Below, in pieces: positions 1-64,000 of a DNA stretch of 64,000 nt (positions within the stretch are counted from its first letter, which is position 1; every line of letters starts with the position of its first letter). Origin of the DNA: Nitrososphaerota archaeon (GTDB lineage Archaea > Thermoproteota > Nitrososphaeria > Nitrososphaerales > JACQRY01). Where the stretch lies: assembly GCA_016184315.1 (NCBI GenBank), contig JACPCU010000007.1:62001-126000 (forward strand), in the 5' to 3' direction. Made by a program: the position numbers and the translations under genes. Under the pieces are notes generated by a model, which saw only the letters and a program-made list of their open reading frames with translations, did no database searches and was not told the DNA's origin.

Positions 1-1
1 C

Positions 2-1228
2 GAAAGTAGGCAGAAGGGCGGCCGTCGTTGGGTGTTTATTGTCGCAGCAATAGCATGTATGATGCTCGGCAGTCTATATCAGTATTCTTGGGCACTTTTT
101 GTTTTGCCGATCAACGAGGAATTTAGATGGGGATTCCCAGCGATTCAGCTAACTTTTACGATCTACACATGGGTGGCGACGTGGGTGCAGCCTCTTGCCG
201 GCTTGGTGGCTGACAGATACGGTCCCAGGCGTCTGAATATGATTGCTGGTGTTGTCGCAGGTATTGGTTGGATAGCATCAGCCTTCGCAGATTCGCCTTT
301 GATGCTTTATTTCTCATATGGTCTCGGAAGCCTTGGCGTGGGCGTTTTTTACGCAACTTCTGTAAATACAGCAATTAAGTGGTTTCCGGATAGGAGGGGG
401 TTAGCAACAGGCTTGGTAACCTTTGGCTTTGGATCCGGTGCTGCGGTGTTCAACCTTGTCATTTCGAACCTGATTCAGACAAGTGGCTATCGTACAGCCT
501 TCTTGAATATGGGGATCGTAATGGTGATAGTTCTATCTGCAGGGGCCCTAATCCTGAACTATCCTCATGCAGACTGGAAGCCTACGAACTGGGCTGTCCC
601 CAAGTTGTCTAACACAAAATTCAAGGAGACTCGACATCAGTTTTCCACCGTAGAGATGGTTAAGACATGGCAATGGTGGGTGCTCTACGTGTCCTTCGTA
701 TTCGTGTCAAGTCTCGGCCTGATGATTTCAGCTCAGATGACCACTATGGGAAGAGCGTTGAATATTCCGGTGGGATTAATCACATTGGCTCTTGTAACAT
801 TCCCGCTCGCCAACGGCTCAGGTAGGATCATCGGAGGAGCAGTTTCAGATAAGATTGGGAGAGAGAGCACGATGACCATCTACTTTGTGGCCTTCGGTAC
901 CCTCTCATTCTTCATGGTCGTCTTCGCAGGTAACCCAATTCTCTTCGTGGTGTTGGTAACTTTGATTGGCTTAATGTGGGGCCCCATCTTCACTTTCTAT
1001 CCGGCGGTGATAGGGGATTACTATGGCCGGAAGAATTCGACCACCAATTACGGGTTGACCTATACCGCTAAGGCGTGGGGAGGGCTCTTAGCTGGTTACG
1101 TGGCGTCGTTACTGGTGTTGGTCTTTGGAGGCTATTCAATGCCGATAGTGGTTTCAGGAGTAATCAGCCTTGTGTCTGCAGCCCTGATATTCCCGAGATT
1201 CATGAAGGCTCCTAAGAACCGCATCTAG
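2..1228 (+). CDS. MFS transporter, oxalate/formate antiporter-like (5' end outside window)
   Basis: Twelve-helix major facilitator, most like the OFA (oxalate:formate antiporter) branch. The first helix has the characteristic stretch GSLYQYSWALFVLPI, and the loop after helix 2 has the MFS signature DRYGPRR; a second such loop (SDKIGRES) precedes helix 8. The reading frame is open to the left edge of the window, reading ESRQKGGRRW before the first hydrophobic segment, so the GTG at 32 is probably internal and the true start lies upstream. The likely role is import or exchange of a small carboxylate across the cytoplasmic membrane; the substrate cannot be read from the sequence. A FAD oxidoreductase follows on the same strand after about 56 nt. 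Confidence 0.8.
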   Translation, partial: ESRQKGGRRWVFIVAAIACMMLGSLYQYSWALFVLPINEEFRWGFPAIQLTFTIYTWVATWVQPLAGLVADRYGPRRLNMIAGVVAGIGWIASAFADSPLMLYFSYGLGSLGVGVFYATSVNTAIKWFPDRRGLATGLVTFGFGSGAAVFNLVISNLIQTSGYRTAFLNMGIVMVIVLSAGALILNYPHADWKPTNWAVPKLSNTKFKETRHQFSTVEMVKTWQWWVLYVSFVFVSSLGLMISAQMTTMGRALNIPVGLITLALVTFPLANGSGRIIGGAVSDKIGRESTMTIYFVAFGTLSFFMVVFAGNPILFVVLVTLIGLMWGPIFTFYPAVIGDYYGRKNSTTNYGLTYTAKAWGGLLAGYVASLLVLVFGGYSMPIVVSGVISLVSAALIFPRFMKAPKNRI

Positions 1229-1284
1229 CTCCAGATTCATGGAGCCAAAATCGCTATATTTTGTCCAAGCTACGCGAGTGTCCT

Positions 1285-2853
1285 ATGGCTGATTTTGATG
1301 CGATAGTTATAGGAGCGGGTCATAATGGCTTGGGACTGGCCTGCTATCTCGCGAAATCTGGACTCAAGGTTCTTGTCTGCGAAGCCCAGTCTAAGGTAGG
1401 CGGCTTCCTACACACTGAGGAAGTGATCCTAGGCTACAGGCATTCTATGCATGCGATAACTATGGGAACGTATCCGCCCATCTACCGAGACTTCGATTTG
1501 GCTCAATACGGGACAAGGCTGATCAGGCCTGAAGTGCAATTCGGCATGATCCTCGACAAAAAAGCATTGGTGGTACATAATGGGCAGCCGAAGACGACGT
1601 TCAAGTCGGTCGCTAAGTTTTCTCTCAGAGACGCAAAGAGGATGGAGCAGCTCCACAGAAGGTTTCACGCCACATGGATACGTGAGTATTACTCTCCGCC
1701 TATGCCGAGTAGAGAAAGAGGCCAAGGACTCAACTCTGAAGACAGACGCGAGTGGCAAAGGATCTGCTCCATGAGCCCCCGTGAAGTCATCGAGGAGTTT
1801 TTTGAAAGTGAGATGGTAAAGCTCTTTCTATGCGCGAGGTCTTTAGAGGAGGGTTCTGAGGGCTACTCTGCTGTTTCGCGAACAAAGGTCGATGTTTTCC
1901 GCGGTGCTGGAGACTATGTTTTCAAGATCCTTACTGACCCAGAATACTGTATTCCCGAAGGAGGCAGCAGGCGACTGGCAGAAGGTTTAGCAAGGATCGT
2001 TGAGGCCCACGGAGGAACAATCCTCAAGAATTCACCCGTCTCTAAGATAATTGTGAAAGATGGAAGGGCTGCCGGAATAAAACTGGTTAACGGTACCATC
2101 CATGAAGCGAAGAAGCTAGTAGCGTGCAACGTAGATATCAAAACGATGCTGGAGCTGGTGGGAGAAGAAAACCTCGACGCAAACAGCGTGGCAAAGATCC
2201 GTTCGGTCATACCACCTGATTCAGGTAAGTTTGATCTCCATATTGCGAGCAATGAACCTCCCCAGTACACTAACATCGATGATCAGGCGGTCAACAGGGC
2301 CCTCAATGTCTTCGTCGGCTACGAAAGTTTGGCTGATGTGGATAGACATGCGGCTGAATCCGCTGCTGGAAAATTCCCTGAGAAACCATCTTTCCATGGC
2401 GGTTGCCAAACCCTGTACGATAAAACTCTAGCACCGCCAGGGAAGCATACTCTTTGGGAGTGGCTCTTCACTTCACCCAGAATCTCCACAACCATGACAC
2501 CCAGCAACGTAGAAGAATACAAAGAGAGAGTCCTCTCACGGTGGCAACAATACGCGCCCAACCTGAAGACCGCCATGACTGAAACATACCATTATGCAAC
2601 CCGTAAAGGTGGCTTAACAGGAGGCACCCCATCCATAGGGTACGGACAGTACTATGACAACAGACCCATCCCCGAACTCTCAGGATACCGAACACCTATC
2701 CAAGGGTTATACTTGGCTCACTCAGCATGCCATCCAGCAAGCACAGTTCGATATGGCCCAGCTTACAATGCGATGACGATAATCGCCAGAGACCTTGGAA
2801 TCAAGAAATGGTGGAGCAGCCCTGCGCTAGGCCAACCATATGCTATGGAATAG
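1285..2853 (+). CDS. FAD-dependent oxidoreductase, phytoene desaturase/PYROXD2-like
   Basis: Flavoprotein of the CrtI/PYROXD2 amine-oxidase-like superfamily, about 522 residues. The N-terminal Rossmann motif IGAGHNGLGLACYLAKSG binds the FAD ADP moiety and is followed by the usual E-x7-GG region (CEAQSKVGG). The C-terminal part has the second FAD contact near YGPAYNAM. The frame is open from a TTG at 1261, but the ATG at 1285 puts the start right before the FAD motif as in relatives, so I prefer it. CrtI members desaturate or isomerise hydrophobic polyenes; PYROXD2-type members have no settled reaction. No carotenoid gene is adjacent, so a carotenoid role is not supported. Confidence 0.8.
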   Translation: MADFDAIVIGAGHNGLGLACYLAKSGLKVLVCEAQSKVGGFLHTEEVILGYRHSMHAITMGTYPPIYRDFDLAQYGTRLIRPEVQFGMILDKKALVVHNGQPKTTFKSVAKFSLRDAKRMEQLHRRFHATWIREYYSPPMPSRERGQGLNSEDRREWQRICSMSPREVIEEFFESEMVKLFLCARSLEEGSEGYSAVSRTKVDVFRGAGDYVFKILTDPEYCIPEGGSRRLAEGLARIVEAHGGTILKNSPVSKIIVKDGRAAGIKLVNGTIHEAKKLVACNVDIKTMLELVGEENLDANSVAKIRSVIPPDSGKFDLHIASNEPPQYTNIDDQAVNRALNVFVGYESLADVDRHAAESAAGKFPEKPSFHGGCQTLYDKTLAPPGKHTLWEWLFTSPRISTTMTPSNVEEYKERVLSRWQQYAPNLKTAMTETYHYATRKGGLTGGTPSIGYGQYYDNRPIPELSGYRTPIQGLYLAHSACHPASTVRYGPAYNAMTIIARDLGIKKWWSSPALGQPYAME

Positions 2854-2938
2854 GAATGGCCAAGCAGACAGCCCTCTTGTTGTGCGTGAAACCGACATGC
2901 ACATGGCTTTTAGCTCAGCGAATCGTCCTAGGCATCTG

Positions 2939-3520
2939 ATGAGCCAATCATCAAAAAAGCGGGTTCACAGGTCTAGATCAGGATTGACAGGTCTGGAGAC
3001 GGCTATAATACTGATCGCGTTCGTCATAACGGCATCTTCATTCGCCTTCGGAGTCCTAAACTTGGGATTCACATCTACACAGAAGAGCACAGAAGTCATA
3101 GGGAGAGGCCTTAGAGAATCTTCTTCAGCCTTGGACATCGAGGGTGGACTTGTGATAATGGGGACCACATCTCAGCCCAATAATGTCACCTTCACAGTTA
3201 AGTTATCCGCAGGACAGGAACCAGTAGAAATAAGCAGCACAACCACAGCAATCGCTTACTCGGATCCAAACAAGAACCTGAACAACGTCTATTCGTCAAC
3301 GACAATAACCAAAGTGTTGGGAGACTCCGACGCTCTGCTTGAGCCTGGCGAAAAGTGGGCTTTCACAGTGAAGCTCAACGATGCAGGAATCTACGGCGCA
3401 ACAGTGTCCCTTGGAACACTAGAAAAGTTTCACATCGAGCTTAGACCTACCACCGGAGCAATCCTCACCGTGGAAAGAAGAGTACCTGCTGCTCTGGAAC
3501 CAATAATGGTTCTGAACTAG
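2939..3520 (+). CDS. Archaellin/type IV pilin-like protein with class III signal peptide
   Basis: Secreted filament-type protein of 193 residues. The N-terminus is a short basic leader (KKRVHRSRSG) followed by LTGLETAIILIAFVITAS. This is the archaellin pattern, with expected cleavage by the prepilin peptidase (FlaK/PibD family) between G and L. The hydrophobic segment forms the filament core helix; the rest is a Ser/Thr-rich beta domain with little charge, as in archaellins. A longer reading frame begins at 2840, but the ATG at 2939 gives the correct short leader. No arl/fla assembly genes are near, so it is an orphan subunit: an archaellin, an adhesive pilin, or a pseudopilin. The family assignment is firm and the function open. 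Confidence 0.8.
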   Translation: MSQSSKKRVHRSRSGLTGLETAIILIAFVITASSFAFGVLNLGFTSTQKSTEVIGRGLRESSSALDIEGGLVIMGTTSQPNNVTFTVKLSAGQEPVEISSTTTAIAYSDPNKNLNNVYSSTTITKVLGDSDALLEPGEKWAFTVKLNDAGIYGATVSLGTLEKFHIELRPTTGAILTVERRVPAALEPIMVLN

Positions 3521-3679
3521 CAGACAGTCAGACAGACAGAAACGAGAAACATTCATGATACAGGACGTATAGACAAGGGAGAGCAGATAGTTGTCAACCG
3601 GAGAACCAAGCCACTCTTCATTCCCCGGTCGCCCCCTTACGTGCCAAAAAACGCGTGAAAACCGTGGCAGAGACGAAAA

Positions 3680-4570
3680 TCAATCTGCTTTGCCTGATAA
3701 ACGACGGTAAAGCTTGATGGAAGAGTCCAGCGTTTCTCCTTCGTCAGACAAGTTGATCGAAGACTGGATGAGTTGAAGCACCAACGAGCCAATAGGTGAG
3801 GGGGCATGGGTAAATGACGCTTCCTCCAAAGCAAGGCTCAGATCCTTGTAGACAGTTCGACGAGCCTTCAAGTATGCACCGTTTTGAAGCATGGCTGAAA
3901 GAAGTCTTTCGAATGCCTTCGAGCTACCTGAGCTCTCTTTGGTGATCTCATAGAACCTTTCTAGGCTGAGCGTCGTCTGCGTAACCCAATTAGTTACCTC
4001 AATAGCGCCAATAGAGTGTATGGCAAGAAGAAAATTGTTGGCTAGCTTAGCCACTCTGGCATCGCCGACTTTGCCCGCATTAACTACTGTTTTGCCTAAT
4101 GCACTGAAGATAGGCATGCACCGCTCAACAGTTTCATCCTTCCCACCCACGATCACGATTAGCTCACCTTTCTCTGCAATGTCAGGAGTCCCACTTACAG
4201 GAGCATCAACCACCTCCGCCCCTCTACGCGTAAGACCATCAACCACTTTGAACAAAGTAGAGGTGCCAGTGGTGCTCATCTCCAGAAGAACGTGGCCAGG
4301 TCCGTATTGCTCGACTAGCCCTGATGGACCTAATGCTGCATCCTCCACCGCCACAGGCGTAGGAAGCATAGTGATTACGATTTGTGCATGTTTAGCCAAT
4401 TCCTTTGGAGATGGAGCACTAGTAGCGCCTGCAGAAACCATGACTTTGACAGCGTCAGGATTAATGTCGCAGACAGAGACTTTGAAGCCTTTCTTCAACA
4501 AATTCATTGCCATCGGTCTACCCATAGCGCCAACACCGATGAATCCCACGTTAAGATCGGTAGAGACCAA
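3680..4570 (-). CDS. 3-hydroxyisobutyrate/tartronate semialdehyde reductase-family dehydrogenase
   Basis: NAD(P)-dependent beta-hydroxyacid dehydrogenase, 296 residues, the usual length. The N-terminal Rossmann motif is GFIGVGAMGRPMAMNLLKKG. The substrate-binding signature (VDAPVSGTPDIAEKG) and the catalytic lysine region (KLANNFLLAIHSIGAIE) are both in place. These enzymes reversibly oxidise 3-hydroxyisobutyrate, L-threonine-like or glycerate-type hydroxyacids to semialdehydes; the exact substrate is not readable. The start is TTG at 4568-4570, just before the Rossmann strand. It is monocistronic as far as can be seen, convergent with the pilin gene. Confidence 0.85.
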   Translation of the reverse strand: MVSTDLNVGFIGVGAMGRPMAMNLLKKGFKVSVCDINPDAVKVMVSAGATSAPSPKELAKHAQIVITMLPTPVAVEDAALGPSGLVEQYGPGHVLLEMSTTGTSTLFKVVDGLTRRGAEVVDAPVSGTPDIAEKGELIVIVGGKDETVERCMPIFSALGKTVVNAGKVGDARVAKLANNFLLAIHSIGAIEVTNWVTQTTLSLERFYEITKESSGSSKAFERLLSAMLQNGAYLKARRTVYKDLSLALEEASFTHAPSPIGSLVLQLIQSSINLSDEGETLDSSIKLYRRLSGKAD

Positions 4571-4841
4571 TTTCGCGCTCTGTTGAAGAAGCCGTTCTTA
4601 ATTAGCCTGATGATCCCACGCGCGTCAGCTTGAAGAAGCCTAAACGAGAGAACCTATGGTGGTAAGAAAAGAGGAAGCAATGGGAAAGTTTCAAAACCGG
4701 ATCGAAGACGCAAACCCATCTACGGTGTCCTCTTGGCGTCATACTTGGGCAGAATCCAGTGGCAGTTTGTGCCATATACAACCCTATTGTGGATCGCGGG
4801 CATGAGACGATACAGAAATACATGCAAAGAAACTTGGGATG

Positions 4842-5243
4842 TTACAGCGCAGGTAGAGGTGACTCTACAGCTGGAAGAGGAATCGACAATATCCCGCCCA
4901 CCGTTATCGTCGTTTCTACTCTGACCTTGGCAGGTGAGCCGCTTCGAGGCATAGTAGCAGCGAGGTTAATGGTCTCGGTTCTACCTGCAGGGATTCTGAA
5001 TGAGTTTTCAGTGGTCTGAAGCACTGATCCTCCTCGGTCAAGAATAGAAATGTTCATTTTCCCAGAGAGATCCAAGAAACCTCTGTTGGGTACAGTCAAG
5101 GGTATGATTGCAGTTGTGCCCGATACTTGCGCCTGACCTACGCTCACATGTTGTAAACCAGTCAATAGAAGTCCTGCTTCCGCAACGACGACAACTGTAA
5201 TCAGGGAGACAATGACAACTGTGATTGCCTTGACTTTCCCCAT
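4842..5243 (-). CDS. Membrane-anchored beta-domain protein, unknown function
   Basis: I do not recognise a named family with certainty. The protein (133 residues from the ATG at 5243; an upstream start at 5261 is also possible) begins MGKVKAITVVIVSLITVVVVA, a lysine-flanked single membrane helix. This is followed by an extracellular region of alternating hydrophobic residues ending in a proline-rich tail. The pattern (conserved Asn-Arg turn, GKMNISILD, later KVRVETTITVGG) resembles LEA14/WHy-type immunoglobulin-like folds used by archaea at the cell surface, but that is inference. It lies downstream of the ZIP gene on the same strand with a gap of about 150 nt, so co-transcription is possible. 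Confidence 0.6.
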   Translation of the reverse strand: MGKVKAITVVIVSLITVVVVAEAGLLLTGLQHVSVGQAQVSGTTAIIPLTVPNRGFLDLSGKMNISILDRGGSVLQTTENSFRIPAGRTETINLAATMPRSGSPAKVRVETTITVGGILSIPLPAVESPLPAL

Positions 5244-5394
5244 TCCAGATGGAACCAGCATAGTCCGGGATAAAAGGATTGATTCAAGAGGTGCTGATAA
5301 ATTGTCGGGTTATACCTGTTCTTATCACTTATATGAGACACCTCCTTAACGACTATCAAACCCCGAAGAGTTATCAGAACCACTCAACAGGTTT

Positions 5395-6180
5395 CTACTC
5401 AAACTGGTGTATTACGCCTGCGAAATACATGTAGAGGAAGCCGACAAGTATCCAAACCGCATACCTCCTAACTCCATTCCTGTCAGAGGTGAATAGGGTT
5501 GTCATCCCGTAAACAGTGGCGCCGGCTGAAGACGCGAAGAAGAACGTCGAGGTGCCGCCTGGGAGCCCAAAGAGTCCCAGCAAGGTTCCCACTGCTACAG
5601 GAAGCCCAGCAACAAGGCTGACCGTAACAGACTGCGTGAGGCCTACCCTAACCGCATAAACCAGAACTCCTATCGACGCTCCCTCCGCAATCTTATGCAG
5701 CGTAAAGCTTAGTGCTTGCGGCAAGGAGAGAATAGTAAATCCCGTAGCGAAGTCGTAGCCGATCACAATCCCCTCGCCCATCCCGTGCAACCCGACTCCA
5801 AGCAAAGCCCATAGATACGCCAACCACAAGTTTCCGCCTCCATTCAGCGACTGATGAGCAAAGTAGAAGCCGAGCAACGCCACCGCAAAGAAAGATACGT
5901 TAAGCACATCTACAACGCCTCTTAGGGTTGAACCGCTGAGACCTGCTGTCTCCTTAGCCAAATCATAGAAGTTTGCTACCAAGACACCTACAACAAGCGC
6001 GGATAGAATGCGTCTCCTAGGCTGCTCCCAGCCTCTAACAGCACGCACCAATAATACGCCCAGCAGCACCGGAATAATCCCTGCTGAAAGCGAAAAAAGA
6101 CCGGCAGTAACTGGTTCTCGGAGGCTTATGCTTCCTTCAACTTGGAAGGAAAATGAGACAAATGAATAAGTCAGACTCAA
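5395..6180 (-). CDS. ZIP-family metal transporter
   Basis: Polytopic membrane protein, 261 residues and about eight hydrophobic segments. The two metal-site helices of ZIP carriers are clear: HGMGEGIVIG (His132, Glu136) in TM4 and HKIAEGASIG (His162, Glu166) in TM5, forming the transport site for Zn2+, Fe2+ or a related divalent ion entering the cytoplasm. The TTG start at 6178-6180 overlaps the TGA of the cupredoxin gene by 4 nt (TTGA), so the two are translationally coupled. Pairing with a copper-type cupredoxin suggests a metal-handling operon; which metal is carried is not shown. The ZIP assignment rests on these two motifs and the helix count. Confidence 0.8.
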   Translation of the reverse strand: MSLTYSFVSFSFQVEGSISLREPVTAGLFSLSAGIIPVLLGVLLVRAVRGWEQPRRRILSALVVGVLVANFYDLAKETAGLSGSTLRGVVDVLNVSFFAVALLGFYFAHQSLNGGGNLWLAYLWALLGVGLHGMGEGIVIGYDFATGFTILSLPQALSFTLHKIAEGASIGVLVYAVRVGLTQSVTVSLVAGLPVAVGTLLGLFGLPGGTSTFFFASSAGATVYGMTTLFTSDRNGVRRYAVWILVGFLYMYFAGVIHQFE

Positions 6181-6644
6181 CCTTCAACCACTAATGTGCC
6201 TTTGTGCAACGGGTGACCTGTTCCGCAGAAGACGTTGCAGAAAAACGTGTAGGTCCCTGTGGTAGCTGCCGCGAATCTTAATGTGACTTCCTGTTGGGGA
6301 GGAGTAACCTCGAAGACTCCGAACTCCTCTAATGCGAATCCGTGGATCTGGTTAGACTCGGTATTCCTAATCTTCAGGACAACCAAATCTCCTTTACGCA
6401 CTTTAATGACGGAGTCAGAGAACGCCTCGTCTTTAAGCTTGAACGATGCTTCGACGCCGGGATGCCCCTGCTCTACCTTGGGTTCGAACCGCCAGTTCCT
6501 TGTCGTAATCGAAATGAGTACGGTGTCAGGCTCTCCTGTTTGACGAGATCCAGTTTGGAGCAGGCTGCCTGCAAGCAGAACCGTAGCAAGTATGACGGAG
6601 GCGAGTAGAATCAAAACAATGTTGAGTCTCTTCAATTCAAACAC
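6177..6644 (-). CDS. Membrane-anchored CuA-like cupredoxin (CoxII-type domain)
   Basis: A 155-residue protein with an N-terminal membrane anchor (about residues 8-29) and one cupredoxin domain facing outside. Ligands typical of the binuclear CuA site can be traced: His101 (NQIHGF) and the loop C136-NVF-C140-GTG-H144-PL-H147. The usual CuA loop ends in Met and has Glu between the cysteines; here those positions are His147 and Val138. It could still bind one or two coppers but with altered chemistry. No cytochrome oxidase subunit I gene is nearby, so it is a stand-alone electron carrier or copper chaperone rather than an obvious oxidase subunit. The start is GTG at 6642-6644. Confidence 0.75.
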   Translation of the reverse strand: MFELKRLNIVLILLASVILATVLLAGSLLQTGSRQTGEPDTVLISITTRNWRFEPKVEQGHPGVEASFKLKDEAFSDSVIKVRKGDLVVLKIRNTESNQIHGFALEEFGVFEVTPPQQEVTLRFAAATTGTYTFFCNVFCGTGHPLHKGTLVVEG

Positions 6645-6694
6645 CTATCTTAATGGCCGTGAGTTCAGACATGCAGATGCTATTTACACATCAC

Positions 6695-6712
6695 TACCCA
6701 TAAATAAACCAA
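6695..6712. promoter_or_regulatory. Shared AT-rich element between divergent cupredoxin and ubiA genes
   Basis: The 109-nt divergent spacer holds CCATAAATAAACC, which reads as a TATA-like box on either strand (TTTATTTATG on minus). It lies 50-60 nt from both predicted starts, so it would leave short leaders on both sides. Which gene uses it is not resolved. Confidence 0.35.
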
Positions 6713-6753
6713 GGTCTGTCTAGCTACTTTCTGATCTTAGCAGATGAATCGAG

Positions 6754-7635
6754 TTGCTGCAGCAGCACCGCAGAGTGGAGAAGAGGCTCATAGTAGGACT
6801 TATCTTCGGTACTCTTAGGGTTCAAAGAACTTTTCCGACTGTCGTTGCGTCTGCAGCCTTCCTTTTCATGCTGGGCGAGAACCATGCGTGGCGAATAGTG
6901 GCCTTTTCTCTTAGCACATTTCTCTTCCATATCTCAGCAAGCGCGTTCAACGACCTCTCCGACATTAGGGCAGACATGTTTAACGCTCCTGAGAGACCAT
7001 TCGTTCAAGGGAAGATATCTAAGAAGGCTCTGGCAACTTTAGCATCTACTCTCTTCAGTTTGGGTGTGGCATTAGCTAGCATTGTTGACTTGTTTTACGG
7101 CTTTCTCTCAGCTACTCTCGGTCTTCTCTATGTTTTACTTTATAGTTTTTTCGTTCCGATGAAAAATAACCCTCTGGGCTCCTTTCTCTATTTGTCAGCG
7201 TCTGGCTTAGCGGTGCCATTTACGGGAGCCACCATAATAGGTAGATCCATAGATGTGGATACCTTGGTGTCAATCATGGTATTGACCCTGTTAGGTGCAT
7301 GCGCAACCATATCTGCAGTCAAGGATATTGATGGAGACGCGGCGGTGGGAAAGAATACATTTGCAGTGACACTGGGATTCAGAACGGCCAGGATGCTAGT
7401 ATCTGGACTAATACTTCTACCTGTTACTCTCTACCCGTTTGTGCCTGTGCTCTTCAACATCAGCTCGTCTTATCTGCAGGCATCTCTTCTCCTCGGCGTC
7501 TCCCGGTTTATTCTTGCATGGCGAATAAGCCTATGCGCGCTACCTCATGCGCTAGGAAGATACAGCCCTGCCTACCGTGTTCTCATAGCTGGAGATGCAG
7601 CATCTATTGCTCTGACTGCAACACTGGGAACCTAG
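6754..7635 (+). CDS. UbiA-family prenyltransferase
   Basis: Integral membrane prenyltransferase, 293 residues with eight or nine helices. The first Mg-diphosphate motif NDLSDIRAD (Asn66, Asp67, Asp70, Asp74) is followed by the usual N-A-P-E-R-P sequence, and the second aspartate motif is DIDGDAAVGKNTFAVTLG. Such enzymes attach an isoprenoid chain to an acceptor: glyceryl phosphate ether (DGGGP synthase in archaeal lipids), an aromatic quinone precursor, or chlorin/heme. The acceptor cannot be told here. The start is TTG at 6754 (a GTG at 6775 also fits). Its stop codon overlaps the stop of the convergent AOR gene by 4 nt. Confidence 0.85.
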   Translation: MLQQHRRVEKRLIVGLIFGTLRVQRTFPTVVASAAFLFMLGENHAWRIVAFSLSTFLFHISASAFNDLSDIRADMFNAPERPFVQGKISKKALATLASTLFSLGVALASIVDLFYGFLSATLGLLYVLLYSFFVPMKNNPLGSFLYLSASGLAVPFTGATIIGRSIDVDTLVSIMVLTLLGACATISAVKDIDGDAAVGKNTFAVTLGFRTARMLVSGLILLPVTLYPFVPVLFNISSSYLQASLLLGVSRFILAWRISLCALPHALGRYSPAYRVLIAGDAASIALTATLGT

Positions 7636-9578
7636 TTGTTTAAAGCAGGTTTCTGAGCCACTCCGTTTTCCGGCCAAAGATCTTTGACGACGAAATCTAG
7701 CTGCAGTTGGCTGAGCTTCTCTTTGGTAGGCTTGCCAGAGGTAGGATCCCACCCTCGTACAGTATAGTATTGAGGTAACATCTCGTCTAGTTTGACCACT
7801 GCTCCTGACTTGTTCTTCTCCTTGGTCAGCCTCTCAGGCAACGTGTCTTCTTCACGAGTGCAGCCGTGCCTCATGTTGAAAGCCTTCTTCAGGTTGAAGA
7901 CTCTTTCGCCAACATTCAGCGCTCCAGCGAGATCCATTGAGATGCCCGTGACGGCGCTGTATGCCTTGACAAGATTCGACTCGCCACCATATGCACCATA
8001 TTTCATGGCGAAGACGCACCAGCCCGATGTGTTAATGAATCCTCTCCAATTCTCCTCGACAATAGCTAGGTGACCCTTGTTTTCGGTGCTGAACCTGTCC
8101 ACGATCTGAGGGTAGGGCAACTGAGATTTCTTCCATCCACCCAACTCTAAGCCCAGTGTGAACCCCTCTGTGTGTCTGGCGCCAGTTACTGTGCACGCGT
8201 AGTGGACACCCATACTTTGGGCAGCCCTAGGATCGTGGACAGACATCTCTAATCCCTTGACCTGAATGGAGAGCCTCTCTGCGCCATTGCCTATGATCAT
8301 GCCTGCTCTCCTAGATCCCTCCGCCAAGATGTTTCCGAATCCTTCGCGGTGAGCGATCTTGTCAAGCATCGCCATGGCCGCCATATCGTTTCCAAACTTG
8401 AGCTCTATGCCATCCGTGTCTTCCTTAGTTATCATTCCTCGCTCGTAGCACTCCATCGCCAAGGACAGAGTACCACCTAGAGATATGGTGTCGATTCCAT
8501 ACATGTTACACAGATCATTGAGCTTCGCTACTGCATAGATGTTGTCTATGCCGCAGTTGGAGCCTATTGAGCCAAGAGTTTCATACTCAGGGCCTTCAAC
8601 GCCCTTCTCGGTGGCGAAGGGTCCTGATTCCACGTATGCAACGCGTCTGCATGCGACAGGACACACGTAACATGTCCTTGTGCCTATCATTATCAGCTTC
8701 TGGCCTTCCCGCCCTATCTTTTCAACACCGGGGTCTCCCGGTCCACCGAAGTCGATGCGCGACCAGTTGTACGCGGGAACATCGCCGAGCTGCCAAGATG
8801 AGTCGAAGCTTCCAGAGGTGCCTCCTTTATGGAAGTCTTGGAGGGCTTGATCAGTCTTGCCTCTCTGAGTCACCTCAGAGACGACCTTCTTGAGAGTGTC
8901 CATGTCGGCTACGGGCACCTTGGCGTGACCTCTTACGGCTACTGCCTTCAGGTTCATGAAGCCCATTACTGCGCCTACACCGCATCTGGCAGCTATTCTC
9001 TCAGCGTTGTCGTTGGCTACTCCTGCGATTCTAACCATGTTTTCTCCTGCAGGCCCTATGGCTGCGACCTTCACGTTCTTGTCGCTGAGATCGTTTCTGA
9101 GGGCGTGGTCAGTTTCCCGAGCGTCCTTGCCCCAATAAGATTTGGCGTCTTTTAGCTCGGCATTGCCGTCTATGATGCGTAAATATACTGGTTTTGGGGC
9201 GCGGCCTTGGAAAACTATCATGTCGTAGCCGGAGAATTTGAGTTCAGCTCCCCAGAAGCCTCCTGAACTGGCGTCGCCAAAATATCCTGTTAGAGGTGAT
9301 TTGGTTACTATGCTGTGCCTACCAGCTGTTGTAGTCATGGTGCCTGTGACTGGTCCTGTGGAGAAGATGAGCCGGTTGTTGGGGTCAAAGGGTTCTACCC
9401 ATGGAGGTACTTCGTCATAGAGGATCTTGCCTGCGATGCCCTGATTTCCTATGTATGTTTTGACTAGTGAAGGGTCAAGAGGCACCTTCAGAATCTTGTT
9501 TCGCGAGAGGTCAACTCTTAGGGTCCAGCCCATGTAGCCACCGGGAAGATCGGAGGTCAAATCGGATCTAAACTTCAT
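7632..9578 (-). CDS. Aldehyde ferredoxin oxidoreductase family (tungsten enzyme)
   Basis: AOR-family protein, 648 residues, close to full length for the family. The N-terminal tungstopterin domain contains the family landmark TGPVTGTMTTTAGRHSIVTK. The [4Fe-4S] cysteines are in CYVCPVACRR, with a distal Cys in HGCTREEDTLPERL near the C-terminus. Members oxidise aldehydes to acids with ferredoxin as acceptor in the cytoplasm, using W-bis-pyranopterin; the substrate is not readable. The start at 9578 gives a 15-residue extension before MGWTLRVDLSRNK; the internal ATG at 9533 corresponds to the start in many relatives and is a serious alternative. It sits among other molybdenum/tungsten and aldehyde-handling genes. 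Confidence 0.9.
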   Translation of the reverse strand: MKFRSDLTSDLPGGYMGWTLRVDLSRNKILKVPLDPSLVKTYIGNQGIAGKILYDEVPPWVEPFDPNNRLIFSTGPVTGTMTTTAGRHSIVTKSPLTGYFGDASSGGFWGAELKFSGYDMIVFQGRAPKPVYLRIIDGNAELKDAKSYWGKDARETDHALRNDLSDKNVKVAAIGPAGENMVRIAGVANDNAERIAARCGVGAVMGFMNLKAVAVRGHAKVPVADMDTLKKVVSEVTQRGKTDQALQDFHKGGTSGSFDSSWQLGDVPAYNWSRIDFGGPGDPGVEKIGREGQKLIMIGTRTCYVCPVACRRVAYVESGPFATEKGVEGPEYETLGSIGSNCGIDNIYAVAKLNDLCNMYGIDTISLGGTLSLAMECYERGMITKEDTDGIELKFGNDMAAMAMLDKIAHREGFGNILAEGSRRAGMIIGNGAERLSIQVKGLEMSVHDPRAAQSMGVHYACTVTGARHTEGFTLGLELGGWKKSQLPYPQIVDRFSTENKGHLAIVEENWRGFINTSGWCVFAMKYGAYGGESNLVKAYSAVTGISMDLAGALNVGERVFNLKKAFNMRHGCTREEDTLPERLTKEKNKSGAVVKLDEMLPQYYTVRGWDPTSGKPTKEKLSQLQLDFVVKDLWPENGVAQKPALNN

Positions 9579-9734
9579 TATTCTTGCTTATAGCGATTTC
9601 CTTCAACTTGCTATACAATCTTGCTATCACTCATCGTCTTTCAAAATTCCCCTGAAGCCACTTTCTGGATAAAGGTCAATGATTCATGCTTATGCTCTAT
9701 GTTTATCTTTTGATTCCAATGAAGGGTATGCGGA

Positions 9735-10937
9735 ATGCGCGCTGAGACCCGCTCCGTGGTTTTCTTGGGACTGGTCTACTTGCTTCTTTTTGCAGGCAGA
9801 ACCGTAATCATACCCATCATTCCTCCATACGCTAGGGGACTCGGGGCGACTGAGGCGCAGATCGGCGCCATAGTAGGTGCGTTCGGTCTTGCACGCGTGA
9901 TCTTCGATCTCCCCATTGGCGCCGTCATTCAGGGATATGGGCCTAGACGCGTCATGGTCCTAAGCGTGATGGTAGTCATGCTAGCGTCACTTCTGGGGGC
10001 CACGGCGCCCAGTCTGATCATCCTCTTTGCAGCTAGGCTCATCGAAGGCGCAGGTATGAGCCTGTTCTTCATAGGCGGATTGACACTCGTAGCCAGTTTA
10101 ACGAAGACCGAGAGGAGAGGCCGCTTGATGAGCATACCATCCAGCATGGTCGAACTGGGTACACTTCTCGGCCCCGCCCTAGGTGGAATAGCTGCTGAAT
10201 ACTATGATTTGACGGCGCCCTTTTACCTATATATATTTCTCGCAGTGGTCAGTCTGCCTTTCATTCTAATCCTTCTGCGCCAGGATGTCGCGAAACAGAA
10301 ACCAGAGGCTAGGAGTAGCCTCGGCCTATTCAAGAAGCTCTTGCTGAACCGCGACTTGGTCACGGTCAACCTTGCCACATTCGCCGTCTTCGTGGCAAGA
10401 TTCGGCGTGCTGTATACCGGAGTCCCATTATTGGCGTATGACAACCTAGGGGTTTCCAAAGCTGCATTAGGAGGCATGCTGGCTATCGCTAGCGTGGCTT
10501 CTTTCAGTCTCCTGTTTCCCGTAGGGTATCTTTCCGATAGGCTGGGAAGGAAACCGTTTATGATGATGGCTCTAGGTCTGACTGCCTTATCCACCGTTCT
10601 GGTGGCGAGGGCAACGGATGCAACCATGTTGTTCTTTGTGTTGATCCTTTATGGCATAACGATCGGGCTTACAGGGCCGACACCTGCGTGGTTCATCGAC
10701 GTGGCGCCTCCTGAGCTGCGTGGAGGCGCAATGGGCATGTACCGTTTCTTCAACGACCTAGGTCAGACCGTGGGGCCTTTTCTGGTAGGGGGATTGATCG
10801 AATTGACTAGAGGCGCGGTTGTTGTGCCTCTTCCCTTTGATGCGGCGGCAATAATACTGCTCTTTATGGCGATTCTGGTGAGTAGGGCGAGAGACCCTGT
10901 GGCTGAACTACGCAGGCAAAGAAAGAAGCAGCCATAA
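9735..10937 (+). CDS. MFS transporter (drug/metabolite efflux type)
   Basis: Twelve-helix major facilitator of 400 residues. It has the inter-helix motif G-x3-D-x2-G-P-R-R-V type (IQGYGPRRV) and, in the second half, SDRLGRKPFMM, the canonical loop between helices 8 and 9. Tandem conserved GP sites (ELGTLLGPALGG, DLGQTVGPFLVGG) fit the drug:H+ antiporter-like DHA1 group. The substrate is unknown. It is divergent from the AOR gene. A TATA-like GTTTATC at about 9701 sits about 25-30 nt upstream; a five-codon ATG frame at 9728-9745 overlaps the start and could be a mini-leader or chance. Confidence 0.85.
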   Translation: MRAETRSVVFLGLVYLLLFAGRTVIIPIIPPYARGLGATEAQIGAIVGAFGLARVIFDLPIGAVIQGYGPRRVMVLSVMVVMLASLLGATAPSLIILFAARLIEGAGMSLFFIGGLTLVASLTKTERRGRLMSIPSSMVELGTLLGPALGGIAAEYYDLTAPFYLYIFLAVVSLPFILILLRQDVAKQKPEARSSLGLFKKLLLNRDLVTVNLATFAVFVARFGVLYTGVPLLAYDNLGVSKAALGGMLAIASVASFSLLFPVGYLSDRLGRKPFMMMALGLTALSTVLVARATDATMLFFVLILYGITIGLTGPTPAWFIDVAPPELRGGAMGMYRFFNDLGQTVGPFLVGGLIELTRGAVVVPLPFDAAAIILLFMAILVSRARDPVAELRRQRKKQP

Positions 10938-10968
10938 GCCTAGATGCTCCTAGTGTAGATCCCCGAAG

Positions 10969-10975
10969 TTTATAT
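10969..10975 (+). promoter_or_regulatory. TATA box for molybdenum hydroxylase M/S genes
   Basis: TTTATAT centred about 18 nt before the ATG at 10990. The spacing is a little short for a leaderless transcript starting exactly at that ATG, so either initiation is close to the box or translation starts at a later codon such as the TTG at 11011. Confidence 0.45.
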
Positions 10976-10989
10976 GGACTCGCTCAGAG

Positions 10990-11910
10990 ATGCCTGAGAC
11001 CAGTGTAGTCTTGCCGGTATTCAAGCCTCAAAGATATGTTCGAGCAAAGACCCCCGAGGAGGTCCTAAGCATAATGCAGACATATCGGGAAAAAGCCAGG
11101 ATAGTAGGCGGAAACACGTTTCTGAATGAGCTGGCGAAACGCGGCCTCCTCTCCGATGTGGAAGTTCTCTTGGACATAGAGCCATTAGAATTACATCATC
11201 TTAAGGACGAGGGAAACAGAGTAGTGATTGGCGCATCCACAAAGATCGAGGATCTAGCACATAGCCCCTCCGTTAAGAACAATGCAGCGCTGACGGCTCT
11301 TGCAGAGGCAGCTCAAAACGTGCATCCAGTGCAGATTAGAAATCTGGCGACTGTGGGAGGATGCATCTCCACGGGGGTACCTTTCCTAGATGTCCCTGTT
11401 GCGCTCCTAGCTCTCAACGCTGAAGTGAGGGTTGTTGCCAAGAGTGGAGAAAAATCAATGCCAATTGACAGGTATCTAGACATGTCTCTGACCGACTATA
11501 TGGCAGACAAGTTTGTGAAAGAATTGGTGGTGACTCTTCCCCGAGGCTCATACTCCTCATGCTTCAGGAAGTTCGGTCTAACAGGCTTTGACTATGCTCT
11601 GGTGAATGTTGCTGCAAGAACCTCCTTGGATATCAATGGAATCTGTGGAGATGCATCTATAGCAGTTGGAGGCAAAGGAGTAGAACTATCAAGGATGAAG
11701 GAAGCAGAGGCAGTTCTGACAGGTAAGCCTTTGAACGAGAATACTATAGGTGCAGCTTCGCAGAAGGCTTCTGACACCGCAAAGGTAGAAGACGACATAC
11801 CTCTCAGAGGCTCGGCTGAATACAAGAAGCACATCGTCAAAGTCATGGTGAACAGAGCCCTCGCTGAAACAGCCACACAACTTGGAGTGAAAAACATTGG
11901 ACATGATTGA
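10990..11910 (+). CDS. Molybdenum hydroxylase FAD-binding medium subunit (XdhB/CoxM family)
   Basis: FAD subunit of a xanthine dehydrogenase/CO dehydrogenase-family hydroxylase, 306 residues. The first FAD motif is ARIVGGNTFLNELAKRG. The second is HPVQIRNLATVGGCISTGVPFLDVP, where most homologues have an IRN-xAT-xGG pattern. It passes electrons from the 2Fe-2S subunit to FAD and then to an external acceptor. The small-subunit gene overlaps it by 14 nt. The large subunit lies 3' on the opposite strand, an unusual arrangement for this enzyme. The second motif is well preserved, so a functional FAD site is likely. Confidence 0.88.
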   Translation: MPETSVVLPVFKPQRYVRAKTPEEVLSIMQTYREKARIVGGNTFLNELAKRGLLSDVEVLLDIEPLELHHLKDEGNRVVIGASTKIEDLAHSPSVKNNAALTALAEAAQNVHPVQIRNLATVGGCISTGVPFLDVPVALLALNAEVRVVAKSGEKSMPIDRYLDMSLTDYMADKFVKELVVTLPRGSYSSCFRKFGLTGFDYALVNVAARTSLDINGICGDASIAVGGKGVELSRMKEAEAVLTGKPLNENTIGAASQKASDTAKVEDDIPLRGSAEYKKHIVKVMVNRALAETATQLGVKNIGHD

Positions 11911-12373
11911 AATAACACTCAAAGTAAACGGACAGATGCACAGAGTATCTGTCGAACCCGGCGAAAACCTCCTCCGCACCTTAAGAGAGAAAATCGGAAC
12001 TAGAGGCGTTAAGCAGTCGTGCGATTATGGCGGCTGCGGTGCATGCACAGTAATCGCCAACGGTAAGACTGTTTACTCGTGCATGACCCTGTCAGCAAAG
12101 ATGAGTGACGCTGAAATAACGACCGTCGAAGGATTGGAGACGACCCACGGCTTAGATCCGCTTCAAACATTGTTCATGGAGAAGTGGGCGCTGCAATGCG
12201 GCTTCTGCACGCCAGGCATATTGCTGTCATCAAAATGCCTTCTAGACTCAAATCCTAATCCCAGCGAAGGCGAGATCAAAGAGGCTCTTGCCGGCCACGT
12301 GTGCAGATGCACAGGCTACATCAAGATCATCGAAGCTGTCAGAGAAGCTGCTGAGCTACGCTCCAGAAAGTAG
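11897..12373 (+). CDS. Molybdenum hydroxylase 2x[2Fe-2S] small subunit (XdhC/CoxS family)
   Basis: Iron-sulfur subunit, 158 residues, normal length. The N-terminal plant-ferredoxin cluster is bound by Cys42, Cys47, Cys50 and Cys62 (CDYGGCGAC). The C-terminal four-helix domain binds the second cluster through Cys101, Cys104 (CGFC), Cys136 and Cys138 (CRC). It relays electrons from the Mo site of the large subunit to FAD. Translation may start at ATG 11897 or at the ATG two codons later; both overlap the end of the medium-subunit gene, implying coupling. Confidence 0.92.
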   Translation: MDMIEITLKVNGQMHRVSVEPGENLLRTLREKIGTRGVKQSCDYGGCGACTVIANGKTVYSCMTLSAKMSDAEITTVEGLETTHGLDPLQTLFMEKWALQCGFCTPGILLSSKCLLDSNPNPSEGEIKEALAGHVCRCTGYIKIIEAVREAAELRSRK

Positions 12374-12379
12374 TTGCCG

Positions 12380-14668
12380 CTAACGGTTTCGTTGAGCCAA
12401 TCCTTTCAGAACCGACTCAGGAGTTATAGGTAAGTTGGAGACCCTTACTCCGGTGGCGTTGTAAACCGCGTTAGCGATAGCTGGAGGCACCGGTATCACT
12501 GCTGGCTCAGAGACTCCCTTGGCGCCAAAGGGCCCAGTGGAATCGGAGACCTCTACAATCACCACTTTGACTGGAGGCATGTCCAGCGTTCCAAAGACCT
12601 TGTAGTCAGCCAAGTCAACACCATGTGGATTGCCATGTTCATCAAAATAGACCTGTTCAGTCAAAGTGTAGCCGAGTGATTGTGATACTGCGCCACATAT
12701 TTGCCCTTCAACACCAAGAGGATTAATTGCAACGCCCACATCGTGAGCAGCCACATATCTTGTCACCGTGACCTTGCCTGTGTCTGTGTCCACTTCTACC
12801 TCTGCGAAGTGAGCGCCTGAAGGAGTTGGATTGGTTTTAGGAATTTCGCTGCAGACGCCCATCAGCATGGTTCCCGGAGCAGTGAAGATGCTCTTGTGAG
12901 CCACTTCTTCGAATGTGATTCTGCGATCAGGGTCTTCCTTGACGTAGACGACGCTGCCTCTTGTCTCTAGACTATCCGGTGTCGCATCTAGAGCGGATGA
13001 CGCGGCGTCTATGATGCGGCGTCTAAGGTCTTCAGCCGCCTTCTTCACCGTTGAACCGACGACATAGGTGACTCTAGTAGCATGCGTCGGTGCGTCTAGA
13101 AGTGAAGTGTCTGTGTCAGCGTAGGTTATGTGAATGTCTCCTAGAGTAGCACCCAAGGTCTCAGCAGTGATCTGGGACAGAATTGTATTCTGACCCGCTC
13201 CTTGATCAATGGTCGCAATGGTAAGATCGACGCTGCCATCCACGTTAAGCCGCAATATGGCTCCTGATGCCTCAATGCTCCCACCCTTCTTGCCACTTAC
13301 ACCGCTACCTCCAAGAGGTATGCAGGCCATTCCCACACCTCTAACTCTACCTTTGGGCAACGCAGGAGGCTTGGACAGACCCCTCCAACCAAACACTTCC
13401 CCACCCCTGTGCAAACATTCCTCAAATCCATAAGAGGTGATAGTCGCATCGCCTCCAAGTCGAGGATTAGGTTCTCCAACTCTCCAAGAATTCCTAATTC
13501 TCAGATCCACAGGATCTATACCAAGCTCCTGCGAAATCTCATCTAACTGCTGCTCTAATCCGAAGAGACCTTGAGGACCACCATAGCCTCTGAATGCTCC
13601 TGCAGGGGGGTTGTTGGTGTACACGATTGTTCCGTCAAACTTCACGTGGGGGCTTCTGTAAGAAGCTAGAAAGGATGATGCAGCAACAGCACATATAGAT
13701 GGCGCGTGGCTAACTTGTGCGCCTCCATCCACAAGCATGCTGCAGAACCGCGCAACCAATGAACCGTCCTTTCGGACACCTGTCTTCAGCTTCTGAACCG
13801 TAGGCATGAAGACTGTCGACAGTATCTCCTCTTCTCTGCTGAGCCTTATCCTGACTGGAATCTTAGCTTTCATTGCCAGCTTGGCGCAAATAGGCTCCAT
13901 GGGATTCATATCCAGCTTAGAACCGAAAGCACCTCCAATGTACTTGGGTCGCACCACCTTGACTTTTCTGAAGGGGTATTCGAGTACGGTGCTAAGCCTT
14001 TCCCGTAGACCGTGAATCATCTGCGTGGAAGAATACACCGTCAGATTTCCGTCTCTATCCACATCACATACACACACATGGGTCTCTAGTGGGAACTGTG
14101 TTACACGCTGAGTTCGATAAGTCCTTTCAAACACCATGTCCGCCTGCCTAAATCCGTCTTCAGTGTCCCCCCACCCTCTGCTCATTGTCGTCGCAATATT
14201 GTCCTTGGGCGCGTAAACCTTCAGTGAACCCTCTTTCACTGCTTCCTCCATGTCAAGAACAAACGGCTTTTCATCGTAGTCAACTTCGATCAAGTCGAGG
14301 GCTTCCTGAGCCGCATCTTCACTGGTGGCAGCTACGGCTACAACCTCATCACCCACATAGCGAACAGTATCATCCATGACCAAGAAGTCTTTTATCTGCG
14401 AAGGACCATTGGGATCAACGCCAATCTTAGGATGATAAAAGACTCGGGGGAAGTCTCTGGCAGTGACAATGGCCTTGACCTCTGGATGCCGCTCAGCCTT
14501 TGAAGTGTCTATCTTCCTGACCGCTGCATGTGGGTAGGGGCTTCTCAGAATCTTGCCGTGGAGCATCCCGGATATCCTGAATTCAACTGGGTAGCCGTAT
14601 CCTCCCCTGATCTTATCTAAGGCATCAACGTTAGGGATGGGCTTCCCGATAATGGTGGCAGATGTCAT
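12380..14668 (-). CDS. Molybdenum hydroxylase large subunit (xanthine dehydrogenase/CoxL family)
   Basis: Mo-pterin subunit, 762 residues, full length. The N-terminal a/b-hammerhead domain has IVTARDFP; the Mo domain has AFRGYGGPQG, where form I CO dehydrogenases carry a Cys-containing loop. This protein therefore lacks the CO-oxidising active-site signature and is better placed with xanthine, nicotinate or aromatic-CoA hydroxylases. The catalytic Glu is seen near the C-terminus in GAKGVSEPAV. It is convergent with the medium and small subunit genes, its stop lying 6 nt from theirs, so the three subunits would need two transcripts. UbiD lies upstream on the same strand. The substrate is unknown. 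Confidence 0.9.
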   Translation of the reverse strand: MTSATIIGKPIPNVDALDKIRGGYGYPVEFRISGMLHGKILRSPYPHAAVRKIDTSKAERHPEVKAIVTARDFPRVFYHPKIGVDPNGPSQIKDFLVMDDTVRYVGDEVVAVAATSEDAAQEALDLIEVDYDEKPFVLDMEEAVKEGSLKVYAPKDNIATTMSRGWGDTEDGFRQADMVFERTYRTQRVTQFPLETHVCVCDVDRDGNLTVYSSTQMIHGLRERLSTVLEYPFRKVKVVRPKYIGGAFGSKLDMNPMEPICAKLAMKAKIPVRIRLSREEEILSTVFMPTVQKLKTGVRKDGSLVARFCSMLVDGGAQVSHAPSICAVAASSFLASYRSPHVKFDGTIVYTNNPPAGAFRGYGGPQGLFGLEQQLDEISQELGIDPVDLRIRNSWRVGEPNPRLGGDATITSYGFEECLHRGGEVFGWRGLSKPPALPKGRVRGVGMACIPLGGSGVSGKKGGSIEASGAILRLNVDGSVDLTIATIDQGAGQNTILSQITAETLGATLGDIHITYADTDTSLLDAPTHATRVTYVVGSTVKKAAEDLRRRIIDAASSALDATPDSLETRGSVVYVKEDPDRRITFEEVAHKSIFTAPGTMLMGVCSEIPKTNPTPSGAHFAEVEVDTDTGKVTVTRYVAAHDVGVAINPLGVEGQICGAVSQSLGYTLTEQVYFDEHGNPHGVDLADYKVFGTLDMPPVKVVIVEVSDSTGPFGAKGVSEPAVIPVPPAIANAVYNATGVRVSNLPITPESVLKGLAQRNR

Positions 14669-14756
14669 TTCAATGCCTCTTGGCTATTATACGTCTCCTC
14701 TTATGGGTATAGGTAATGCAATACGTTTCACGCTGACCACGGAAGATGCAGCTGAA

Positions 14757-16217
14757 TCATGTTTCTGATAGCAAATCCTTCCACTTCTTCTCAACCTGCT
14801 CCCGGAGCTCGGGCCTAGATCTCACAACACTGGGGAACTCGTTCATCCTGTTGAACGGCCTGCACGCGTCGATAATCGCTCTTGACGCCCTCCATTCCTT
14901 AGTCTCTTTTGGAGCTATGGGGTCAAGCTTGTTGCTGAAAGTTCTACGCAGCACATCGATGCCAGTCTCGGGGTTCGACCTTGTACAGATCGCCCACACT
15001 ACATCCTCCAAGTTAGTGGGATCAATATCATCATCCACCACAACTATGTAGCGACCATTCCCCTGGGCTGCAACCTGACTTTGGGCTGCAACTGCACCGG
15101 CCTGAGTCGCATGCCCAGGATACATCTGTTTGATTGACACGACGAGCAGAAAGTTTACCGCAGCACACTCATGGAACCAAACCCCCTTGATTTCTGGCAT
15201 CCCTACTCTTCGAAGAGCGTCCTTCACCATGACCGACTTCAACACGGAGTGCATCAGCGTGTAGTCATGGGGAGGCTTACAGTTGAAGGCGCCTAGGACA
15301 ATAGGGTCATCTCGATGATAGACCGCAGCCACCTCGACTATGGGTTGTTCCGTTCTGCCCGATGAGTAGTAGCCTGTGAATTCCCCGAAGGGGCCTTCTG
15401 GTAGACGCTTGTCAGGAGGTATGAAGCCCTCTATTGCGATCTCGCTGTTGGCTGGGATCGGTAACCCGGTTATGGGCCCTTTGATTACCTCTATCTGAGA
15501 ATCGATCACGGCACCAGCATAATTGTATTCGCATAGCCCGTAGGGAATAGCGCTTCCACCAACTACTAGGAATAGCGGATGATGCCCAAAGGATATCACT
15601 ACTGGACAAGCCTTGCCCTTAGAGTGATAAGCACGTAGATGTCGGAAACCATGATGGCTGGGGCTGATGTAGATTCCAAGCGTCTTATCATCGTGCACAG
15701 CGATGCGGTATGTCCCCACGTTGACGACTCCTGTCTGTGGGTCTCTTGTGATTACAACGTCTCCTGTTCCCAAGTACCTTCCTCCGTCCATTTCGTTCCA
15801 CAGAGGGGCAGGGAACTTCAGCATGTTCACTTTGTCACCAGTTAAGGTGTTTTCAAGTACAGGTCCTTCGCTTACTTCTTTGGGCGGATAGTTGGATGCT
15901 GAGCTCTCCCACTCCGAAGATTTCCCTTCAAGGCTGTTGACGAGCTCTTGAACTGTGTTTGCGCTATTGACCCCGAGTGTGATTCCAAGTCTCTTACTCG
16001 TGAGGAGGGCGCTTGTTAGAAGTCTGAAGCCTTTCTGGTAGCCCTTCATCTCGTCGAACAAGAGGGCGGACCCCCTGTTCCGAGCGTTTATCTCTGACAG
16101 AGTGCCGATTTCAAGCTCAGGGTCTGCGTTTCGCAGTGCCTTGAGTTCGCCTATCTGATCCACCTTCGATAGCCATTCCCGTAGGTCGAGCATCTTGGCG
16201 GAGATGCTGGAGTTCAC
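14757..16217 (-). CDS. UbiD-family prenylated-FMN decarboxylase
   Basis: UbiD-type (de)carboxylase, 486 residues, normal length. The three-domain fold is recognisable by the N-terminal DLREWLSKVDQIGELK, the prFMN/metal region, and the signature PEGPFGEFTGYYSSGR with the conserved acidic residues of the active site. Members reversibly decarboxylate aromatic or alpha,beta-unsaturated acids and need prenylated FMN made by UbiX, which is not in this window. With the molybdenum hydroxylase next to it and a UbiA enzyme not far away, it may serve aromatic-acid metabolism or quinone synthesis; that is inference. Start at 16217, with an ATG at 16193 as alternative. Confidence 0.9.
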   Translation of the reverse strand: MNSSISAKMLDLREWLSKVDQIGELKALRNADPELEIGTLSEINARNRGSALLFDEMKGYQKGFRLLTSALLTSKRLGITLGVNSANTVQELVNSLEGKSSEWESSASNYPPKEVSEGPVLENTLTGDKVNMLKFPAPLWNEMDGGRYLGTGDVVITRDPQTGVVNVGTYRIAVHDDKTLGIYISPSHHGFRHLRAYHSKGKACPVVISFGHHPLFLVVGGSAIPYGLCEYNYAGAVIDSQIEVIKGPITGLPIPANSEIAIEGFIPPDKRLPEGPFGEFTGYYSSGRTEQPIVEVAAVYHRDDPIVLGAFNCKPPHDYTLMHSVLKSVMVKDALRRVGMPEIKGVWFHECAAVNFLLVVSIKQMYPGHATQAGAVAAQSQVAAQGNGRYIVVVDDDIDPTNLEDVVWAICTRSNPETGIDVLRRTFSNKLDPIAPKETKEWRASRAIIDACRPFNRMNEFPSVVRSRPELREQVEKKWKDLLSET

Positions 16218-16306
16218 TAGAATAACTTTACTGTCAACTGAACGCTTAGCATTGCTACCTGTCCAATAGTATCCAGTTTATGGAAACTTCAAGTCCATTC
16301 GGTAAA

Positions 16307-16318
16307 TTTTATTTATAC
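16307..16318 (+). promoter_or_regulatory. TATA box for nusA-like/aspS
   Basis: TTTTATTTATAC sits about 37 nt before the TTG start at 16350, in the 132-nt divergent spacer between ubiD and the KH-domain gene. Its composition and position match an archaeal promoter with a short leader. Confidence 0.5.
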
Positions 16319-16349
16319 CCTGAAAGACACCCTTCTTGACTCTTACAAT

Positions 16350-16856
16350 TTGAAGCTGCCCATCTGCGCCTTTGATGCTAAGACAGGGATTCTATGCCCT
16401 AAATGCGATGCACGACTAAAGAGTCGGCACATCACAAAGACGGACGTAAATGTTTCCGTCAAGCTATCGAAACTTTCCGATAAGATGGGTGAGCTGGCAA
16501 GAGTAACACTTGTCCGGGCTTTAGACGTGGAAGAAGACATAGTGTTACTCGTAGGGAAAGGAGACGGAGTGTATCTTCGAAGCAATCCTAGACTGGTGGA
16601 GACAATTGAGAAAGAGCTCAAGTCTAAGGTATGGGTCATTGACGCTGAGGCGGGCGACCGAAACCTGCTCGAAGACATCTTTTACCCTGCTCATATCCTT
16701 ACCGTGAATGTCGTATGGCTCCCAGATGGAAGCAAGCTCACCAAAGTCATAGTGCCTTCAAGAAGAGGAGGACAAGTACAACTAGATGTGGATAAGATTA
16801 AGGGCGTGGCTAAGGCGGTGCGAGGAATAGACCTCCTTGTCGAAGTTGAATCGTAG
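16350..16856 (+). CDS. NusA-like KH-domain RNA-binding protein
   Basis: Archaeal NusA-type protein, 168 residues. It begins with a short zinc-ribbon-like segment (ICAFDAKTGILCPKCDARL, three cysteines visible) followed by two KH-type modules. The first contains VGKGDGVYLRSNPRLVETIE and the second IVPSRRGGQVQLDVDKIKG. Archaeal NusA homologues bind RNA and are thought to act in transcription elongation or ribosome biogenesis. The start is TTG at 16350. The 3' end overlaps the start of aspS, so the two are translationally coupled, a linkage between two information-processing genes. Confidence 0.82.
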   Translation: MKLPICAFDAKTGILCPKCDARLKSRHITKTDVNVSVKLSKLSDKMGELARVTLVRALDVEEDIVLLVGKGDGVYLRSNPRLVETIEKELKSKVWVIDAEAGDRNLLEDIFYPAHILTVNVVWLPDGSKLTKVIVPSRRGGQVQLDVDKIKGVAKAVRGIDLLVEVES

Positions 16857-18174
16857 CTACCCGAAGAGGACTCACTACGCCAAGGATCTTCCCAAATCTC
16901 CTTTAGGTACGAAAGTGACTGTGGCAGGATGGGTTGAAGACACCAGACCTCTTGGCTCCATCCTCTTCCTGATCATACGTGACCCAACTGGAATATGTCA
17001 AACCATATTGGGAAAAAAGAATACTCCCCCAGACGTCTTCGAGGCTGCTAAGACAGTTCCAAGACAGAGCTTCGTTGCCATCGAAGGCAGACTGAAGCAG
17101 AGCAAGGCTGAAAAAGTCCCAATCGAAGTTGAAGTAGAATCACTCCAAATCTTGGCGCCGGCAGACCTTCAACTACCAATAGACCCCACGGGTAGAGTTC
17201 CGTCATCCATAGACATACGGCTGGACTCGAGAGCCCTTGATCTCCGCGACCCCACTATCAAAGCAGTATTCTTGATCAGGCATACCGCCCTTCAATCGAT
17301 CAGGAAAACCCTACTCAAAGAAGGTTTCACTGAGGTAAACACTTCGAAGCTCATTGGCCAGGCCACCGAAGGAGGAGCAGCCCTCTTCAGCTTCGACTAT
17401 TTCGGTAGGAAAGCGTATCTCGCGCAGAGCCCCCAGCTCTACAAGGAGCAGCTCACTCTTTCGCTTGACCGTGTCTTTGAAATTGCGTACTATTATAGGG
17501 CTGAGAAATCGCATACGCGGCGTCATCTGAACGAGTTTCTAAGCGTCGACATCGAAGCAGCTATGCTGGACGAAGAAGAAGTGATGAAAATATGCGAAAA
17601 AATGGTGAGGGAAACCATGATCGAAGTTGCAGAAAGTCGAGCTGAAGAACTTGAGTTGCTGGGTCACAATTTGAAGATACAAGTAATTTGTGATAGCTTT
17701 GAAGAGCCTTTTAACAGGATCTCTTATCATGACGCCTTACAGGAGCTAGCTCAAGAGGGAGTGGAGATTAAGTTCGGGGAAGATCTGAGTGAGGAGGCTT
17801 TGAAGACGCTTGGCGAAAAGCATCCAGGGTTCTACTTTATTGTGGATTGGCCCGTCAGATTGAAGCCATTTTACATAGAGAAAAACAACGAGGATCCTGC
17901 GCTTTCCAGAGGCTTCGACCTACAGTTCGGCGCTGTTGAACTTGCTTCCGGCGGGATGCGGGTCTTCAGAAAAGAAGACCTTAAAGCTAGGCTCCTAGAA
18001 GCAGGTCTTGACCCGAAAGACTTCTCCCACCATCTTAGATGCTTTGACTGGGGGATGCCCCCGCACTCAGGCTGGGGCTTCGGCTTCGACCGCTTCATGA
18101 TGGCTCTGACCGGAAGGCAGAATATTCGCGAAGTTGTCCTGCACCCGAGAGATCAGTTCAGGCTTGAACCTTAG
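16837..18174 (+). CDS. aspS: Aspartyl-tRNA synthetase, archaeal type
   Basis: Class II aminoacyl-tRNA synthetase charging tRNA-Asp (and possibly tRNA-Asn in a nondiscriminating form), 442-445 residues, the length of archaeal AspRS without the bacterial insertion domain. The N-terminal OB-fold anticodon domain has VAGWVEDTRPLGSILFLIIRD. Motif 2 is YRAEKSHTRRHLNEF and motif 3 is GWGFGFDRFMMALTG. Starts at TTG 16837 or TTG 16846 are both possible inside the upstream gene; the second gives MNRSYPKRTHYAKDL. The stop overlaps the convergent cdvC stop by 4 nt. Whether it discriminates Asp from Asn tRNA cannot be judged from the window. Confidence 0.93.
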   Translation: MSKLNRSYPKRTHYAKDLPKSPLGTKVTVAGWVEDTRPLGSILFLIIRDPTGICQTILGKKNTPPDVFEAAKTVPRQSFVAIEGRLKQSKAEKVPIEVEVESLQILAPADLQLPIDPTGRVPSSIDIRLDSRALDLRDPTIKAVFLIRHTALQSIRKTLLKEGFTEVNTSKLIGQATEGGAALFSFDYFGRKAYLAQSPQLYKEQLTLSLDRVFEIAYYYRAEKSHTRRHLNEFLSVDIEAAMLDEEEVMKICEKMVRETMIEVAESRAEELELLGHNLKIQVICDSFEEPFNRISYHDALQELAQEGVEIKFGEDLSEEALKTLGEKHPGFYFIVDWPVRLKPFYIEKNNEDPALSRGFDLQFGAVELASGGMRVFRKEDLKARLLEAGLDPKDFSHHLRCFDWGMPPHSGWGFGFDRFMMALTGRQNIREVVLHPRDQFRLEP

Positions 18175-19367
18175 AGGGCTTCAAAGTTCTTGGACCATTC
18201 CTCGTAGGCTTTCAGCATGTCTTGGGAAACGCTGGGCTTCCTCATCTTCATTACCTCCTTGAAGTCTGCGTAGCCTATCTCTCTCGGCTGGGTCTCCTTG
18301 TCTGACGCCTTACCGCTTTCGAAGAGCTCGTTCACGACTCTAAGCTGGACTCCTTGACAGATGGCGCGGATATCGCTTCCAGTGTAACCGTCAGTCATCT
18401 TGGTCAAGTCATCCCACTTGATGTTATCGTCTAGCTTGAGGGGCGCAGAATAGGATCTGAGCATGTCTTTCCTGGCTTCGAATTCAGGCAGGGGTACGTA
18501 GATACGTTTCTCGAATCGCCTGAGAAATGGCCAGTCCAATGACCAAGGCTTGTTGGTGGCGCCAATGACGTAGAGCCTTAGATTCTTACCCTTATCTTGG
18601 ATGCCATCGATTTCTTTTAGGAACTGGTTTCTGACTCTAACTTCTCCACCGATCTCTTGGTTCCTAGAACCTAGGAGCGAATCAAGCTCGTCTATGAAAA
18701 TGATGACTGAGCCCCCGTTTTCAGAGAGCATTTTCCTAGCTGAGTTGAAGAGCTTGGCAACGTTGGCTTCAGCCTCCCCCAGCCACTTCGACATAATGGA
18801 AGCCGCGTCAACAGTCATGAAGTAGGCGTCTATCTCCGCTGCTGTAGCCGCGGCGATCAGAGTCTTGCCGCAGCCCGGCGGACCATATAGAAGGATTCCT
18901 CGAGGCCAACCAAGGGGGAAAAGATCCGGCCTCTCGGCTGGAAACGATATGGATTCCCTTATCGCTTTCTTGGCTTCTTCTAGGCCTACGACCTCATCCC
19001 AAGACACTTGGGGCTTCTCCTTCATGATCAGATCGTCATAGGTGGCCTTCAGAGACTCGACCATGACCTGCCCAGTTTTGGAGCCGCTCATCGCCATCGC
19101 TGGAGCCCCCTCACTATCCAAGGGCGTGCCACCGGTCGACAGTTGCAGAGCCTGGATCCTCTCTTGGTATCGCGCCGCTCTGTCCAAGTAGAGCTTGTTC
19201 AAGCTATACTCAGGGTACAGTTGAGCTAGTCCAATCAGAGTTGAGATGGCCTTCTGATACATTTGAATGGCCATTCCCCGAGCTCCCTGTGAGTCAAACC
19301 TTATTGCCTCTGCAGCGTATTTTCTCGCTGCGTCCTCGAGCTCGTTTGCCGGAGTTTGGTTTGACAA
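18171..19367 (-). CDS. cdvC: CdvC, Vps4-like AAA ATPase of archaeal cell division
   Basis: ESCRT-disassembling ATPase, 398 residues. An N-terminal MIT domain (about residues 8-75, a three-helix bundle with YQKAISTLIGLAQLYPEY) binds tails of ESCRT-III proteins. The AAA core follows with Walker A GPPGCGKT (162-169), Walker B VIIFIDELD (221-229) and the arginine-finger region FLRRFEKRI, then a Vps4-type C-terminal helix. It pulls CdvB subunits from the division ring using ATP. It is preceded by a CdvB gene 12 nt upstream and another CdvB paralogue beyond that, all on the minus strand. CdvA is not in the window. Confidence 0.95.
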   Translation of the reverse strand: MSNQTPANELEDAARKYAAEAIRFDSQGARGMAIQMYQKAISTLIGLAQLYPEYSLNKLYLDRAARYQERIQALQLSTGGTPLDSEGAPAMAMSGSKTGQVMVESLKATYDDLIMKEKPQVSWDEVVGLEEAKKAIRESISFPAERPDLFPLGWPRGILLYGPPGCGKTLIAAATAAEIDAYFMTVDAASIMSKWLGEAEANVAKLFNSARKMLSENGGSVIIFIDELDSLLGSRNQEIGGEVRVRNQFLKEIDGIQDKGKNLRLYVIGATNKPWSLDWPFLRRFEKRIYVPLPEFEARKDMLRSYSAPLKLDDNIKWDDLTKMTDGYTGSDIRAICQGVQLRVVNELFESGKASDKETQPREIGYADFKEVMKMRKPSVSQDMLKAYEEWSKNFEAL

Positions 19368-19379
19368 GTTTTCTCACCG

Positions 19380-20246
19380 TTATGCTTCTACGAGTACACC
19401 ACGTTTACCCCTAGTCGCTAGGCTCAGAACTGCTTCTTCAAATTCTGTTTGCGAAACGCCTAGCTCCGTGCATGCCTCAGCCGCATCGCCACTTCCAGCT
19501 GATGCCAAGTACCGGTATACTCTCTCCTCAATGCGTTTGCTTGCTTGAGGCAAATAGGGCTCTGCTTGCGGATAAGATGCTGGGACTTCTGTTCCGTCTG
19601 CTAGAAGAGCTACTCTTCGAGCCTCTTTCAGCACGTCTTGGGCCGCTGCGTGATCGGTTCTGGACGCAAAGCTTTCTTTTAGCTCGGTGGCTTTTTGTTC
19701 AGCGTAGCTTCTTGCTTTTGCAATAAGCTCCTCTACTGATAATGTTTGAACATCAAGGCGAACAGAAGGGGATAATGTACCTAGCTCAGCCAAAGTTTCT
19801 CCCAGAACAGTGTTAACTTCGTCGGTTGCATGCTCAAGTGATGGGCCTAGCTTTGACATATTGTAACCGATTTCCTTCAGAACCTTGGAGACGGAGTTGA
19901 CATGGAGTATCGCTTCTCCGACGTCCCTAATGCTTTCAAATCTTAAGGCAACTTGTGTAAGAGCCACTTCACTCGCTGAAACTGCTCGAATAACTTTGAT
20001 CAGTTCCGCATGTTCGGACGAGTAGACGGATGCGTTAACATCATCCTTCTTAGTTACGCATCTGACGATGGCTTCGAAGAGAGCCTGTCTTCTGGTCTCT
20101 AGTTTCCCCTTTAACATTTCTAAGTCTCTCCGGTGTAGCTCTATCTTTCTAGCTGCGGAGGAAAGATTATCCTGAGCAGCCTCATGCTTTAGTGAAAAGA
20201 ATGAGAAGAAACGACTCAAATCATAATCATCTCTCGGAACAAGCAA
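19380..20246 (-). CDS. cdvB: CdvB, ESCRT-III (Snf7)-like division protein with winged-helix tail
   Basis: ESCRT-III-like polymer subunit, 288 residues. Residues about 20-180 form the long-helix Snf7 core (KIELHRRDLEMLKGKLETRR and following helices). This is followed by a proline-rich stretch SYPQAEPYLPQA resembling a MIM2 motif for the MIT domain of CdvC, and a C-terminal winged-helix domain (ELGVSQTEFEEAVLSLATRG) that in CdvB proteins contacts CdvA. This domain set marks it as the CdvB proper rather than a short paralogue. The start is TTG at 20246; upstream codons are open (FEFEDWLQGRP) to a TGA at about 20279, with no other usual start. Confidence 0.9.
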   Translation of the reverse strand: MLVPRDDYDLSRFFSFFSLKHEAAQDNLSSAARKIELHRRDLEMLKGKLETRRQALFEAIVRCVTKKDDVNASVYSSEHAELIKVIRAVSASEVALTQVALRFESIRDVGEAILHVNSVSKVLKEIGYNMSKLGPSLEHATDEVNTVLGETLAELGTLSPSVRLDVQTLSVEELIAKARSYAEQKATELKESFASRTDHAAAQDVLKEARRVALLADGTEVPASYPQAEPYLPQASKRIEERVYRYLASAGSGDAAEACTELGVSQTEFEEAVLSLATRGKRGVLVEA

Positions 20247-20368
20247 CGGGCGTCCTTGGAGCCAATCTTCGAACTCAAATCAAACACCTTTTTTCCAAAA
20301 CAAAGGGGGGACAGCGTCACGCCACTTTGACGGTGGGTAAGACGCTGCCGAATCTTTCAGTTCTTTTT

Positions 20369-21022
20369 CTACCTTATCTGCAGGGACTCGGTCTGAGGGC
20401 CTAGCTCGCCTACGCCGGTTGGAAGTTCGGGGAACCTGTCCTTCATTCTCTGCTCTGCGACTGCAGATGCTTCTGTCAGAATCTTCTCTGCGTCCTCGTT
20501 GGCAGCTTCGAAGTTCAGAGTGTATCCGCCGATCTGACCTGCGTCTACAAGTATGCTACTTAGGAGCCCGCTGATCTCGCCGATCTCGTTTTCAGCTTCT
20601 GGCAGCACTTGCACCAAGCCGCTTTTGACGCCTTTTATGACTGACATGGCTGGTGTGAGTGTCACCACAATGTCGCCGAGCTCTTGAACAGTGTTCAGTC
20701 TTAGGACAATTTGCTCCAGAGCTAGCTTGGCCTGTGTTACCATTCGGCCCATCTTTCGGATCTCAGCAAGCTCGTTGGCGAAGACCGAGGCGTGTGAGGT
20801 GTCATGCTTCTGAACTGCAGCAACAACCTTGCTGAAGATAGCCTGATCCCTCTCCCTCAGTCTAGTGGTCGTTGAGTCTAGCTTAGAGACCTGAACCTGA
20901 ATCTGTCTGATTGCGCCTTCAAGTCTTGGCTTTAACGGTCCTGCGGGTCTAACTGCTTCTTTGACGCGTATTCCTAATCCCTCTGTGCGTGGCCTATCCC
21001 ACTTTGATGCGAATTGAGACAT
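20369..21022 (-). CDS. CdvB paralogue, ESCRT-III (Snf7)-like
   Basis: Second Snf7-type protein, 217 residues. The core (about residues 30-180) has the same heptad-rich pattern as its neighbour, with shared blocks such as the region around RLNTVQELGDI versus RFESIRDVGEA. It keeps the extended N-terminal basic patch but lacks the winged-helix tail, as CdvB1/B2/B3 paralogues do. Such short paralogues co-polymerise with or constrict after CdvB in division. It is the first gene of the minus-strand cdv cluster, separated from cdvB by 122 nt. The ATG at 21022 is the natural start. Confidence 0.88.
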   Translation of the reverse strand: MSQFASKWDRPRTEGLGIRVKEAVRPAGPLKPRLEGAIRQIQVQVSKLDSTTTRLRERDQAIFSKVVAAVQKHDTSHASVFANELAEIRKMGRMVTQAKLALEQIVLRLNTVQELGDIVVTLTPAMSVIKGVKSGLVQVLPEAENEIGEISGLLSSILVDAGQIGGYTLNFEAANEDAEKILTEASAVAEQRMKDRFPELPTGVGELGPQTESLQIR

Positions 21023-21492
21023 GGGAGCACCTTGCCTTCATCTGGGCGTAGGTTGGTTTATTGTCTAATGTCACTATGTTTAGACCAACTTGTTAACATC
21101 TGAACGACTCCCATGGACCTCGAGCTAACGCAACGGAACGGGTGTTTGCGCTGGTGTGGAACGGTTTAGAGGGTCGATATGAATGCGGCTGGCCAATGTT
21201 CTGTTGCATCTTCGGGGCTAGCTTAAGTCGGGGTCTTTGCTGAGAAGGCAGCTCTGTTCACTTTGGGCTGGTGGTTGCGTTCGACGAGGGCGTCATCATC
21301 AAGTCTAGCGTGGTCAGTAAGCCCATTAGGTAGAACAGAACCTGAACATAGCTCTTCTCGACAACGTTCATGATTCATTCCCGAGTTAGGATTGCCGGTG
21401 ACCATCAAGGACCAATAATCAGCAACCAGCAAGTTCCGGAATTTGAGTTGGAAATTTTCTGCCTATAAGAATTGCGAGGCTGGATCGTCTTT
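21023..21492. other. 470-nt gene-poor stretch upstream of the cdv cluster
   Basis: The stretch lies between the first cdv gene and the end of the molybdopterin oxidoreductase gene. It should contain the cdv promoter near 21030-21080, where a T/A-rich segment (GGTTTATTGTC) is present. A 69-codon minus-strand frame at 21223-21432 has no recognisable domain and an unconvincing composition. I see no tRNA, repeat or clear RNA fold; an unrecognised non-coding RNA or decayed gene remains possible. Confidence 0.4.
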
Positions 21493-24051
21493 TCAGGCCT
21501 TATGGACCTTGACTAGCAAGCAAGAATCCACGCCTCCGCTTAGAAAATCCATGGTATCCTCTTCCAAGACTGCAAGGTCATTTAGATCGAGCCCGGTATC
21601 GAGCTTATGCTGGCTGACTGCGACGACCTCAGGGTGAACCCGATCGGTCACGTACGCCACGGCTGTCTGCTTCCTTCCTTTCCAACTTTCAACTACTACT
21701 CTGTCGCCGTTTCCAATCCCTAGCTTTGCTGCAGTCTCAGGGTTGATTAGCAGACTGTCAAGGTGTTTCCTTGCCGCCACGAGTTGCATCGGTATTGGGT
21801 TAAATCTTCCTACCGCATGAGCCATAATCGGCATTTTGGAGCTGATCAGGAATAGGTTGTACCCACTATTCTTTTTGGTGTAAGAGGAGCAGGGTTTCCA
21901 GTCGGGGACAGGCTGGTAGTCGCCTGTATCCCATTTGATGCCAAGTTCCTTGGTGGTTCGATCCACATCTTCCTTAGCCTTTAACATGAACTCGTAGTAG
22001 AGGTGAATCCTGCTCTTTCTGAAGACTCCCTTATACTCTTCCTCTGCTTTTGCGTGCCACTTAAGCAGTCCCCCCTCGTCGCTCATAAGCCACTCGAGCC
22101 CCTTGTCAGGCCCCAGCCAAGACTTGAGCCTCCTGTCCACTAATTCCTCGTAGGCGTATTTCCTGTTCGGATCAAGTTCATAGGTTGTACCTCCAAGCTG
22201 CCAAATCCTATTCAAGTTGCTGTAAACTTCAGCTATGAAACCGGCTCTTTCGGATATCTCTAGGAGGATTTGAACGTTACTGACCAGATGATCCCACGGA
22301 TGCTCAAAGGGTGGTTTGACCACAGGCTTTGCTGCATACCAGTAGCCGGGATCGGCGATCCTAAGGTATAGGCTTTCGGCAAGCTTCTCAAGATGGTGAA
22401 TATCTGGGAACACTATGTCCGCCAGACTGTTGGCCGTCTCGTCAAGATCCACGTTAAAGCTCACTATGAACGGTATTTTCTTGAGGCCGGCTACCACGTT
22501 CTCCGGAGCATAAGTGTTCCTGACGGGATTATCTCGAACAATGAACATCATGTAAGGCGGGGTGAATTCCGTTGGGTCCATGCCGAACTTCTCGGGATTA
22601 TTGAGAACAGCAGGAATGTTTACGCTGGTTATGTAGCTTATTGGAAAGAGTTCAAAGGCGTCTAGGCGCCTAGGCTTTGAAACAAGCCGTGGAGGATATG
22701 GTGTTCCGATGTCGGACTTTGCGGCTAGCAACCCATCTTCCGTAATACTCTCCGGATATGAGGGATGAGCACTCATTCCTCCAGGCACTTGTATGGCCCC
22801 CAGTATTGTTGGCAGGATCAATGCTGCAAGACCAGCTAGAGTACCGTGTTTGTGGGCGCTTAGCCCTCTATACCAAGAGATTGAAATGGGCCTATATGGG
22901 AGCACTTTACCATCTATCGTTATCGTCTGTCCTATTGAGGCCGCCTCACCAACCTCCTTGGCTATCCTCCTAATCGTATCAGCGGGTATAGAAGTTATTT
23001 CAGCAACCTGCTCCGGTTGGTATTCTTTTACGTGCTCTTTGACGATCTGAAAAGCCGGGTTACAAGGCTTATCCTCCACCACACAGCTTCCCTCGAGGGC
23101 GTAGTCCTTGATGGTTTGGTCGTCGAACACTTTGGCCTTGCCGTCGACGGGATCCCATATAAGCGGGTGACCGGTTTTCTCATCTCTCACATAATGTCCA
23201 TCTTCACCTATCAAATACGGAGCATTAGTTTTGGACTTGAGGAACTCGGCGTCGAAGATTTTGTATTCGTTAAGCAATAGGTGTACCAATGCAAGTATGA
23301 AGGCCACATCGGTTCCCGGCCTTATGGGTACCCATTCTTCAGCTTTGGAGGCTGCATACCCAGATAAGGGGTCCACCACCACCACTCTTATGCCACCGGG
23401 CCTCCCTTCGGCCATATGCTTGGCGACCCGCATCGTGTCGTAGTGAATTATGGAGCCAGCCTGAGCTCCAATAAGGAGAACATACTTGGAGTATTTGGCA
23501 TCTACGGTATGTTCGAATGCTGATAGATTAAGAAGGCACGGCGGGTGCACAGCCTTACCGCAGTAACTATTAGCACTTATCGGCCCCGTTAAGCCATCAA
23601 GCGCCTGAGCCCAAGCTTTCGGAACCCCACCCGAGTTCGACCAATGGTCAAAGGTCGATATGAAGACAGGCGGATTTGCTTTTCTTGTTCCGAGCAGCCC
23701 TTGCTTGACCTGCTTCACCTTTTCTGCCACTGCGGAGATAGCTTCCTCCCAAGAGACCTCCTTCCAGTGGGGATCCAGACCGAGCCCCTTCTCCGGATTG
23801 GTTCTAAGAAGTGGTTTTCTGACTCTTCTAGGAGAGTAGGCGTTTACCCAGCCTGACAATCCTTTGGCGCAGAGATGACCATTATTACGGGGATTATCGG
23901 GATCGCCTTCAAGCTTAATGATCTTCCCAGCCTCTACGTGAGCTATCAAGCCACACATGTTCTGGCAAAGAGTGCAGGCTGATCTCACCGTACCGTCGTG
24001 CTTAATCATCCGTTCGAAAATGCATTGGGATTGTGCAGCCTGAACCTGCAT
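21493..24051 (-). CDS. Molybdopterin oxidoreductase, DMSO-reductase family catalytic subunit
   Basis: Large bis-MGD enzyme, 852 residues. The N-terminal [4Fe-4S] site is complete: Cys26, Cys29, Cys33 and Cys61 (CTLCQNMC, then HLCAKG). A presumptive Mo-ligand region follows (ISANSYCGKAVHPPCLL), and the C-terminal MGD domain has NPETAAKLGIGNGDRVVVES. No twin-arginine signal is present, so the enzyme is probably cytoplasmic. No FeS (DmsB-like) or membrane subunit is adjacent. It may be a thiosulfate/polysulfide reductase relative or an acetylene-hydratase-like enzyme; the substrate is unknown. The ATG at 24009 (before MIKHDGTVRSACTLC) is an alternative to 24051. The aldehyde dehydrogenase lies upstream on the same strand, 263 nt away. 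Confidence 0.88.
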   Translation of the reverse strand: MQVQAAQSQCIFERMIKHDGTVRSACTLCQNMCGLIAHVEAGKIIKLEGDPDNPRNNGHLCAKGLSGWVNAYSPRRVRKPLLRTNPEKGLGLDPHWKEVSWEEAISAVAEKVKQVKQGLLGTRKANPPVFISTFDHWSNSGGVPKAWAQALDGLTGPISANSYCGKAVHPPCLLNLSAFEHTVDAKYSKYVLLIGAQAGSIIHYDTMRVAKHMAEGRPGGIRVVVVDPLSGYAASKAEEWVPIRPGTDVAFILALVHLLLNEYKIFDAEFLKSKTNAPYLIGEDGHYVRDEKTGHPLIWDPVDGKAKVFDDQTIKDYALEGSCVVEDKPCNPAFQIVKEHVKEYQPEQVAEITSIPADTIRRIAKEVGEAASIGQTITIDGKVLPYRPISISWYRGLSAHKHGTLAGLAALILPTILGAIQVPGGMSAHPSYPESITEDGLLAAKSDIGTPYPPRLVSKPRRLDAFELFPISYITSVNIPAVLNNPEKFGMDPTEFTPPYMMFIVRDNPVRNTYAPENVVAGLKKIPFIVSFNVDLDETANSLADIVFPDIHHLEKLAESLYLRIADPGYWYAAKPVVKPPFEHPWDHLVSNVQILLEISERAGFIAEVYSNLNRIWQLGGTTYELDPNRKYAYEELVDRRLKSWLGPDKGLEWLMSDEGGLLKWHAKAEEEYKGVFRKSRIHLYYEFMLKAKEDVDRTTKELGIKWDTGDYQPVPDWKPCSSYTKKNSGYNLFLISSKMPIMAHAVGRFNPIPMQLVAARKHLDSLLINPETAAKLGIGNGDRVVVESWKGRKQTAVAYVTDRVHPEVVAVSQHKLDTGLDLNDLAVLEEDTMDFLSGGVDSCLLVKVHKA

Positions 24052-24314
24052 TAACTAGCTTTTGCCACAGTAATTACTTAACCTTTTCATTGTACAGTTC
24101 GGTTCTGTTGCAATCAGTGGGGGTCAATTAGGCGGCTGTTTCCATTTTGGTCAGCCATCAAATCAACTCAACGGGGGACAGTCCACTCGGGGTCTATCAG
24201 CCTTGCGTTTTTGACCTTACTGCCATATCCTTGAATTCTAGTTCGTCAACACCTGGTGAACAGTAGTGGGGAACTCCTAGGAATCAGCTAAACACTGGTT
24301 CACAGTCTACGCTG

Positions 24315-25772
24315 TTAGCTTAGGTTTATGTCTATGTTCTTTACCTGCGTGAAGCTTAAGAGGTCTTCCAGACCTGGACCACTCTGCTTGTGACCTGCTT
24401 TCGGTGAGCTTGGGTATCGCTTGGAACTGGAGTTTATCCACACATACGCTGTATCTATCCTCTTCGCGGCCGTAAGCGCGTTTGTTATGTTGTTGGTCCA
24501 TATGCTTGCTGTGAGACCGTAGAAAGTGTCGTTCGCTTGCTCCAATACTGTGTTCTCGTCTCTCCATCTTAGTACGCTCAGAACGGGGCCAAAGATCTCT
24601 TCTCTGGCTACGATCATGTTGTTGGTCACTTGGTCAAAGACTGTCGGCTCCACGAAGTAACCTTTCTCCAGATCCGGATCCCTTGGTCTATCTCCGCCTG
24701 TTAATAGGCGTGCTCCTTCTGCCTTACCCTGCTCTATGTATCTGAGCACTTTCTCGTACTGGTTTCTGTGGGAGAGCGCTCCCATCTGGGTCTCTTCCCT
24801 TATGGGCAGTCCTACCTTTATCCTAGAGACTTCTTCTACCAGTTCTTTGGTGAATTCCTCGTAGATGTCCTCATGTAGGAAAAGGCGAGAAGTTGACTCA
24901 CATGACTGGCCTGCAGTAGCCGTGAAGTTCATACCATCGACTGCGCCTTTTACAGCTTTGTGCATGTCAGCATCAGGATAGACGATCATCGGGTTTTTTC
25001 CTCCTAGCTCAAAGGTACAATATTTAAGAGTCTCCGATGCAAGTGCCATGATTTGCCTCCCTGTTGAAACCCCTCCAGTTAGCGTGATGCGCCTAACATC
25101 TGGATGCTTGACAAGCGCTACACCTGCGGATGCGCCTCCTCCTACGATGATGTTTACAACACCGGGCGGCAGAACTTTTTCGACGAGCCTTCCGAGTTCG
25201 AGCGTTGACACAGGCGTTGCACTTGCTGGTTTCAGGACAACTGCATTTCCGGCGATCAAGGCGGGGCCCATCTTTTTGCACGCAAAGTGGATTGGGTGAT
25301 TGAATGGGGTTATGGCAGCTACCACACCATATGGCTCTCTGAGCACAAAATCTACTCTTCCTTCTGATGGTGGGAAAGACTCACCTTTAATGGTCTCCCA
25401 CATTACAGCGGTTCGCTTCAGACCTTCTGCCGCCATTTTGGCATCCTGTCTCATGGCTCTTATTGGGTGTCCTGCATTAAGAGTGTCCATTCTGGCGAAG
25501 TCTTCGATTCGATTCTCCACCATTCCTCCAAGCTTGGCGACAAGTCTTGCCCTCTCTTGTGGGTCTATTCTGCTCCAAGATTTCTGCGCTTCTTTTGCGG
25601 AAGCGACGGCGTCTAGCACGTCTTTGACCTCTGCGGATGCTACTTGCGATAGAGGTTCTGCTGTGGCCGGGTTTTCTACTACTATGTTTCTGCGCTCTTG
25701 GCCATCAACCCAGTGTCCTCCAATGAACATCTGATAATGTTCTTGCACCACGTCGGGCACCATGGCTATCAT
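24315..25772 (-). CDS. NAD(P)-dependent aldehyde dehydrogenase
   Basis: ALDH superfamily enzyme, 485 residues, normal length. Cofactor and catalytic motifs are visible: PFNHPIHFACKKMGPALIAG, the Glu motif FELGGKNP, and the nucleophilic Cys in GQSCESTSR. The C-terminal KQSG motif (AGHKQSGPGLEDLLSFTQ) is also present. It oxidises an aldehyde to an acid, resembling betaine/lactaldehyde-type dehydrogenases; the substrate is undefined. It stands alone on the minus strand between the molybdoenzyme gene and the ABC transporter genes. The start at 25772 (MIAMVPDVVQEHYQMFIGG) could be moved by a few codons. Confidence 0.92.
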   Translation of the reverse strand: MIAMVPDVVQEHYQMFIGGHWVDGQERRNIVVENPATAEPLSQVASAEVKDVLDAVASAKEAQKSWSRIDPQERARLVAKLGGMVENRIEDFARMDTLNAGHPIRAMRQDAKMAAEGLKRTAVMWETIKGESFPPSEGRVDFVLREPYGVVAAITPFNHPIHFACKKMGPALIAGNAVVLKPASATPVSTLELGRLVEKVLPPGVVNIIVGGGASAGVALVKHPDVRRITLTGGVSTGRQIMALASETLKYCTFELGGKNPMIVYPDADMHKAVKGAVDGMNFTATAGQSCESTSRLFLHEDIYEEFTKELVEEVSRIKVGLPIREETQMGALSHRNQYEKVLRYIEQGKAEGARLLTGGDRPRDPDLEKGYFVEPTVFDQVTNNMIVAREEIFGPVLSVLRWRDENTVLEQANDTFYGLTASIWTNNITNALTAAKRIDTAYVWINSSSKRYPSSPKAGHKQSGPGLEDLLSFTQVKNIDINLS

Positions 25773-26142
25773 CTTCCGAAAGCATTGTTTCTCCTATATG
25801 AAGCATTGTCTAAGATGTTCGGTTTTGTTCAATTATCTGGGCTTAACTCGCGATCATCTCAACAGAAGCCCCGAAGATTGAACGGAACCATCCAATGTAA
25901 AGGCCTTGGGGAATTATTGATTAGATTCGATATGATGTGAACGCATCAGTCGACGCTTGCTCACTGACCAAGGTCTATGAAGCATGAATCTGTCTGACGA
26001 CAGCTGCTACGCAGCATTAGCTAAAAAACAAATATTTCTACATCAATGACAAAATATTTTCTGCAAACTAATTTTCTAAGATGGAAAAACATCGTCGTAC
26101 TCCACACAATCCATAAATAGGTTTGTAGGTGTTCATCGGAGC
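25773..26142. other. 370-nt divergent intergenic region
   Basis: Divergent promoter region between the aldehyde dehydrogenase and the ABC binding-protein gene. It turns AT-rich from about 26015 to 26120. Apart from the TATA-like box for the + strand gene I see no gene or strong repeat; an 80-codon + frame at 25698-25940 mostly runs antisense to the ALDH start and is not convincing. Confidence 0.4.
26112..26119 (+). promoter_or_regulatory. TATA box, ABC binding-protein gene
   Basis: CATAAATA centred about 28 nt before the ATG at 26143. This is the spacing expected for a leaderless or nearly leaderless archaeal transcript, and no Shine-Dalgarno-like sequence is needed. Confidence 0.55.
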
Positions 26143-27318
26143 ATGGTCAGTACCAATTTATCAATAGTAGTGTCAGTTATCGCACTTTTGGTGGCTGCGG
26201 GTGGAATAACGTATGCATCAATTCGCCTAGGTGACATAGATTCTGTTAATTCAAACCTAGTAAGCAAGGTTAATTCGATTTCCAGTGATGTTACTTCTTT
26301 GAAGAGCCAGATAGGCCAGCTCGGCCAGCAACAGGCAGACAGACTCAAAGCAGTTGAGGCTGAACTCGCAGAAAGAAAAGCAAGAGAAGCTCTGATCGAC
26401 GCAGCAAGAAAAGAAGGAAAGGTCACCATCTATACATCTCAGACAATTGAACAGATGGAGGCCTTGAAAAAAAGGTTTGAAGCCACTTATCCTGGAATAA
26501 CCATGGAGTTCATCAGGGCCCTAGGCGGTCCGCTAACTGAGAGATTGCAAACAGAGTTCGCGGCAAATAAGAGAGTAGGCGATGTTGTCCAAGGGTCACA
26601 AGAAGATTTCGTCGTGTACAAAGAACGTGGCTGGTTAGAGAAATACCTGTCGCCAGAACTCAAGGGCATCCCTGACATTTACAAAGACCCGGACGGTATG
26701 AATGTGGCTGCACGAATACCATTTTATGTGGTCGGGTATAATACAAAGCTCGTAACTGGAGTTGATGTGCCCAAGACTTGGGATGACGTTGTCAACCCTA
26801 AGTGGAAAGGCAAGTTTAGTATTGGAGACCCCTTCGTGCATCCCTCAACCCTCGTTTGGTTCGATGCGATGAAACAGGTCCTGGGAAACAAATGGGCCAA
26901 TTTTGTTACGCAGATGAGAGCGTTAAATCCACGACTGCAAGTCTCGCTCACACCCGTGGTCAAACAAATCGTGACTGGTGAAGTAAGTATCGGGCTCACC
27001 CTTACATCATCTATGTTCCCCGAGCTAGCAGCTGGGAACCCGGTTGCAGTTGCTCCGGTAGAACCACTCGTAGCGCTGCCGAACAAGATTGCTATCCTGA
27101 AGAACTCACCTCACCCAAACGCCGCAAAACTCTACTTTGATTGGTTCCTCTCCGATGCCACTATGAAGTTCTTGGCAGAGTTCGGAGACACAGTATCTAA
27201 GGGCTATGCCCCTGATGCATATGCAAAATACATTCCCTCGGTGAAGTACACCGTCAGAGCTTTGACGGAGCGCGAGAGCGACGCTCTGAAGAAAGAAATG
27301 GGGTTACCGTGGAATTAG
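26143..27318 (+). CDS. ABC solute-binding protein, FbpA-type, membrane-tethered by coiled coil
   Basis: Extracytoplasmic substrate receptor of 391 residues, iron(III)/2-aminoethylphosphonate class. Residues about 5-28 are one membrane anchor. Residues 30-85 are a predicted coiled coil (heptads through NSNLVSKVNSISSDVTSLKSQ and the following helix to AELAERKAR) that acts as a stalk. The periplasmic-binding fold begins at KVTIYTSQTIEQMEALKKRF and has the family landmark GDVVQGSQEDFVVYKERGW. It feeds the permease encoded directly downstream. A lipoprotein Cys is absent, so anchoring is by the uncleaved helix. The ligand is unknown. Confidence 0.88.
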   Translation: MVSTNLSIVVSVIALLVAAGGITYASIRLGDIDSVNSNLVSKVNSISSDVTSLKSQIGQLGQQQADRLKAVEAELAERKAREALIDAARKEGKVTIYTSQTIEQMEALKKRFEATYPGITMEFIRALGGPLTERLQTEFAANKRVGDVVQGSQEDFVVYKERGWLEKYLSPELKGIPDIYKDPDGMNVAARIPFYVVGYNTKLVTGVDVPKTWDDVVNPKWKGKFSIGDPFVHPSTLVWFDAMKQVLGNKWANFVTQMRALNPRLQVSLTPVVKQIVTGEVSIGLTLTSSMFPELAAGNPVAVAPVEPLVALPNKIAILKNSPHPNAAKLYFDWFLSDATMKFLAEFGDTVSKGYAPDAYAKYIPSVKYTVRALTERESDALKKEMGLPWN

Positions 27319-27363
27319 GTTTATGGCCTACTGGCAATCAAAATAGCCGCGGAAGGTAGCGTC

Positions 27364-29061
27364 TTGCATCTTGACGGGCTGAAAGTATCTGCAATAATAG
27401 CGGCGGCAATAATCTCATTTCTGGTCATCACGCCATTAGCTTGGCTCATGTTCGGAAGCTTCTGGAGCAAAAGCCCCGGAATCGCTGGTGAATTGACTGC
27501 TGCCAACTATGTCAACGCCTATTCAGACCCGCTAAGCTATGTTGCCCTCTTCAACAGTCTGATCTACGCTGTTGGTGCTACAACGGTAGCGTTCGCATTG
27601 GGTGTGCCTCTTGCATGGGCTATCGTCAGAACCAATACGCCTTTCAGAAGATTCTTTGAGGTCGCCGTAATTCTACCCTACATGATCCCGGGCATTCTTT
27701 ATGCTGTGGCGTGGGTATTCCTCTTGAGCCCAAAGACTGGGCTGGTAAACATCTTTCTAATGAGGACTCTTGGTCTTGGTGGCGCACCATTCGATATTTT
27801 CACGATGCCAGCAATGATATGGGTGGATGGATTGACGGGGGTTCCCTTGGTGTTTCTTCTACTCTCCGCAGTTCTTAGGAATCAGGATGTAACTCTTGAG
27901 GAAGCAGCGCTCATAGCAGGGTCCAACAAGTTTGAGTTGTTGAGACGCATAACCTTACCCATCATCAGGCCAGCGATACTGGCTGCCTTGATGTTGAGCC
28001 TTACAAGATACCTAGAACTCTTTGAAGTACCCGCGATAATAGGTCTTCCCTCAGGCATATACGTGACTACCACCCTCATCTACAGAAAAATTGAGAGTGT
28101 TCCTCCTAATTACGGAGGAGGCACAGCGCTGGCGGTAACGCTCCTCGCCATTTCAATTACACTTGTGTACTTGTACAGACTTCTAACGAGGCGCGCCGAA
28201 AGGTTCACCACCATAGTAGGCAAGAGTAAGAAGGCGTCTACCTTGGACATAGGTCGATGGCGCTACGCTGCCTTTGCTTACTGTCTCACCATATTCATCG
28301 TGGCAGGGATACTCCCTCTCTTGATGCTAACGCTAGGTTCGGTGCTTCCCTACTGGGGCATTCTCTCTTTTGAGAGCCTGCCTGAAGCCTTGTCAAAGGC
28401 GAGTTTCAAGCATTTCGACCTAGCGTTCTCGCTGACTATCGTTCGACGAGGTTTAGTCAACAGCTTCTTTCTGGCAGTGGTGGGCGCCACGGTTGCAATG
28501 ATCCTAGTTTCATTTGTAGGGTACATAACTACAAGGGCAACCTTCAGAGGCCGAGGCGTACTTGAAGCCTTGTCTTTCACACCCTTCTCGGTACCTGGAC
28601 TCGTTATGGGCGTCGGAATCTTATGGGCATATGTCACGTTGCCCATTGGCATTATCGGTACTGTCTGGGTTCTGATGCTGGCATACATAACAAGATTCAT
28701 GCCTTACGGCTTAAGAGCTGTAACAACTAACATTGTTCAGATCCACAGGGAGCTTGAAGAGGCTTCAAGAGTAGCAGGAGCCTCATGGCTTAAGACCTTC
28801 AGACATATTATGACGCCAATGCTGAGGCCAGGAATCGTAGCGGGCTGGATCTTTCTTTCAATCATATTTCTTAGGGAGGTGAGCACATCCATACTGCTTT
28901 ACCAAAGCGGCTCAGAGGTCTTGGCAGTAGCTGCCTATTCGCTCTTCAATGACAATAAATGGGAAGCGGTTAGTGCACTCGGCGTCGTGATGACTGGAAT
29001 CACGCTTCTTTTGAACGTAGTGGCACGTAAGCTAGCTGGTAGCACAGCCGTAGCTGTTTAA
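27364..29061 (+). CDS. ABC transporter permease, FbpB-type fused double domain
   Basis: Inner-membrane permease of 565 residues with two BPD (MetI-like) domains in one chain, as in iron(III) transporters. The EAA loops that dock the ATPase are visible in each half: EEAALIAGSNKFELLRRITLP and EEASRVAGASWLKTFRHIMTP. Twelve or so helices are expected. It is preceded by the binding-protein gene with a 45-nt gap and starts at TTG 27364, after an in-frame TAG at 27343. No ATP-binding subunit follows; the next gene is a phosphoesterase. The ATPase must be encoded elsewhere or shared. Confidence 0.9.
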   Translation: MHLDGLKVSAIIAAAIISFLVITPLAWLMFGSFWSKSPGIAGELTAANYVNAYSDPLSYVALFNSLIYAVGATTVAFALGVPLAWAIVRTNTPFRRFFEVAVILPYMIPGILYAVAWVFLLSPKTGLVNIFLMRTLGLGGAPFDIFTMPAMIWVDGLTGVPLVFLLLSAVLRNQDVTLEEAALIAGSNKFELLRRITLPIIRPAILAALMLSLTRYLELFEVPAIIGLPSGIYVTTTLIYRKIESVPPNYGGGTALAVTLLAISITLVYLYRLLTRRAERFTTIVGKSKKASTLDIGRWRYAAFAYCLTIFIVAGILPLLMLTLGSVLPYWGILSFESLPEALSKASFKHFDLAFSLTIVRRGLVNSFFLAVVGATVAMILVSFVGYITTRATFRGRGVLEALSFTPFSVPGLVMGVGILWAYVTLPIGIIGTVWVLMLAYITRFMPYGLRAVTTNIVQIHRELEEASRVAGASWLKTFRHIMTPMLRPGIVAGWIFLSIIFLREVSTSILLYQSGSEVLAVAAYSLFNDNKWEAVSALGVVMTGITLLLNVVARKLAGSTAVAV

Positions 29062-29069
29062 GACTCGGT

Positions 29070-29756
29070 TTGAAGACCTTCTTTATTTCTGATCTCCACG
29101 GAAACCTAGAAGCTCTGCGAGCAGTAGCTGAGAAGATAGGCAGTGATCGGGTCTGTTGTCTAGGGGACATGATTGGATACGGCGCAAATCCTAATGAGGT
29201 TCTAGACTGGATTAGGCAGCGACGAGCAATCTGCGTCATGGGTAACCATGAACAGGCAGTGTCAACAGGAGACGTGTCGTGGTTCAACCGTTATGCTGCA
29301 CAAGCGGCCCTATGGACTCGCAGAGTCCTCTCAGAGGAAAACAGGCGTTTCATCCAAAGCCTCCCAGAGACACTTACAACTGAAATCGATGAGGTAAAGG
29401 TCTTCTTGGCCCACGGAAGCCCCACAGACCCTCTTCGAGAATATGTTGACCCTTCCACTCACTCTAACCTTTTTGAATATTACCTTACTCGCTTCAAGGT
29501 TAACGCAATAGCCTTAGGTCATACCCACGTACCCTACGTCTGGTCTACAAACGTCGGCGTCGTCTTCAATCCTGGCTCCGTGGGGCAACCCCGCTCAGGA
29601 GATCCACGAGCGTGTTTTGCAGAGGTAGAATCTGACGGGAAACACCTTCATGTCGAACATCGCTATGTTGAGTACGATGTTGATAAAGCTGCCAACAAGA
29701 TACTACAGGCTGACCTGCCATCATTCCTTTCCCAGAGGCTGTACAAAGGCGTCTAA
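29070..29756 (+). CDS. Calcineurin-like metallophosphoesterase (YfcE/MJ0936 type)
   Basis: Dinuclear-metal phosphodiesterase, 228 residues. All core motifs are present: D-x-H (SDLHGN), GD-x-x-G (GDMIGYG), GNHE, and the two histidine motifs AHGSP and GHTHVP. Members of this small group hydrolyse phosphodiester bonds of small substrates such as bis-pNPP or cyclic nucleotides in vitro; the physiological substrate is unknown. It starts with TTG 8 nt after the permease stop, which suggests co-transcription with the ABC genes, though a functional link is not evident. Confidence 0.88.
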   Translation: MKTFFISDLHGNLEALRAVAEKIGSDRVCCLGDMIGYGANPNEVLDWIRQRRAICVMGNHEQAVSTGDVSWFNRYAAQAALWTRRVLSEENRRFIQSLPETLTTEIDEVKVFLAHGSPTDPLREYVDPSTHSNLFEYYLTRFKVNAIALGHTHVPYVWSTNVGVVFNPGSVGQPRSGDPRACFAEVESDGKHLHVEHRYVEYDVDKAANKILQADLPSFLSQRLYKGV

Positions 29757-29772
29757 CAAAAACGACAAGAGC

Positions 29773-29780
29773 TTTATATA
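29773..29780 (+). promoter_or_regulatory. TATA box for ileS with 10-codon upstream frame
   Basis: TTTATATA lies about 110 nt before the ileS ATG. Transcription would start near 29800, giving an 85-nt leader. That leader contains a complete ATG...TAG frame (29813-29845) encoding MAKRDRRIRH and a purine-rich GAGGAGC just before ileS. The leader could carry a translational control element; this is a suggestion only. Confidence 0.5.
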
Positions 29781-29884
29781 ACGAAACAAATTTGTCTTTC
29801 AACGGTGCCGCCATGGCGAAACGTGACCGAAGAATTCGCCACTAGTCCTTTGACACGGCTAGGCGGTCTAAGAGGAGCTTTCAG

Positions 29885-32800
29885 ATGGTAAATAGCAAGA
29901 ACAAAACGCAAACATCCAATGAACTATTCAGTCCCAAGGATCTGAACCCTGCCTTCGAACCTAAGCAGGTAGAGGAGGCGGTAAGAGCCGCTTGGGAGAC
30001 CATCGATATTAGAGGACGCGTTTCAGAAGCCAGAGCGTCATCAAGAAAAATAGGGTATGTTGAAGGCCCGCCAACATTAAACGGTGAGCCACATATCGGT
30101 CACATACGCGGCCGGATCATCAAAGACCTTTGGTACAGATTCAATACTCTGAAAGGAATCAACGTAGTGTTCAGAGCAGGCTGGGATACGCAAGGTCTAC
30201 CCGTTGAGCTTCAGGCTGAGAAGGAGCTGGGTCTAAAAGGGAGTAAGACGGAGAACCTACAGACAGTAGGACTGGAAACGCTTGTAAAAGCCTGCAAAGA
30301 CCTACTGGCCAAGTACGGTGAGAAGTGGCGTAGATCGGACAGGCTTCTGGGAATGTCCTTTGACTACGAGAAGGCGTATTGGACATACCGTGACCAGTAT
30401 ATTGAAAGAGAGTGGAAATATCTTCGGAAGGCATGGGAGACAGGGCTCCTAGGAGAAGGATATCGGGTAGTCGCCTACTGCCCTGGGTGCCAAACCTCTC
30501 TTAGCCACGCCGAGGTAGCCCAAGGATACGAGCAGCTCGAAGATCCTTCACTATACTTCAAGATGAAGCTTCGTGACGAAGATGCCTACATCGTCCTTTG
30601 GACCACGATGCCTTTCACAGTGATAACAGATGAAATGGTAGGTGTGAAACCTGATGCTGAATATCATTATGTTCGCATAGAAGATGAAACATGGATAGTG
30701 GCTAAAGACCGTCTTGAACCTTTGATGACCGAGCTTAAGATCTCAGCCTACAAGATTGTTAAGACTGTAGCAGGCTCAGAATTAGAAGGCAAAAAGTATC
30801 TTCACCCCTTGTTAAAAACCATACCCGGTTTACAGTCTGTGAGTGAAAACCCCAATGGTCACATGGTAATAGCTGAAGACTTCGTCGATACTACCACCGG
30901 CTCTGGACTAGTCCACATGGCTCCAGCCAACGGAGAAGTGGACTTTGATACTGCCAAGAAACGCGGGCTCCCCGTATTCAACCCAATAGACGACAGACTA
31001 TGCTTCACAAAGGATGCAGGAGACTTCGAAGGACTGTTCGTCAGAGATGCCGATCAGAAAGTTATGGATCTGTTGAAGAGCGAAGGCATAGTGTTAAAGG
31101 CAAGCAAGATCATTCACGACTATCCTGCCTGTTGGCGTTCCCGTCACCGATTGGTCTGGATCGCTAGACGGGAATACTTCTACTGGGTGGATAGGCTCGG
31201 AGACAGAGCAGTGGAAGCAGCACAAAAAGTGGAATACTTCTATGATGCACCGGCTAACCGCTTCCTCTCTATAATCAAGGAAAAGGTGCCGTGGTGTATC
31301 TCTAGGGAAAGAGTCTGGGGCACACCTCTTCCAATATGGATCTGCAAGGACTGTAAACATGCGAACGCGGTCTTCTATCGCAGCGAGATAGTTAAGAGAG
31401 CAGTAAAACTGCCTGATGGACCGAATTTTGAGCTCCACAGACCTTGGATAGACAGGATAATATTGAAATGCGAAAAATGCGGAGGACCATCTTACCGCGA
31501 AATCTTCGTTTTGGACACTTGGCATAACAGCGGAGCAGCACCATACTCTTCTCTTACAGACGAGGAATACAACGAATTGGTCCCAGCAGAATTTCTGACA
31601 GAGGGGATAGATCAGACTCGAGGATGGGCGTACACCCTCCTGATCGAAAATGTGTTGCTTTCGCAGAAGGCTCAGGCGCCCTACAAAGCCTTCCTCTTCC
31701 AAGGGCATGTGCTTGACGAGAAAGGCAACAAGATGAGCAAAAGCTTGGGTAATATGATCGAAGGATTAGAAGTGTTAAGCAAAGAACCTGTTGACGTGCT
31801 TCGCTTCTACTTGATGTGGAAAGCCGCGCCCCTCGACAGTCTTAACTTCAGCGAGGTGGAGATGAGAGGAAGGCCATACCAGGTTCTCAACACGCTGTAT
31901 CATCTTCACGTGTATTTTGTGCAGAACAGCAGTTACGACGGCTTCGACGAATCTACTCACAGCTTGGCGTGGGCTGAAAAGCTGGGTATCCTCAGGGCTC
32001 AGGAGCAGTGGCTTCTTTCCAGACTAACCAATCTAGTTGAAACGGTGACAGACAGGTTTGAGAGATGCAGATATCACGAATCAGCTAGGGAATGTGAAGA
32101 CTTCATCATCGAGGATCTAAGCCAGCTATATGTCCCACTTACTAGAGGAGACATCTGGGATGACAATCCTGAGTCCTTGAACAAGAGGCTGGCAGTCTAC
32201 GCAGTTTTACACCACGTTCTAGCAACATTGGATACGCTGCTGCACCCCCTGTCGCCCTACGTCACAGAGTATCTTTACCAAAGATGCTTCAGGAAAGCGA
32301 AGCAAAGCATCCTGGTTGACGATTGGCCCAAAGTAAACCAAGATTACCGGAAACTTGACTTAGAAGACGAGTTTGCTACTCTGAGAGAAACCATTTCTCT
32401 GGCTAATGCTGCAAGGATGAAGGCGAAAGTTAAGCGAAGATGGCCCCTTCGCAGCGCCATGCTTTACATCGGCGGAGGCGACGCGTCAAAGATGAACAAA
32501 CACTCTTCTCTGCTAATGGAGCAGATGAATGTAAAGCAGGTCGTTGCGGTAAGATCCTTGAAGGAGATGCCGGTCAAGATCGTTCTGCTACCTCGGTACA
32601 GTCTTTTGGGGCCTAAGCTTAAGGACATGATGGCTAAGGTTTCTCAGCAGCTCTCTTCTGTTGACACCTTGATGCTGTATGAAGAGCTGTCAAGCAGCGG
32701 TGCGGTGACGCTTCAGGTTGGAGAGAAGACGGTGAAGATCTCTAGTGATGAGCTAGAGATGCGGCTTGAGGCGAGGGAAGGATATGCGCTTGCTGATAGG

Positions 32801-33115
32801 AATGGAGTGATGGTGGCAGTACAGGTTGAAAGAGATCGAGAACTGATTGCAGAGGGCGCGGTGAGGGATCTCGCCCGTAGACTCCAGGCGTTAAGGAAGG
32901 AGAAAGGCTTCAACCCAACCGATATCCTGGATGTGGCCTATGCAGCTGGGTTAGACGAGGAGTCGTTTGAGCTACTTCAGCCCAAGCTTCGAGAACTAAG
33001 TTTCTTGGTGAGAGTCAAAGAAGTGCGTTTAGAGAAAGATGCCTCAAAGAATCTTGACTGGTCTGAGGCCGAGATAGATGGTAAGACAGTTAAGCTCTAC
33101 GTTGGACGTCTCTAA
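29885..33115 (+). CDS. ileS: Isoleucyl-tRNA synthetase
   Basis: Class I aminoacyl-tRNA synthetase, 1076 residues, archaeal/eukaryotic type length. The HIGH motif is at residues 70-73 (GEPHIGHIRGR), the family motif GWDTQGLPVE follows, and the CP1 editing domain is present (WTTMPFTVITDEMVG region). A zinc-binding cysteine pair lies in the middle of the protein (ICKDCKHA, KCEKCG). KMSKS is at about residues 616-620. The C-terminal tRNA-binding region is intact. It charges tRNA-Ile and edits valine. Its stop overlaps the stop of the convergent flippase gene by 4 nt. Confidence 0.95.
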   Translation: MVNSKNKTQTSNELFSPKDLNPAFEPKQVEEAVRAAWETIDIRGRVSEARASSRKIGYVEGPPTLNGEPHIGHIRGRIIKDLWYRFNTLKGINVVFRAGWDTQGLPVELQAEKELGLKGSKTENLQTVGLETLVKACKDLLAKYGEKWRRSDRLLGMSFDYEKAYWTYRDQYIEREWKYLRKAWETGLLGEGYRVVAYCPGCQTSLSHAEVAQGYEQLEDPSLYFKMKLRDEDAYIVLWTTMPFTVITDEMVGVKPDAEYHYVRIEDETWIVAKDRLEPLMTELKISAYKIVKTVAGSELEGKKYLHPLLKTIPGLQSVSENPNGHMVIAEDFVDTTTGSGLVHMAPANGEVDFDTAKKRGLPVFNPIDDRLCFTKDAGDFEGLFVRDADQKVMDLLKSEGIVLKASKIIHDYPACWRSRHRLVWIARREYFYWVDRLGDRAVEAAQKVEYFYDAPANRFLSIIKEKVPWCISRERVWGTPLPIWICKDCKHANAVFYRSEIVKRAVKLPDGPNFELHRPWIDRIILKCEKCGGPSYREIFVLDTWHNSGAAPYSSLTDEEYNELVPAEFLTEGIDQTRGWAYTLLIENVLLSQKAQAPYKAFLFQGHVLDEKGNKMSKSLGNMIEGLEVLSKEPVDVLRFYLMWKAAPLDSLNFSEVEMRGRPYQVLNTLYHLHVYFVQNSSYDGFDESTHSLAWAEKLGILRAQEQWLLSRLTNLVETVTDRFERCRYHESARECEDFIIEDLSQLYVPLTRGDIWDDNPESLNKRLAVYAVLHHVLATLDTLLHPLSPYVTEYLYQRCFRKAKQSILVDDWPKVNQDYRKLDLEDEFATLRETISLANAARMKAKVKRRWPLRSAMLYIGGGDASKMNKHSSLLMEQMNVKQVVAVRSLKEMPVKIVLLPRYSLLGPKLKDMMAKVSQQLSSVDTLMLYEELSSSGAVTLQVGEKTVKISSDELEMRLEAREGYALADRNGVMVAVQVERDRELIAEGAVRDLARRLQALRKEKGFNPTDILDVAYAAGLDEESFELLQPKLRELSFLVRVKEVRLEKDASKNLDWSEAEIDGKTVKLYVGRL

Positions 33116-34689
33116 TCTTCCTTCTGAGGCGGTGCATCAGCGACCCCCATTATTCTAGCCGCCCAGCTAACCAAGAAACCTAGTTTCTGAGGAAGCAGGC
33201 TCCTAAGGAAGTCCATATCTTCCTTGTTGAAGGTCTTGATCAAGCGTAGAACCACAAAGTAAACCACTATTCCTAGAGAGATTAGGAGCGGCAAAAGGGC
33301 GATGAGCCTGAGATATCCGCCGATAAAGTTCACTAGCACCAGAAGAACAACACTCATTAGGGCTGATCCTGCAAAAGAAGACAAATAGGCTCTCCAGTCA
33401 ACCACTAAGAACCCCTGTTTGTATGCATAGAATTCTACGGCAAGTGTTATAGCTAGCATCATAACTGCTCTGCTCCACGCCAACGCTTCGAAGCCTAAGA
33501 AGGATGCAAGAGAAGTCACAAAGATGGCGAAGACTAGGAGCCCAAATATGTTGGCTCGCATCACTTTGTTGGCGTTTTGGCTGGCCAAGAGGCAACCGTT
33601 GTGAATCGAGGAGACAGCGGTTATGCCTATTGCAGTGGAGATTATGGTTGCGGATGTAGCAGCCTGAATGTATTGGGTGCCGAAGAGGTGAGTAAGGGGC
33701 GTAGCAAGAGCTGCTATTTGGAAACTCATAGGTATTGCTACAAGTGACACATATCGCGTGTATCTTTTTGCTAAGCTCAGGAACCCGTCCAATGAGCCTT
33801 CTGAGAAACGTGTGGACAAGCTCGGAATAAGGGCGATGGCGATAGCGTTGGGGGCAAAGGCGGCTATGGTTGAAGCAGCCACTGCTACGTTGTAGATGCC
33901 TAGGTCTGACAGGGTGAAGCGACCGAGGGCAAATAGTCTGTCGACTTGACTTACTCCGAATACGACTAGTGATGAGACAAGGACTGGGGCCGAATACTTG
34001 ATGACCTCAGTCCTAGAGACCTTTTCTGCTGAGCCTAGCGCAAAAGACCTTGCATTTGCAGCGCATACTACAACCATGACCGCATCGCCGACGATCCATG
34101 CCGCCAAGACGCCGGTTATCCCAGCGCCGACTAGAACTAGGCCCATTGACGCAGCATATTTCACTAGGAAAGAGATGGTGTAGTAGATCCCTGCTTTAGC
34201 AGTCTTATTCAATCCTATGAGTGTCATCATTAAGAGTTGGCCAAGCGTGTAAAACCATAGATCAAGCGAAGTCATGATTAGCCAATTAGGGTCTACTTGG
34301 CTCTGGAATACTGAGTTGACAAGCCAGCCCGCTGAAAAAAAGAGTGCAAGAGCTGAGACAGTAGAAATAGCGATAGAGATGAGTAAGGATATTCTGAAGA
34401 CTTGCACCCCTTTCCCATGTTGCCCAGACGAGAGAAATTCAGGGATTAGTTTGGCTACTGCAGGAGGCAGAGGCATACTTGTCATGATGGTTTGCGGGAG
34501 AGACAGATTGGCTAGGGTTGCTACTCCGAATATGATGATCTGGAGAGCTGCTAGTACGCCGATCTGTGCGGTAGGAAGTATGTTGGTGACTGTGGCGAAG
34601 TAAGCGGTGTTGACCAACAGAAGGACTATGCTTGAGAAGTAAATGGAGGTGGCTCCTCTTGCAACAGAAGCTTCAGAACCATCGTGCAT
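33112..34689 (-). CDS. Polysaccharide flippase (Wzx/MOP superfamily)
   Basis: Integral membrane protein of 525 residues with 13-14 hydrophobic segments, typical of the MOP exporter superfamily (Wzx, oligosaccharide flippase). The N-terminal half has the usual alternation with RGATSIYFSSIVLLLVNTAY opening the first helix pair, and there is a soluble basic C-terminus. Flippases of this group turn lipid-linked glycans outward for S-layer glycosylation or exopolysaccharide. No glycosyltransferase genes are adjacent; an NAD epimerase gene lies about 3.5 kb away. The likely promoter is the TATA-like GGCATATAATC (minus) near 34730. Confidence 0.82.
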   Translation of the reverse strand: MHDGSEASVARGATSIYFSSIVLLLVNTAYFATVTNILPTAQIGVLAALQIIIFGVATLANLSLPQTIMTSMPLPPAVAKLIPEFLSSGQHGKGVQVFRISLLISIAISTVSALALFFSAGWLVNSVFQSQVDPNWLIMTSLDLWFYTLGQLLMMTLIGLNKTAKAGIYYTISFLVKYAASMGLVLVGAGITGVLAAWIVGDAVMVVVCAANARSFALGSAEKVSRTEVIKYSAPVLVSSLVVFGVSQVDRLFALGRFTLSDLGIYNVAVAASTIAAFAPNAIAIALIPSLSTRFSEGSLDGFLSLAKRYTRYVSLVAIPMSFQIAALATPLTHLFGTQYIQAATSATIISTAIGITAVSSIHNGCLLASQNANKVMRANIFGLLVFAIFVTSLASFLGFEALAWSRAVMMLAITLAVEFYAYKQGFLVVDWRAYLSSFAGSALMSVVLLVLVNFIGGYLRLIALLPLLISLGIVVYFVVLRLIKTFNKEDMDFLRSLLPQKLGFLVSWAARIMGVADAPPQKED

Positions 34690-34838
34690 AGCAGAACACA
34701 GGGAGCAGGCACTAGGCTTCCGACAGATGATTATATGCCTTCACATAGTTGGTTCCGATAACTTTGAAGGTTACGGAACAATCTCTTGACGGACGGCTTA
34801 TGTTGCAAGCGTGAGTTCCACGCACCCATACCGAAGAG

Positions 34839-35405
34839 TTATCTGAACCCAAAGAAGATGTTCAGCTTCCCCTCTTCAGCCAGAGGAGTGAGCCAGTCAA
34901 CAACTCCTTGCTTCCTCAGATTCTTCTTCCCGAATGCGTTGACAATCTCTTCAAGGACATCTTCAGGAGTCCTATTCGTGGAATCGATCTCGGCCACCAA
35001 GCTTTTTCCGAAGGCCCTTACTGCGTCGGCCAAGATCAAGTCCAATATCTCTGCTGCAGCGTTGTCCTTCGCCTTCTTTTCGCCGTAACCTCTTGTTTGG
35101 TAGCGCTCCATGAGCACAAAAGGAGAACATCGTAACACCACGACCAGATCCACTTGTTTTCGGGATAAGACCGCCGGGAGCAGATGGCCGAATACCACTG
35201 CTGAACCATCTTCAAGATCTTTGGCTAAAGCCTTCTTCAATTTTGGTATGTCCGGTTTGAATCCTTTTTCATTGTCGTCTTCCAGAAGCCTGCTTTGTCT
35301 GGCAACTTTGTTTATGTCGACTAGTTTAATGTTCAACCGTTTTGCCAAGAGTTTTGCTACAGTTCTCTTACCCGTGGCAGGTGTCCCTGTTATGCCGATT
35401 ACGTG
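34839..35405 (-). CDS. AK6/Fap7-type adenylate kinase, start codon unclear
   Basis: Archaeal adenylate kinase of the AK6/Fap7 family, a P-loop NMP kinase that also acts in small-subunit ribosome maturation in eukaryotes. The first NTG codon is the TTG at 35348, but that would drop the nucleotide-binding loop. In the same frame upstream the sequence reads VIGITGTPATGKRTVAKLL (Walker A GTPATGKRT), which is clearly coding. The next in-frame stop is TAG at 35448-35450, and no ATG, GTG or TTG occurs between it and the P-loop. A non-standard start (for example the GTA at 35400-35402 or ATA at 35391-35393) or a sequence change is needed. The remainder has NMP-site and lid features such as ERYQTRGYGEKKAKDN. 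Confidence 0.78.
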   Translation of the reverse strand, partial: HVIGITGTPATGKRTVAKLLAKRLNIKLVDINKVARQSRLLEDDNEKGFKPDIPKLKKALAKDLEDGSAVVFGHLLPAVLSRKQVDLVVVLRCSPFVLMERYQTRGYGEKKAKDNAAAEILDLILADAVRAFGKSLVAEIDSTNRTPEDVLEEIVNAFGKKNLRKQGVVDWLTPLAEEGKLNIFFGFR

Positions 35406-35566
35406 GCGCCTGGTCTTCCTTTCGGTGGCCGTAGTTCTATTAGCCTCCTATTGTCGGTAAAAGACTGGCGAAGCTGATAAGCAGTTCGGTTCACCCATAG
35501 GAGAAATAGAATTGACTAAACCCTGTTTAACGGAGTATCTGCTCACTGATCACTAAGGTGTGGTAC

Positions 35567-35896
35567 ATGGCTACTACAGATAGTCGCATGATCCGCGAGG
35601 TTGCAAAAAGCATGGATGAAAGACGAATCATGCTAGAGTCTTTCAAAAACAATATCCGCCCCGTGAGGAGTAAGGTGAGAAGAGCCAACAGCAGTAGCCG
35701 AATCGGAAAGAAGATGATTACAGTAGGACTAGTTCTAACCTTAGGCACCCCGGATCCGTTCACGGATCTAGCTGGGTGGCCCCTGTTGGTGGCAGGCTTA
35801 GTGGCTGACAGGGTTTACAGCCATGTGGGAGTCAAAGACGCGTACCAAGAAGTCAACAGGTTGATGCGTGAGCTCCCTGATCTCAGGAAGCTGTAG
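35567..35896 (+). CDS. Small conserved-looking membrane protein, unknown
   Basis: I do not recognise this gene. It encodes 109 residues from the ATG at 35567 (a GTG at 35558 is also in frame). The first half is basic and helical (IREVAKSMDERRIMLESFK). One or two hydrophobic stretches follow (MITVGLVLTLG and GWPLLVAGLVADR), then an amphipathic C-terminal helix. The purine-rich GGTG at 35556 could serve as ribosome binding site. It is divergent from the adenylate kinase gene. Composition and codon pattern look coding; the function is unknown. Confidence 0.6.
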   Translation: MATTDSRMIREVAKSMDERRIMLESFKNNIRPVRSKVRRANSSSRIGKKMITVGLVLTLGTPDPFTDLAGWPLLVAGLVADRVYSHVGVKDAYQEVNRLMRELPDLRKL

Positions 35897-35999
35897 AAAC
35901 ACTGTTCCAACTGATTGTGTCTACAGGTTGTCTGTTTGTGTTATTCTGAAAGAGACTATGCTAGGCTTGACGCTGGTTTTCTTTTTTGTAGAGGTCTGT

Positions 36000-36902
36000 T
36001 TACTTGAGTTTTAGGCCTATTGTGTGTAGGGCTTCTTTGAGTTCGGCTCTTTCCTGTTGTGTCAGTGGTGGCATCGGTTTCCTTACAGGGCCTGCGGGTA
36101 GTCCTAGCATGGTTAGGGCTTCTTTGCACGGAGTTACATAGCCAGGCTCATATTCGAAGAACTTGTTTACGACTTGTAGCTTCTCGTGGAGTTTTCTTGC
36201 CTCGTCGAGTTTACCGCTGCGGAAGGCTTCGTAGAGATCGACCATCTGCTTGGGATAAACGCATGCAGCTGTGGAGAAGATTCCTTTTGCTCCTATGGAT
36301 AGGGCTGCGAAGAGCTGACTGTCTATGCCAGTGAGCACAGCCATCTTCTTGCCTACTAGTCTGAGTATTTCGACTGCTTCGCTTAGGTTGGCGTTGCTCT
36401 GCTTTAAGCCTATGACGCCATTGATCTTGGATATGCTGACCGCTAGATCTGGGCTTATGTTGTGTCTTGTGTATGTGGGGTTGTTGTAGGCCACGATTGG
36501 AATATCGACTGCTTTGGCGAGATCAGTGTAGTGTCCGAGGATGGCGCTTGGTGGAAGGTCGAAGTAGTATGGCGGAGTCAGGATCACTGCGTCTGCGCTT
36601 ACGTCCTTCGCATGTCTAGATAGGGAGATCACTTCTTTTGTTCCACATGCGGATACGCATGCGATGACGGGGACTTTTGATGGGCAGCGATCGTTTATGA
36701 CTTCTAGAACCTTTTTTCTTTCCTCATGCAGGAGGTGTGGGAATTCTCCGTTTCCGCCGGTAGTCATTATGCCGTGAACGCCATTCTCAACCACGTAGTC
36801 CACAAGCTTCTTGAGGCCGGGGACATCGACTTCGTCTTTCGGTGTAAATGGTGTAACTATTGCCACGATTACGCCGTGAAGTTTTGAGGCTGTCAGAGCC
36901 AT
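36000..36902 (-). CDS. DapA-family class I aldolase/lyase
   Basis: Dihydrodipicolinate synthase/N-acetylneuraminate lyase superfamily TIM barrel, 300 residues, normal length. The TTGGNGEF motif (carboxylate binding), the catalytic Tyr139 in YNNP and the Schiff-base Lys167 in GVIGLKQSN are all in place. Members condense or cleave pyruvate with an aldehyde (DHDP synthase, KDG aldolase, NAL and others). No other lysine-pathway gene of the DAP route is adjacent, so a strict DHDPS label is not warranted. The gene follows an M20 peptidase gene on the same strand with a 46-nt gap, probably one operon. Confidence 0.88.
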   Translation of the reverse strand: MALTASKLHGVIVAIVTPFTPKDEVDVPGLKKLVDYVVENGVHGIMTTGGNGEFPHLLHEERKKVLEVINDRCPSKVPVIACVSACGTKEVISLSRHAKDVSADAVILTPPYYFDLPPSAILGHYTDLAKAVDIPIVAYNNPTYTRHNISPDLAVSISKINGVIGLKQSNANLSEAVEILRLVGKKMAVLTGIDSQLFAALSIGAKGIFSTAACVYPKQMVDLYEAFRSGKLDEARKLHEKLQVVNKFFEYEPGYVTPCKEALTMLGLPAGPVRKPMPPLTQQERAELKEALHTIGLKLK

Positions 36903-36948
36903 TTTTGGGACACTTCAAGTGGCAAACAGGGGTGTCGTTATAAATATT

Positions 36949-38139
36949 TCAGGTCAGTAGCCTGGTGATTAACTGTTTGTAGACTTCTGTGGCAGTAACC
37001 AGTTGGGAAATCTCCACGTATTCATCTGCTGAGTGGGCTTGTTGGAGTCGTCCTGGGCCGAAGATGACCACAGGCATCCCGAGATTACGTGAATAGTAGT
37101 GGGCGTCGCAGAAGCCTCTTAGACCTGAAACTTTGACTTGTGCTCCGGTGGCCTGAGCATAGGCGTCCACCATGGCTCTTACTATGGGTTCCTGCTGGTC
37201 GGTCTCCATTGCTTCGATTTCCAGAATAGGGTTGTAGGACACTTTGAGGGTTGGGTCTTCTGACTGAGCTTCTTGGATGACGCTGTCAATCTCCTTCTTG
37301 GCGACTTCCAGACTCTCCGTCTTCGGAACCGTTCTCCGGTCCACCACGATCTTGCAGCGATCTGGGATTATGTTTCTCTGCAAACCTCCTTCTATGACGG
37401 AGATAGTGATGTACGGTGGGCCTAAGAGAGGATGGACTCGTTTCTCCCACTGGTTTCGCCGGGGAATATCAAGGATCTGGTTTGCTAAAGCAACCATTTT
37501 GTGAACCGCGTTGATCCCCATTTCAGGGGTGGCTGCATGAGCAGAGTGGCCTTCGATGCGTATTTCGACGCCGAGGTCTCCTTTGTGAGCAGTCTGCAGT
37601 TCTAGGTCCGTAGGCTCGGCGATGACAACATAGTCTCCTTTCACAGGGTTGTCTATGGTGAGTCTGCCTGTGCCGGCTCTTCCTCCGGCCTCCTCGTCAA
37701 CCACGGCTTCAACGATCAGATCACCCTTCAACTTCGCGCCCGAGTCAACTATGCTCTTGATGGCTGTTAGAACAGAGGCTAAACCTCCTTTCATATCTGC
37801 TGAGCCCCTGCCGTAGAGCCTTCCGTCCTTAACCACGGCTCCAAAGGGGTCCACTGACCATCTAGATGCATCTCCAGGTGGAACAACATCTATGTGGCCG
37901 TTCACGATCAGCGCTGGTGAGCCTGATGAGCCTTTGAGGTGGCCCAATACGTTTCTACGCCCCGGCCCGGCTTCATCGAAGCTCACCTTCATCCCTATTT
38001 CGCGCATCAGAGATGAGACGTGTTCAGACATGGCTCTTTCGCTGCCCGTTATACTAGGGATCTTCACGAAATCCGAAGTCAGTTTGACCATGGCTTCAAT
38101 GCGATTAGTACTGGCAGAGTGGGTCATGGTTATCAACAA
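36949..38139 (-). CDS. M20-family metallopeptidase (ArgE/DapE type)
   Basis: Di-zinc amidohydrolase, 392-396 residues. The metal ligands can be read in order: His in VNGHIDVVPPGD, bridging Asp in GRGSADMKGG, the catalytic Glu pair in VVDEEAGG, Asp in VIAEPTDLELQ-type position, and the last His in QQAHSADEYV. Such enzymes remove an acyl or succinyl group from amino acids (ArgE, DapE) or act on dipeptides. The preferred start is ATG 38127 (MTHSASTNR). Co-orientation with the DapA-family gene invites a DapE/DapA idea, but no other DAP-route gene is present, so the substrate remains open. Confidence 0.88.
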   Translation of the reverse strand: MLITMTHSASTNRIEAMVKLTSDFVKIPSITGSERAMSEHVSSLMREIGMKVSFDEAGPGRRNVLGHLKGSSGSPALIVNGHIDVVPPGDASRWSVDPFGAVVKDGRLYGRGSADMKGGLASVLTAIKSIVDSGAKLKGDLIVEAVVDEEAGGRAGTGRLTIDNPVKGDYVVIAEPTDLELQTAHKGDLGVEIRIEGHSAHAATPEMGINAVHKMVALANQILDIPRRNQWEKRVHPLLGPPYITISVIEGGLQRNIIPDRCKIVVDRRTVPKTESLEVAKKEIDSVIQEAQSEDPTLKVSYNPILEIEAMETDQQEPIVRAMVDAYAQATGAQVKVSGLRGFCDAHYYSRNLGMPVVIFGPGRLQQAHSADEYVEISQLVTATEVYKQLITRLLT

Positions 38140-38185
38140 TGGGTTGAAGTAGATTTAACTGTTGCAAATGTCCTACCTACGTCAG

Positions 38186-39163
38186 ATGCAAGTATTAGTT
38201 ACAGGTGGACTCGGGGTCAACGGCAGCTGGGTTCTCAGGAAACTTGTTGAAGAAGGAGAGAGACCGATCTGCTTCGACTATTCTTCAGACACTAGCCTTG
38301 TTTCCGATATAGTCAACAAAATACAAGTCGTCAAAGGTGACATCTCTGACGGTGAAGCGGTGTTGAAGGCCGTCAAGGAAAACAGCGTGAATTCAGTCAT
38401 ACACGTCGCCGCATTGGTTTCGCCCGACGTTACCAGCCTTGATCCTATGAAGGCCAACCCCGTCAAAGGCTTTGAAGTCAATGCGCGTGGCACACTGAAC
38501 ATTCTGGAAGCTGCTAAGGTATCAGGTGTGAAAAGAGTAGTATACACCAGCTCCAAGGGGGTGTACGGGGAGATAACTGGGTCATATGGTCACCCCTATT
38601 ATCATCCAGTAACTGAGGAACACCCTAAGAACCCTCTCAGCATCTATGACATTACAAAGCTCTTCGGAGAGCATCTGGGAGAACTTTACTCTAGGCTCTA
38701 CGGCATAGAATTCGTGTCGCTCCGGTTCGCCCACATCTATGGGCCGGGGAAGCTGGAGCGACATGGCCCCCTTTCCGTGCACGACAGGATCCTGATGAAC
38801 GCCATAAACAACGTGCGTACGAAAATAGAGCGTGGAGGAGACGGGAGAGACGACTTGATCTATGTTAGAGACGTCGGAAAAGCAGTGGTGTTAGCATGGA
38901 AGGCGTCTAAGCTACCTCACCAAGCATACAACTTCGGTACTGGCAGAGCATACTCACTCAAAGAGTTCGCTGTGGCCGTTAAAGAACTGTTCCCGCAAGC
39001 AGAAATCGAGATCGGCCCTGGGCTGGGCTACTACGGTGAATCGGTGAAAGGAACCGCATGCGCCATAGACTATGGTCTGGCAAGAGAAGATCTGGGGTTC
39101 TACCCTGATTACGATTTGGGAAGCGGAGTAAGGGACTACGTCAAATGGATCACTAATCGCTAA
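38186..39163 (+). CDS. NAD-dependent epimerase/dehydratase (extended SDR)
   Basis: Extended short-chain dehydrogenase, 325 residues from the ATG at 38186. An upstream start at 38162 would add eight residues before the Rossmann strand. The cofactor motif is TGGLGVNGS, the catalytic YxxxK is YDITK, and the serine triad member lies in VVYTSSKGVYGE. Members epimerise or dehydrate nucleotide sugars such as UDP-glucose or GDP-mannose; the substrate is unknown. It is divergent from the M20 peptidase gene with a spacer of less than 60 nt. Confidence 0.87.
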   Translation: MQVLVTGGLGVNGSWVLRKLVEEGERPICFDYSSDTSLVSDIVNKIQVVKGDISDGEAVLKAVKENSVNSVIHVAALVSPDVTSLDPMKANPVKGFEVNARGTLNILEAAKVSGVKRVVYTSSKGVYGEITGSYGHPYYHPVTEEHPKNPLSIYDITKLFGEHLGELYSRLYGIEFVSLRFAHIYGPGKLERHGPLSVHDRILMNAINNVRTKIERGGDGRDDLIYVRDVGKAVVLAWKASKLPHQAYNFGTGRAYSLKEFAVAVKELFPQAEIEIGPGLGYYGESVKGTACAIDYGLAREDLGFYPDYDLGSGVRDYVKWITNR

Positions 39164-39251
39164 CACGCCAATCTAATGTAGATTTTTTACTAATTGTTCG
39201 CTCTATCCTTAAATTGTTCTTTTCGATGATAGGTCAGTATTACAAAACATA

Positions 39252-39258
39252 TTTATAT
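39252..39258 (+). promoter_or_regulatory. TATA box giving a leaderless start at 39280
   Basis: TTTATAT centred 25 nt before the ATG at 39280. The box lies inside the longer reading frame that begins at 39214, so it argues that translation begins at 39280 on a leaderless transcript. Confidence 0.65.
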
Positions 39259-39279
39259 CGCTTGGAAAATAAGTCAGAC

Positions 39280-39699
39280 ATGGTTTACGTCGTAGATGAA
39301 GGAGGATACTTTAAGGCATCTTTAGACAAGCTCTGGAGATATAACGCCGCAGAAAAAGACCACTACCACCCTAGCATGAAGAACATTCAAGCCTCAATGG
39401 AAGGACAAAGCATGATTCTCACATTCGACTCGGAGACACCTGACAAGAAGACTGTAAAGAGAAAAGTAAAGCTGACAAACCTGCCTCCCGTGGGATTTTA
39501 CGTGGAGGAGCTGGAAGGCCAATTCGCTGGTTCAAAATACATCAATTACTATGTTCCGAAGGGTGAGAAAACCGAAGTGAAAGTCGTAGGAGAATGGACT
39601 TCCCCAACGATTCCGGCTGACAAGCTCAAGAAGGCAGTCTCAGACTATCTTGATATGGTCTTCAAGGAAGACTCTGGAAACCTGGCGAAATTCAAGTAG
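39280..39699 (+). CDS. Uncharacterised SRPBCC-like protein
   Basis: Not confidently recognised. From the ATG at 39280 it encodes 139 residues without signal or membrane segment. The pattern is a first strand (MVYVVDEGGYFKASLDKLWRY), a loop with HYHPSMKNIQASMEGQ, several amphipathic strands, and a long C-terminal helix (ADKLKKAVSDYLDMVFKED). This is how START/SRPBCC lipid- or ligand-binding domains look, and the xxWRY near the N-terminus is common there. It could bind a hydrophobic ligand. The gene stands alone, flanked by the epimerase gene and a convergent ABC permease gene. The fold is inferred from pattern only. Confidence 0.6.
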   Translation: MVYVVDEGGYFKASLDKLWRYNAAEKDHYHPSMKNIQASMEGQSMILTFDSETPDKKTVKRKVKLTNLPPVGFYVEELEGQFAGSKYINYYVPKGEKTEVKVVGEWTSPTIPADKLKKAVSDYLDMVFKEDSGNLAKFK

Positions 39700-39846
39700 C
39701 CCCTTCGACCATCTGCAAGACGTTTCATCTGAGACGCAGGCCTACCACTGGCCTCCGCCCCAGACTTTTTCTTTACACATTCCGGTTACGTTGCTGTAAC
39801 CCAAGTGGGTTTCTCGGTTTCCGTATCAGCTGTTGTTACGGCGGAC

Positions 39847-41565
39847 CTAGAATGTGAGGCTGGCTTTGAACACGTATCTTGCTACCATCACTGCGGCCAC
39901 TAGGATTCCGCCGAAGACCATTGTGGCTGCAGAGAGAGCGACCAGGAGACCACTGTTCCACCAGTGCAGGATCACGACTGGAAGCACGAATGTGTCTGGT
40001 GTAACCAGTAGTACTGCTGCGCCCAGCTGTCTATAGCTTTGGATGAAGACGAGTACGAGCGTGTTGATTAAGGCAGGTTTGATTATTGGCAGTGTTACTC
40101 TGAAGATGGTTGACAGAGAACCTGCTCCAGAGGTTCTAGCTGCCTCTTCCAGCTCGCTGTGGATCTGTATCATTGAGTTTGACAGGGCTCTCATGGCGTA
40201 GGGCAGGAATACGACGATGTACGCCAGTATGAGTAGTGCGATGGTGCCGTATATGAAGCGGAAGACGAATAGGGCAGTCCAGATCAAAGCTAGGGCGAAG
40301 ATCATACCGGGGTAGGCTACTGGTAGAGCGCTGATGAATTCTAGGGCTCTTTTTCCTTTTATTCTGCTCCTGATGGCTACGTATGACATTATGGCGGCTG
40401 CGGCTGTTGTGAATACGCCTGCTGCTAATGCGAGGGTGAAGCTGTTCATGGCGCTTCTGAACATAAGTGGTTCTTTGAGTACGTATGCGTAGTTCTCGAA
40501 GGTGAGCAGGTCAAGGATATTGACGCCGATAACCGAGTAGAATCGCATGAATGACATCAGCAGCATTGTGAAAATGGGTAGCACTACGGCTAGAAACACA
40601 TACCCGAGGAGGAAGGCCAGAGCCAGATACTTTAGTCTCCCCAGTTTTATGACCTTGGGTCGATAACCCTTTCCTGTTATTACAACGTATTTTCTAAGCC
40701 TCCTCGTCGTATACAAGTAGAATATTACTGCTGTTGAGCTGAGAAGTAGGGAGATGAAAGCGAGTGCTGTTCCGCCTCCGTAGTCTGGGGGCGCAGTGAT
40801 GCTTATCTTCTCAAAGATGGCGTTCATGAACACGTAGACTTTAGCTGGTAAGCCGATGAAGGTTGGTGTTTCAAAGGAATTAACGCCTATCATGAATATG
40901 AGGGCGCCTGTGGAAAGCAAAGCTGGGGAAACTAGGGGTAGAGTGACTTTGAAAATGGTCTGCCTTGTGGTTGCCCCTGACATCCGGGCTGCTTCTTCAA
41001 GGGAAGGATCCATAGTTCCGAAGGTTCCGCCAATAAGCAGGTAAGCCAGTGTGGCCAAGCTTAGGCTCTGGGCCCATATCATGCCGCCCATTCCATAGAT
41101 GTTGAATGGTAGTATTTGAAAACCGAATATGTTGATTTGTGAGAGTTGGTCTAGGTTAGAAAAGCCAAACAGGCGCGCCAGAGCCACATTGATTAGACCC
41201 GCCCTAGGACTGAGGAGGAATGTCCAAGCAATATCTCCAAGCATAGAGGGGAACATGAATGTGATTAGTGGCAGGATGTCGAATATCCTTCTGCCAGGAG
41301 TGTCGGTGCGGTTGATGATCCATGCGAGGAGGAAGGCGATAGCTATGGCGATGGCGGCTGATCCTGCTGAAAAGATTATGGTGTTACTGAGGAGTTTAAC
41401 GTTGTTGAAGTTGGTGAAGGCCTCCACAATGAATTGGCTTGTGAGGTATCCTTCAGCGCCGGGGAAGGAGCTCCAGAACATTCCGAAGAGCAGGAAGCCG
41501 ATCGGCACCACTATGAGGAAGGAGATAGCTGCTACGGTGACTAGGATAACTGGGGATGTATGCAT
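39847..41565 (-). CDS. ABC transporter permease, second FbpB-type fused double domain
   Basis: A 572-residue permease with two MetI-like domains and EAA loops EEAARMSGATTRQTIFKVTLP and EEAARTSGAGSLSTIFRVTLP, the same architecture as the permease at 27.4 kb and clearly a paralogue. The N-terminus starts with a membrane helix directly after MHTSP. Here neither a binding protein nor an ATPase is adjacent. It may share the binding protein or the ATPase with the first system or use unlinked partners. The ligand class (iron(III), phosphonate, putrescine-like) cannot be told from the permease alone. Confidence 0.87.
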   Translation of the reverse strand: MHTSPVILVTVAAISFLIVVPIGFLLFGMFWSSFPGAEGYLTSQFIVEAFTNFNNVKLLSNTIIFSAGSAAIAIAIAFLLAWIINRTDTPGRRIFDILPLITFMFPSMLGDIAWTFLLSPRAGLINVALARLFGFSNLDQLSQINIFGFQILPFNIYGMGGMIWAQSLSLATLAYLLIGGTFGTMDPSLEEAARMSGATTRQTIFKVTLPLVSPALLSTGALIFMIGVNSFETPTFIGLPAKVYVFMNAIFEKISITAPPDYGGGTALAFISLLLSSTAVIFYLYTTRRLRKYVVITGKGYRPKVIKLGRLKYLALAFLLGYVFLAVVLPIFTMLLMSFMRFYSVIGVNILDLLTFENYAYVLKEPLMFRSAMNSFTLALAAGVFTTAAAAIMSYVAIRSRIKGKRALEFISALPVAYPGMIFALALIWTALFVFRFIYGTIALLILAYIVVFLPYAMRALSNSMIQIHSELEEAARTSGAGSLSTIFRVTLPIIKPALINTLVLVFIQSYRQLGAAVLLVTPDTFVLPVVILHWWNSGLLVALSAATMVFGGILVAAVMVARYVFKASLTF

Positions 41566-41767
41566 CCCTCTTTAGCTCCTATGGGGTGGTTCTTAACGTT
41601 TACTTATGCCATCTGCTGTTGAACAATTAAATGCCATTGGAATTGTGTAGAATATTCATGGAATCTTCATGTAATAGCAGATAATTTATAACATTGTGAA
41701 GTTAGCTGCTACGCTAGAATATCCACTAATTCAATAAAAAAGGAGGATAAGCGGCGCTAGTATGCCC

Positions 41768-42043
41768 TTACCTTTCTAGGATGATCTCTATTGAGCTGAC
41801 GTTGCTCATGGCGCCTGTTTCGATGCTTTTGACTTGCTCGGTGTTGATGGCGATGTTTTTCACGCCAACATCGGTAGCGAACCGCCTCGTCAGGATCTGA
41901 GCTACATCCACGGCCTTACTGATGGCTCTTCCCCGGGCTTTCAGGGTTACGGAGTTGGAGCCGTTCTGTATCACGGTTAGGCAGGCTAGAACGTAGTTCA
42001 TGGCTGGTTTCTTTCCTATGAGAACTGTACTCATGTCTGACAT
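41768..42043 (-). CDS. albA: Alba, archaeal DNA/RNA-binding chromatin protein
   Basis: Dimeric nucleic-acid-binding protein, 91 residues, the usual length. The signature includes the acetylatable lysine region VLIGKKPAMNYVLACL, the basic loop LKARGRAISKAVDVAQILTRRF and the C-terminal strand VSSIEIILER. It coats and bridges DNA and also binds RNA; acetylation of the early lysine tunes affinity in Sulfolobus. Starts at 42043 or at ATG 42034 (MSTVLIGKK) are both possible. A TATA-like box on the minus strand (42081-42090) lies upstream. It is separated from the aro-operon end by 54 nt. Confidence 0.93.
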   Translation of the reverse strand: MSDMSTVLIGKKPAMNYVLACLTVIQNGSNSVTLKARGRAISKAVDVAQILTRRFATDVGVKNIAINTEQVKSIETGAMSNVSSIEIILER

Positions 42044-42080
42044 TGGATCTCACTGGGTTCTCCATGAGACATCAGCGTCC

Positions 42081-42090
42081 ATTTAAATAT
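42081..42090 (-). promoter_or_regulatory. TATA-like box upstream of alba
   Basis: On the minus strand ATATTTAAAT about 40 nt before the alba start. It would give a short leader and let alba be expressed independently of the aromatic operon upstream. Confidence 0.45.
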
Positions 42091-42097
42091 GTTTCTC

Positions 42098-42967
42098 TTA
42101 GCGATTAATCTGTTTCATAACGAGAGGAATCATTTCAATTACATCTGTGGCCATAATATGGTTGCCCAATTTCTCAGCGGCCTTTTCACCAGCCAAACCA
42201 TTGAGATAAGCGCCCGCAGCTGCAGCTTCAAACGGGGCAACCCCCTTCGACATCAACCCAGAAACAAGCCCTGAGAGCACATCTCCCGTGCCTCCCACAG
42301 TCATTGCAGCACAACCAGTCCTGTTAATGGCGACTCGCTCACCGTCCGAAACTACATCAACAACACCTTTCAAAAGCACGGTCACCTTGCTCTTAGCAGC
42401 ATGCTCCTTCACAGCTCTAACTCTGGACTCTAGATCCCTCGTAACCTCAACTCCGTAGATCCGCTTAAACTCCCCTCCATGAGGAGTAACAACGGCAGGC
42501 TTACCTGACGCAGCCTCCACCACATCAGGCATCAGGGCGTCAGCATCCAGCAAAAGCTTCACGCCTCTCAAAGAAAACTCGGATACAAGCCGCCTCACAC
42601 CCTCGGTCCGCTGCTTGCCCAACCCCGGTCCCAAAGTCACAGATTGAACAACGGGAAGCCAAGTCAAAAGCCTATTCGCAGTCCCAACGGTAATCTTAGC
42701 ATCAGCCAAAGGAAGCACAATAAGATTAGGCGACATTGCTCTAACAGGAGAAGCAATCACCTTCGGAACAGCAAGATACACAAGGTCTACGCCAGACCGC
42801 AGTGCCCCGAGAGCCGTAAGAGTAGGGGCACCATGATACAGCCAGCTCCCTCCTACAACCGCCACTGCACCATTCTGACCCTTATAGGAATCAGACGCCC
42901 GCTCTGGAAGCCACTTCGCTACTAACTCAGGCGAAGTCTGGATAACATCTGTCTCCACGGTTCTCAC
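42098..42967 (-). CDS. nnrD: ADP-dependent NAD(P)H-hydrate dehydratase
   Basis: Ribokinase-like repair enzyme converting hydrated NAD(P)HX back to NAD(P)H, 289 residues. The diagnostic features are the N-terminal substrate-loop pattern SYKGQNGAVAVVGGSWLYHGAP, the aspartate motif VTPHGGEFKR, and the C-terminal nucleotide motif TVGGTGDVLSGLVSG. It consists of the D domain only; the N-terminal epimerase domain found in many archaeal NnrE-NnrD fusions is absent. It follows tyrA by 57 nt on the same strand and may be the last gene of the aromatic operon. Confidence 0.9.
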   Translation of the reverse strand: MRTVETDVIQTSPELVAKWLPERASDSYKGQNGAVAVVGGSWLYHGAPTLTALGALRSGVDLVYLAVPKVIASPVRAMSPNLIVLPLADAKITVGTANRLLTWLPVVQSVTLGPGLGKQRTEGVRRLVSEFSLRGVKLLLDADALMPDVVEAASGKPAVVTPHGGEFKRIYGVEVTRDLESRVRAVKEHAAKSKVTVLLKGVVDVVSDGERVAINRTGCAAMTVGGTGDVLSGLVSGLMSKGVAPFEAAAAGAYLNGLAGEKAAEKLGNHIMATDVIEMIPLVMKQINR

Positions 42968-43024
42968 CTACACAAAAGTAGTCTCCAATATAAATGAAGT
43001 AAAGAAATATGTGCAGACGCCCTG

Positions 43025-43891
43025 CTAAGAGCGCGTAACAGATTCAAGGAACGCGTAAGTCTTCTCGTAACTCTTTTCAAACCCCGGATCCTTAGACACC
43101 TTCTTCCTCAGATCCAAGAAATAGCGCTGAACATCATCAACATTGCCCTTGACCAAACTGGCTAATCTGGACGCCTCCTGCAAGTAGCGGCTGACATACT
43201 CCTCCCCAAACCTGTTCCGAACCTGGATCGACGCCAAAAGACCCGGATCATCGTGAAGGATGCTTTCAGCCAACATGACTTGCAGAGTGAAACTTGTGCC
43301 CCCGAGCTCCCGCAGACGCCTCAAGTCCGCTTCGCTCACAACTTTGGCAAACACAGTGTTGACAAAATGAGTCAAATTCAGAGCCAAAGCCATCAACCGA
43401 TCATGCTCCTCAACACTGGACTCAACCAGAATCGCGCCGGGAAACAGCTTCCTCGCAGTCTCCACCTCTCTCCTTCTATCCACAATCGGCGTCAAAACGA
43501 CCCTCTTACCCTTCAAACTCCGAACACCCGGACCAAACAAAGGATGAAGAGCCAGTAACACGCCACATTTGCCCTCCAACTTCCGGAGCGCTTCGGCTGA
43601 CTGAATCTTCAAAGAAGCTATCTCTACAACAACTCTTGCCCCATCGAGGTATCGGGATAATTTGCTCAGAACTTGTGGTGTTGCATCCAAAGGCACTGAA
43701 ACAAAGACTGCGTCGCTCCCTCTTACAGCGGCTCCAAGATCCTTCGCTGCTTTCTGCCCCAGTTTTCCGGCGAGCCTCCGCGCAGCCTCGACATCTAGAT
43801 CATAGAGGACCACAGTGTCTCCTTGCTTAACGAAATGCTGCGTAAGCCAGCCACCCATTCGTCCCGCTGCACCTATGACTGTTACCTTCAC
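43025..43891 (-). CDS. tyrA: Prephenate dehydrogenase (TyrA family)
   Basis: NAD(P)-dependent enzyme of tyrosine synthesis, 288 residues from GTG 43891. The Rossmann motif VIGAAGRMGGWLTQHF follows at once, and the catalytic His region is LALHPLFGPGVRSLKGK. A longer frame reaches 43948 but would start inside the coding region of the upstream aminotransferase. The GTG at 43891 overlaps that gene's TGA by 4 nt (GTGA), the standard coupled start. It oxidises prephenate (or arogenate) with loss of CO2. It supplies the tyrosine branch after the chorismate mutase part of the preceding fusion. Confidence 0.9.
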   Translation of the reverse strand: MKVTVIGAAGRMGGWLTQHFVKQGDTVVLYDLDVEAARRLAGKLGQKAAKDLGAAVRGSDAVFVSVPLDATPQVLSKLSRYLDGARVVVEIASLKIQSAEALRKLEGKCGVLLALHPLFGPGVRSLKGKRVVLTPIVDRRREVETARKLFPGAILVESSVEEHDRLMALALNLTHFVNTVFAKVVSEADLRRLRELGGTSFTLQVMLAESILHDDPGLLASIQVRNRFGEEYVSRYLQEASRLASLVKGNVDDVQRYFLDLRKKVSKDPGFEKSYEKTYAFLESVTRS

Positions 43892-45276
43892 TGCAACATC
43901 TCTCCTATCTTGCTGAGCCCTTCCCGCACCAAGTCGGCGCTCTGACATATGGAGAGCCTGATGAATTCAGGGTAGTCGCCGAAACCTGTTCCCGGAGCGA
44001 TGGCTACCTTCTTCTCCCCAAGAAGACGCATGGCGAATTCACCAGAATCAAAGCCCTGCACATTGACTTTCGGGAAGACATAGAAACCTCCGTCAGGCAG
44101 ATTGAAAGACAAGGGTAGACGCTTAAGCGCAGTGACAGCGTCATTCATTCTTCTCTCGATCGCCTTTGCATATTCCCCAACGTCGTCTCCGCACTCAAGA
44201 GCTTTGGCTGCCGCTTTCTGAATGAACTCAGGCACATTGGTGAGGAGAAGGCTGTTCATCTTAGTCAACTTGGAGATGAATTCCTTTGAGGAAATGACGT
44301 AGCCTATTCTGAAACCGGTCATCCTATGACCTTTGGAGAAAGTGGAAGCTAGAACGAAGTTTGAGTCAGCTGCCTCAAGGATGCTTACCTTTGACTTGGA
44401 GAAGAGCCGGTAGGCTTCATCGCTGAGAATAGTTACTCCCTTTCTCTGAGCATCCTGTACTAGGATTCGCAGCTCTTCTACGCTCAGCGATTTCCCAGTG
44501 GGGTTGCATGGATAGTTGACAACCATCATCCTTGCCCCTGAATCCAAAGCGTTCTCGAGGTCTTCCTGCTTGGGAAGCCACTTGTCTTCCAAGGTGGTGT
44601 GAATAGTTAGAGGTCTGCCCCCTACTGCTTCAACGCATTCCTTGTAGGCAGGCCATAGGGGGTCGAAGGTGATTAAGCCTTCTCCGCTTCGGATCAGATT
44701 TGAGATAGTTAGGTAGATGGCGAATCTTGAGCCAGGGGTGATAAGCACTTGATCTGGATGCATATCTACTCCAAGGTTTTCTTTGTAGTGTGCTACTATG
44801 GCTTCTCTGAGATCTAGGAGGCCTTGAGCAGTGCTATATTTGATGTATCCTTCTCTTATTCCTTTAACAGCTTCATTGGTAACTAGTTTGGGTGGGGGAG
44901 CATCTGGCTCTCCGACTTCAAGGTGGATGACCTTTTCTCCTGATTTCTCCAGTTCTTTTGCCAAGGCGAACATCTGCATGTGCGAGACCTTGGAGATGGG
45001 CTTGTGCTCTTTTTGGACGCGAACTGAGTCTTCTACTAGGATATTCAGTATTCTGATGGCACTGGCAGCGTCTATTTGCAGCTCTTTGCATCTATCCAGT
45101 ATGTGGTTTCTTAGCGATTCTTCTGCGGCGGGGTCTTCAATGGGCCGGTTAAGCTTCTGTTTGACCAGCCCTGCCTCTCTGCTGAGATCCAGTCTGCTGG
45201 ACAGGAGTGCGAGTATGTCGTCTGTCACAGACCTGATTTCTTTTCTAATCTTGGGGAGGTCTCTGGCTTCGCCCAC
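43888..45276 (-). CDS. Chorismate mutase-aminotransferase fusion
   Basis: Two-domain protein of 462 residues. Residues 1-90 are an AroQ-type chorismate mutase. Arg11, Arg28, Lys39, Glu52 and Gln88 sit at the positions used by the E. coli CM domain; the residue before Glu52 is Ala instead of Arg. Residues about 95-462 are a class I/II PLP aminotransferase, with Asp286 (SDEAYR), Lys315 in STFSKGHRMTG and the Arg in GFRIGY. The protein would make prephenate and transaminate prephenate or its keto-acid products, giving arogenate, phenylalanine or tyrosine. It lies between aroC and tyrA. No prephenate dehydratase gene is in the window. Confidence 0.9.
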   Translation of the reverse strand: MGEARDLPKIRKEIRSVTDDILALLSSRLDLSREAGLVKQKLNRPIEDPAAEESLRNHILDRCKELQIDAASAIRILNILVEDSVRVQKEHKPISKVSHMQMFALAKELEKSGEKVIHLEVGEPDAPPPKLVTNEAVKGIREGYIKYSTAQGLLDLREAIVAHYKENLGVDMHPDQVLITPGSRFAIYLTISNLIRSGEGLITFDPLWPAYKECVEAVGGRPLTIHTTLEDKWLPKQEDLENALDSGARMMVVNYPCNPTGKSLSVEELRILVQDAQRKGVTILSDEAYRLFSKSKVSILEAADSNFVLASTFSKGHRMTGFRIGYVISSKEFISKLTKMNSLLLTNVPEFIQKAAAKALECGDDVGEYAKAIERRMNDAVTALKRLPLSFNLPDGGFYVFPKVNVQGFDSGEFAMRLLGEKKVAIAPGTGFGDYPEFIRLSICQSADLVREGLSKIGEMLQ

Positions 45277-45282
45277 TGCCTA

Positions 45283-46401
45283 TCATTCCGACGACTTGCT
45301 TTTCTTCAATATTGGAGGAATGAATCCTCCTCGCAGCCCGTGATCCGCCAACACGATTGCAACTATGCTCTCCACTATCGGAGGTGCGCGTGGAAGCACA
45401 CATGGATCATGGCGACCCGTTACTACTAGACTTGTCTGTTCCATGGTCTCCATGCTAACAGTGTTCTGAGCCTTTGCTATGGATGAAGGCGGCTTGAAGC
45501 CAATCTTGATTACGAGGGGCATGCCGCTTGTCAGACCCCCTAGGATTCCGCCGGAATTGTTGGTTTCCGTGACAATCTTGCCGTCTACAACTTTAAAGAG
45601 GTCGTTATTTTCTGAGCCGTAGCGCCTAGCACTTTCGAAGCCCAAGCCGAACTCAACGCCCTTCACAGCAGGCACGGCGAAAAGAGCCTTGCTTAGATCG
45701 CTGTCTATGGAGGCGAATACAGGTTCTCCTAACCCCACTGGGAGATCTACTGCAACGCACTCAACGATTCCGCCGAGGCTGTCGCCCTTCCTCTTAGCCT
45801 CAAGTATCTTTGACTCCATTTTGGAGGCCGCGTCAAAATCTGGGCAGCGAACGCTGTTCCCATACCTCTTTTCTCTAATCTCATCGAGAGGCATGTCCCT
45901 GGACTTCACACCTCCTATTTCGCGGACATAAGCGTATACTTGGCTGCCCCAAGCATGGCCCAGAAGCTTCTTGGCTAATGCTCCTGCCATCACGAAGCCA
46001 GCGGTAACCCTGGCCGAGAATCTTCCGCTTCCCCTGTAGTCTTCAAAGCCGCCGTACTTGACGAAGGCAGTATAATCTGCGTGTCCAGGTCTAGGTCTGC
46101 CTCTGATCTTCTCGTAGGAAGATGAGTCGACGTCCTTGTTCCATACTAGCATGCATATCGGCGCGCCTGTAGTGTAGCCTTGGAAGACTCCTGACAGGAA
46201 CTCCACTTTGTCTTCCTCTTTCCTCATGGTAGTGACAGCTGATGTTCCAGGCTTCCTCAGATCTAGCTCTTTCTGGATCTCCTCCTCTGAGATAGGTAGA
46301 CCAGCGGGGCATCCTTCTACAACTGCTCCTACGCATCGGCCGTGGCTCTCGCCGAAGCTGACGACGACAAACCTTTCGCCGAGAATGTTACCTGGCATCA
46401 C
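45283..46401 (-). CDS. aroC: Chorismate synthase
   Basis: FMN-dependent enzyme converting EPSP to chorismate, 372 residues, normal length. Landmarks are GESHGRCVGAVVEGCPAGL near the N-terminus, GRPRPGHADYTAFVKYG, the GSGRFSARVTAG block, and RHDPCVLPRAPPIVESI at the C-terminus. It overlaps the EPSP synthase gene by 4 nt and precedes the chorismate mutase fusion by 6 nt, the seventh to eighth step in pathway order. Confidence 0.95.
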   Translation of the reverse strand: MMPGNILGERFVVVSFGESHGRCVGAVVEGCPAGLPISEEEIQKELDLRKPGTSAVTTMRKEEDKVEFLSGVFQGYTTGAPICMLVWNKDVDSSSYEKIRGRPRPGHADYTAFVKYGGFEDYRGSGRFSARVTAGFVMAGALAKKLLGHAWGSQVYAYVREIGGVKSRDMPLDEIREKRYGNSVRCPDFDAASKMESKILEAKRKGDSLGGIVECVAVDLPVGLGEPVFASIDSDLSKALFAVPAVKGVEFGLGFESARRYGSENNDLFKVVDGKIVTETNNSGGILGGLTSGMPLVIKIGFKPPSSIAKAQNTVSMETMEQTSLVVTGRHDPCVLPRAPPIVESIVAIVLADHGLRGGFIPPILKKSKSSE

Positions 46402-47687
46402 TTGGCCACCTCTATCTTTGCGCCGAGATTCCTCATGTCTTCTACGAATCCTGGGTAGGAGACATCGACTGACTCTGCTCCCTCAACGGTTACGCCTTCT
46501 TCGGACACCAGTCCTGCTATGCAGAAGGCCATGAACATTCGGTGGTCGTCATGGGCGTCGAGAAAGCATTTCTTAAGCCTGCCTTTTGGTCTCAAAACCA
46601 AGCCGTCCTGCTTCTCCTTCACTTCTACTCCGAGCTTCGGCAGCTCTTCCGCCAAGACTGAGACTCTGTCAGTCTCCTTAAACCTAGCGTGGCCTACCCC
46701 GTATATGTTGACTTCTCCGGATGCCTTCAATGCCATGGTGGCCACTACTGGGAGGAGATCAGGGGAGTCAGACAAGTCAAAGCTTCCTCCGTGAAGATCA
46801 CCTCCCTGCACAATGAACTCTCCCTGATCGCGGTGAACGGTAACTTTGGAGCCCATGGTTTCAGCTATGTTCAGTATGATGCTGTCAGCCTGAGGAAGAT
46901 CGAAGTTCATTCCTTTGACGCGTACCGAGGATCCCGCTAATGCACCAGCAGCAGTTATGAATGCTGCTGAACTGAAATCAGCCGGCACGGCGAAATCCAT
47001 GGGTTTGTATGACCGTCCTTGGGGGACTATGTATGTATCGTCGCCTTCTGTTGCCCTGCCTCCGAACAAACGGATCATTTGCAGCGTAGCGTCAACATAG
47101 GGCTTCGAAACCCTCTTTCCCACCACTCTGAGCGTTGTGTCAGTTTGGGCGAAGGGTGCAGCTATTAGAATGGAGGTTATGAACTGCGAAGAGACATCTC
47201 CACGTATCTCCGACGAGCCTCCTTTCATCCCGCCTGCCTTCACGACGATCGGTGGGCAGCCGTTCACTCGTGTTGACCATGATTCTACGCCGAGGAAACG
47301 CAGGGCGTCAAGAAGAGGTTGCATGGGTCTCTTTCTGATGCTGTGGTCGCCGGTGAGCACAGTGAAGCCCTGTGGTGGGAGTGAGGCGAGCGAAGTCATG
47401 ATCCTAAGCGTGGTCCCTGAGTTCTCGGTGTTGATCACGTCTTCAGGGGTCTTGAACTGCGTTATTCCATCGACTGTTATGACCCCGTTTTCTTGGTTTA
47501 GGATGGCGCCGAAGGCTGTGCAGGCGTTTATCGTAGCAATAGTGTCTCTTGAGAGAAGGGGTCGCCTGACCTTTGATGTACCAGCTGCCAATGCAGCTAA
47601 GGCGATAGCTCGGTGAGTATAGCTCTTGCTGGGAGGAACCCAGACGCTTCCTTCAAGCCTTGAAGGCAATACTTTGACGGCTACCAC
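46398..47687 (-). CDS. aroA: 5-enolpyruvylshikimate-3-phosphate synthase
   Basis: EPSP synthase, 429 residues, full length. Recognised by PPSKSYTHRAIALAALAAGTS (shikimate-3-phosphate and PEP contacts), NTENSGTTLRIMTSLASLP with the G-T-T loop, DVSSQFITSILIAAP, and the C-terminal DAHDDHRMFMAFCIAGLV. It transfers enolpyruvate from PEP to shikimate 3-phosphate. The start overlaps the end of the shikimate kinase gene by 7 nt. Confidence 0.95.
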   Translation of the reverse strand: MVAVKVLPSRLEGSVWVPPSKSYTHRAIALAALAAGTSKVRRPLLSRDTIATINACTAFGAILNQENGVITVDGITQFKTPEDVINTENSGTTLRIMTSLASLPPQGFTVLTGDHSIRKRPMQPLLDALRFLGVESWSTRVNGCPPIVVKAGGMKGGSSEIRGDVSSQFITSILIAAPFAQTDTTLRVVGKRVSKPYVDATLQMIRLFGGRATEGDDTYIVPQGRSYKPMDFAVPADFSSAAFITAAGALAGSSVRVKGMNFDLPQADSIILNIAETMGSKVTVHRDQGEFIVQGGDLHGGSFDLSDSPDLLPVVATMALKASGEVNIYGVGHARFKETDRVSVLAEELPKLGVEVKEKQDGLVLRPKGRLKKCFLDAHDDHRMFMAFCIAGLVSEEGVTVEGAESVDVSYPGFVEDMRNLGAKIEVAK

Positions 47688-48553
47688 TTGGTCTTAGCCT
47701 CCGCTTTGCGATTGTTAAATCTCGTCTGAATAACCTTTCCTCCTTGAGCCTTCCAGATGTCCGTAACCTTGCCTGCTTCCTCGTCGCTTCGACATAGAGC
47801 AGCTACAGCTGGGCCTTTGCCTGATAACCCAGCTGAGACCGCACCAGCCATAAGGGCGTCGATAGAAGGTTTAGGGTCGAAGCCCAGAGCTGCTGAATAC
47901 GCCAAGCCGTTGATAGCCAAAGCCGCCTGGTATTTGCCGTGGAGTGCGAGCGCGAAGGCTTCTTCTGCGATCAAGCGAACAGAACGAGCCCTCGTAACAT
48001 CGACTTTCCCAGTGTAGTAGCGGGTGTCAGGAACAAGTATCAACACGCGCATGTCTTCGTCCACTGGGTCTCTTCGCAAGACTTTCCGAGCAGCGTTATC
48101 TGTAACTACAAATCCTCCGAGGTAGCTTGCAGCAGCGTCATCAAAAGCACCTGTAACGGTAACGCCTGCCTTAAGGGAAGCCCCAACTCCGAGGTTGAGC
48201 ACTGCGAGATCGTCTTCAGTCTTCCTGAGAGCAGTCAAAGTGGCTAAGACGACGGCGTTAGACGCTGCGCTTGAGCTCTTCAAACCTCTTGCCACAGGAA
48301 CCTGTGAGATGGTCTCCACCTTGGCTCCTAAATCGCTCACCTTGCAGTGGGCGAACACTTCTCTGACGACAATCTCTGCTAGCCTTGTGTCAACATCTAC
48401 CTCTCCCCTGACGGTGACAGTAATCTTGCCCGGGTCACTGGTAATCTCGACAATAGCCTCAGTAACCAAGTCTACGCCAAGGGCTGCGCCCTTGCCTGTG
48501 GCGATAGCGTTCACCGCAGTTATTGCGCCGTGAACTGTTGCTCTAGCCTTCAT
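47681..48553 (-). CDS. Shikimate kinase, archaeal GHMP type
   Basis: GHMP-superfamily kinase that phosphorylates shikimate in archaea, not related to bacterial AroK. 290 residues. The ATP-binding motif is VARGLKSSSAASNAVVLATL, the N-terminal region carries the substrate-binding GAITAVNAIATGKGAALGVD, and the C-terminal GHMP motif is GLSGKGPAVAALC. Its place between shikimate dehydrogenase (11-nt overlap) and EPSP synthase (7-nt overlap) makes the substrate assignment secure. Confidence 0.93.
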   Translation of the reverse strand: MKARATVHGAITAVNAIATGKGAALGVDLVTEAIVEITSDPGKITVTVRGEVDVDTRLAEIVVREVFAHCKVSDLGAKVETISQVPVARGLKSSSAASNAVVLATLTALRKTEDDLAVLNLGVGASLKAGVTVTGAFDDAAASYLGGFVVTDNAARKVLRRDPVDEDMRVLILVPDTRYYTGKVDVTRARSVRLIAEEAFALALHGKYQAALAINGLAYSAALGFDPKPSIDALMAGAVSAGLSGKGPAVAALCRSDEEAGKVTDIWKAQGGKVIQTRFNNRKAEAKTKW

Positions 48554-49409
48554 GGTGCTCTCCCAGGCCCTCTAGGGCAGCTTTCTCCATCACTTCAATA
48601 GGGGGAGAAGTCTGGGTCCAGAGTCTGAATGCTACTGCTCCCTGAGCCACAAGCATTTCGTAGCCTTGAATCATGCTTGCGCCAGCAGATTCCGCGTACT
48701 TCAAGAGTGTTGTTTTGATCGGGTTGTAGACAAGGTCGTAGACCAACAGGTCAGTTCTAAGAAGTTCTGCAGGCACAGGGCTGTCAGAGATGTTCGGATG
48801 CATGCCTATGGGAGTAGCGTTTACGACGATGTCTGAAGCTTCTACTGTCTCCTTTAGAGTGTTCGAGGTAAGCGGTCGCGTAACCATCTTGTTTCCTGCC
48901 AACCCTTTGAGAGCCTGAGAAAGTTCACGGAGTCTTGAGACTGTTCTGCCGAGAACGGTTATGGATTCGCAGCCTTCCATGGATAAGCCTGCTACGCAGG
49001 CGCGTGCCGCGCCTCCAGCACCGAGAACCGTAACTTTGGTGCCTGACAGCCCTATCCCCCTAGATCTTAGTGGCGAGAGAAAACCTTCTACGTCGGTGTT
49101 GAACCCGACAAGTGATGAGCCGTTGCGAACCACAGTGTTCACAGCGGTTAGTGCCCTTACTGATACGTCGAGATCGTCCAAATAACTTATCACGTCAACT
49201 TTATGGGGGATAGTTACGTTGAACCCGACAACTCCTAAGGCTTTGAGACCTGCTACTGCGTCGCGTAGAGCATCCTTCTTCACGTTGAAAGCTGCATAAA
49301 CGAAATTGAGGTTATTGGCCTCGAAGGCAGCGTTATGCATCTTTGGCGAAAGGCTGTGACCTATAGGGTCGCCTATGATGCCGCACACCTTAGTATTCCC
49401 GTCAATCAT
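48543..49409 (-). CDS. aroE: Shikimate dehydrogenase
   Basis: NADPH-dependent reductase of 3-dehydroshikimate, 288 residues. It has the substrate-binding N-terminus GDPIGHSLSPKMHNAAFEA with the catalytic Lys-Asp pair in VTIPHKVD and NTDVEGF, and the Rossmann motif VLGAGGAARACVAGL. The C-terminal GYEMLVAQGAVAFRLWT is typical. It is coupled to aroD by a 4-nt overlap. Confidence 0.95.
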   Translation of the reverse strand: MIDGNTKVCGIIGDPIGHSLSPKMHNAAFEANNLNFVYAAFNVKKDALRDAVAGLKALGVVGFNVTIPHKVDVISYLDDLDVSVRALTAVNTVVRNGSSLVGFNTDVEGFLSPLRSRGIGLSGTKVTVLGAGGAARACVAGLSMEGCESITVLGRTVSRLRELSQALKGLAGNKMVTRPLTSNTLKETVEASDIVVNATPIGMHPNISDSPVPAELLRTDLLVYDLVYNPIKTTLLKYAESAGASMIQGYEMLVAQGAVAFRLWTQTSPPIEVMEKAALEGLGEHHEG

Positions 49410-50113
49410 ATTTTCTTCATACCTCTGTACAGTGCCTTTAGATCATTCAAGGCTACTTGTCCGGGTGCCGTCTTCATTGCTTGGAGGGAAGCATAGGCAA
49501 ATGGGCTTCCATAGAACGGGCATAACACTCGTGAAACCACTCCCTTTTCACCCATACAGAAAGCTATGAGTGACCCTCTAGATTTCTCATACGAAGAGAG
49601 AATAATGAAGTTATCTTCAAGGCTGTTCGCCGTAGTCACGATCTTAACCGTATCCGAATGCTTCTCAGCGCTTCTCATGGTCTTAGTCAGGATCGAAGGC
49701 GCTGGTGTGTCCTGAGAATTATGCCAAGACACGATTACTTCGGTGACCCTGCTCTTCAACTCTTTGACCAGCTTGCTGTTGTTCGCAGCAGCGGCTAGCT
49801 CCAAGTCTACAAACCTAGGCGACAAGGAGGCTGCCTCACTCAGAGTTGCTAGTCTCTCCTTTTCTCCTCCTTGAAAAACGCCTCCTTCCTGCAGTGGTCT
49901 ACACGTGAAGATGCATCTAGACAAGAATCGGCTGCAAGCATTCTCCAAATCGTTGACGTTGAACTCTTTCAAGTAGTCTAGGCGTATCTCCACAAAGTCA
50001 GAGCCAGCTTCCACTGCGTCGTTCAATCTCTTCGCCAACGTGGTGGAGTCTGAAGCGTAGACTGAGGTGCATACCTTGGGCCTCCAACGGCCAGGTTTAG
50101 AAGAAGAGGTCAT
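49406..50113 (-). CDS. aroD: 3-dehydroquinate dehydratase, type I
   Basis: Class I (Schiff-base) dehydroquinase, 235 residues. The catalytic His lies in VSWHNSQDTP and the imine Lys in DTVKIVTTANS; the N-terminal EIRLDYL is the family substrate-binding strand. It removes water from 3-dehydroquinate. It overlaps the DHQ synthase II gene and aroE by 4 nt each. Confidence 0.94.
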   Translation of the reverse strand: MTSSSKPGRWRPKVCTSVYASDSTTLAKRLNDAVEAGSDFVEIRLDYLKEFNVNDLENACSRFLSRCIFTCRPLQEGGVFQGGEKERLATLSEAASLSPRFVDLELAAAANNSKLVKELKSRVTEVIVSWHNSQDTPAPSILTKTMRSAEKHSDTVKIVTTANSLEDNFIILSSYEKSRGSLIAFCMGEKGVVSRVLCPFYGSPFAYASLQAMKTAPGQVALNDLKALYRGMKKI

Positions 50114-51186
50114 TTCTCTACGATGTACTCGTCAACAGCCATTCCGAAGTGCCTACCCTTAACCCTAGACACTAGGGCAACAACTTCATCCCCCACCTTC
50201 AACTCTGTGACTGGGATAGGTTGACCATTCTTGCCTACTAGCGCAATGGTTTCAGCGTTCTGAAGAAGAACTCCTCCAAACTCACCGTCGAATTCAGCTT
50301 TAACCAGTCGCAGAGGCCTCCGCTCAATCTTCGACCTCCCCACAACGGAAGATCTGGTGGAACCGTCCTTTGAGACGACGAGAACCTCGTCGCCGCTCTC
50401 AACCTCCGATAGATACTTAGTGCGCCCATTTGGGAGCAGAGTGTAGCTATGCACTGCGCCGGCGTTGACCCTGAACGGTCTGGGCGAAGTGAACTTTGAG
50501 CCCCCAGACTCATTATGGATCAGAAACATGAAGTTAGACCTGCTCCCTACAAGCAGCCCCTCGCCAAAACTAAGCATCGAAGCGGTATCTACACAGACTC
50601 TTTCACCCATGCCGAGATCCTTGATTTCCTTCACTAGGACGGTAACTAGTTCAAGTCTCCTCTGGGCTGCAAATACTTTAGCTCCTTCTCTAACCTCCTC
50701 GGTAGAACTTGCCTTCAGAATAACTCCGTCAACGCCGATCTCAAGGACACCGAACAACGTTTGGATCTCGGATGTGGTAGAAGCTGTTGCCAAGAGCTTC
50801 GTTTTGTGATTGTGGAGCTCGGCGACCATGTTTTCAAGGGGGATTATCTTCCAGTCAACTGTCTCAACGATTACAGCAATTGCACCCAGTTTTGACGCTT
50901 CCACCGCTTTTTTGATGTCTGCGTTTTCTCTGACTTTGAGTTTGAAGGCGAATTGTTTTCCTTGGGACACGATGGTCTCTGCTTCTTTCAGGTTGTCTGT
51001 GAGGACGACATCAGAGTCTGTTGAAGAGCTGTATACTGTGAAGTTCTTTCGAATATCACTTTTCAGCTTCTTCGGGTCTATGAAAAGGCTTTTGACGGAT
51101 TCCTTGGCTGCAGTCTCCAAGATGCTGTTGAGGCCTGTGCCTTCGGCTTGAGGTTGGAGTATTAGCTCCTTGGCGTCCTGCTTCAA
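50110..51186 (-). CDS. 3-dehydroquinate synthase II (archaeal AroB')
   Basis: Archaeal DHQ synthase, 358 residues. It converts 2-amino-3,7-dideoxy-D-threo-hept-6-ulosonate (ADH) with NAD+ to 3-dehydroquinate by oxidative deamination, replacing bacterial AroB. Recognised by [30 protein letters not shown]-type segment (residues about 200-230, partly quoted) and the [19 protein letters not shown] block, both conserved in the family. The start lies 1 nt after the ADH synthase stop, so coupling is expected. Confidence 0.93.
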
Positions 51187-51187
51187 G

Positions 51188-51979
51188 TTAGAGCACCTTT
51201 AACGCGTCTTCCACTGATGATTCATTCATGACGATCATGGAGAGAGCCTTGACTATCAGGTCGGGGGTTTGATGCTGGAAGATGTTTCTCCCGAAGGTGA
51301 CTCCTATGGCGCCCGCCTTCACTGCGCCGTGCGCCATCTCCAGCACGTCCCTATCGGTGTCCGATTTGGGTCCGCCGGCAATCACCACTGGCACTCTGCA
51401 TCCCTTCACGACGGTGCGGAAGGACTCGTAGTCTCCGCTGTAAGGTGTCTTCACGATGTCTGCGCCTAGCTCGCTGCCTATCCTGGCTGCATGAGCCAAA
51501 GTTGCTGGGTCGCTGGGATTCTTGATGTTCTCTCCGCGTGGGTACATCATGGCTACGAGAGGCATGTTCCACTCGTCGCATGAGTCGGCAATCATGCCCA
51601 AGTCTTGAAGCATCTCAGGCTCCTCTTTGCAGCCCACATTCACGTGGACTGATACGGCATCTGCTCCTAGTCTTACTGCTTCCTCGACGCTGCTGACCAG
51701 CATCTTCCTGTTAGGTGCAAGACCCAAGCTTGTGCTGCCGGAGGCGTGCATGATGAGTCCCATTTGGGTCGGTGACCCCATGGTCCTTATGATACCCTTA
51801 TGCACCAAGATAGCGGTTGCGCCCCCTTTCTCCACTAGTCTGATGGTTTCGTCCATTGTGTCCAAGCCTCTGAGGGGCCCATTGCTGACTCCGTGATCCA
51901 TGGGGACGCAGATCATTCTGCCTGAGGCTGTGATACGGTTTAGTCTAATATTCTTCCCGGATACCAATCTAGTTTTCAC
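51188..51979 (-). CDS. ADH synthase (DhnA-type class I aldolase, archaeal AroA')
   Basis: Fructose-bisphosphate-aldolase-like enzyme, 263 residues, which in archaea joins 6-deoxy-5-ketofructose 1-phosphate and L-aspartate semialdehyde to ADH, the first step of the DAHP-independent aromatic pathway. Motifs are PMDHGVSNGPLRGLDTM, the Schiff-base Lys in GADIVKTPYSGD, and the phosphate-binding VPVVIAGGPKSDTDRD. The ADHS rather than FBA reading is supported by its position between aspartokinase (4-nt overlap) and DHQ synthase II (1-nt gap). Confidence 0.93.
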   Translation of the reverse strand: MKTRLVSGKNIRLNRITASGRMICVPMDHGVSNGPLRGLDTMDETIRLVEKGGATAILVHKGIIRTMGSPTQMGLIMHASGSTSLGLAPNRKMLVSSVEEAVRLGADAVSVHVNVGCKEEPEMLQDLGMIADSCDEWNMPLVAMMYPRGENIKNPSDPATLAHAARIGSELGADIVKTPYSGDYESFRTVVKGCRVPVVIAGGPKSDTDRDVLEMAHGAVKAGAIGVTFGRNIFQHQTPDLIVKALSMIVMNESSVEDALKVL

Positions 51980-53187
51980 TCCTTATCAATCATTAGAGCA
52001 TCTTTGAGCATGGAGGCAGCTTTCTCAGAATCAGATTTTGCTACGAAGACGCTGATGGAGGAAGTGATGGTGTTTATGCCGTATACGTTGATTCCTCTCC
52101 TTGCGAGTGGTTGTGTTACTTTCTGCAGCATGCCGGGGCTGGTCTCCATTGCTTGTCCTTTTACTGTGAGCATAGTTAAGTCTTCATAGGAGGAGACTGC
52201 TTTCCCCCAGCCTCCTCCTACTGCTATTTTGTGTACGCGGTTGATCAAGGCGTTTCCGCCTATAGTGTACAGGAGTATTGAACGTTCATCGAGGGTCATG
52301 GAGATGAGCCTGTTGCCTGACGCTCTGATTTCGGCGACTAGTTCCGCTATTTGCTGCGGCCCGGGCTGTGAGCCTGTCAGGATGGTTATCATTGCGACTT
52401 GTTCTTCTAGTATTTCCAGCCCTATGTCTATGGGACCTCCTTCGATTATTGTTCCTGATAGGAGGCTGTCTTCTAGGCTGGCTATTCTGATCCTTACTCC
52501 TTTGTCTAAGTATCTGAGTGCTTTGGGTTGGAGGAATTTCGCGCCTCCTGAGCTGAGGGTGTAGGCTTCGTCCACGTTGAGTGTGCCTACTGGCACTGTG
52601 TCTTCTACTGTGTCGGGGTCTCCTGAGAGGACTGTGTCCACGTCTTTGACTAAGACTACTTCGTTGGCTTTGAGGCAGTTTCCTAGGAGGACTGCGGTGG
52701 TGTCGCTTCCCCCTCTTCCGAGGGTGGTGGTTTTGCCCAAGGCGTCTTTGCCTAGGAAGCCGCAGACTACTGGTATCTTGCCTTCTTTGAGTAGGGGTTC
52801 GAGGCTCTTCTTGACTCTCCTAGTGGTTTCTGAAAGAATGGGGGTGGCGTTGAGGTGTTTGGAGTCTGTGACTATGGGCCATCTTGGCGAGTCAGGATCT
52901 ATGACTGTTGGGTCTAATCCTAGGGTTTGAAGCAAGTTTGCAAAGATCCTTGCGCTGGTCTTTTCTCCTAGGGCCAAGACTTCGTCCATGACGTTGTCAG
53001 CCATGGCTGGGTCGAGGCTTTTGGATTGCTGGATGAGCATGTCTGTCATGCCTTTGAAGGCTGAGACGACTACGGTCACGTTGAATCCTCTTTCAGCCGT
53101 GTTCTTGACTAGGCGGGCAGCCTTTTCCAGAGATTCTTTGTCTTTGAGGATTGATCCTCCTATCTTGATTACGATTGTTTCACTCAT
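51976..53187 (-). CDS. lysC: Aspartate kinase
   Basis: Aspartokinase of 403 residues: an N-terminal amino-acid kinase domain (KIGGSILKD, TLGRGGSDTTAVLLG, VVSAFKGMTD) and two C-terminal ACT domains (about 260-403; FSVxxx-type segments such as MTILTGSQPGPQQIAELVAE and MLQKVTQPLARRGINVYGI), probable allosteric sites. It makes aspartyl phosphate, precursor of aspartate semialdehyde, which ADH synthase uses. As the first gene of the operon it links aspartate and aromatic supply. Aspartate semialdehyde dehydrogenase is not in the window. A purine-rich AGGAGAG lies about 10 nt before the ATG at 53187. Confidence 0.94.
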   Translation of the reverse strand: MSETIVIKIGGSILKDKESLEKAARLVKNTAERGFNVTVVVSAFKGMTDMLIQQSKSLDPAMADNVMDEVLALGEKTSARIFANLLQTLGLDPTVIDPDSPRWPIVTDSKHLNATPILSETTRRVKKSLEPLLKEGKIPVVCGFLGKDALGKTTTLGRGGSDTTAVLLGNCLKANEVVLVKDVDTVLSGDPDTVEDTVPVGTLNVDEAYTLSSGGAKFLQPKALRYLDKGVRIRIASLEDSLLSGTIIEGGPIDIGLEILEEQVAMITILTGSQPGPQQIAELVAEIRASGNRLISMTLDERSILLYTIGGNALINRVHKIAVGGGWGKAVSSYEDLTMLTVKGQAMETSPGMLQKVTQPLARRGINVYGINTITSSISVFVAKSDSEKAASMLKDALMIDKE

Positions 53188-53568
53188 CTCTGTTTGCTCT
53201 CCTTTTTCTGGCAGATGTTATGCTGGGGTAGCATAACATGAATAATGGTTGAGATTGAGTTGGGTGGAGCTGAGACCTGGCTAGGGGACAGACCCAGGCG
53301 GGTAATGGAAGTAAAGTGGACCGCCTCTCATTACATCCTTCACTTTCAAGCTTTGAGATTTTTCTGGAGGATATATAAGCCTTTTAGAATCGCTCTCCAA
53401 TCGGTTGGGCGTAGGGGTAAGGATGATGTTTGTTGCGCGCGTAGCCCCCTCTAAACATAGACTCAAATTGGAGGCTTGAAGGACTCTATCTCCGTTGCGG
53501 AATATTAGGACCCCCCTTCAAATATAAATTTCAAGTTTCGCTGCCTAGAAAGCTAATGGGAACCTCCG
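53188..53568. other. 380-nt intergenic region between the aro operon and the DUF35/thiolase pair
   Basis: It holds the inverted repeat near the aro operon, a + strand TATA-like GATATATAAG at 53370-53379, and several GC-rich segments, one a C-run (ACCCCCC at 53511). The TATA-like box points away from the aro operon and toward a gene-less stretch, so a short non-coding RNA on the + strand is possible. I see no convincing open frame; the 69-codon + frame at 53245-53454 lacks any recognisable motif. Confidence 0.45.
53215..53239 (-). promoter_or_regulatory. Perfect inverted repeat upstream of the aromatic operon
   Basis: Arms ATGTTATGCT (53215-53224) and AGCATAACAT (53230-53239) are exact reverse complements around the 5-nt loop GGGGT. 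They lie 28-52 nt before the aspartokinase ATG, just upstream of its purine-rich ribosome-binding site. The repeat may be an operator for a dimeric regulator or an RNA hairpin in the leader; both fit the position. Confidence 0.6.
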
Positions 53569-54009
53569 TCATGAATCTTTCCTGAACCAGTAGGCTGGAG
53601 CATCGTCAGCTCCTAGGTTAATGCTGGTCTTACGGGTTTCGACTACTACTCTTTGGCCGACTCTTAGGTCCTTTGCTTTGGCGTTCTTTACGATGCCGGG
53701 GATTTTGAGTCCGTCGCCCAGATCGATGATGGCGACCACGTAGGGGGCAAGGTGTTGGAAGACGTCATTGGTTACGTGGACTTCGCTGAAGCCAACTATC
53801 AATCCTTCTTTCGGAGGTTCGAACCATTCTAGGCTTGTTGAAGCGCATCGACTGCAGAGGGGTCGAGGGGGAATCATTTTTGTGTTGCAGTCTTTGCATA
53901 ATGCGCCAGTTAGTCTGCCTTCTTCGTTGATCTTCTTGAAGAAGGATTGCACTGTGAACTCAGGTTGAGATGATGTGGGTTGCGACAACGCTGTTAGAGC
54001 CTCCTTCAT
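53569..54009 (-). CDS. DUF35 OB-fold acyl-CoA-binding protein with zinc ribbon
   Basis: Partner protein of archaeal thiolases, 146 residues. A rubredoxin-like zinc ribbon (CKDCNTKMIPPRPLCSRC, about residues 38-55) is followed by an OB-fold (PPKEGLIVGFSEVHVTND, DLGDGLKIPGIV). In archaeal mevalonate enzymes DUF35 bridges thiolase and HMG-CoA synthase and channels acetoacetyl-CoA. Here it follows the thiolase gene, overlapping it by up to 50 nt if the start at 54009 is used. No HMG-CoA synthase gene is adjacent, so a mevalonate role is not certain. Confidence 0.88.
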   Translation of the reverse strand: MKEALTALSQPTSSQPEFTVQSFFKKINEEGRLTGALCKDCNTKMIPPRPLCSRCASTSLEWFEPPKEGLIVGFSEVHVTNDVFQHLAPYVVAIIDLGDGLKIPGIVKNAKAKDLRVGQRVVVETRKTSINLGADDAPAYWFRKDS

Positions 54010-55120
54010 TGATTGCTAAACCGAGTTTTGGACTTGGAACCTGTCTCTTCCCAGCTCTGCATGTAAGTTGAGTATGTATCTCGTATATCTGGCATAGGCC
54101 TGTTGCGCCCACGGGGTGTCCGCGGGCCTTAAGTCCTCCACTTGGGTTTACAGGGATTTTGGCGCTTATCTCGGGCTGCCCTTCACGAATAAGCATGTGT
54201 CCCTCTCCTCTATGTGCGAAGCCGGCTGCCTCATAGGCTAGGATCTCGTTTATGGTGAAGCAGTCATGCACTTCAGCTAGGGAAACATCATCCGCACCGA
54301 TGCCTGCCATGCTGTAAGCTTCGCTGCATGCTTCAGCTACTGCGCTGGGCCAAGAGATGTCTTCCCTTGCATAGAGTCCAAGGGTGTCGCTTTTGTGTCC
54401 CATTCCGACCACGTAGGTCGGTGTGTCTGTGAATCGTTTCGCGATCTCTGGTCTCGTGACTATGACTACCGCTGCTCCGTCGCTTATCAGCGAGGAGTCG
54501 TAGACCTTAAGCGGCCAAGCAACAACCTTTGAAGACAATACATCTTCTTTTGTGATTTGTTTTTGAATGTGAGCCTTCGGGTTTAGGGAGGCGTTTCGAT
54601 GGTTCTTGACTGCGACTGCTGCTAGGTCTTCTTCGGTGCTGCCGTATTTCGCCATGTGGGCTGTTGTCATCATGGCGTATATGCTGGGGAAGGTTAAGCC
54701 GTTGTACTGTTCTAGGGCTGCGTCGCTGGCAGCCATTAATGCGTCAGTTACTTGACTTGTGGTTCGGAGAGACATCTTTTCAACGCCACATGCTAAGACG
54801 ATCTCATGGAGGCCTGAGAGAACATCCATGACTGCAAGTCTGAAGGCGAGTGCTCCTGCTGCTGCGCAACCCTCGACGCGCATAGAGCCTTTCGGCAGTA
54901 GGCCGAGCCAGTCTGCGACCATTGTTCCGTACATTATCTGATGCTCATAGGTTTCCGACTGGGAGCCGACGTAGACGCATCCGATGTCTTTCCGGTCAAG
55001 GTTTCTGACTTCTCGCCAAGCATCCATGAAAGCTTCTACCACCAGCTCTCTGCTGACCAGCTCGGGTCTACGTCCGATCTTGGACATTCCGGCGGAAACT
55101 ACGGCTGCAAGCCTTCTCAT
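53960..55120 (-). CDS. Thiolase, SCP-x/acetyl-CoA acetyltransferase type
   Basis: Thiolase-fold enzyme, about 386 residues from the ATG at 55120 (an ATG at 55135 would add five). The nucleophilic Cys is in VEGCAAAGALAF, the second site in HDCFTINE, and the C-terminal GGLKARGHPVGATG carries the catalytic His. The last shows the archaeal pattern in which the usual final Cys is replaced. It makes or cleaves acetoacetyl-CoA or a longer beta-ketoacyl-CoA. It pairs with the DUF35 gene downstream, the arrangement known from archaeal acyl-condensing complexes. Confidence 0.9.
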   Translation of the reverse strand: MRRLAAVVSAGMSKIGRRPELVSRELVVEAFMDAWREVRNLDRKDIGCVYVGSQSETYEHQIMYGTMVADWLGLLPKGSMRVEGCAAAGALAFRLAVMDVLSGLHEIVLACGVEKMSLRTTSQVTDALMAASDAALEQYNGLTFPSIYAMMTTAHMAKYGSTEEDLAAVAVKNHRNASLNPKAHIQKQITKEDVLSSKVVAWPLKVYDSSLISDGAAVVIVTRPEIAKRFTDTPTYVVGMGHKSDTLGLYAREDISWPSAVAEACSEAYSMAGIGADDVSLAEVHDCFTINEILAYEAAGFAHRGEGHMLIREGQPEISAKIPVNPSGGLKARGHPVGATGLCQIYEIHTQLTCRAGKRQVPSPKLGLAINEGGSNSVVATHIIST

Positions 55121-55220
55121 CGAACAAACTTCCACTACGTCTCAGTGGTCATATATGCTTTGGCAATGAGAACCAGTGTCCTTAGACGACCATATCGAAA
55201 TTTGCTCCACATGCAGATAC

Positions 55221-55230
55221 GGATATATCT
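55221..55230 (+). promoter_or_regulatory. TATA box for a leaderless winged-helix gene
   Basis: GATATATCTA centred about 24 nt before the ATG at 55249, giving the standard spacing for a leaderless archaeal mRNA. Confidence 0.55.
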
Positions 55231-55248
55231 ATACTTCGTGGATATCTT

Positions 55249-55470
55249 ATGAGAGTAAAAGTGCCGGACACTGCAGACGCAGTGACGATGCCGTTTCAAA
55301 GAGAGGCTTACGATAGGGCTGCTCTTAAGATAGCGGAATATGTGAAGAAACATCCGGGATGCCTAACGAGGGAGATCACTAAGGTTTTGAAGATCGACCC
55401 TCTATTGACTGTCAGGATTCTAGCTGATCTCGAATCGAAAGGGAAAGTAAGGTCTGAAGAGCTTGGCTGA
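55249..55470 (+). CDS. Small winged-helix DNA-binding protein
   Basis: A 73-residue protein that is mostly one winged helix-turn-helix: helix 1 YDRAALKIAEYVKKHPG, the turn CLTREITKVLKIDPLLTVRIL with its recognition helix, and a wing ESKGKVRSEELG that is cut short. It is similar in pattern to small archaeal ArsR/MarR-type or Sso10a-like regulators. No effector domain is present. A possible second frame overlaps its 3' end. It is divergent from the thiolase pair and may regulate it; that is inference. Confidence 0.65.
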   Translation: MRVKVPDTADAVTMPFQREAYDRAALKIAEYVKKHPGCLTREITKVLKIDPLLTVRILADLESKGKVRSEELG

Positions 55471-55630
55471 GAATGGGAGTATCATCCGATTTACTTCAGC
55501 AGTTGCCTATGCTAGAAAGATAGAAGTGGCACCCAGGCTTGTCACTCTTACTGGTGGGCATAGAGGACGCATGGCGAAAATGGAACTCGGCTACGTCATA
55601 GTCGAGAAGAAATGGTATTCCACCGAATAG
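55463..55630 (+). CDS. Possible 55-residue protein overlapping the winged-helix gene
   Basis: From TTG 55463 a frame runs to TAG 55630, reading MAENGSIIRFTSAVAYARK and ending GYVIVEKKWYSTE. It overlaps the preceding gene by 8 nt and has a plausible beta-rich composition. No family is recognised, and the start codon is the weak TTG, so it may be chance. Confidence 0.3.
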   Translation: MAENGSIIRFTSAVAYARKIEVAPRLVTLTGGHRGRMAKMELGYVIVEKKWYSTE

Positions 55631-55753
55631 TCCTTTTCAGCAAGTCTCTTCTCCGGTATCGAATCGTGACGTGAAGGTTGCGAGTTTTCGCATCGAACTG
55701 GCCTACGATGGGTCTTCATGTTCATGATATATGCGTTACAAGGAGATTTGATG

Positions 55754-56152
55754 CTAGATTTCTCTTCTTCTGATTTCTTTGAGCCTGTCGAAGTGTTTGT
55801 CAGCAGACACCATGGAGTCGGCGTCTTCAGACATAGCTGAGGCTGCATGAATCGCGTCTCTGGGATCTAGCCGATATTTTTCCATCAATTCCAATGCCGA
55901 CACCAACAAGCCTCCATTCACGTCCAGCAAAGTCAAGCCAGGCATGTTAAGGAATGTTTTTCCAGCAAGGATAGCATCCTCAAAGCCCCTATATTTCTTG
56001 ACTACCCAAACAATTTCATCAAACGTCAATGCCGACGACGCAGCGTTTATTTTGCCTTGCTGCACCTTTCTGAGAAGGATTCTCGCTCGATCGCCGAGGG
56101 CGTCTTGGTTTATGGCTGCGTAGATGAAGACATTGGCGTCAAGATAGAGCAT
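55754..56152 (-). CDS. vapC: PIN-domain toxin VapC
   Basis: Mg-dependent ribonuclease toxin, 132 residues from ATG 56152. The four acidic PIN positions can be seen: Asp in LYLDANVFIYA, Glu in TFDEIVWV, Asp in LDPRDAIHAASA and Asp in VSADKHFD. Such toxins cut tRNA or rRNA unless bound by the antitoxin. It begins 1 nt after the stop of the AbrB-type antitoxin gene, a typical two-gene operon. A longer start at 56185 would overlap the antitoxin gene and is less likely. Confidence 0.9.
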   Translation of the reverse strand: MLYLDANVFIYAAINQDALGDRARILLRKVQQGKINAASSALTFDEIVWVVKKYRGFEDAILAGKTFLNMPGLTLLDVNGGLLVSALELMEKYRLDPRDAIHAASAMSEDADSMVSADKHFDRLKEIRRREI

Positions 56153-56153
56153 T

Positions 56154-56396
56154 CTACTGGACTCTTCCCTCAAGCTCTTCTTCATAGAGATGGACTGGGG
56201 GTGTTGCAGATCGGCCTTTCTTAGCTATTTCTTCGAAAACGGCGACAGCGTCGAGCTGAGGTTTCTGAATGATCACTTTGTCGTCTTCGAGTCTGAAGGT
56301 TACCTTCGAGCCTGGGTGGATCTTGAGCACTTTCCTAAGCGCTTTTGGGATTACAACCTGGCCTTTGGGGCCGACCTTCATTTCTTCTTCAAGCAT
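56154..56396 (-). CDS. vapB: AbrB/MazE-type antitoxin VapB
   Basis: DNA-binding antitoxin, 75-80 residues. The swapped-hairpin AbrB domain is clear (MKVGPKGQVVIPKALRKVL, PGSKVTFRLEDDKVII), and the C-terminal tail (VFEEIAKKGRSATPPV and onward) would occupy the toxin active site. ATG 56381 (MKVGPKGQ) or 56396 are both possible starts. Its dimer probably binds the palindrome just upstream, repressing its own operon. Confidence 0.9.
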   Translation of the reverse strand: MLEEEMKVGPKGQVVIPKALRKVLKIHPGSKVTFRLEDDKVIIQKPQLDAVAVFEEIAKKGRSATPPVHLYEEELEGRVQ

Positions 56397-56407
56397 GTAT
56401 TACTGCC

Positions 56408-56439
56408 GGTTATACTGCAGTATGACCTTAATTTATACC
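56408..56439 (-). promoter_or_regulatory. vapBC promoter with 20-bp palindromic operator
   Basis: At 56408-56427 the sequence is a near-perfect 20-bp palindrome with core ATACTGCAGTAT, only one pair of positions failing to match. On the minus strand the TATA-like GGTATAAATT (56430-56439) sits just upstream, placing the palindrome over the expected transcription start. This is the layout of an AbrB-autoregulated toxin-antitoxin promoter. Confidence 0.7.
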
Positions 56440-56468
56440 TTGTGAAAACAATATGATATGGTTGGGAA

Positions 56469-57392
56469 CTACTTTTCTTGAGCTAACTCGTCATAAGGCT
56501 TTACAAAGGCGTAAATCGACTCATTCAGAGGAACTGGGATACCGTATTTTTTGCCGAGGTTAACTACGGTTCCGTTCAACGCGTCTATCTCAAGGCGTCT
56601 TCCAGACTCCATGTCTCGCTGCATAGATGACTTCATGTTGGGGCTCATAGCTTTAGCTACGTTGAGAGCCTTTTCAACTGCATCTTGGGTGAAGCGTACT
56701 CCATGGGCGACACCTACTCTGTGGGTTTCCCTGATTGTTTCCTCGAAAGCCCATCTTGAAGAGTCGTAGCTGAGAATCTCTCCTAGGGTGAGCCTTGTGG
56801 CACATGTGACTCCTGCGAGGGCGCAGATGAAGAGGAACTTCTGCCAGAGTTCTCTGACTACGTCTTCGGATACTTCGTGGTTTATGCCTGCTTTTTTCAA
56901 TAGTTCTTCAATACGAATAACTCTAGTGCTTCTGGATCCGTCTGCTTCTCCGAAGAGAATCTTTCTTGGGCCGCCGAGCTGATGTATTACGCCGGGGGCC
57001 TCTACTGTGGTTTCGATGTAGGCTGATCCGGGCAGCACTTTTCCTTGTCCCAGTATGTCTTCGATCTCTTCTTTGCTGGTCACACCGTTCTGGATAGTGA
57101 TGATGCTTGTCTCTGGTCCGACTATGGGTGCAAGAGCTTTGCTGGCTGTAACGGTATCATAGGTCTTTACTGTGAAGAGGATTAGATCCGGTGTCTCTGT
57201 TGTCTCCGGCTTGTCTGTGGCTTTGGCTTTGACGGTGAAGGTTCCTTCAACGCTTTTCACTGTGAGACCGTTGGTCTGGATTGCCTTCAGATGGTTGCCT
57301 CTCGCTATGAACGTGACATCTTCTCCGCTCTTGGCTAGGAGGCCGCCGAAGTATCCTCCTAGGCTGCCTGAACCCATAACAACTATCTTCAT
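56469..57392 (-). CDS. panE: 2-dehydropantoate 2-reductase (ketopantoate reductase)
   Basis: NADPH-dependent reductase of coenzyme A synthesis, 307 residues from ATG 57392 (a frame to 57440 adds an unlikely leader). The Rossmann motif is VVMGSGSLGGYFGGLLAKSG, and the catalytic Lys and Glu regions are seen in ELWQKFLFICALAGVTC and REIDALNG-type context (RRLEIDALNGTVVNLG). It converts ketopantoate to pantoate. Homologues of this family also act on other alpha-keto acids, so the specific role is probable, not proven. No other CoA gene is adjacent. Confidence 0.83.
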   Translation of the reverse strand: MKIVVMGSGSLGGYFGGLLAKSGEDVTFIARGNHLKAIQTNGLTVKSVEGTFTVKAKATDKPETTETPDLILFTVKTYDTVTASKALAPIVGPETSIITIQNGVTSKEEIEDILGQGKVLPGSAYIETTVEAPGVIHQLGGPRKILFGEADGSRSTRVIRIEELLKKAGINHEVSEDVVRELWQKFLFICALAGVTCATRLTLGEILSYDSSRWAFEETIRETHRVGVAHGVRFTQDAVEKALNVAKAMSPNMKSSMQRDMESGRRLEIDALNGTVVNLGKKYGIPVPLNESIYAFVKPYDELAQEK

Positions 57393-57460
57393 CGAACGAC
57401 TTACTCCTGAGACTGGATTGGTGGTCACTATGGGAAGCATTTGGCGCCTTAAGTGTAGCT

Positions 57461-58069
57461 ATGGAGTCAAAACAATTATCTTGGAGTCTTCTTATTTCGT
57501 CTCAGTTGAAATTCTACTTTAAGATTCTGGCTAAGATCCTGATCATTTGCTCCATCGTAACATCCTTTGCAACAGGATTTTGGATAATAAGTCTTCAGAC
57601 ACCATGGCTCTTAGCTGCTTCAATTTGGTTTGGAGTTACACTCGGAGCATCGGGGGCAATTGCGGCAGCGCTCAGCCTTTCACAGATCTTGGCGGTAAGA
57701 CGCCTGAATATTCCAATCTCCGATGAAACTCTAAGAGTGCATCAAACTAAAGTCGTTGAAATCATGATGCCTTATGAAAGAGCATTTGAACTATGCGTGA
57801 GTTCGTTTCGTATTCTGAAAGGAGCCAAGGTTATGAAATCAAATCAGCCATTAGGATACATTGAAGCGCTGACCGGCGTGTCGTGGAAGACATGGGGCGA
57901 CATCATTTCATTTAGACTGCAGGCCTTGGACAACGACCACACTCGAATTGAAGTTTCGAGCCGTCCGAGGTACGCACTGCAACTTGTTGACTACGGTTCT
58001 AACCTGAGTAACGTGGAAAAGATTTCCAAGTTTCTCACAGAAGCAACAGATGATCCTTTTCCCAAGTAA
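57461..58069 (+). CDS. Uncharacterised two-helix membrane protein with SRPBCC-like domain
   Basis: A 202-residue protein I cannot name. Two membrane helices lie at about residues 22-45 and 52-80. The cytoplasmic or outer domain that follows runs VVEIMMPYERAFELCVSSFRIL, then GYIEALTGVSWKTWGDIISF, and ends with a strand-turn-helix (RPRYALQLVDYGSNLSNVEKI). This fingerprint (SWKTWGD and VDYGSN) is found in a family of uncharacterised membrane proteins. It is divergent from panE, with an ATG at 57461. Confidence 0.65.
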   Translation: MESKQLSWSLLISSQLKFYFKILAKILIICSIVTSFATGFWIISLQTPWLLAASIWFGVTLGASGAIAAALSLSQILAVRRLNIPISDETLRVHQTKVVEIMMPYERAFELCVSSFRILKGAKVMKSNQPLGYIEALTGVSWKTWGDIISFRLQALDNDHTRIEVSSRPRYALQLVDYGSNLSNVEKISKFLTEATDDPFPK

Positions 58070-58425
58070 AACGCCCCGAAGACAACTTTAATGATGGCGT
58101 GCGCTTCAACTAGCATGGAGGCCACCTCCCCCCATTTTTCTGCTACAATCAGTCAACTGGGGTTCACAAGACAATCCCATCCTCAAACTTCCAGACAACA
58201 CTCCGCCTATTGATTCAACAGGGCAGAACCGTCGCTATCTTAGGGAAGTACCTCGAATCTAAGTATGTACCGAGGGCAGAACTTAAACTAAAAATGGTTC
58301 AAGTCTAGATAGGAGGCGTAATCAGGCTGGACGACGACCGCTTTTGTCCGTAGTCTGTGAGATGGTTCCCGAGAAATGTTGTTCAAATGTGGGTTCTAAG
58401 TGTTAACCAACCTCTCTCTTAGTGC
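58070..58425. other. 356-nt stretch without a confident gene
   Basis: Between the membrane-protein gene and the zinc-finger gene, two genes that run toward each other. A frame on the + strand (58126-58308, ending with ILGKYLESKYVPRAELKLK) reads somewhat like protein but has no proper start and no recognised domain; it may be a decayed gene fragment. No tRNA or terminator could be identified with certainty. Confidence 0.35.
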
Positions 58426-58599
58426 TCAGGCAGCAGACGTATCGCCGCCCCGCTTGAAGCTGAGCCTCCAGAGGTTCTCCTCAGGACTCACTGGCCATCT
58501 AGGCTCACTCTTTCGGCGCCCTCGAACGCCACACCTTCCTCGCTTCTTATGTCTTCTCAAGTCCTTAACAAACTTGCCACATCTTTCACAGATAGGCAT
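58426..58599 (-). CDS. 57-residue C2HC zinc-finger protein
   Basis: From ATG 58599 a frame encodes MPICERCGKFVKDLRRHKKR and continues to residue 57. The metal ligands are Cys4, Cys7, His17 and Cys23 (spacing C-x2-C-x9-H-x5-C), as in small archaeal C2H2-like zinc fingers. The C-terminal half is basic with a WRLSFKRGG end. It probably binds nucleic acid or a protein partner. It follows the small membrane protein on the same strand with a 26-nt gap, so it may be the last gene of the RHS locus. Confidence 0.65.
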   Translation of the reverse strand: MPICERCGKFVKDLRRHKKRGRCGVRGRRKSEPRWPVSPEENLWRLSFKRGGDTSAA

Positions 58600-58625
58600 C
58601 TCTTATCAGAAGCGCTCCGAGCGAT

Positions 58626-59042
58626 CTAGTCGCGTACTCCAATCCCCCCTACTCGGCGGTGTTTACTCTCGGCGTATGTCGCTGACGAAAGAGTCAAAAG
58701 ACCAGCCACCATGAAACTCGCAAACTCGTATTCAGATAAGTTGAGCCTTGTGGGCAAGGTGATATCTAGCATGAAATAGAAAAGAACTTTGACCAACCAC
58801 ATAGAGACGCTTGGAACTGCGAAGACAAGCCTTGAAATCTGAAGAAAAACTCTCACACTCTCGAATTTGGGTTTATTCATTAGAGAAGTGATTACAGCAA
58901 TAAGCATCATAGAAAAGCCACCACCTTGTGCAGCCAACGCAACCGAGACGGGTACTCTTCCCACATTATAGAGCGCGAAGACTAGGATGCCAATAGCCAC
59001 TAGGAAAAGCAAGGCTTCCACCAAGGTGTTCTTCGGCACCAT
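58626..59042 (-). CDS. Small multi-pass membrane protein downstream of the RHS C-terminus (candidate immunity protein)
   Basis: A 138-residue protein from ATG 59042 with about four hydrophobic helices (LVEALLFLVAIGILVFALY, the VALAAQGGGFSMMLIAVI segment, one around SRLVFAVPSVSMWLVKVLF, and a last one in FMVAGLLTLSSAT) and a basic tail. A longer frame reaches 59144 but overlaps the upstream gene. It starts 1 nt after the glycine-zipper module. No family is recognised. In polymorphic-toxin loci the gene right after the toxin tip usually encodes immunity, and small membrane proteins protect against pore-forming tips; the role here is inference from position. Confidence 0.55.
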   Translation of the reverse strand: MVPKNTLVEALLFLVAIGILVFALYNVGRVPVSVALAAQGGGFSMMLIAVITSLMNKPKFESVRVFLQISRLVFAVPSVSMWLVKVLFYFMLDITLPTRLNLSEYEFASFMVAGLLTLSSATYAESKHRRVGGIGVRD

Positions 59043-59043
59043 C

Positions 59044-59526
59044 TTACCGTCGCCCCTGTCGTTGTTCACATTTCTGTCTCTCTGTAATAGAGAGGTAATA
59101 TCCCCAAAGAGCCCCGGCGATCCCGCCAATGAAAGCTCCTGCACCAGCTCCCGGTGGGCCAGCCAAGCGAAAACCTATGCCTCCACCAGCCAGAATCCCT
59201 AACCAAGCGGTACCCTCGATGATTTCCCGATCCAAATCACACGGCGGCTGTCCGACTGGAGGTAGCGTTGACGATGCTTGACTGCCTCCACCAGCAGGTG
59301 TACTTGTAACTATCATCTTACCAATGCTATCATCAGCCGCGTTGTTTGGTGATTGCCCTGCACTTGGAGCGATGATGTTTGCTGTCTGTTGTATATCTGA
59401 TATGGTTGGCTGCTGTGGGTTTGGTGGAGGAGTCGGCTCAGGCGGCGGTGTGGGCAGGATAGGTGTAGGTGGGACTGGCGCGGGTGGCGGGGGTATTGGT
59501 GCTGTGGGAGGTGCTGATGGAGGGGG
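59044..59526 (-). CDS. Shifted-frame C-terminal module of the RHS protein (glycine-zipper membrane segment)
   Basis: In the frame ending at 59044 the sequence is open without a stop from the six-C tract (59522-59527, C on the minus strand) downward. It reads PPSAPPTAPIPPPPAPVP, a proline-rich linker that continues the RHS proline-rich tail, then TISDIQQTANIIAPSAG. After it comes a 90-residue part that could also start at ATG 59316. That part holds two Cys and a glycine-zipper membrane segment (GTAWLGILAGGGIGFRLAG, then GAGAGAFIGGIAGALWGYY). Removing one C would fuse it to the RHS gene, for a protein of about 750 residues. Such zippers occur in pore-forming or membrane-anchoring tips. Confidence 0.6.
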   Translation of the reverse strand, partial: PPPSAPPTAPIPPPPAPVPPTPILPTPPPEPTPPPNPQQPTISDIQQTANIIAPSAGQSPNNAADDSIGKMIVTSTPAGGGSQASSTLPPVGQPPCDLDREIIEGTAWLGILAGGGIGFRLAGPPGAGAGAFIGGIAGALWGYYLSITERQKCEQRQGRR

Positions 59527-61306
59527 GCTCTGGCGGTGCTACAGGGGGCTCGGGAGGAGGACCGGTACTGACCGGTGGATATGAAGGACGTATGTTATAC
59601 AGCTCGTCAGCATCACTCGGATCAGGAGTAAATACAGGCACATACTCAGTCTCATTCTCCAATTCAGCCAATAGACCCGTAGGGTCCGTGAACTTCAACG
59701 GATTATCGTTGGCGTAAACATACCTGTTGAGTGTTGAAGGTTCAGCGCAAGAGCACACCGGATCTTGCGTGGTGAATCTGCCTATCTCCGGGTCATAGTA
59801 ACTAGCTCCGAAGTAGTATAGTTTGGTGGGTGAGTCTTCCCATTTGCCGGTGTATTTGATCTTCTCTGTGCTATTTGCATTATGTTGTGGTCCGAAGGGC
59901 TTGTAGTTGGAAGCGAATAACTGGAGCTTAGATGCGCTAGTCGTCAGCCTCGTTGAGCCCAATGAGTCCTGATGGTAATACGTCAGCGAACCATTATTCT
60001 TAGCAATCAGCAAACTATTCGCGTAGAGGAATTTAGATTCTCCTCCACTCGTAACATTCTTCTGGTAGATGATGTTTAAACCGCTGAACAAGATGATCAG
60101 AGTAGAACCCTCGATGACCTTCACCCTCCTATTTTCGCCATCATAGAAGTACTGTCCCTGAGTAACACCGTTCTTAACCGCTTTAGTCATCATATTATTG
60201 TAGTTGTAAGTATAGTTCCAAGTATCCCCACCCTCAATCTTGCTGAACGTGTTCCCGTTGTTAGCATAGGTAAAGGTGAGAGAGCTGTTTGTAGAGGTGA
60301 GCCTGTTATATGTTCCGTATGTGTAGGCTACAGTTGTGTTCCCCTCCCTCTTCGTCAACCTGTTTCCCACCTGATCATATGTGTAGGTTATCGTTCCCCA
60401 CGGCCCCGTGGAAGAGGTCAACCTGTCCAACCCGTCGTAACCGTAGGATTCGGTCGCGCCAATACTCGTAATGTTCTTAACGTTCCCGTTGCTGGCGTAA
60501 GTGTAGTTCAGGTCTAAGCGTCTAACCTCTCCGTCTTTGACAACTATTCTTGTTGCTCTGCTCCTGGAATCATAGCTGTAGGTTGTTTGAAGCCCGTTGC
60601 CATAGCTTATCGTCTTAACCTTACCGTCTATCGTATAGGTGAATGATGCAAGTGTGCTGTTGAGGCTCTTAACCCTGTCCAACCCATCGTACTCATATGT
60701 CAACGGCTTGCTATCAGGATAGACAAGTCTTGTCAGACGACTCTCAGCATCATAGCTGTATGACGTAACATAGGTTGAGCCGTCAACGGTCTTAGCCTCA
60801 CTGAGAACCCTGTTCAAAGGATCATAGAAGTCGGTTGTAGAAGATACGAGATCGTTCATCGATACTCTGTTACCGTTCTTGTCGAAGCTGAAGGTTGCCG
60901 TTGTCGAATTGGGGTAGGTTATCTTCCTTATTCTGCCCTGTTCGTCGTAGCTCGTCTTAAGGATCTGCCCCTTGGCGTCGGTTGCATTCACTAGGTTGCC
61001 GATCTGATCATATTTCTTGGTTTCATTCTTGTTATCGGGGTAAGTTGTCTTGTTGTTCCGGTTTAGATCATCGTAGTAGAATCTTGTCAACTGGTTCTTA
61101 GCGTCTTTCACCGTAAGAATGTTTCCAGCCTTATCATAGGTCTGATCAGTCTGATAATACGTGGTTGAGTTAACATACTCCCTCGTCCAGATCAACCGGT
61201 CCCTCCAATCGTAGCCGTACACATTCTTCTTCCCATCCTCATTCAGAGTAGGTCTAGTGGTGTTCACCCATTTTTGATATGAGCCTCCTCGTGCCTTCTT
61301 TAGCAT
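59438..61306 (-). CDS. RHS/YD-repeat protein, N-terminally truncated, frameshifted near the C-terminus
   Basis: A 622-residue YD-repeat protein. Many copies of the G-x3-x-x-Y-x-YD-x-x-(N/D)R motif run from about residue 25 to 440, forming the RHS beta-shell. The canonical core follows: LGSTRLTTSASKLQLFASNY, KLYYFGASYYDPEIGRFTTQ and RYVYANDNPLKFTDPTGLL, where RHS proteins self-cleave. After the core comes a proline-rich tail, and the frame ends at 59438 after a six-C tract at 59522-59527. There is no signal peptide and no N-terminal plug domain. The ATG at 61306 comes two codons after an in-frame TAG and lies inside the upstream ribbon-helix-helix gene. It is probably a displaced 3' part of a larger RHS gene. 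Confidence 0.85.
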   Translation of the reverse strand: MLKKARGGSYQKWVNTTRPTLNEDGKKNVYGYDWRDRLIWTREYVNSTTYYQTDQTYDKAGNILTVKDAKNQLTRFYYDDLNRNNKTTYPDNKNETKKYDQIGNLVNATDAKGQILKTSYDEQGRIRKITYPNSTTATFSFDKNGNRVSMNDLVSSTTDFYDPLNRVLSEAKTVDGSTYVTSYSYDAESRLTRLVYPDSKPLTYEYDGLDRVKSLNSTLASFTYTIDGKVKTISYGNGLQTTYSYDSRSRATRIVVKDGEVRRLDLNYTYASNGNVKNITSIGATESYGYDGLDRLTSSTGPWGTITYTYDQVGNRLTKREGNTTVAYTYGTYNRLTSTNSSLTFTYANNGNTFSKIEGGDTWNYTYNYNNMMTKAVKNGVTQGQYFYDGENRRVKVIEGSTLIILFSGLNIIYQKNVTSGGESKFLYANSLLIAKNNGSLTYYHQDSLGSTRLTTSASKLQLFASNYKPFGPQHNANSTEKIKYTGKWEDSPTKLYYFGASYYDPEIGRFTTQDPVCSCAEPSTLNRYVYANDNPLKFTDPTGLLAELENETEYVPVFTPDPSDADELYNIRPSYPPVSTGPPPEPPVAPPEPPSISTSHSTNTPATRASPTYTYPAHTAA

Positions 61307-61523
61307 CCTCTATCTCTCTTTCAACATCCTTCCTGCTCTTGGTCTGTCGTTGCAGTCTTGAAGTCATCTCTTCAAGTGTTTTGACCCTCTCCTGACTGTA
61401 TAACAACTGCTTCACCGCGAACCTGATGAACTCGCTCTTCGTAGTGTATTCTCCGGCCTTGACCAGGGTCTCTATCCTCTTCAGGTCCTTCTCAGGTAGG
61501 TTCAGCAACATTTTCGTCCCCAT
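61254..61523 (-). CDS. Ribbon-helix-helix antitoxin-like regulator
   Basis: An 89-residue CopG/RHH-type protein from ATG 61523. The strand KMLLNLPEKDLKRIETLVKA and helices around TTKSEFIRFAVKQLL match the fold, and the charged C-terminal helix (LEEMTSRLQRQTKSRKDVER) would bind a toxin. A frame reaches 61736 but that N-terminal part is the antisense-like end of the PIN gene region. A GGTGAG just before the ATG fits a ribosome binding site. It overlaps the 5' part of the RHS gene by 53 nt in another frame. It is the likely partner of the PIN toxin encoded upstream. Confidence 0.82.
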   Translation of the reverse strand: MGTKMLLNLPEKDLKRIETLVKAGEYTTKSEFIRFAVKQLLYSQERVKTLEEMTSRLQRQTKSRKDVEREIEDAKEGTRRLISKMGEHH

Positions 61524-61543
61524 ATTCTCACCTTGTATACATG

Positions 61544-61566
61544 AAATATATGTTTTACATATATTT
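61544..61566 (-). promoter_or_regulatory. 23-bp inverted repeat overlapping the promoter of the RHH-RHS genes
   Basis: Arms AAATATATGT (61544-61553) and ACATATATTT (61557-61566) are exact reverse complements around a TTT centre. The repeat lies between the PIN toxin stop and the RHH start, 21-43 nt before the latter, and itself looks like a TATA element. RHH antitoxins bind such short palindromes, so this is a probable autoregulatory operator that would also control the RHS gene. Confidence 0.65.
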
Positions 61567-61978
61567 ATGCCTTCACCAGTTCTCTGGTTCTCCAGACCCT
61601 GAACCTGCCCTTGACAGTGTCGAAGTCCGCGTCGCTCGACCAGATCCCGTCGTGGTCTTCCATAGTTAGAGCGAGAGCTACCAGCGGTATGTCCGACTTG
61701 TCTCTGGAACCTATCAACTCGTAAGCCTCCTCCCACTTATCCTTGATGAAGTCGTAACTTACTGCCAATACTGGCATCGACCTGATCAACGTCAACGCTT
61801 CAACCCTGCTCAGCCCTCTCTTACCGGTGAGAAGCCTATAGATTTCTGCGATGGTGAACTCGGTTGTGATCAATATGTAGTCCCCAGAGAGGAGCACCTT
61901 GTTCTCCAAACCTTTGTACACCAGACCAGAGTAGAGGACGGTCGTATCTATCAGCAGGACAAGAGGCTTTTCATTCAT
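61565..61978 (-). CDS. PIN-domain ribonuclease toxin (VapC-like)
   Basis: A 137-residue PIN protein. Acidic residues fit the family: Asp in LLIDTTVLYSGLV, Glu in TEFTIAEIYRLL, Asp in SRDKSDIPLVALAL and the C-terminal SSDADFDTVKG. It would cleave RNA and is paired with the ribbon-helix-helix gene downstream, so the order is toxin first, antitoxin second. Its stop codon overlaps one arm of the inverted repeat at 61544-61566. Confidence 0.85.
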   Translation of the reverse strand: MNEKPLVLLIDTTVLYSGLVYKGLENKVLLSGDYILITTEFTIAEIYRLLTGKRGLSRVEALTLIRSMPVLAVSYDFIKDKWEEAYELIGSRDKSDIPLVALALTMEDHDGIWSSDADFDTVKGRFRVWRTRELVKA

Positions 61979-62287
61979 CCGAATCCGTCCTCAACGCCGT
62001 GAGATTCATGAGGCACTACACCGCTTGTAGGTATTGTTCATTCATATATTTGTAAGCTATCCCTGGATCAGAGCAAATAGCATTCTCAAGCTTCCAGTTT
62101 ACAGTTCTTCCTAATGCATCTCGATGGAACTATGTCGTCGCTAGAGGAGTCAATCCTCAGAGCGTTACAGCTGGAGGGATCAGAAAGACGTCAAAGTTAA
62201 CCCCGAAGAGCAGAGTAACGCCTTAAATCTTTCTCACATACCTGAGAAGGCCAGTCAAGCCATGGCGCTCAGATTAAGGAGGTCAGA
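61979..62287. other. 309-nt divergent region before cysS
   Basis: Promoter region for the PIN toxin (minus) and cysS (+). A minus-strand AT-rich ACAAATATATGAATG lies near 62050. Before cysS there are a TTAAAT box at 62223, a hairpin-capable repeat TTCTCA/TGAGAA (62231-62248), and a strong AAGGAGGT 4-5 nt before the ATG at 62288. I see no gene. Confidence 0.5.
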
Positions 62288-63613
62288 ATGTATACCTGTG
62301 GCCCCACCATCTATGATTACGCTCACATAGGCAATTTCAGAACCTTCATCTTCGAAGACATTCTGAGAAGATACCTCAAGTTCAAAGGCTACTCCGTCAC
62401 CCAAGTCATGAACCTCACCGACGTAGACGACAGGACCGTCAAGGCCTCCCGAAAAGAAGGAATCAAGCTCAGAGAATACACCGAAAGATACGCCAAAGCC
62501 TTCTTCGAAGACCTAGACGCATTGAACATCGAGAGGGCAGAGTACTACCCGAGAGCCACCGAACACATCAAGGAAATGACCGCCCTAGTCAAGAAGCTCA
62601 TCGACAACGGATACGCCTACGAAACCGCAGGCTCCACCTACTACGACATCTCAAAATTCACAGGCTACGGCAAGCTCTCCGGCGTAGCAGCATCCCAACA
62701 GGGAATACGCGTCACTGCAGATGAATATGGCAAGGATGAGGCAAGAGACTTCGCCTTATGGAAGACTTGGGACGAAGACGACGGAGAAGTCTTCTGGGAG
62801 ACCGAAGTAGGCAAAGGCAGACCCGGTTGGCACCTGGAGTGCTCAGCCATGTCCATGAAGTACCTCGGCGAAACCTTCGACATACACGCAGGCGGAGTAG
62901 ACCTCATCTTCCCCCACCATGAAAACGAAATCGCTCAATCCGAGGCAGCCACAGGCAAACCCTTCGTCAAATACTGGCTCCACGCCGAACACCTCATCGT
63001 AGAAGGCAGAAAGATGTCCAAATCACTGGGAAACTTCTACACCCTCAGAGACCTCATACAGAAAGGCTACGACCCCACAGCCATAAGATACCTCCTAATA
63101 TCAGCCCACTACCGCGATCAGCTGAACTTCACCTTCAAAGGCCTAGACCAAGCATCAAACACAGCAACACGCCTAAACGAATTCCACACCAGACTACAAG
63201 AAGCCCAAAACTCAACCACACACAACCCCACCATAACCACCCTCACACACAAACTGCTCAAAAACTTCGATGAAGCCATGGACCAAGACCTAAACACGCC
63301 AGCAGCCCTAGCAGCCCTATTCGAAGCAGTCAGAGACATCAACAAAGAACTAGACACAGGAAAATACAGCAGACAAGACATACAGCAAGCCACCGACACC
63401 CTAAACAAAGTAAACACAGTCCTAGGCATACTCAAACCCCAAGCCAAACCCACCACTCTAGAACAAGAAATCCTCCAACTAATACACGCAAGAGAAGACG
63501 CGAGAAAACGAAAAGACTGGACAACAGCAGACAAAATCAGAACCCAACTCCAACAAAAAGGCATAATCCTCGAAGACACCCCCCAAGGAGTAAAGTGGAG
63601 AATCAAAAGATAA
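62288..63613 (+). CDS. cysS: Cysteinyl-tRNA synthetase, short N-terminus
   Basis: Class I synthetase charging tRNA-Cys, 441 residues. The zinc-binding Cys is in MYTCGPTIYDYAHIGNFRT, which contains the HIGN variant of HIGH. The other zinc ligands are in the WHLECSAMS and HHENE regions, and KMSKSLGN is present. The chain begins about 20 residues later than most CysRS, at the ATG of MYTCGPT. A Shine-Dalgarno-like AAGGAGGTC sits right before this ATG, yet the frame is open upstream through EVRM to a TGA without another start. The 3' half of the gene is unusually poor in G on the + strand. Confidence 0.93.
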   Translation: MYTCGPTIYDYAHIGNFRTFIFEDILRRYLKFKGYSVTQVMNLTDVDDRTVKASRKEGIKLREYTERYAKAFFEDLDALNIERAEYYPRATEHIKEMTALVKKLIDNGYAYETAGSTYYDISKFTGYGKLSGVAASQQGIRVTADEYGKDEARDFALWKTWDEDDGEVFWETEVGKGRPGWHLECSAMSMKYLGETFDIHAGGVDLIFPHHENEIAQSEAATGKPFVKYWLHAEHLIVEGRKMSKSLGNFYTLRDLIQKGYDPTAIRYLLISAHYRDQLNFTFKGLDQASNTATRLNEFHTRLQEAQNSTTHNPTITTLTHKLLKNFDEAMDQDLNTPAALAALFEAVRDINKELDTGKYSRQDIQQATDTLNKVNTVLGILKPQAKPTTLEQEILQLIHAREDARKRKDWTTADKIRTQLQQKGIILEDTPQGVKWRIKR

Positions 63614-63780
63614 CAACACACCATTAAGAGAAAAACACCCTACAACAAGCCGAAAACCCACTCAAACAAAACCAAACAACAATAAACAAACCCCGAACCT
63701 ACATAAACCCCCCCACCTCCCCCCCAACAAGAAAGCACACACAAAACCAACAGCCCTAACAATCACCCAAGAAAACCAAA
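63601..63780. other. A+C-rich, G/T-depleted segment
   Basis: By eye I count about 10 G and 12 T in these 180 bases of the + strand, so A+C is near 88%. It covers the spacer between cysS and the next gene and grades into both genes. No repeat unit is obvious. Confidence 0.7.
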
Positions 63781-64000
63781 GTCAAAAGCAGACCTAGGAT
63801 ACCACAACTTCTTCTCCTCCAAAACACCCTGAAACAACAACGGAAGAGCAATAGTAGCATCACAATTCACAGTCGCAAAAAACGCCCCAGGCAAATACTT
63901 CCCCCAAGACTGACTCTCCTCAAACGTACATCCAGACAACCCACCCCACTCCGGATGATCAGTAGTAACACTCACACCATACGAATGACCCTCAACCTCA
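63763..64000 (-). CDS. Deoxyhypusine synthase-family protein, C-terminal part (5' end outside window)
   Basis: The visible 79 codons encode the C-terminal end of a deoxyhypusine synthase-like enzyme. The segment EWGGLSGCTFEESQSWGKY has the SWGK lysine that forms the enamine intermediate in the family, followed by VNCDATIALPLLFQGVLEE, part of the NAD-binding site region. The enzyme moves the aminobutyl group of spermidine to a lysine of aIF5A; some family members instead act on other polyamine substrates. The frame is open to the right edge, so the gene continues beyond 64000. It is convergent with cysS. Confidence 0.8.
   Translation of the reverse strand, partial: EVEGHSYGVSVTTDHPEWGGLSGCTFEESQSWGKYLPGAFFATVNCDATIALPLLFQGVLEEKKLWYPRSAFDFGFLG

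Follow-up and report, generated by a model that had tools for sequence, protein, structure and literature searches.

A probable orphan RHS-tip cassette, with core and tip in different frames, in an archaeal draft genome

The locus and its junction with a vapBC-like pair

The window, which is the whole 64,000 nucleotide stretch of DNA that was analysed, is part of an archaeal draft genome of 2.0 Mb in 35 contigs, 92% complete and carrying archaeal L3 and L4. On its minus strand is an RHS open reading frame (ORF) that reaches a proline-rich linker before its stop codon, followed by a second open frame and a small membrane ORF, and preceded by a vapBC-like pair (Table 1). Both the repeats and the RHS-associated core are present in the RHS ORF, which places it among the RHS / YD-repeat proteins. 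Its core terminates in ...NPLKFTDPTGL, after which the proline-rich linker begins. In bacterial RHS proteins the core ends in an aspartyl-protease motif, DPXG-X18/19-DPXG (PMC10684867). Here the second element is present as DPTG, while the first is DPVC, the spacing is longer, and only the Asp residues are kept. The single-sequence structure model of the RHS ORF has a mean pLDDT of 34 and was set aside. Rfam, tRNA, PHROGs, and PADLOC scans returned nothing informative.

Table 1. Features of the RHS locus and its neighbours, in positions of the window.
Feature	Position	Strand	Basis
vapC-like PIN-domain ORF	61565..61978	-	PIN_2 E 8e-11, above cut-off
vapB-like ribbon-helix-helix ORF; 3' end overlaps start of RHS ORF	61254..61523	-	RHH_8 and RHH_1, above cut-off
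5'-truncated RHS ORF, 622 aa (RHS repeats, RHS core, start of linker)	59438..61306	-	PF05593 E 1.5e-31; TIGR03696 E 1.8e-21, residues 468-545
DPTG end of RHS core, predicted C-terminal processing site	59675..59686	-	sequence
C6 tract, change of coding frame	59522..59527	-	frame analysis; run length expected from composition
Second open frame, 164 codons (remaining linker and tip)	59044..59538	-	codon log-odds, shuffles
Glycine-zipper hairpin of tip	59092..59208	-	PF13488 E 2.4e-4, below cut-off; low-confidence two-helix model
138-aa membrane ORF, candidate immunity protein	58626..59042	-	3 hydrophobic segments by Kyte-Doolittle; about 2 nt past tip stop

Residues 13/14-544 of the RHS ORF are colinear, at about 46% identity, with residues 1270-1805, 1183-1711, and 1647-2177 of three full-length RHS genes found in the same archaeal order (L059, L061, and L063, respectively). 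In six relatives the alignment begins at residues 13-17 of the window ORF, and 820-1,650 upstream residues are absent. Among solved structures, residues 98-331 match residues 462-704 of Tse5, a chain of 1,121 residues, and the N-terminal part that would complete the shell is missing. The original prediction had taken the RHS ORF for a whole shell and, joined to the second frame, for a complete toxin of about 750 residues. Neither is supported, given that homology to the full-length genes starts only at residue 13-17 and that the missing 5' part of the gene encodes roughly half of the shell along with any export signal. Judging from the missing residues, a single-frame product would be expected to lack a recognisable signal peptide and to leave the shell open.

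The start of the homology, at about nt 61270, falls within the last codons of the vapB-like gene, with the PIN-domain gene upstream. The simplest reading of this sequence arrangement would be that a rearrangement brought the 3' half of an RHS gene up against a vapBC operon. Matches to vapB relatives are limited to residues 7-53. In a synteny comparison with a genome of the same genus (G001), its cysS was found next to a contig end and the opposite flank gave no match. A second apparent toxin-antitoxin pair, recognised by eye as an 80-aa AbrB-like and a 143-aa PIN-like ORF, is present at 55754-56396 on the minus strand, some 5 kb from the vapBC pair that adjoins the RHS fragment.

RHS copies and their membrane partners in the genome and the order

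Further RHS fragments are present in the same genome, in an array with different tips and partners on contig C16 (L011) and as remnants on contigs C27, C20, and C30, some with stop codons. The C16 array (G000:C16:22000-37000, positions 4198-9485) has three different 3' ends. In its second fragment the tip is out of frame with the core and the 233-aa partner gene behind the tip is intact (L011 6010-6570, 6500-7009, 7010-7711), with no homopolymer evident at the join, while the third fragment has an inserted domain, LamG-like by eye, between its RHS repeats. Related membrane ORFs are found on two contigs, each just 5' of another RHS fragment (L011 5595-6035 and L012 4973-5437, the latter on the minus strand). 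Their dN/dS is 0.58, above the value for the RHS core, which against its nearest paralogue is 0.12 (dS 0.89); a dN/dS against the third C16 fragment was discarded as misaligned. The longest exact match between the window RHS copy and another copy found is 78 bp, which makes it doubtful that the window copy would still serve as a recombination donor.

Across the order, an RHS core was found in 24 of the 300 genomes sampled, the longest open frame having 2,647 codons, with arrays of orphan RHS cassettes in three genomes (G043, G108, and G147). A scan of GTDB contigs with the RHS ORF of the window found two distant loci only. In at least 10 RHS genes of the order a single frame encodes the core, a Ser/Thr/Pro linker, and a tip that is mostly hydrophobic (two each in L054 and L055, and those in L056, L057, L058, L059, L064, and L068). 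Homologues of this fused architecture had been put forward in the original prediction as a check; they exist, and the opposite outcome, that the two frames are always separate genes, was not seen. Since these relatives read through, the frame break in the window is not conserved. The array in G043 (L055, G043:C1:454000-472500) is dense, lies on both strands of one large contig, and carries several different tips, most of which are then followed by small membrane ORFs.

Membrane ORFs lie within -30 to +60 nt behind 14 of 20 RHS genes, compared with 29 of the 226 remaining genes in the same loci, in a count where the loci are partly non-independent and the ORFs are mechanical calls. Behind hydrophobic tips the proportion is 8/11 (Fisher p 2e-5). 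It is 6/9 behind the other tips, and therefore the link is with RHS tips generally. Some partner families are common to different genera, with E 5e-12 between L054 and L056, the tips of which are mutually homologous (E 2e-7), and E 2e-4 to 1e-8 among L055, L064, and L068. None of the seven partner ORFs tested passed a Pfam cut-off. The partner in the window has no informative family match, and the search for its relatives turned up nothing but chance-like hits in broken reading frames. The analogy with Rhs and CDI systems (PMC3967940, PMC11630599) would make the small membrane proteins behind RHS tips candidate immunity proteins. The related small membrane proteins encoded 3' of RHS genes in L055 (3995-4924), L064 (2340-3296), and L068 (5321-6562) share a similar soluble tail, with a motif resembling LGTxLYSWL and no Pfam match, and are a candidate new immunity family.

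The frame change, the tip, and alternative explanations

The positions given in the original prediction for the end of the RHS frame, the C6 tract, and the takeover by a second frame are correct. 5' of the tract the RHS frame reads ...PPPEPPVAPPEPP. 3' of it the other frame continues as PPPSAPPTAPIPPPPAPVPPTP..., with the variable base at codon position 3, and the RHS frame becomes a series of NNC-type codons and then stops. By codon log-odds the RHS frame is preferred upstream of the tract, and well downstream of it the other frame, with near parity within the proline-rich overlap. The second frame, open from 59538 to 59044, was predicted at about 160 codons; a frame remains open across its actual length in only 0.6% of dinucleotide shuffles. 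Its first ATG is at 59316, and ATG, GTG, and TTG are absent from the 74 codons before this, which therefore make sense only if they continue the RHS gene. That the two frames were once one gene, as had been proposed, is borne out by this absence of start codons and by the fused homologues, and both frames are almost certainly descendants of a single ancestral gene.

The two frames were searched separately. At the end of the second frame is the tip, a glycine-rich hairpin, GILAGGGIGFRLAGPPGAGAGAFIGGIAGALWGYYL. The predicted glycine-zipper module matches PF13488 below threshold, at 21.4 bits against a cut-off of 25, and the single-sequence model of the tip is a two-helix hairpin of low confidence (mean pLDDT 58.5). 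Among 100 near relatives and 300 genomes of the order, the search for relatives of the tip found only weak glycine-zipper matches in short frames, and a scan of IMG/VR found none. A profile of other archaeal tips scored the window tip no higher than shuffled controls, and homology to those tips is not claimed.

The presence of a homopolymer at the join would suggest phase variation or programmed slippage, by which the C tract lets some cells or ribosomes make the tip-bearing protein, and the second such pair of core and tip in the genome shows a shift in the same direction. However, the C6 run is itself unremarkable, because a run of this type is present in 82% of shuffles of the C-rich linker; the window has 11 runs of C or G of at least six. 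The second break has no homopolymer, every fused relative is in one frame, and the gene concerned is 5'-truncated and has no export signal. This part of the original prediction is thus unsupported, and switching of this kind is very unlikely here. Still slightly less probable is that the two frames are genes in their own right, one a short RHS ORF and the other a small independent glycine-zipper protein of 90 aa opened by the ATG at 59316. This start codon is available, but the 74 codons 5' of it are open, lack alternative starts, and continue the proline-rich linker, and the relatives have linker and tip in the RHS frame.

If a homopolymer in this metagenome-assembled genome had been wrongly sequenced or assembled, the fragment and tip would truly be in one frame and form an intact orphan cassette, as is the case in relatives. 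The coincidence of the frame switch with a homopolymer and the core dN/dS of 0.12 are compatible with this. Against it, conserved window genes align with their family profiles from end to end (xdhA 1-754/758, cysS 24-464/466, aroA, aroC, aspartate kinase, and thiolase), and other C6/G6 runs sit inside long open frames such as those of cysS and xdhA, so indels are not a general problem of the assembly. The second core/tip break, where the join has no homopolymer, also speaks against an error, which is accordingly unlikely, if less so than either of the readings above. The low dN/dS would mean that function was lost recently or, with lower probability, that the break is an error, and it is also compatible with a gene still undergoing translation. 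The recent inactivating mutation, which was offered in the original prediction alongside sequencing error, is favoured, and the frame change would appear to be both biological and recent.

Origin of the locus and its relation to known systems

The locus is probably an orphan, or displaced, RHS-tip/immunity cassette that was recently disarmed and has kept its immunity gene. It is a fragment with some of the core, far smaller than full-length rhs genes and without an export signal, and a small, closely linked gene lies directly downstream of the tip. The intact tip frame expected of such a cassette is lacking, with the tip in the other frame past the C6 tract. Its ancestor would have been a full-length secreted RHS polymorphic-toxin gene, of which the window keeps the 3' part. 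In this ancestor the RHS shell would have held the hydrophobic hairpin tip, to be released at the core's DPTG end and to enter the target-cell membrane, in the manner described for Tse5 (PMC10684867), probably depolarising it. The downstream membrane protein would most likely have given the producer immunity to the tip. The rearrangement that joined the vapBC operon would have removed the 5' half of the gene, and a later change of one base in the proline-rich linker would have severed the tip from the core. The window copy is incapable of the ancestral toxin action.

Orphan Rhs-tip cassettes are already known in enterobacteria. The Rhs-CT/RhsI cassettes of Salmonella Typhimurium LT2 (PMC3967940) are alike in having an RHS fragment with some core, a distinct C-terminal tip, no export signal, and a small gene directly behind. 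The window differs from these in its archaeal host, its broken tip frame, its membrane-type tip and partner, and its vapBC junction, and no full-length main RHS gene was recovered in its draft genome. Tse5, the Rhs pore-forming toxin of Pseudomonas aeruginosa (PMC10684867), is a homologue of the shell and has a membrane-active C-terminal fragment past the DPXG end of the core. In contrast to Tse5, the window gene is without the N-terminal plug and the first half of the shell, has DPVC as its first DPXG element, and has a long proline-rich linker; the tip is likened to Tse5-CT by analogy, and homology to it is not claimed. The CDI ionophore toxins (PMC11630599) are a proposed analogue, with C-terminal domains that dissipate the membrane potential and, for each, a cognate membrane immunity protein. 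Theirs, however, are CdiA proteins with a five-helix ionophore bundle, whereas the window has an RHS protein with a predicted two-helix hairpin. The RHS polymorphic toxins of Methanosarcina acetivorans (PMC3482391) are also archaeal, with toxin-module cassettes and immunity proteins, but belong to a different archaeal lineage.

As a displaced tip that has lost head and frame, the locus is what polymorphic-toxin turnover ordinarily leaves behind. What makes it valuable is that it points to the archaeal RHS arrays, with their membrane tips and unnamed partners, which are the more interesting lead. Polymorphic toxins were found to be generally absent from most archaeal lineages in a survey (PMC3482391) and those of archaea are described as rare, yet RHS cores are present in the order at the frequency given above, some of them arrayed. 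Tips that look membrane-active, with partners below Pfam cut-offs, are candidates for toxin-immunity pairs in archaeal or archaea-neighbour conflict. It may be, tentatively, that the order runs a membrane-depolarising RHS toxin system of full-length secreted genes and orphan cassette arrays, with tips of which many are variable hydrophobic hairpins behind a Ser/Thr/Pro linker, and with small membrane proteins that neutralise them, of which the window would be a disarmed cassette keeping its immunity gene. A 4,150 bp sequence including a truncated RHS core shows 100% identity in two genomes (L066, G153:C18, and L067, G071:C84) that are listed under different species, which may reflect either recent transfer or shared contamination.
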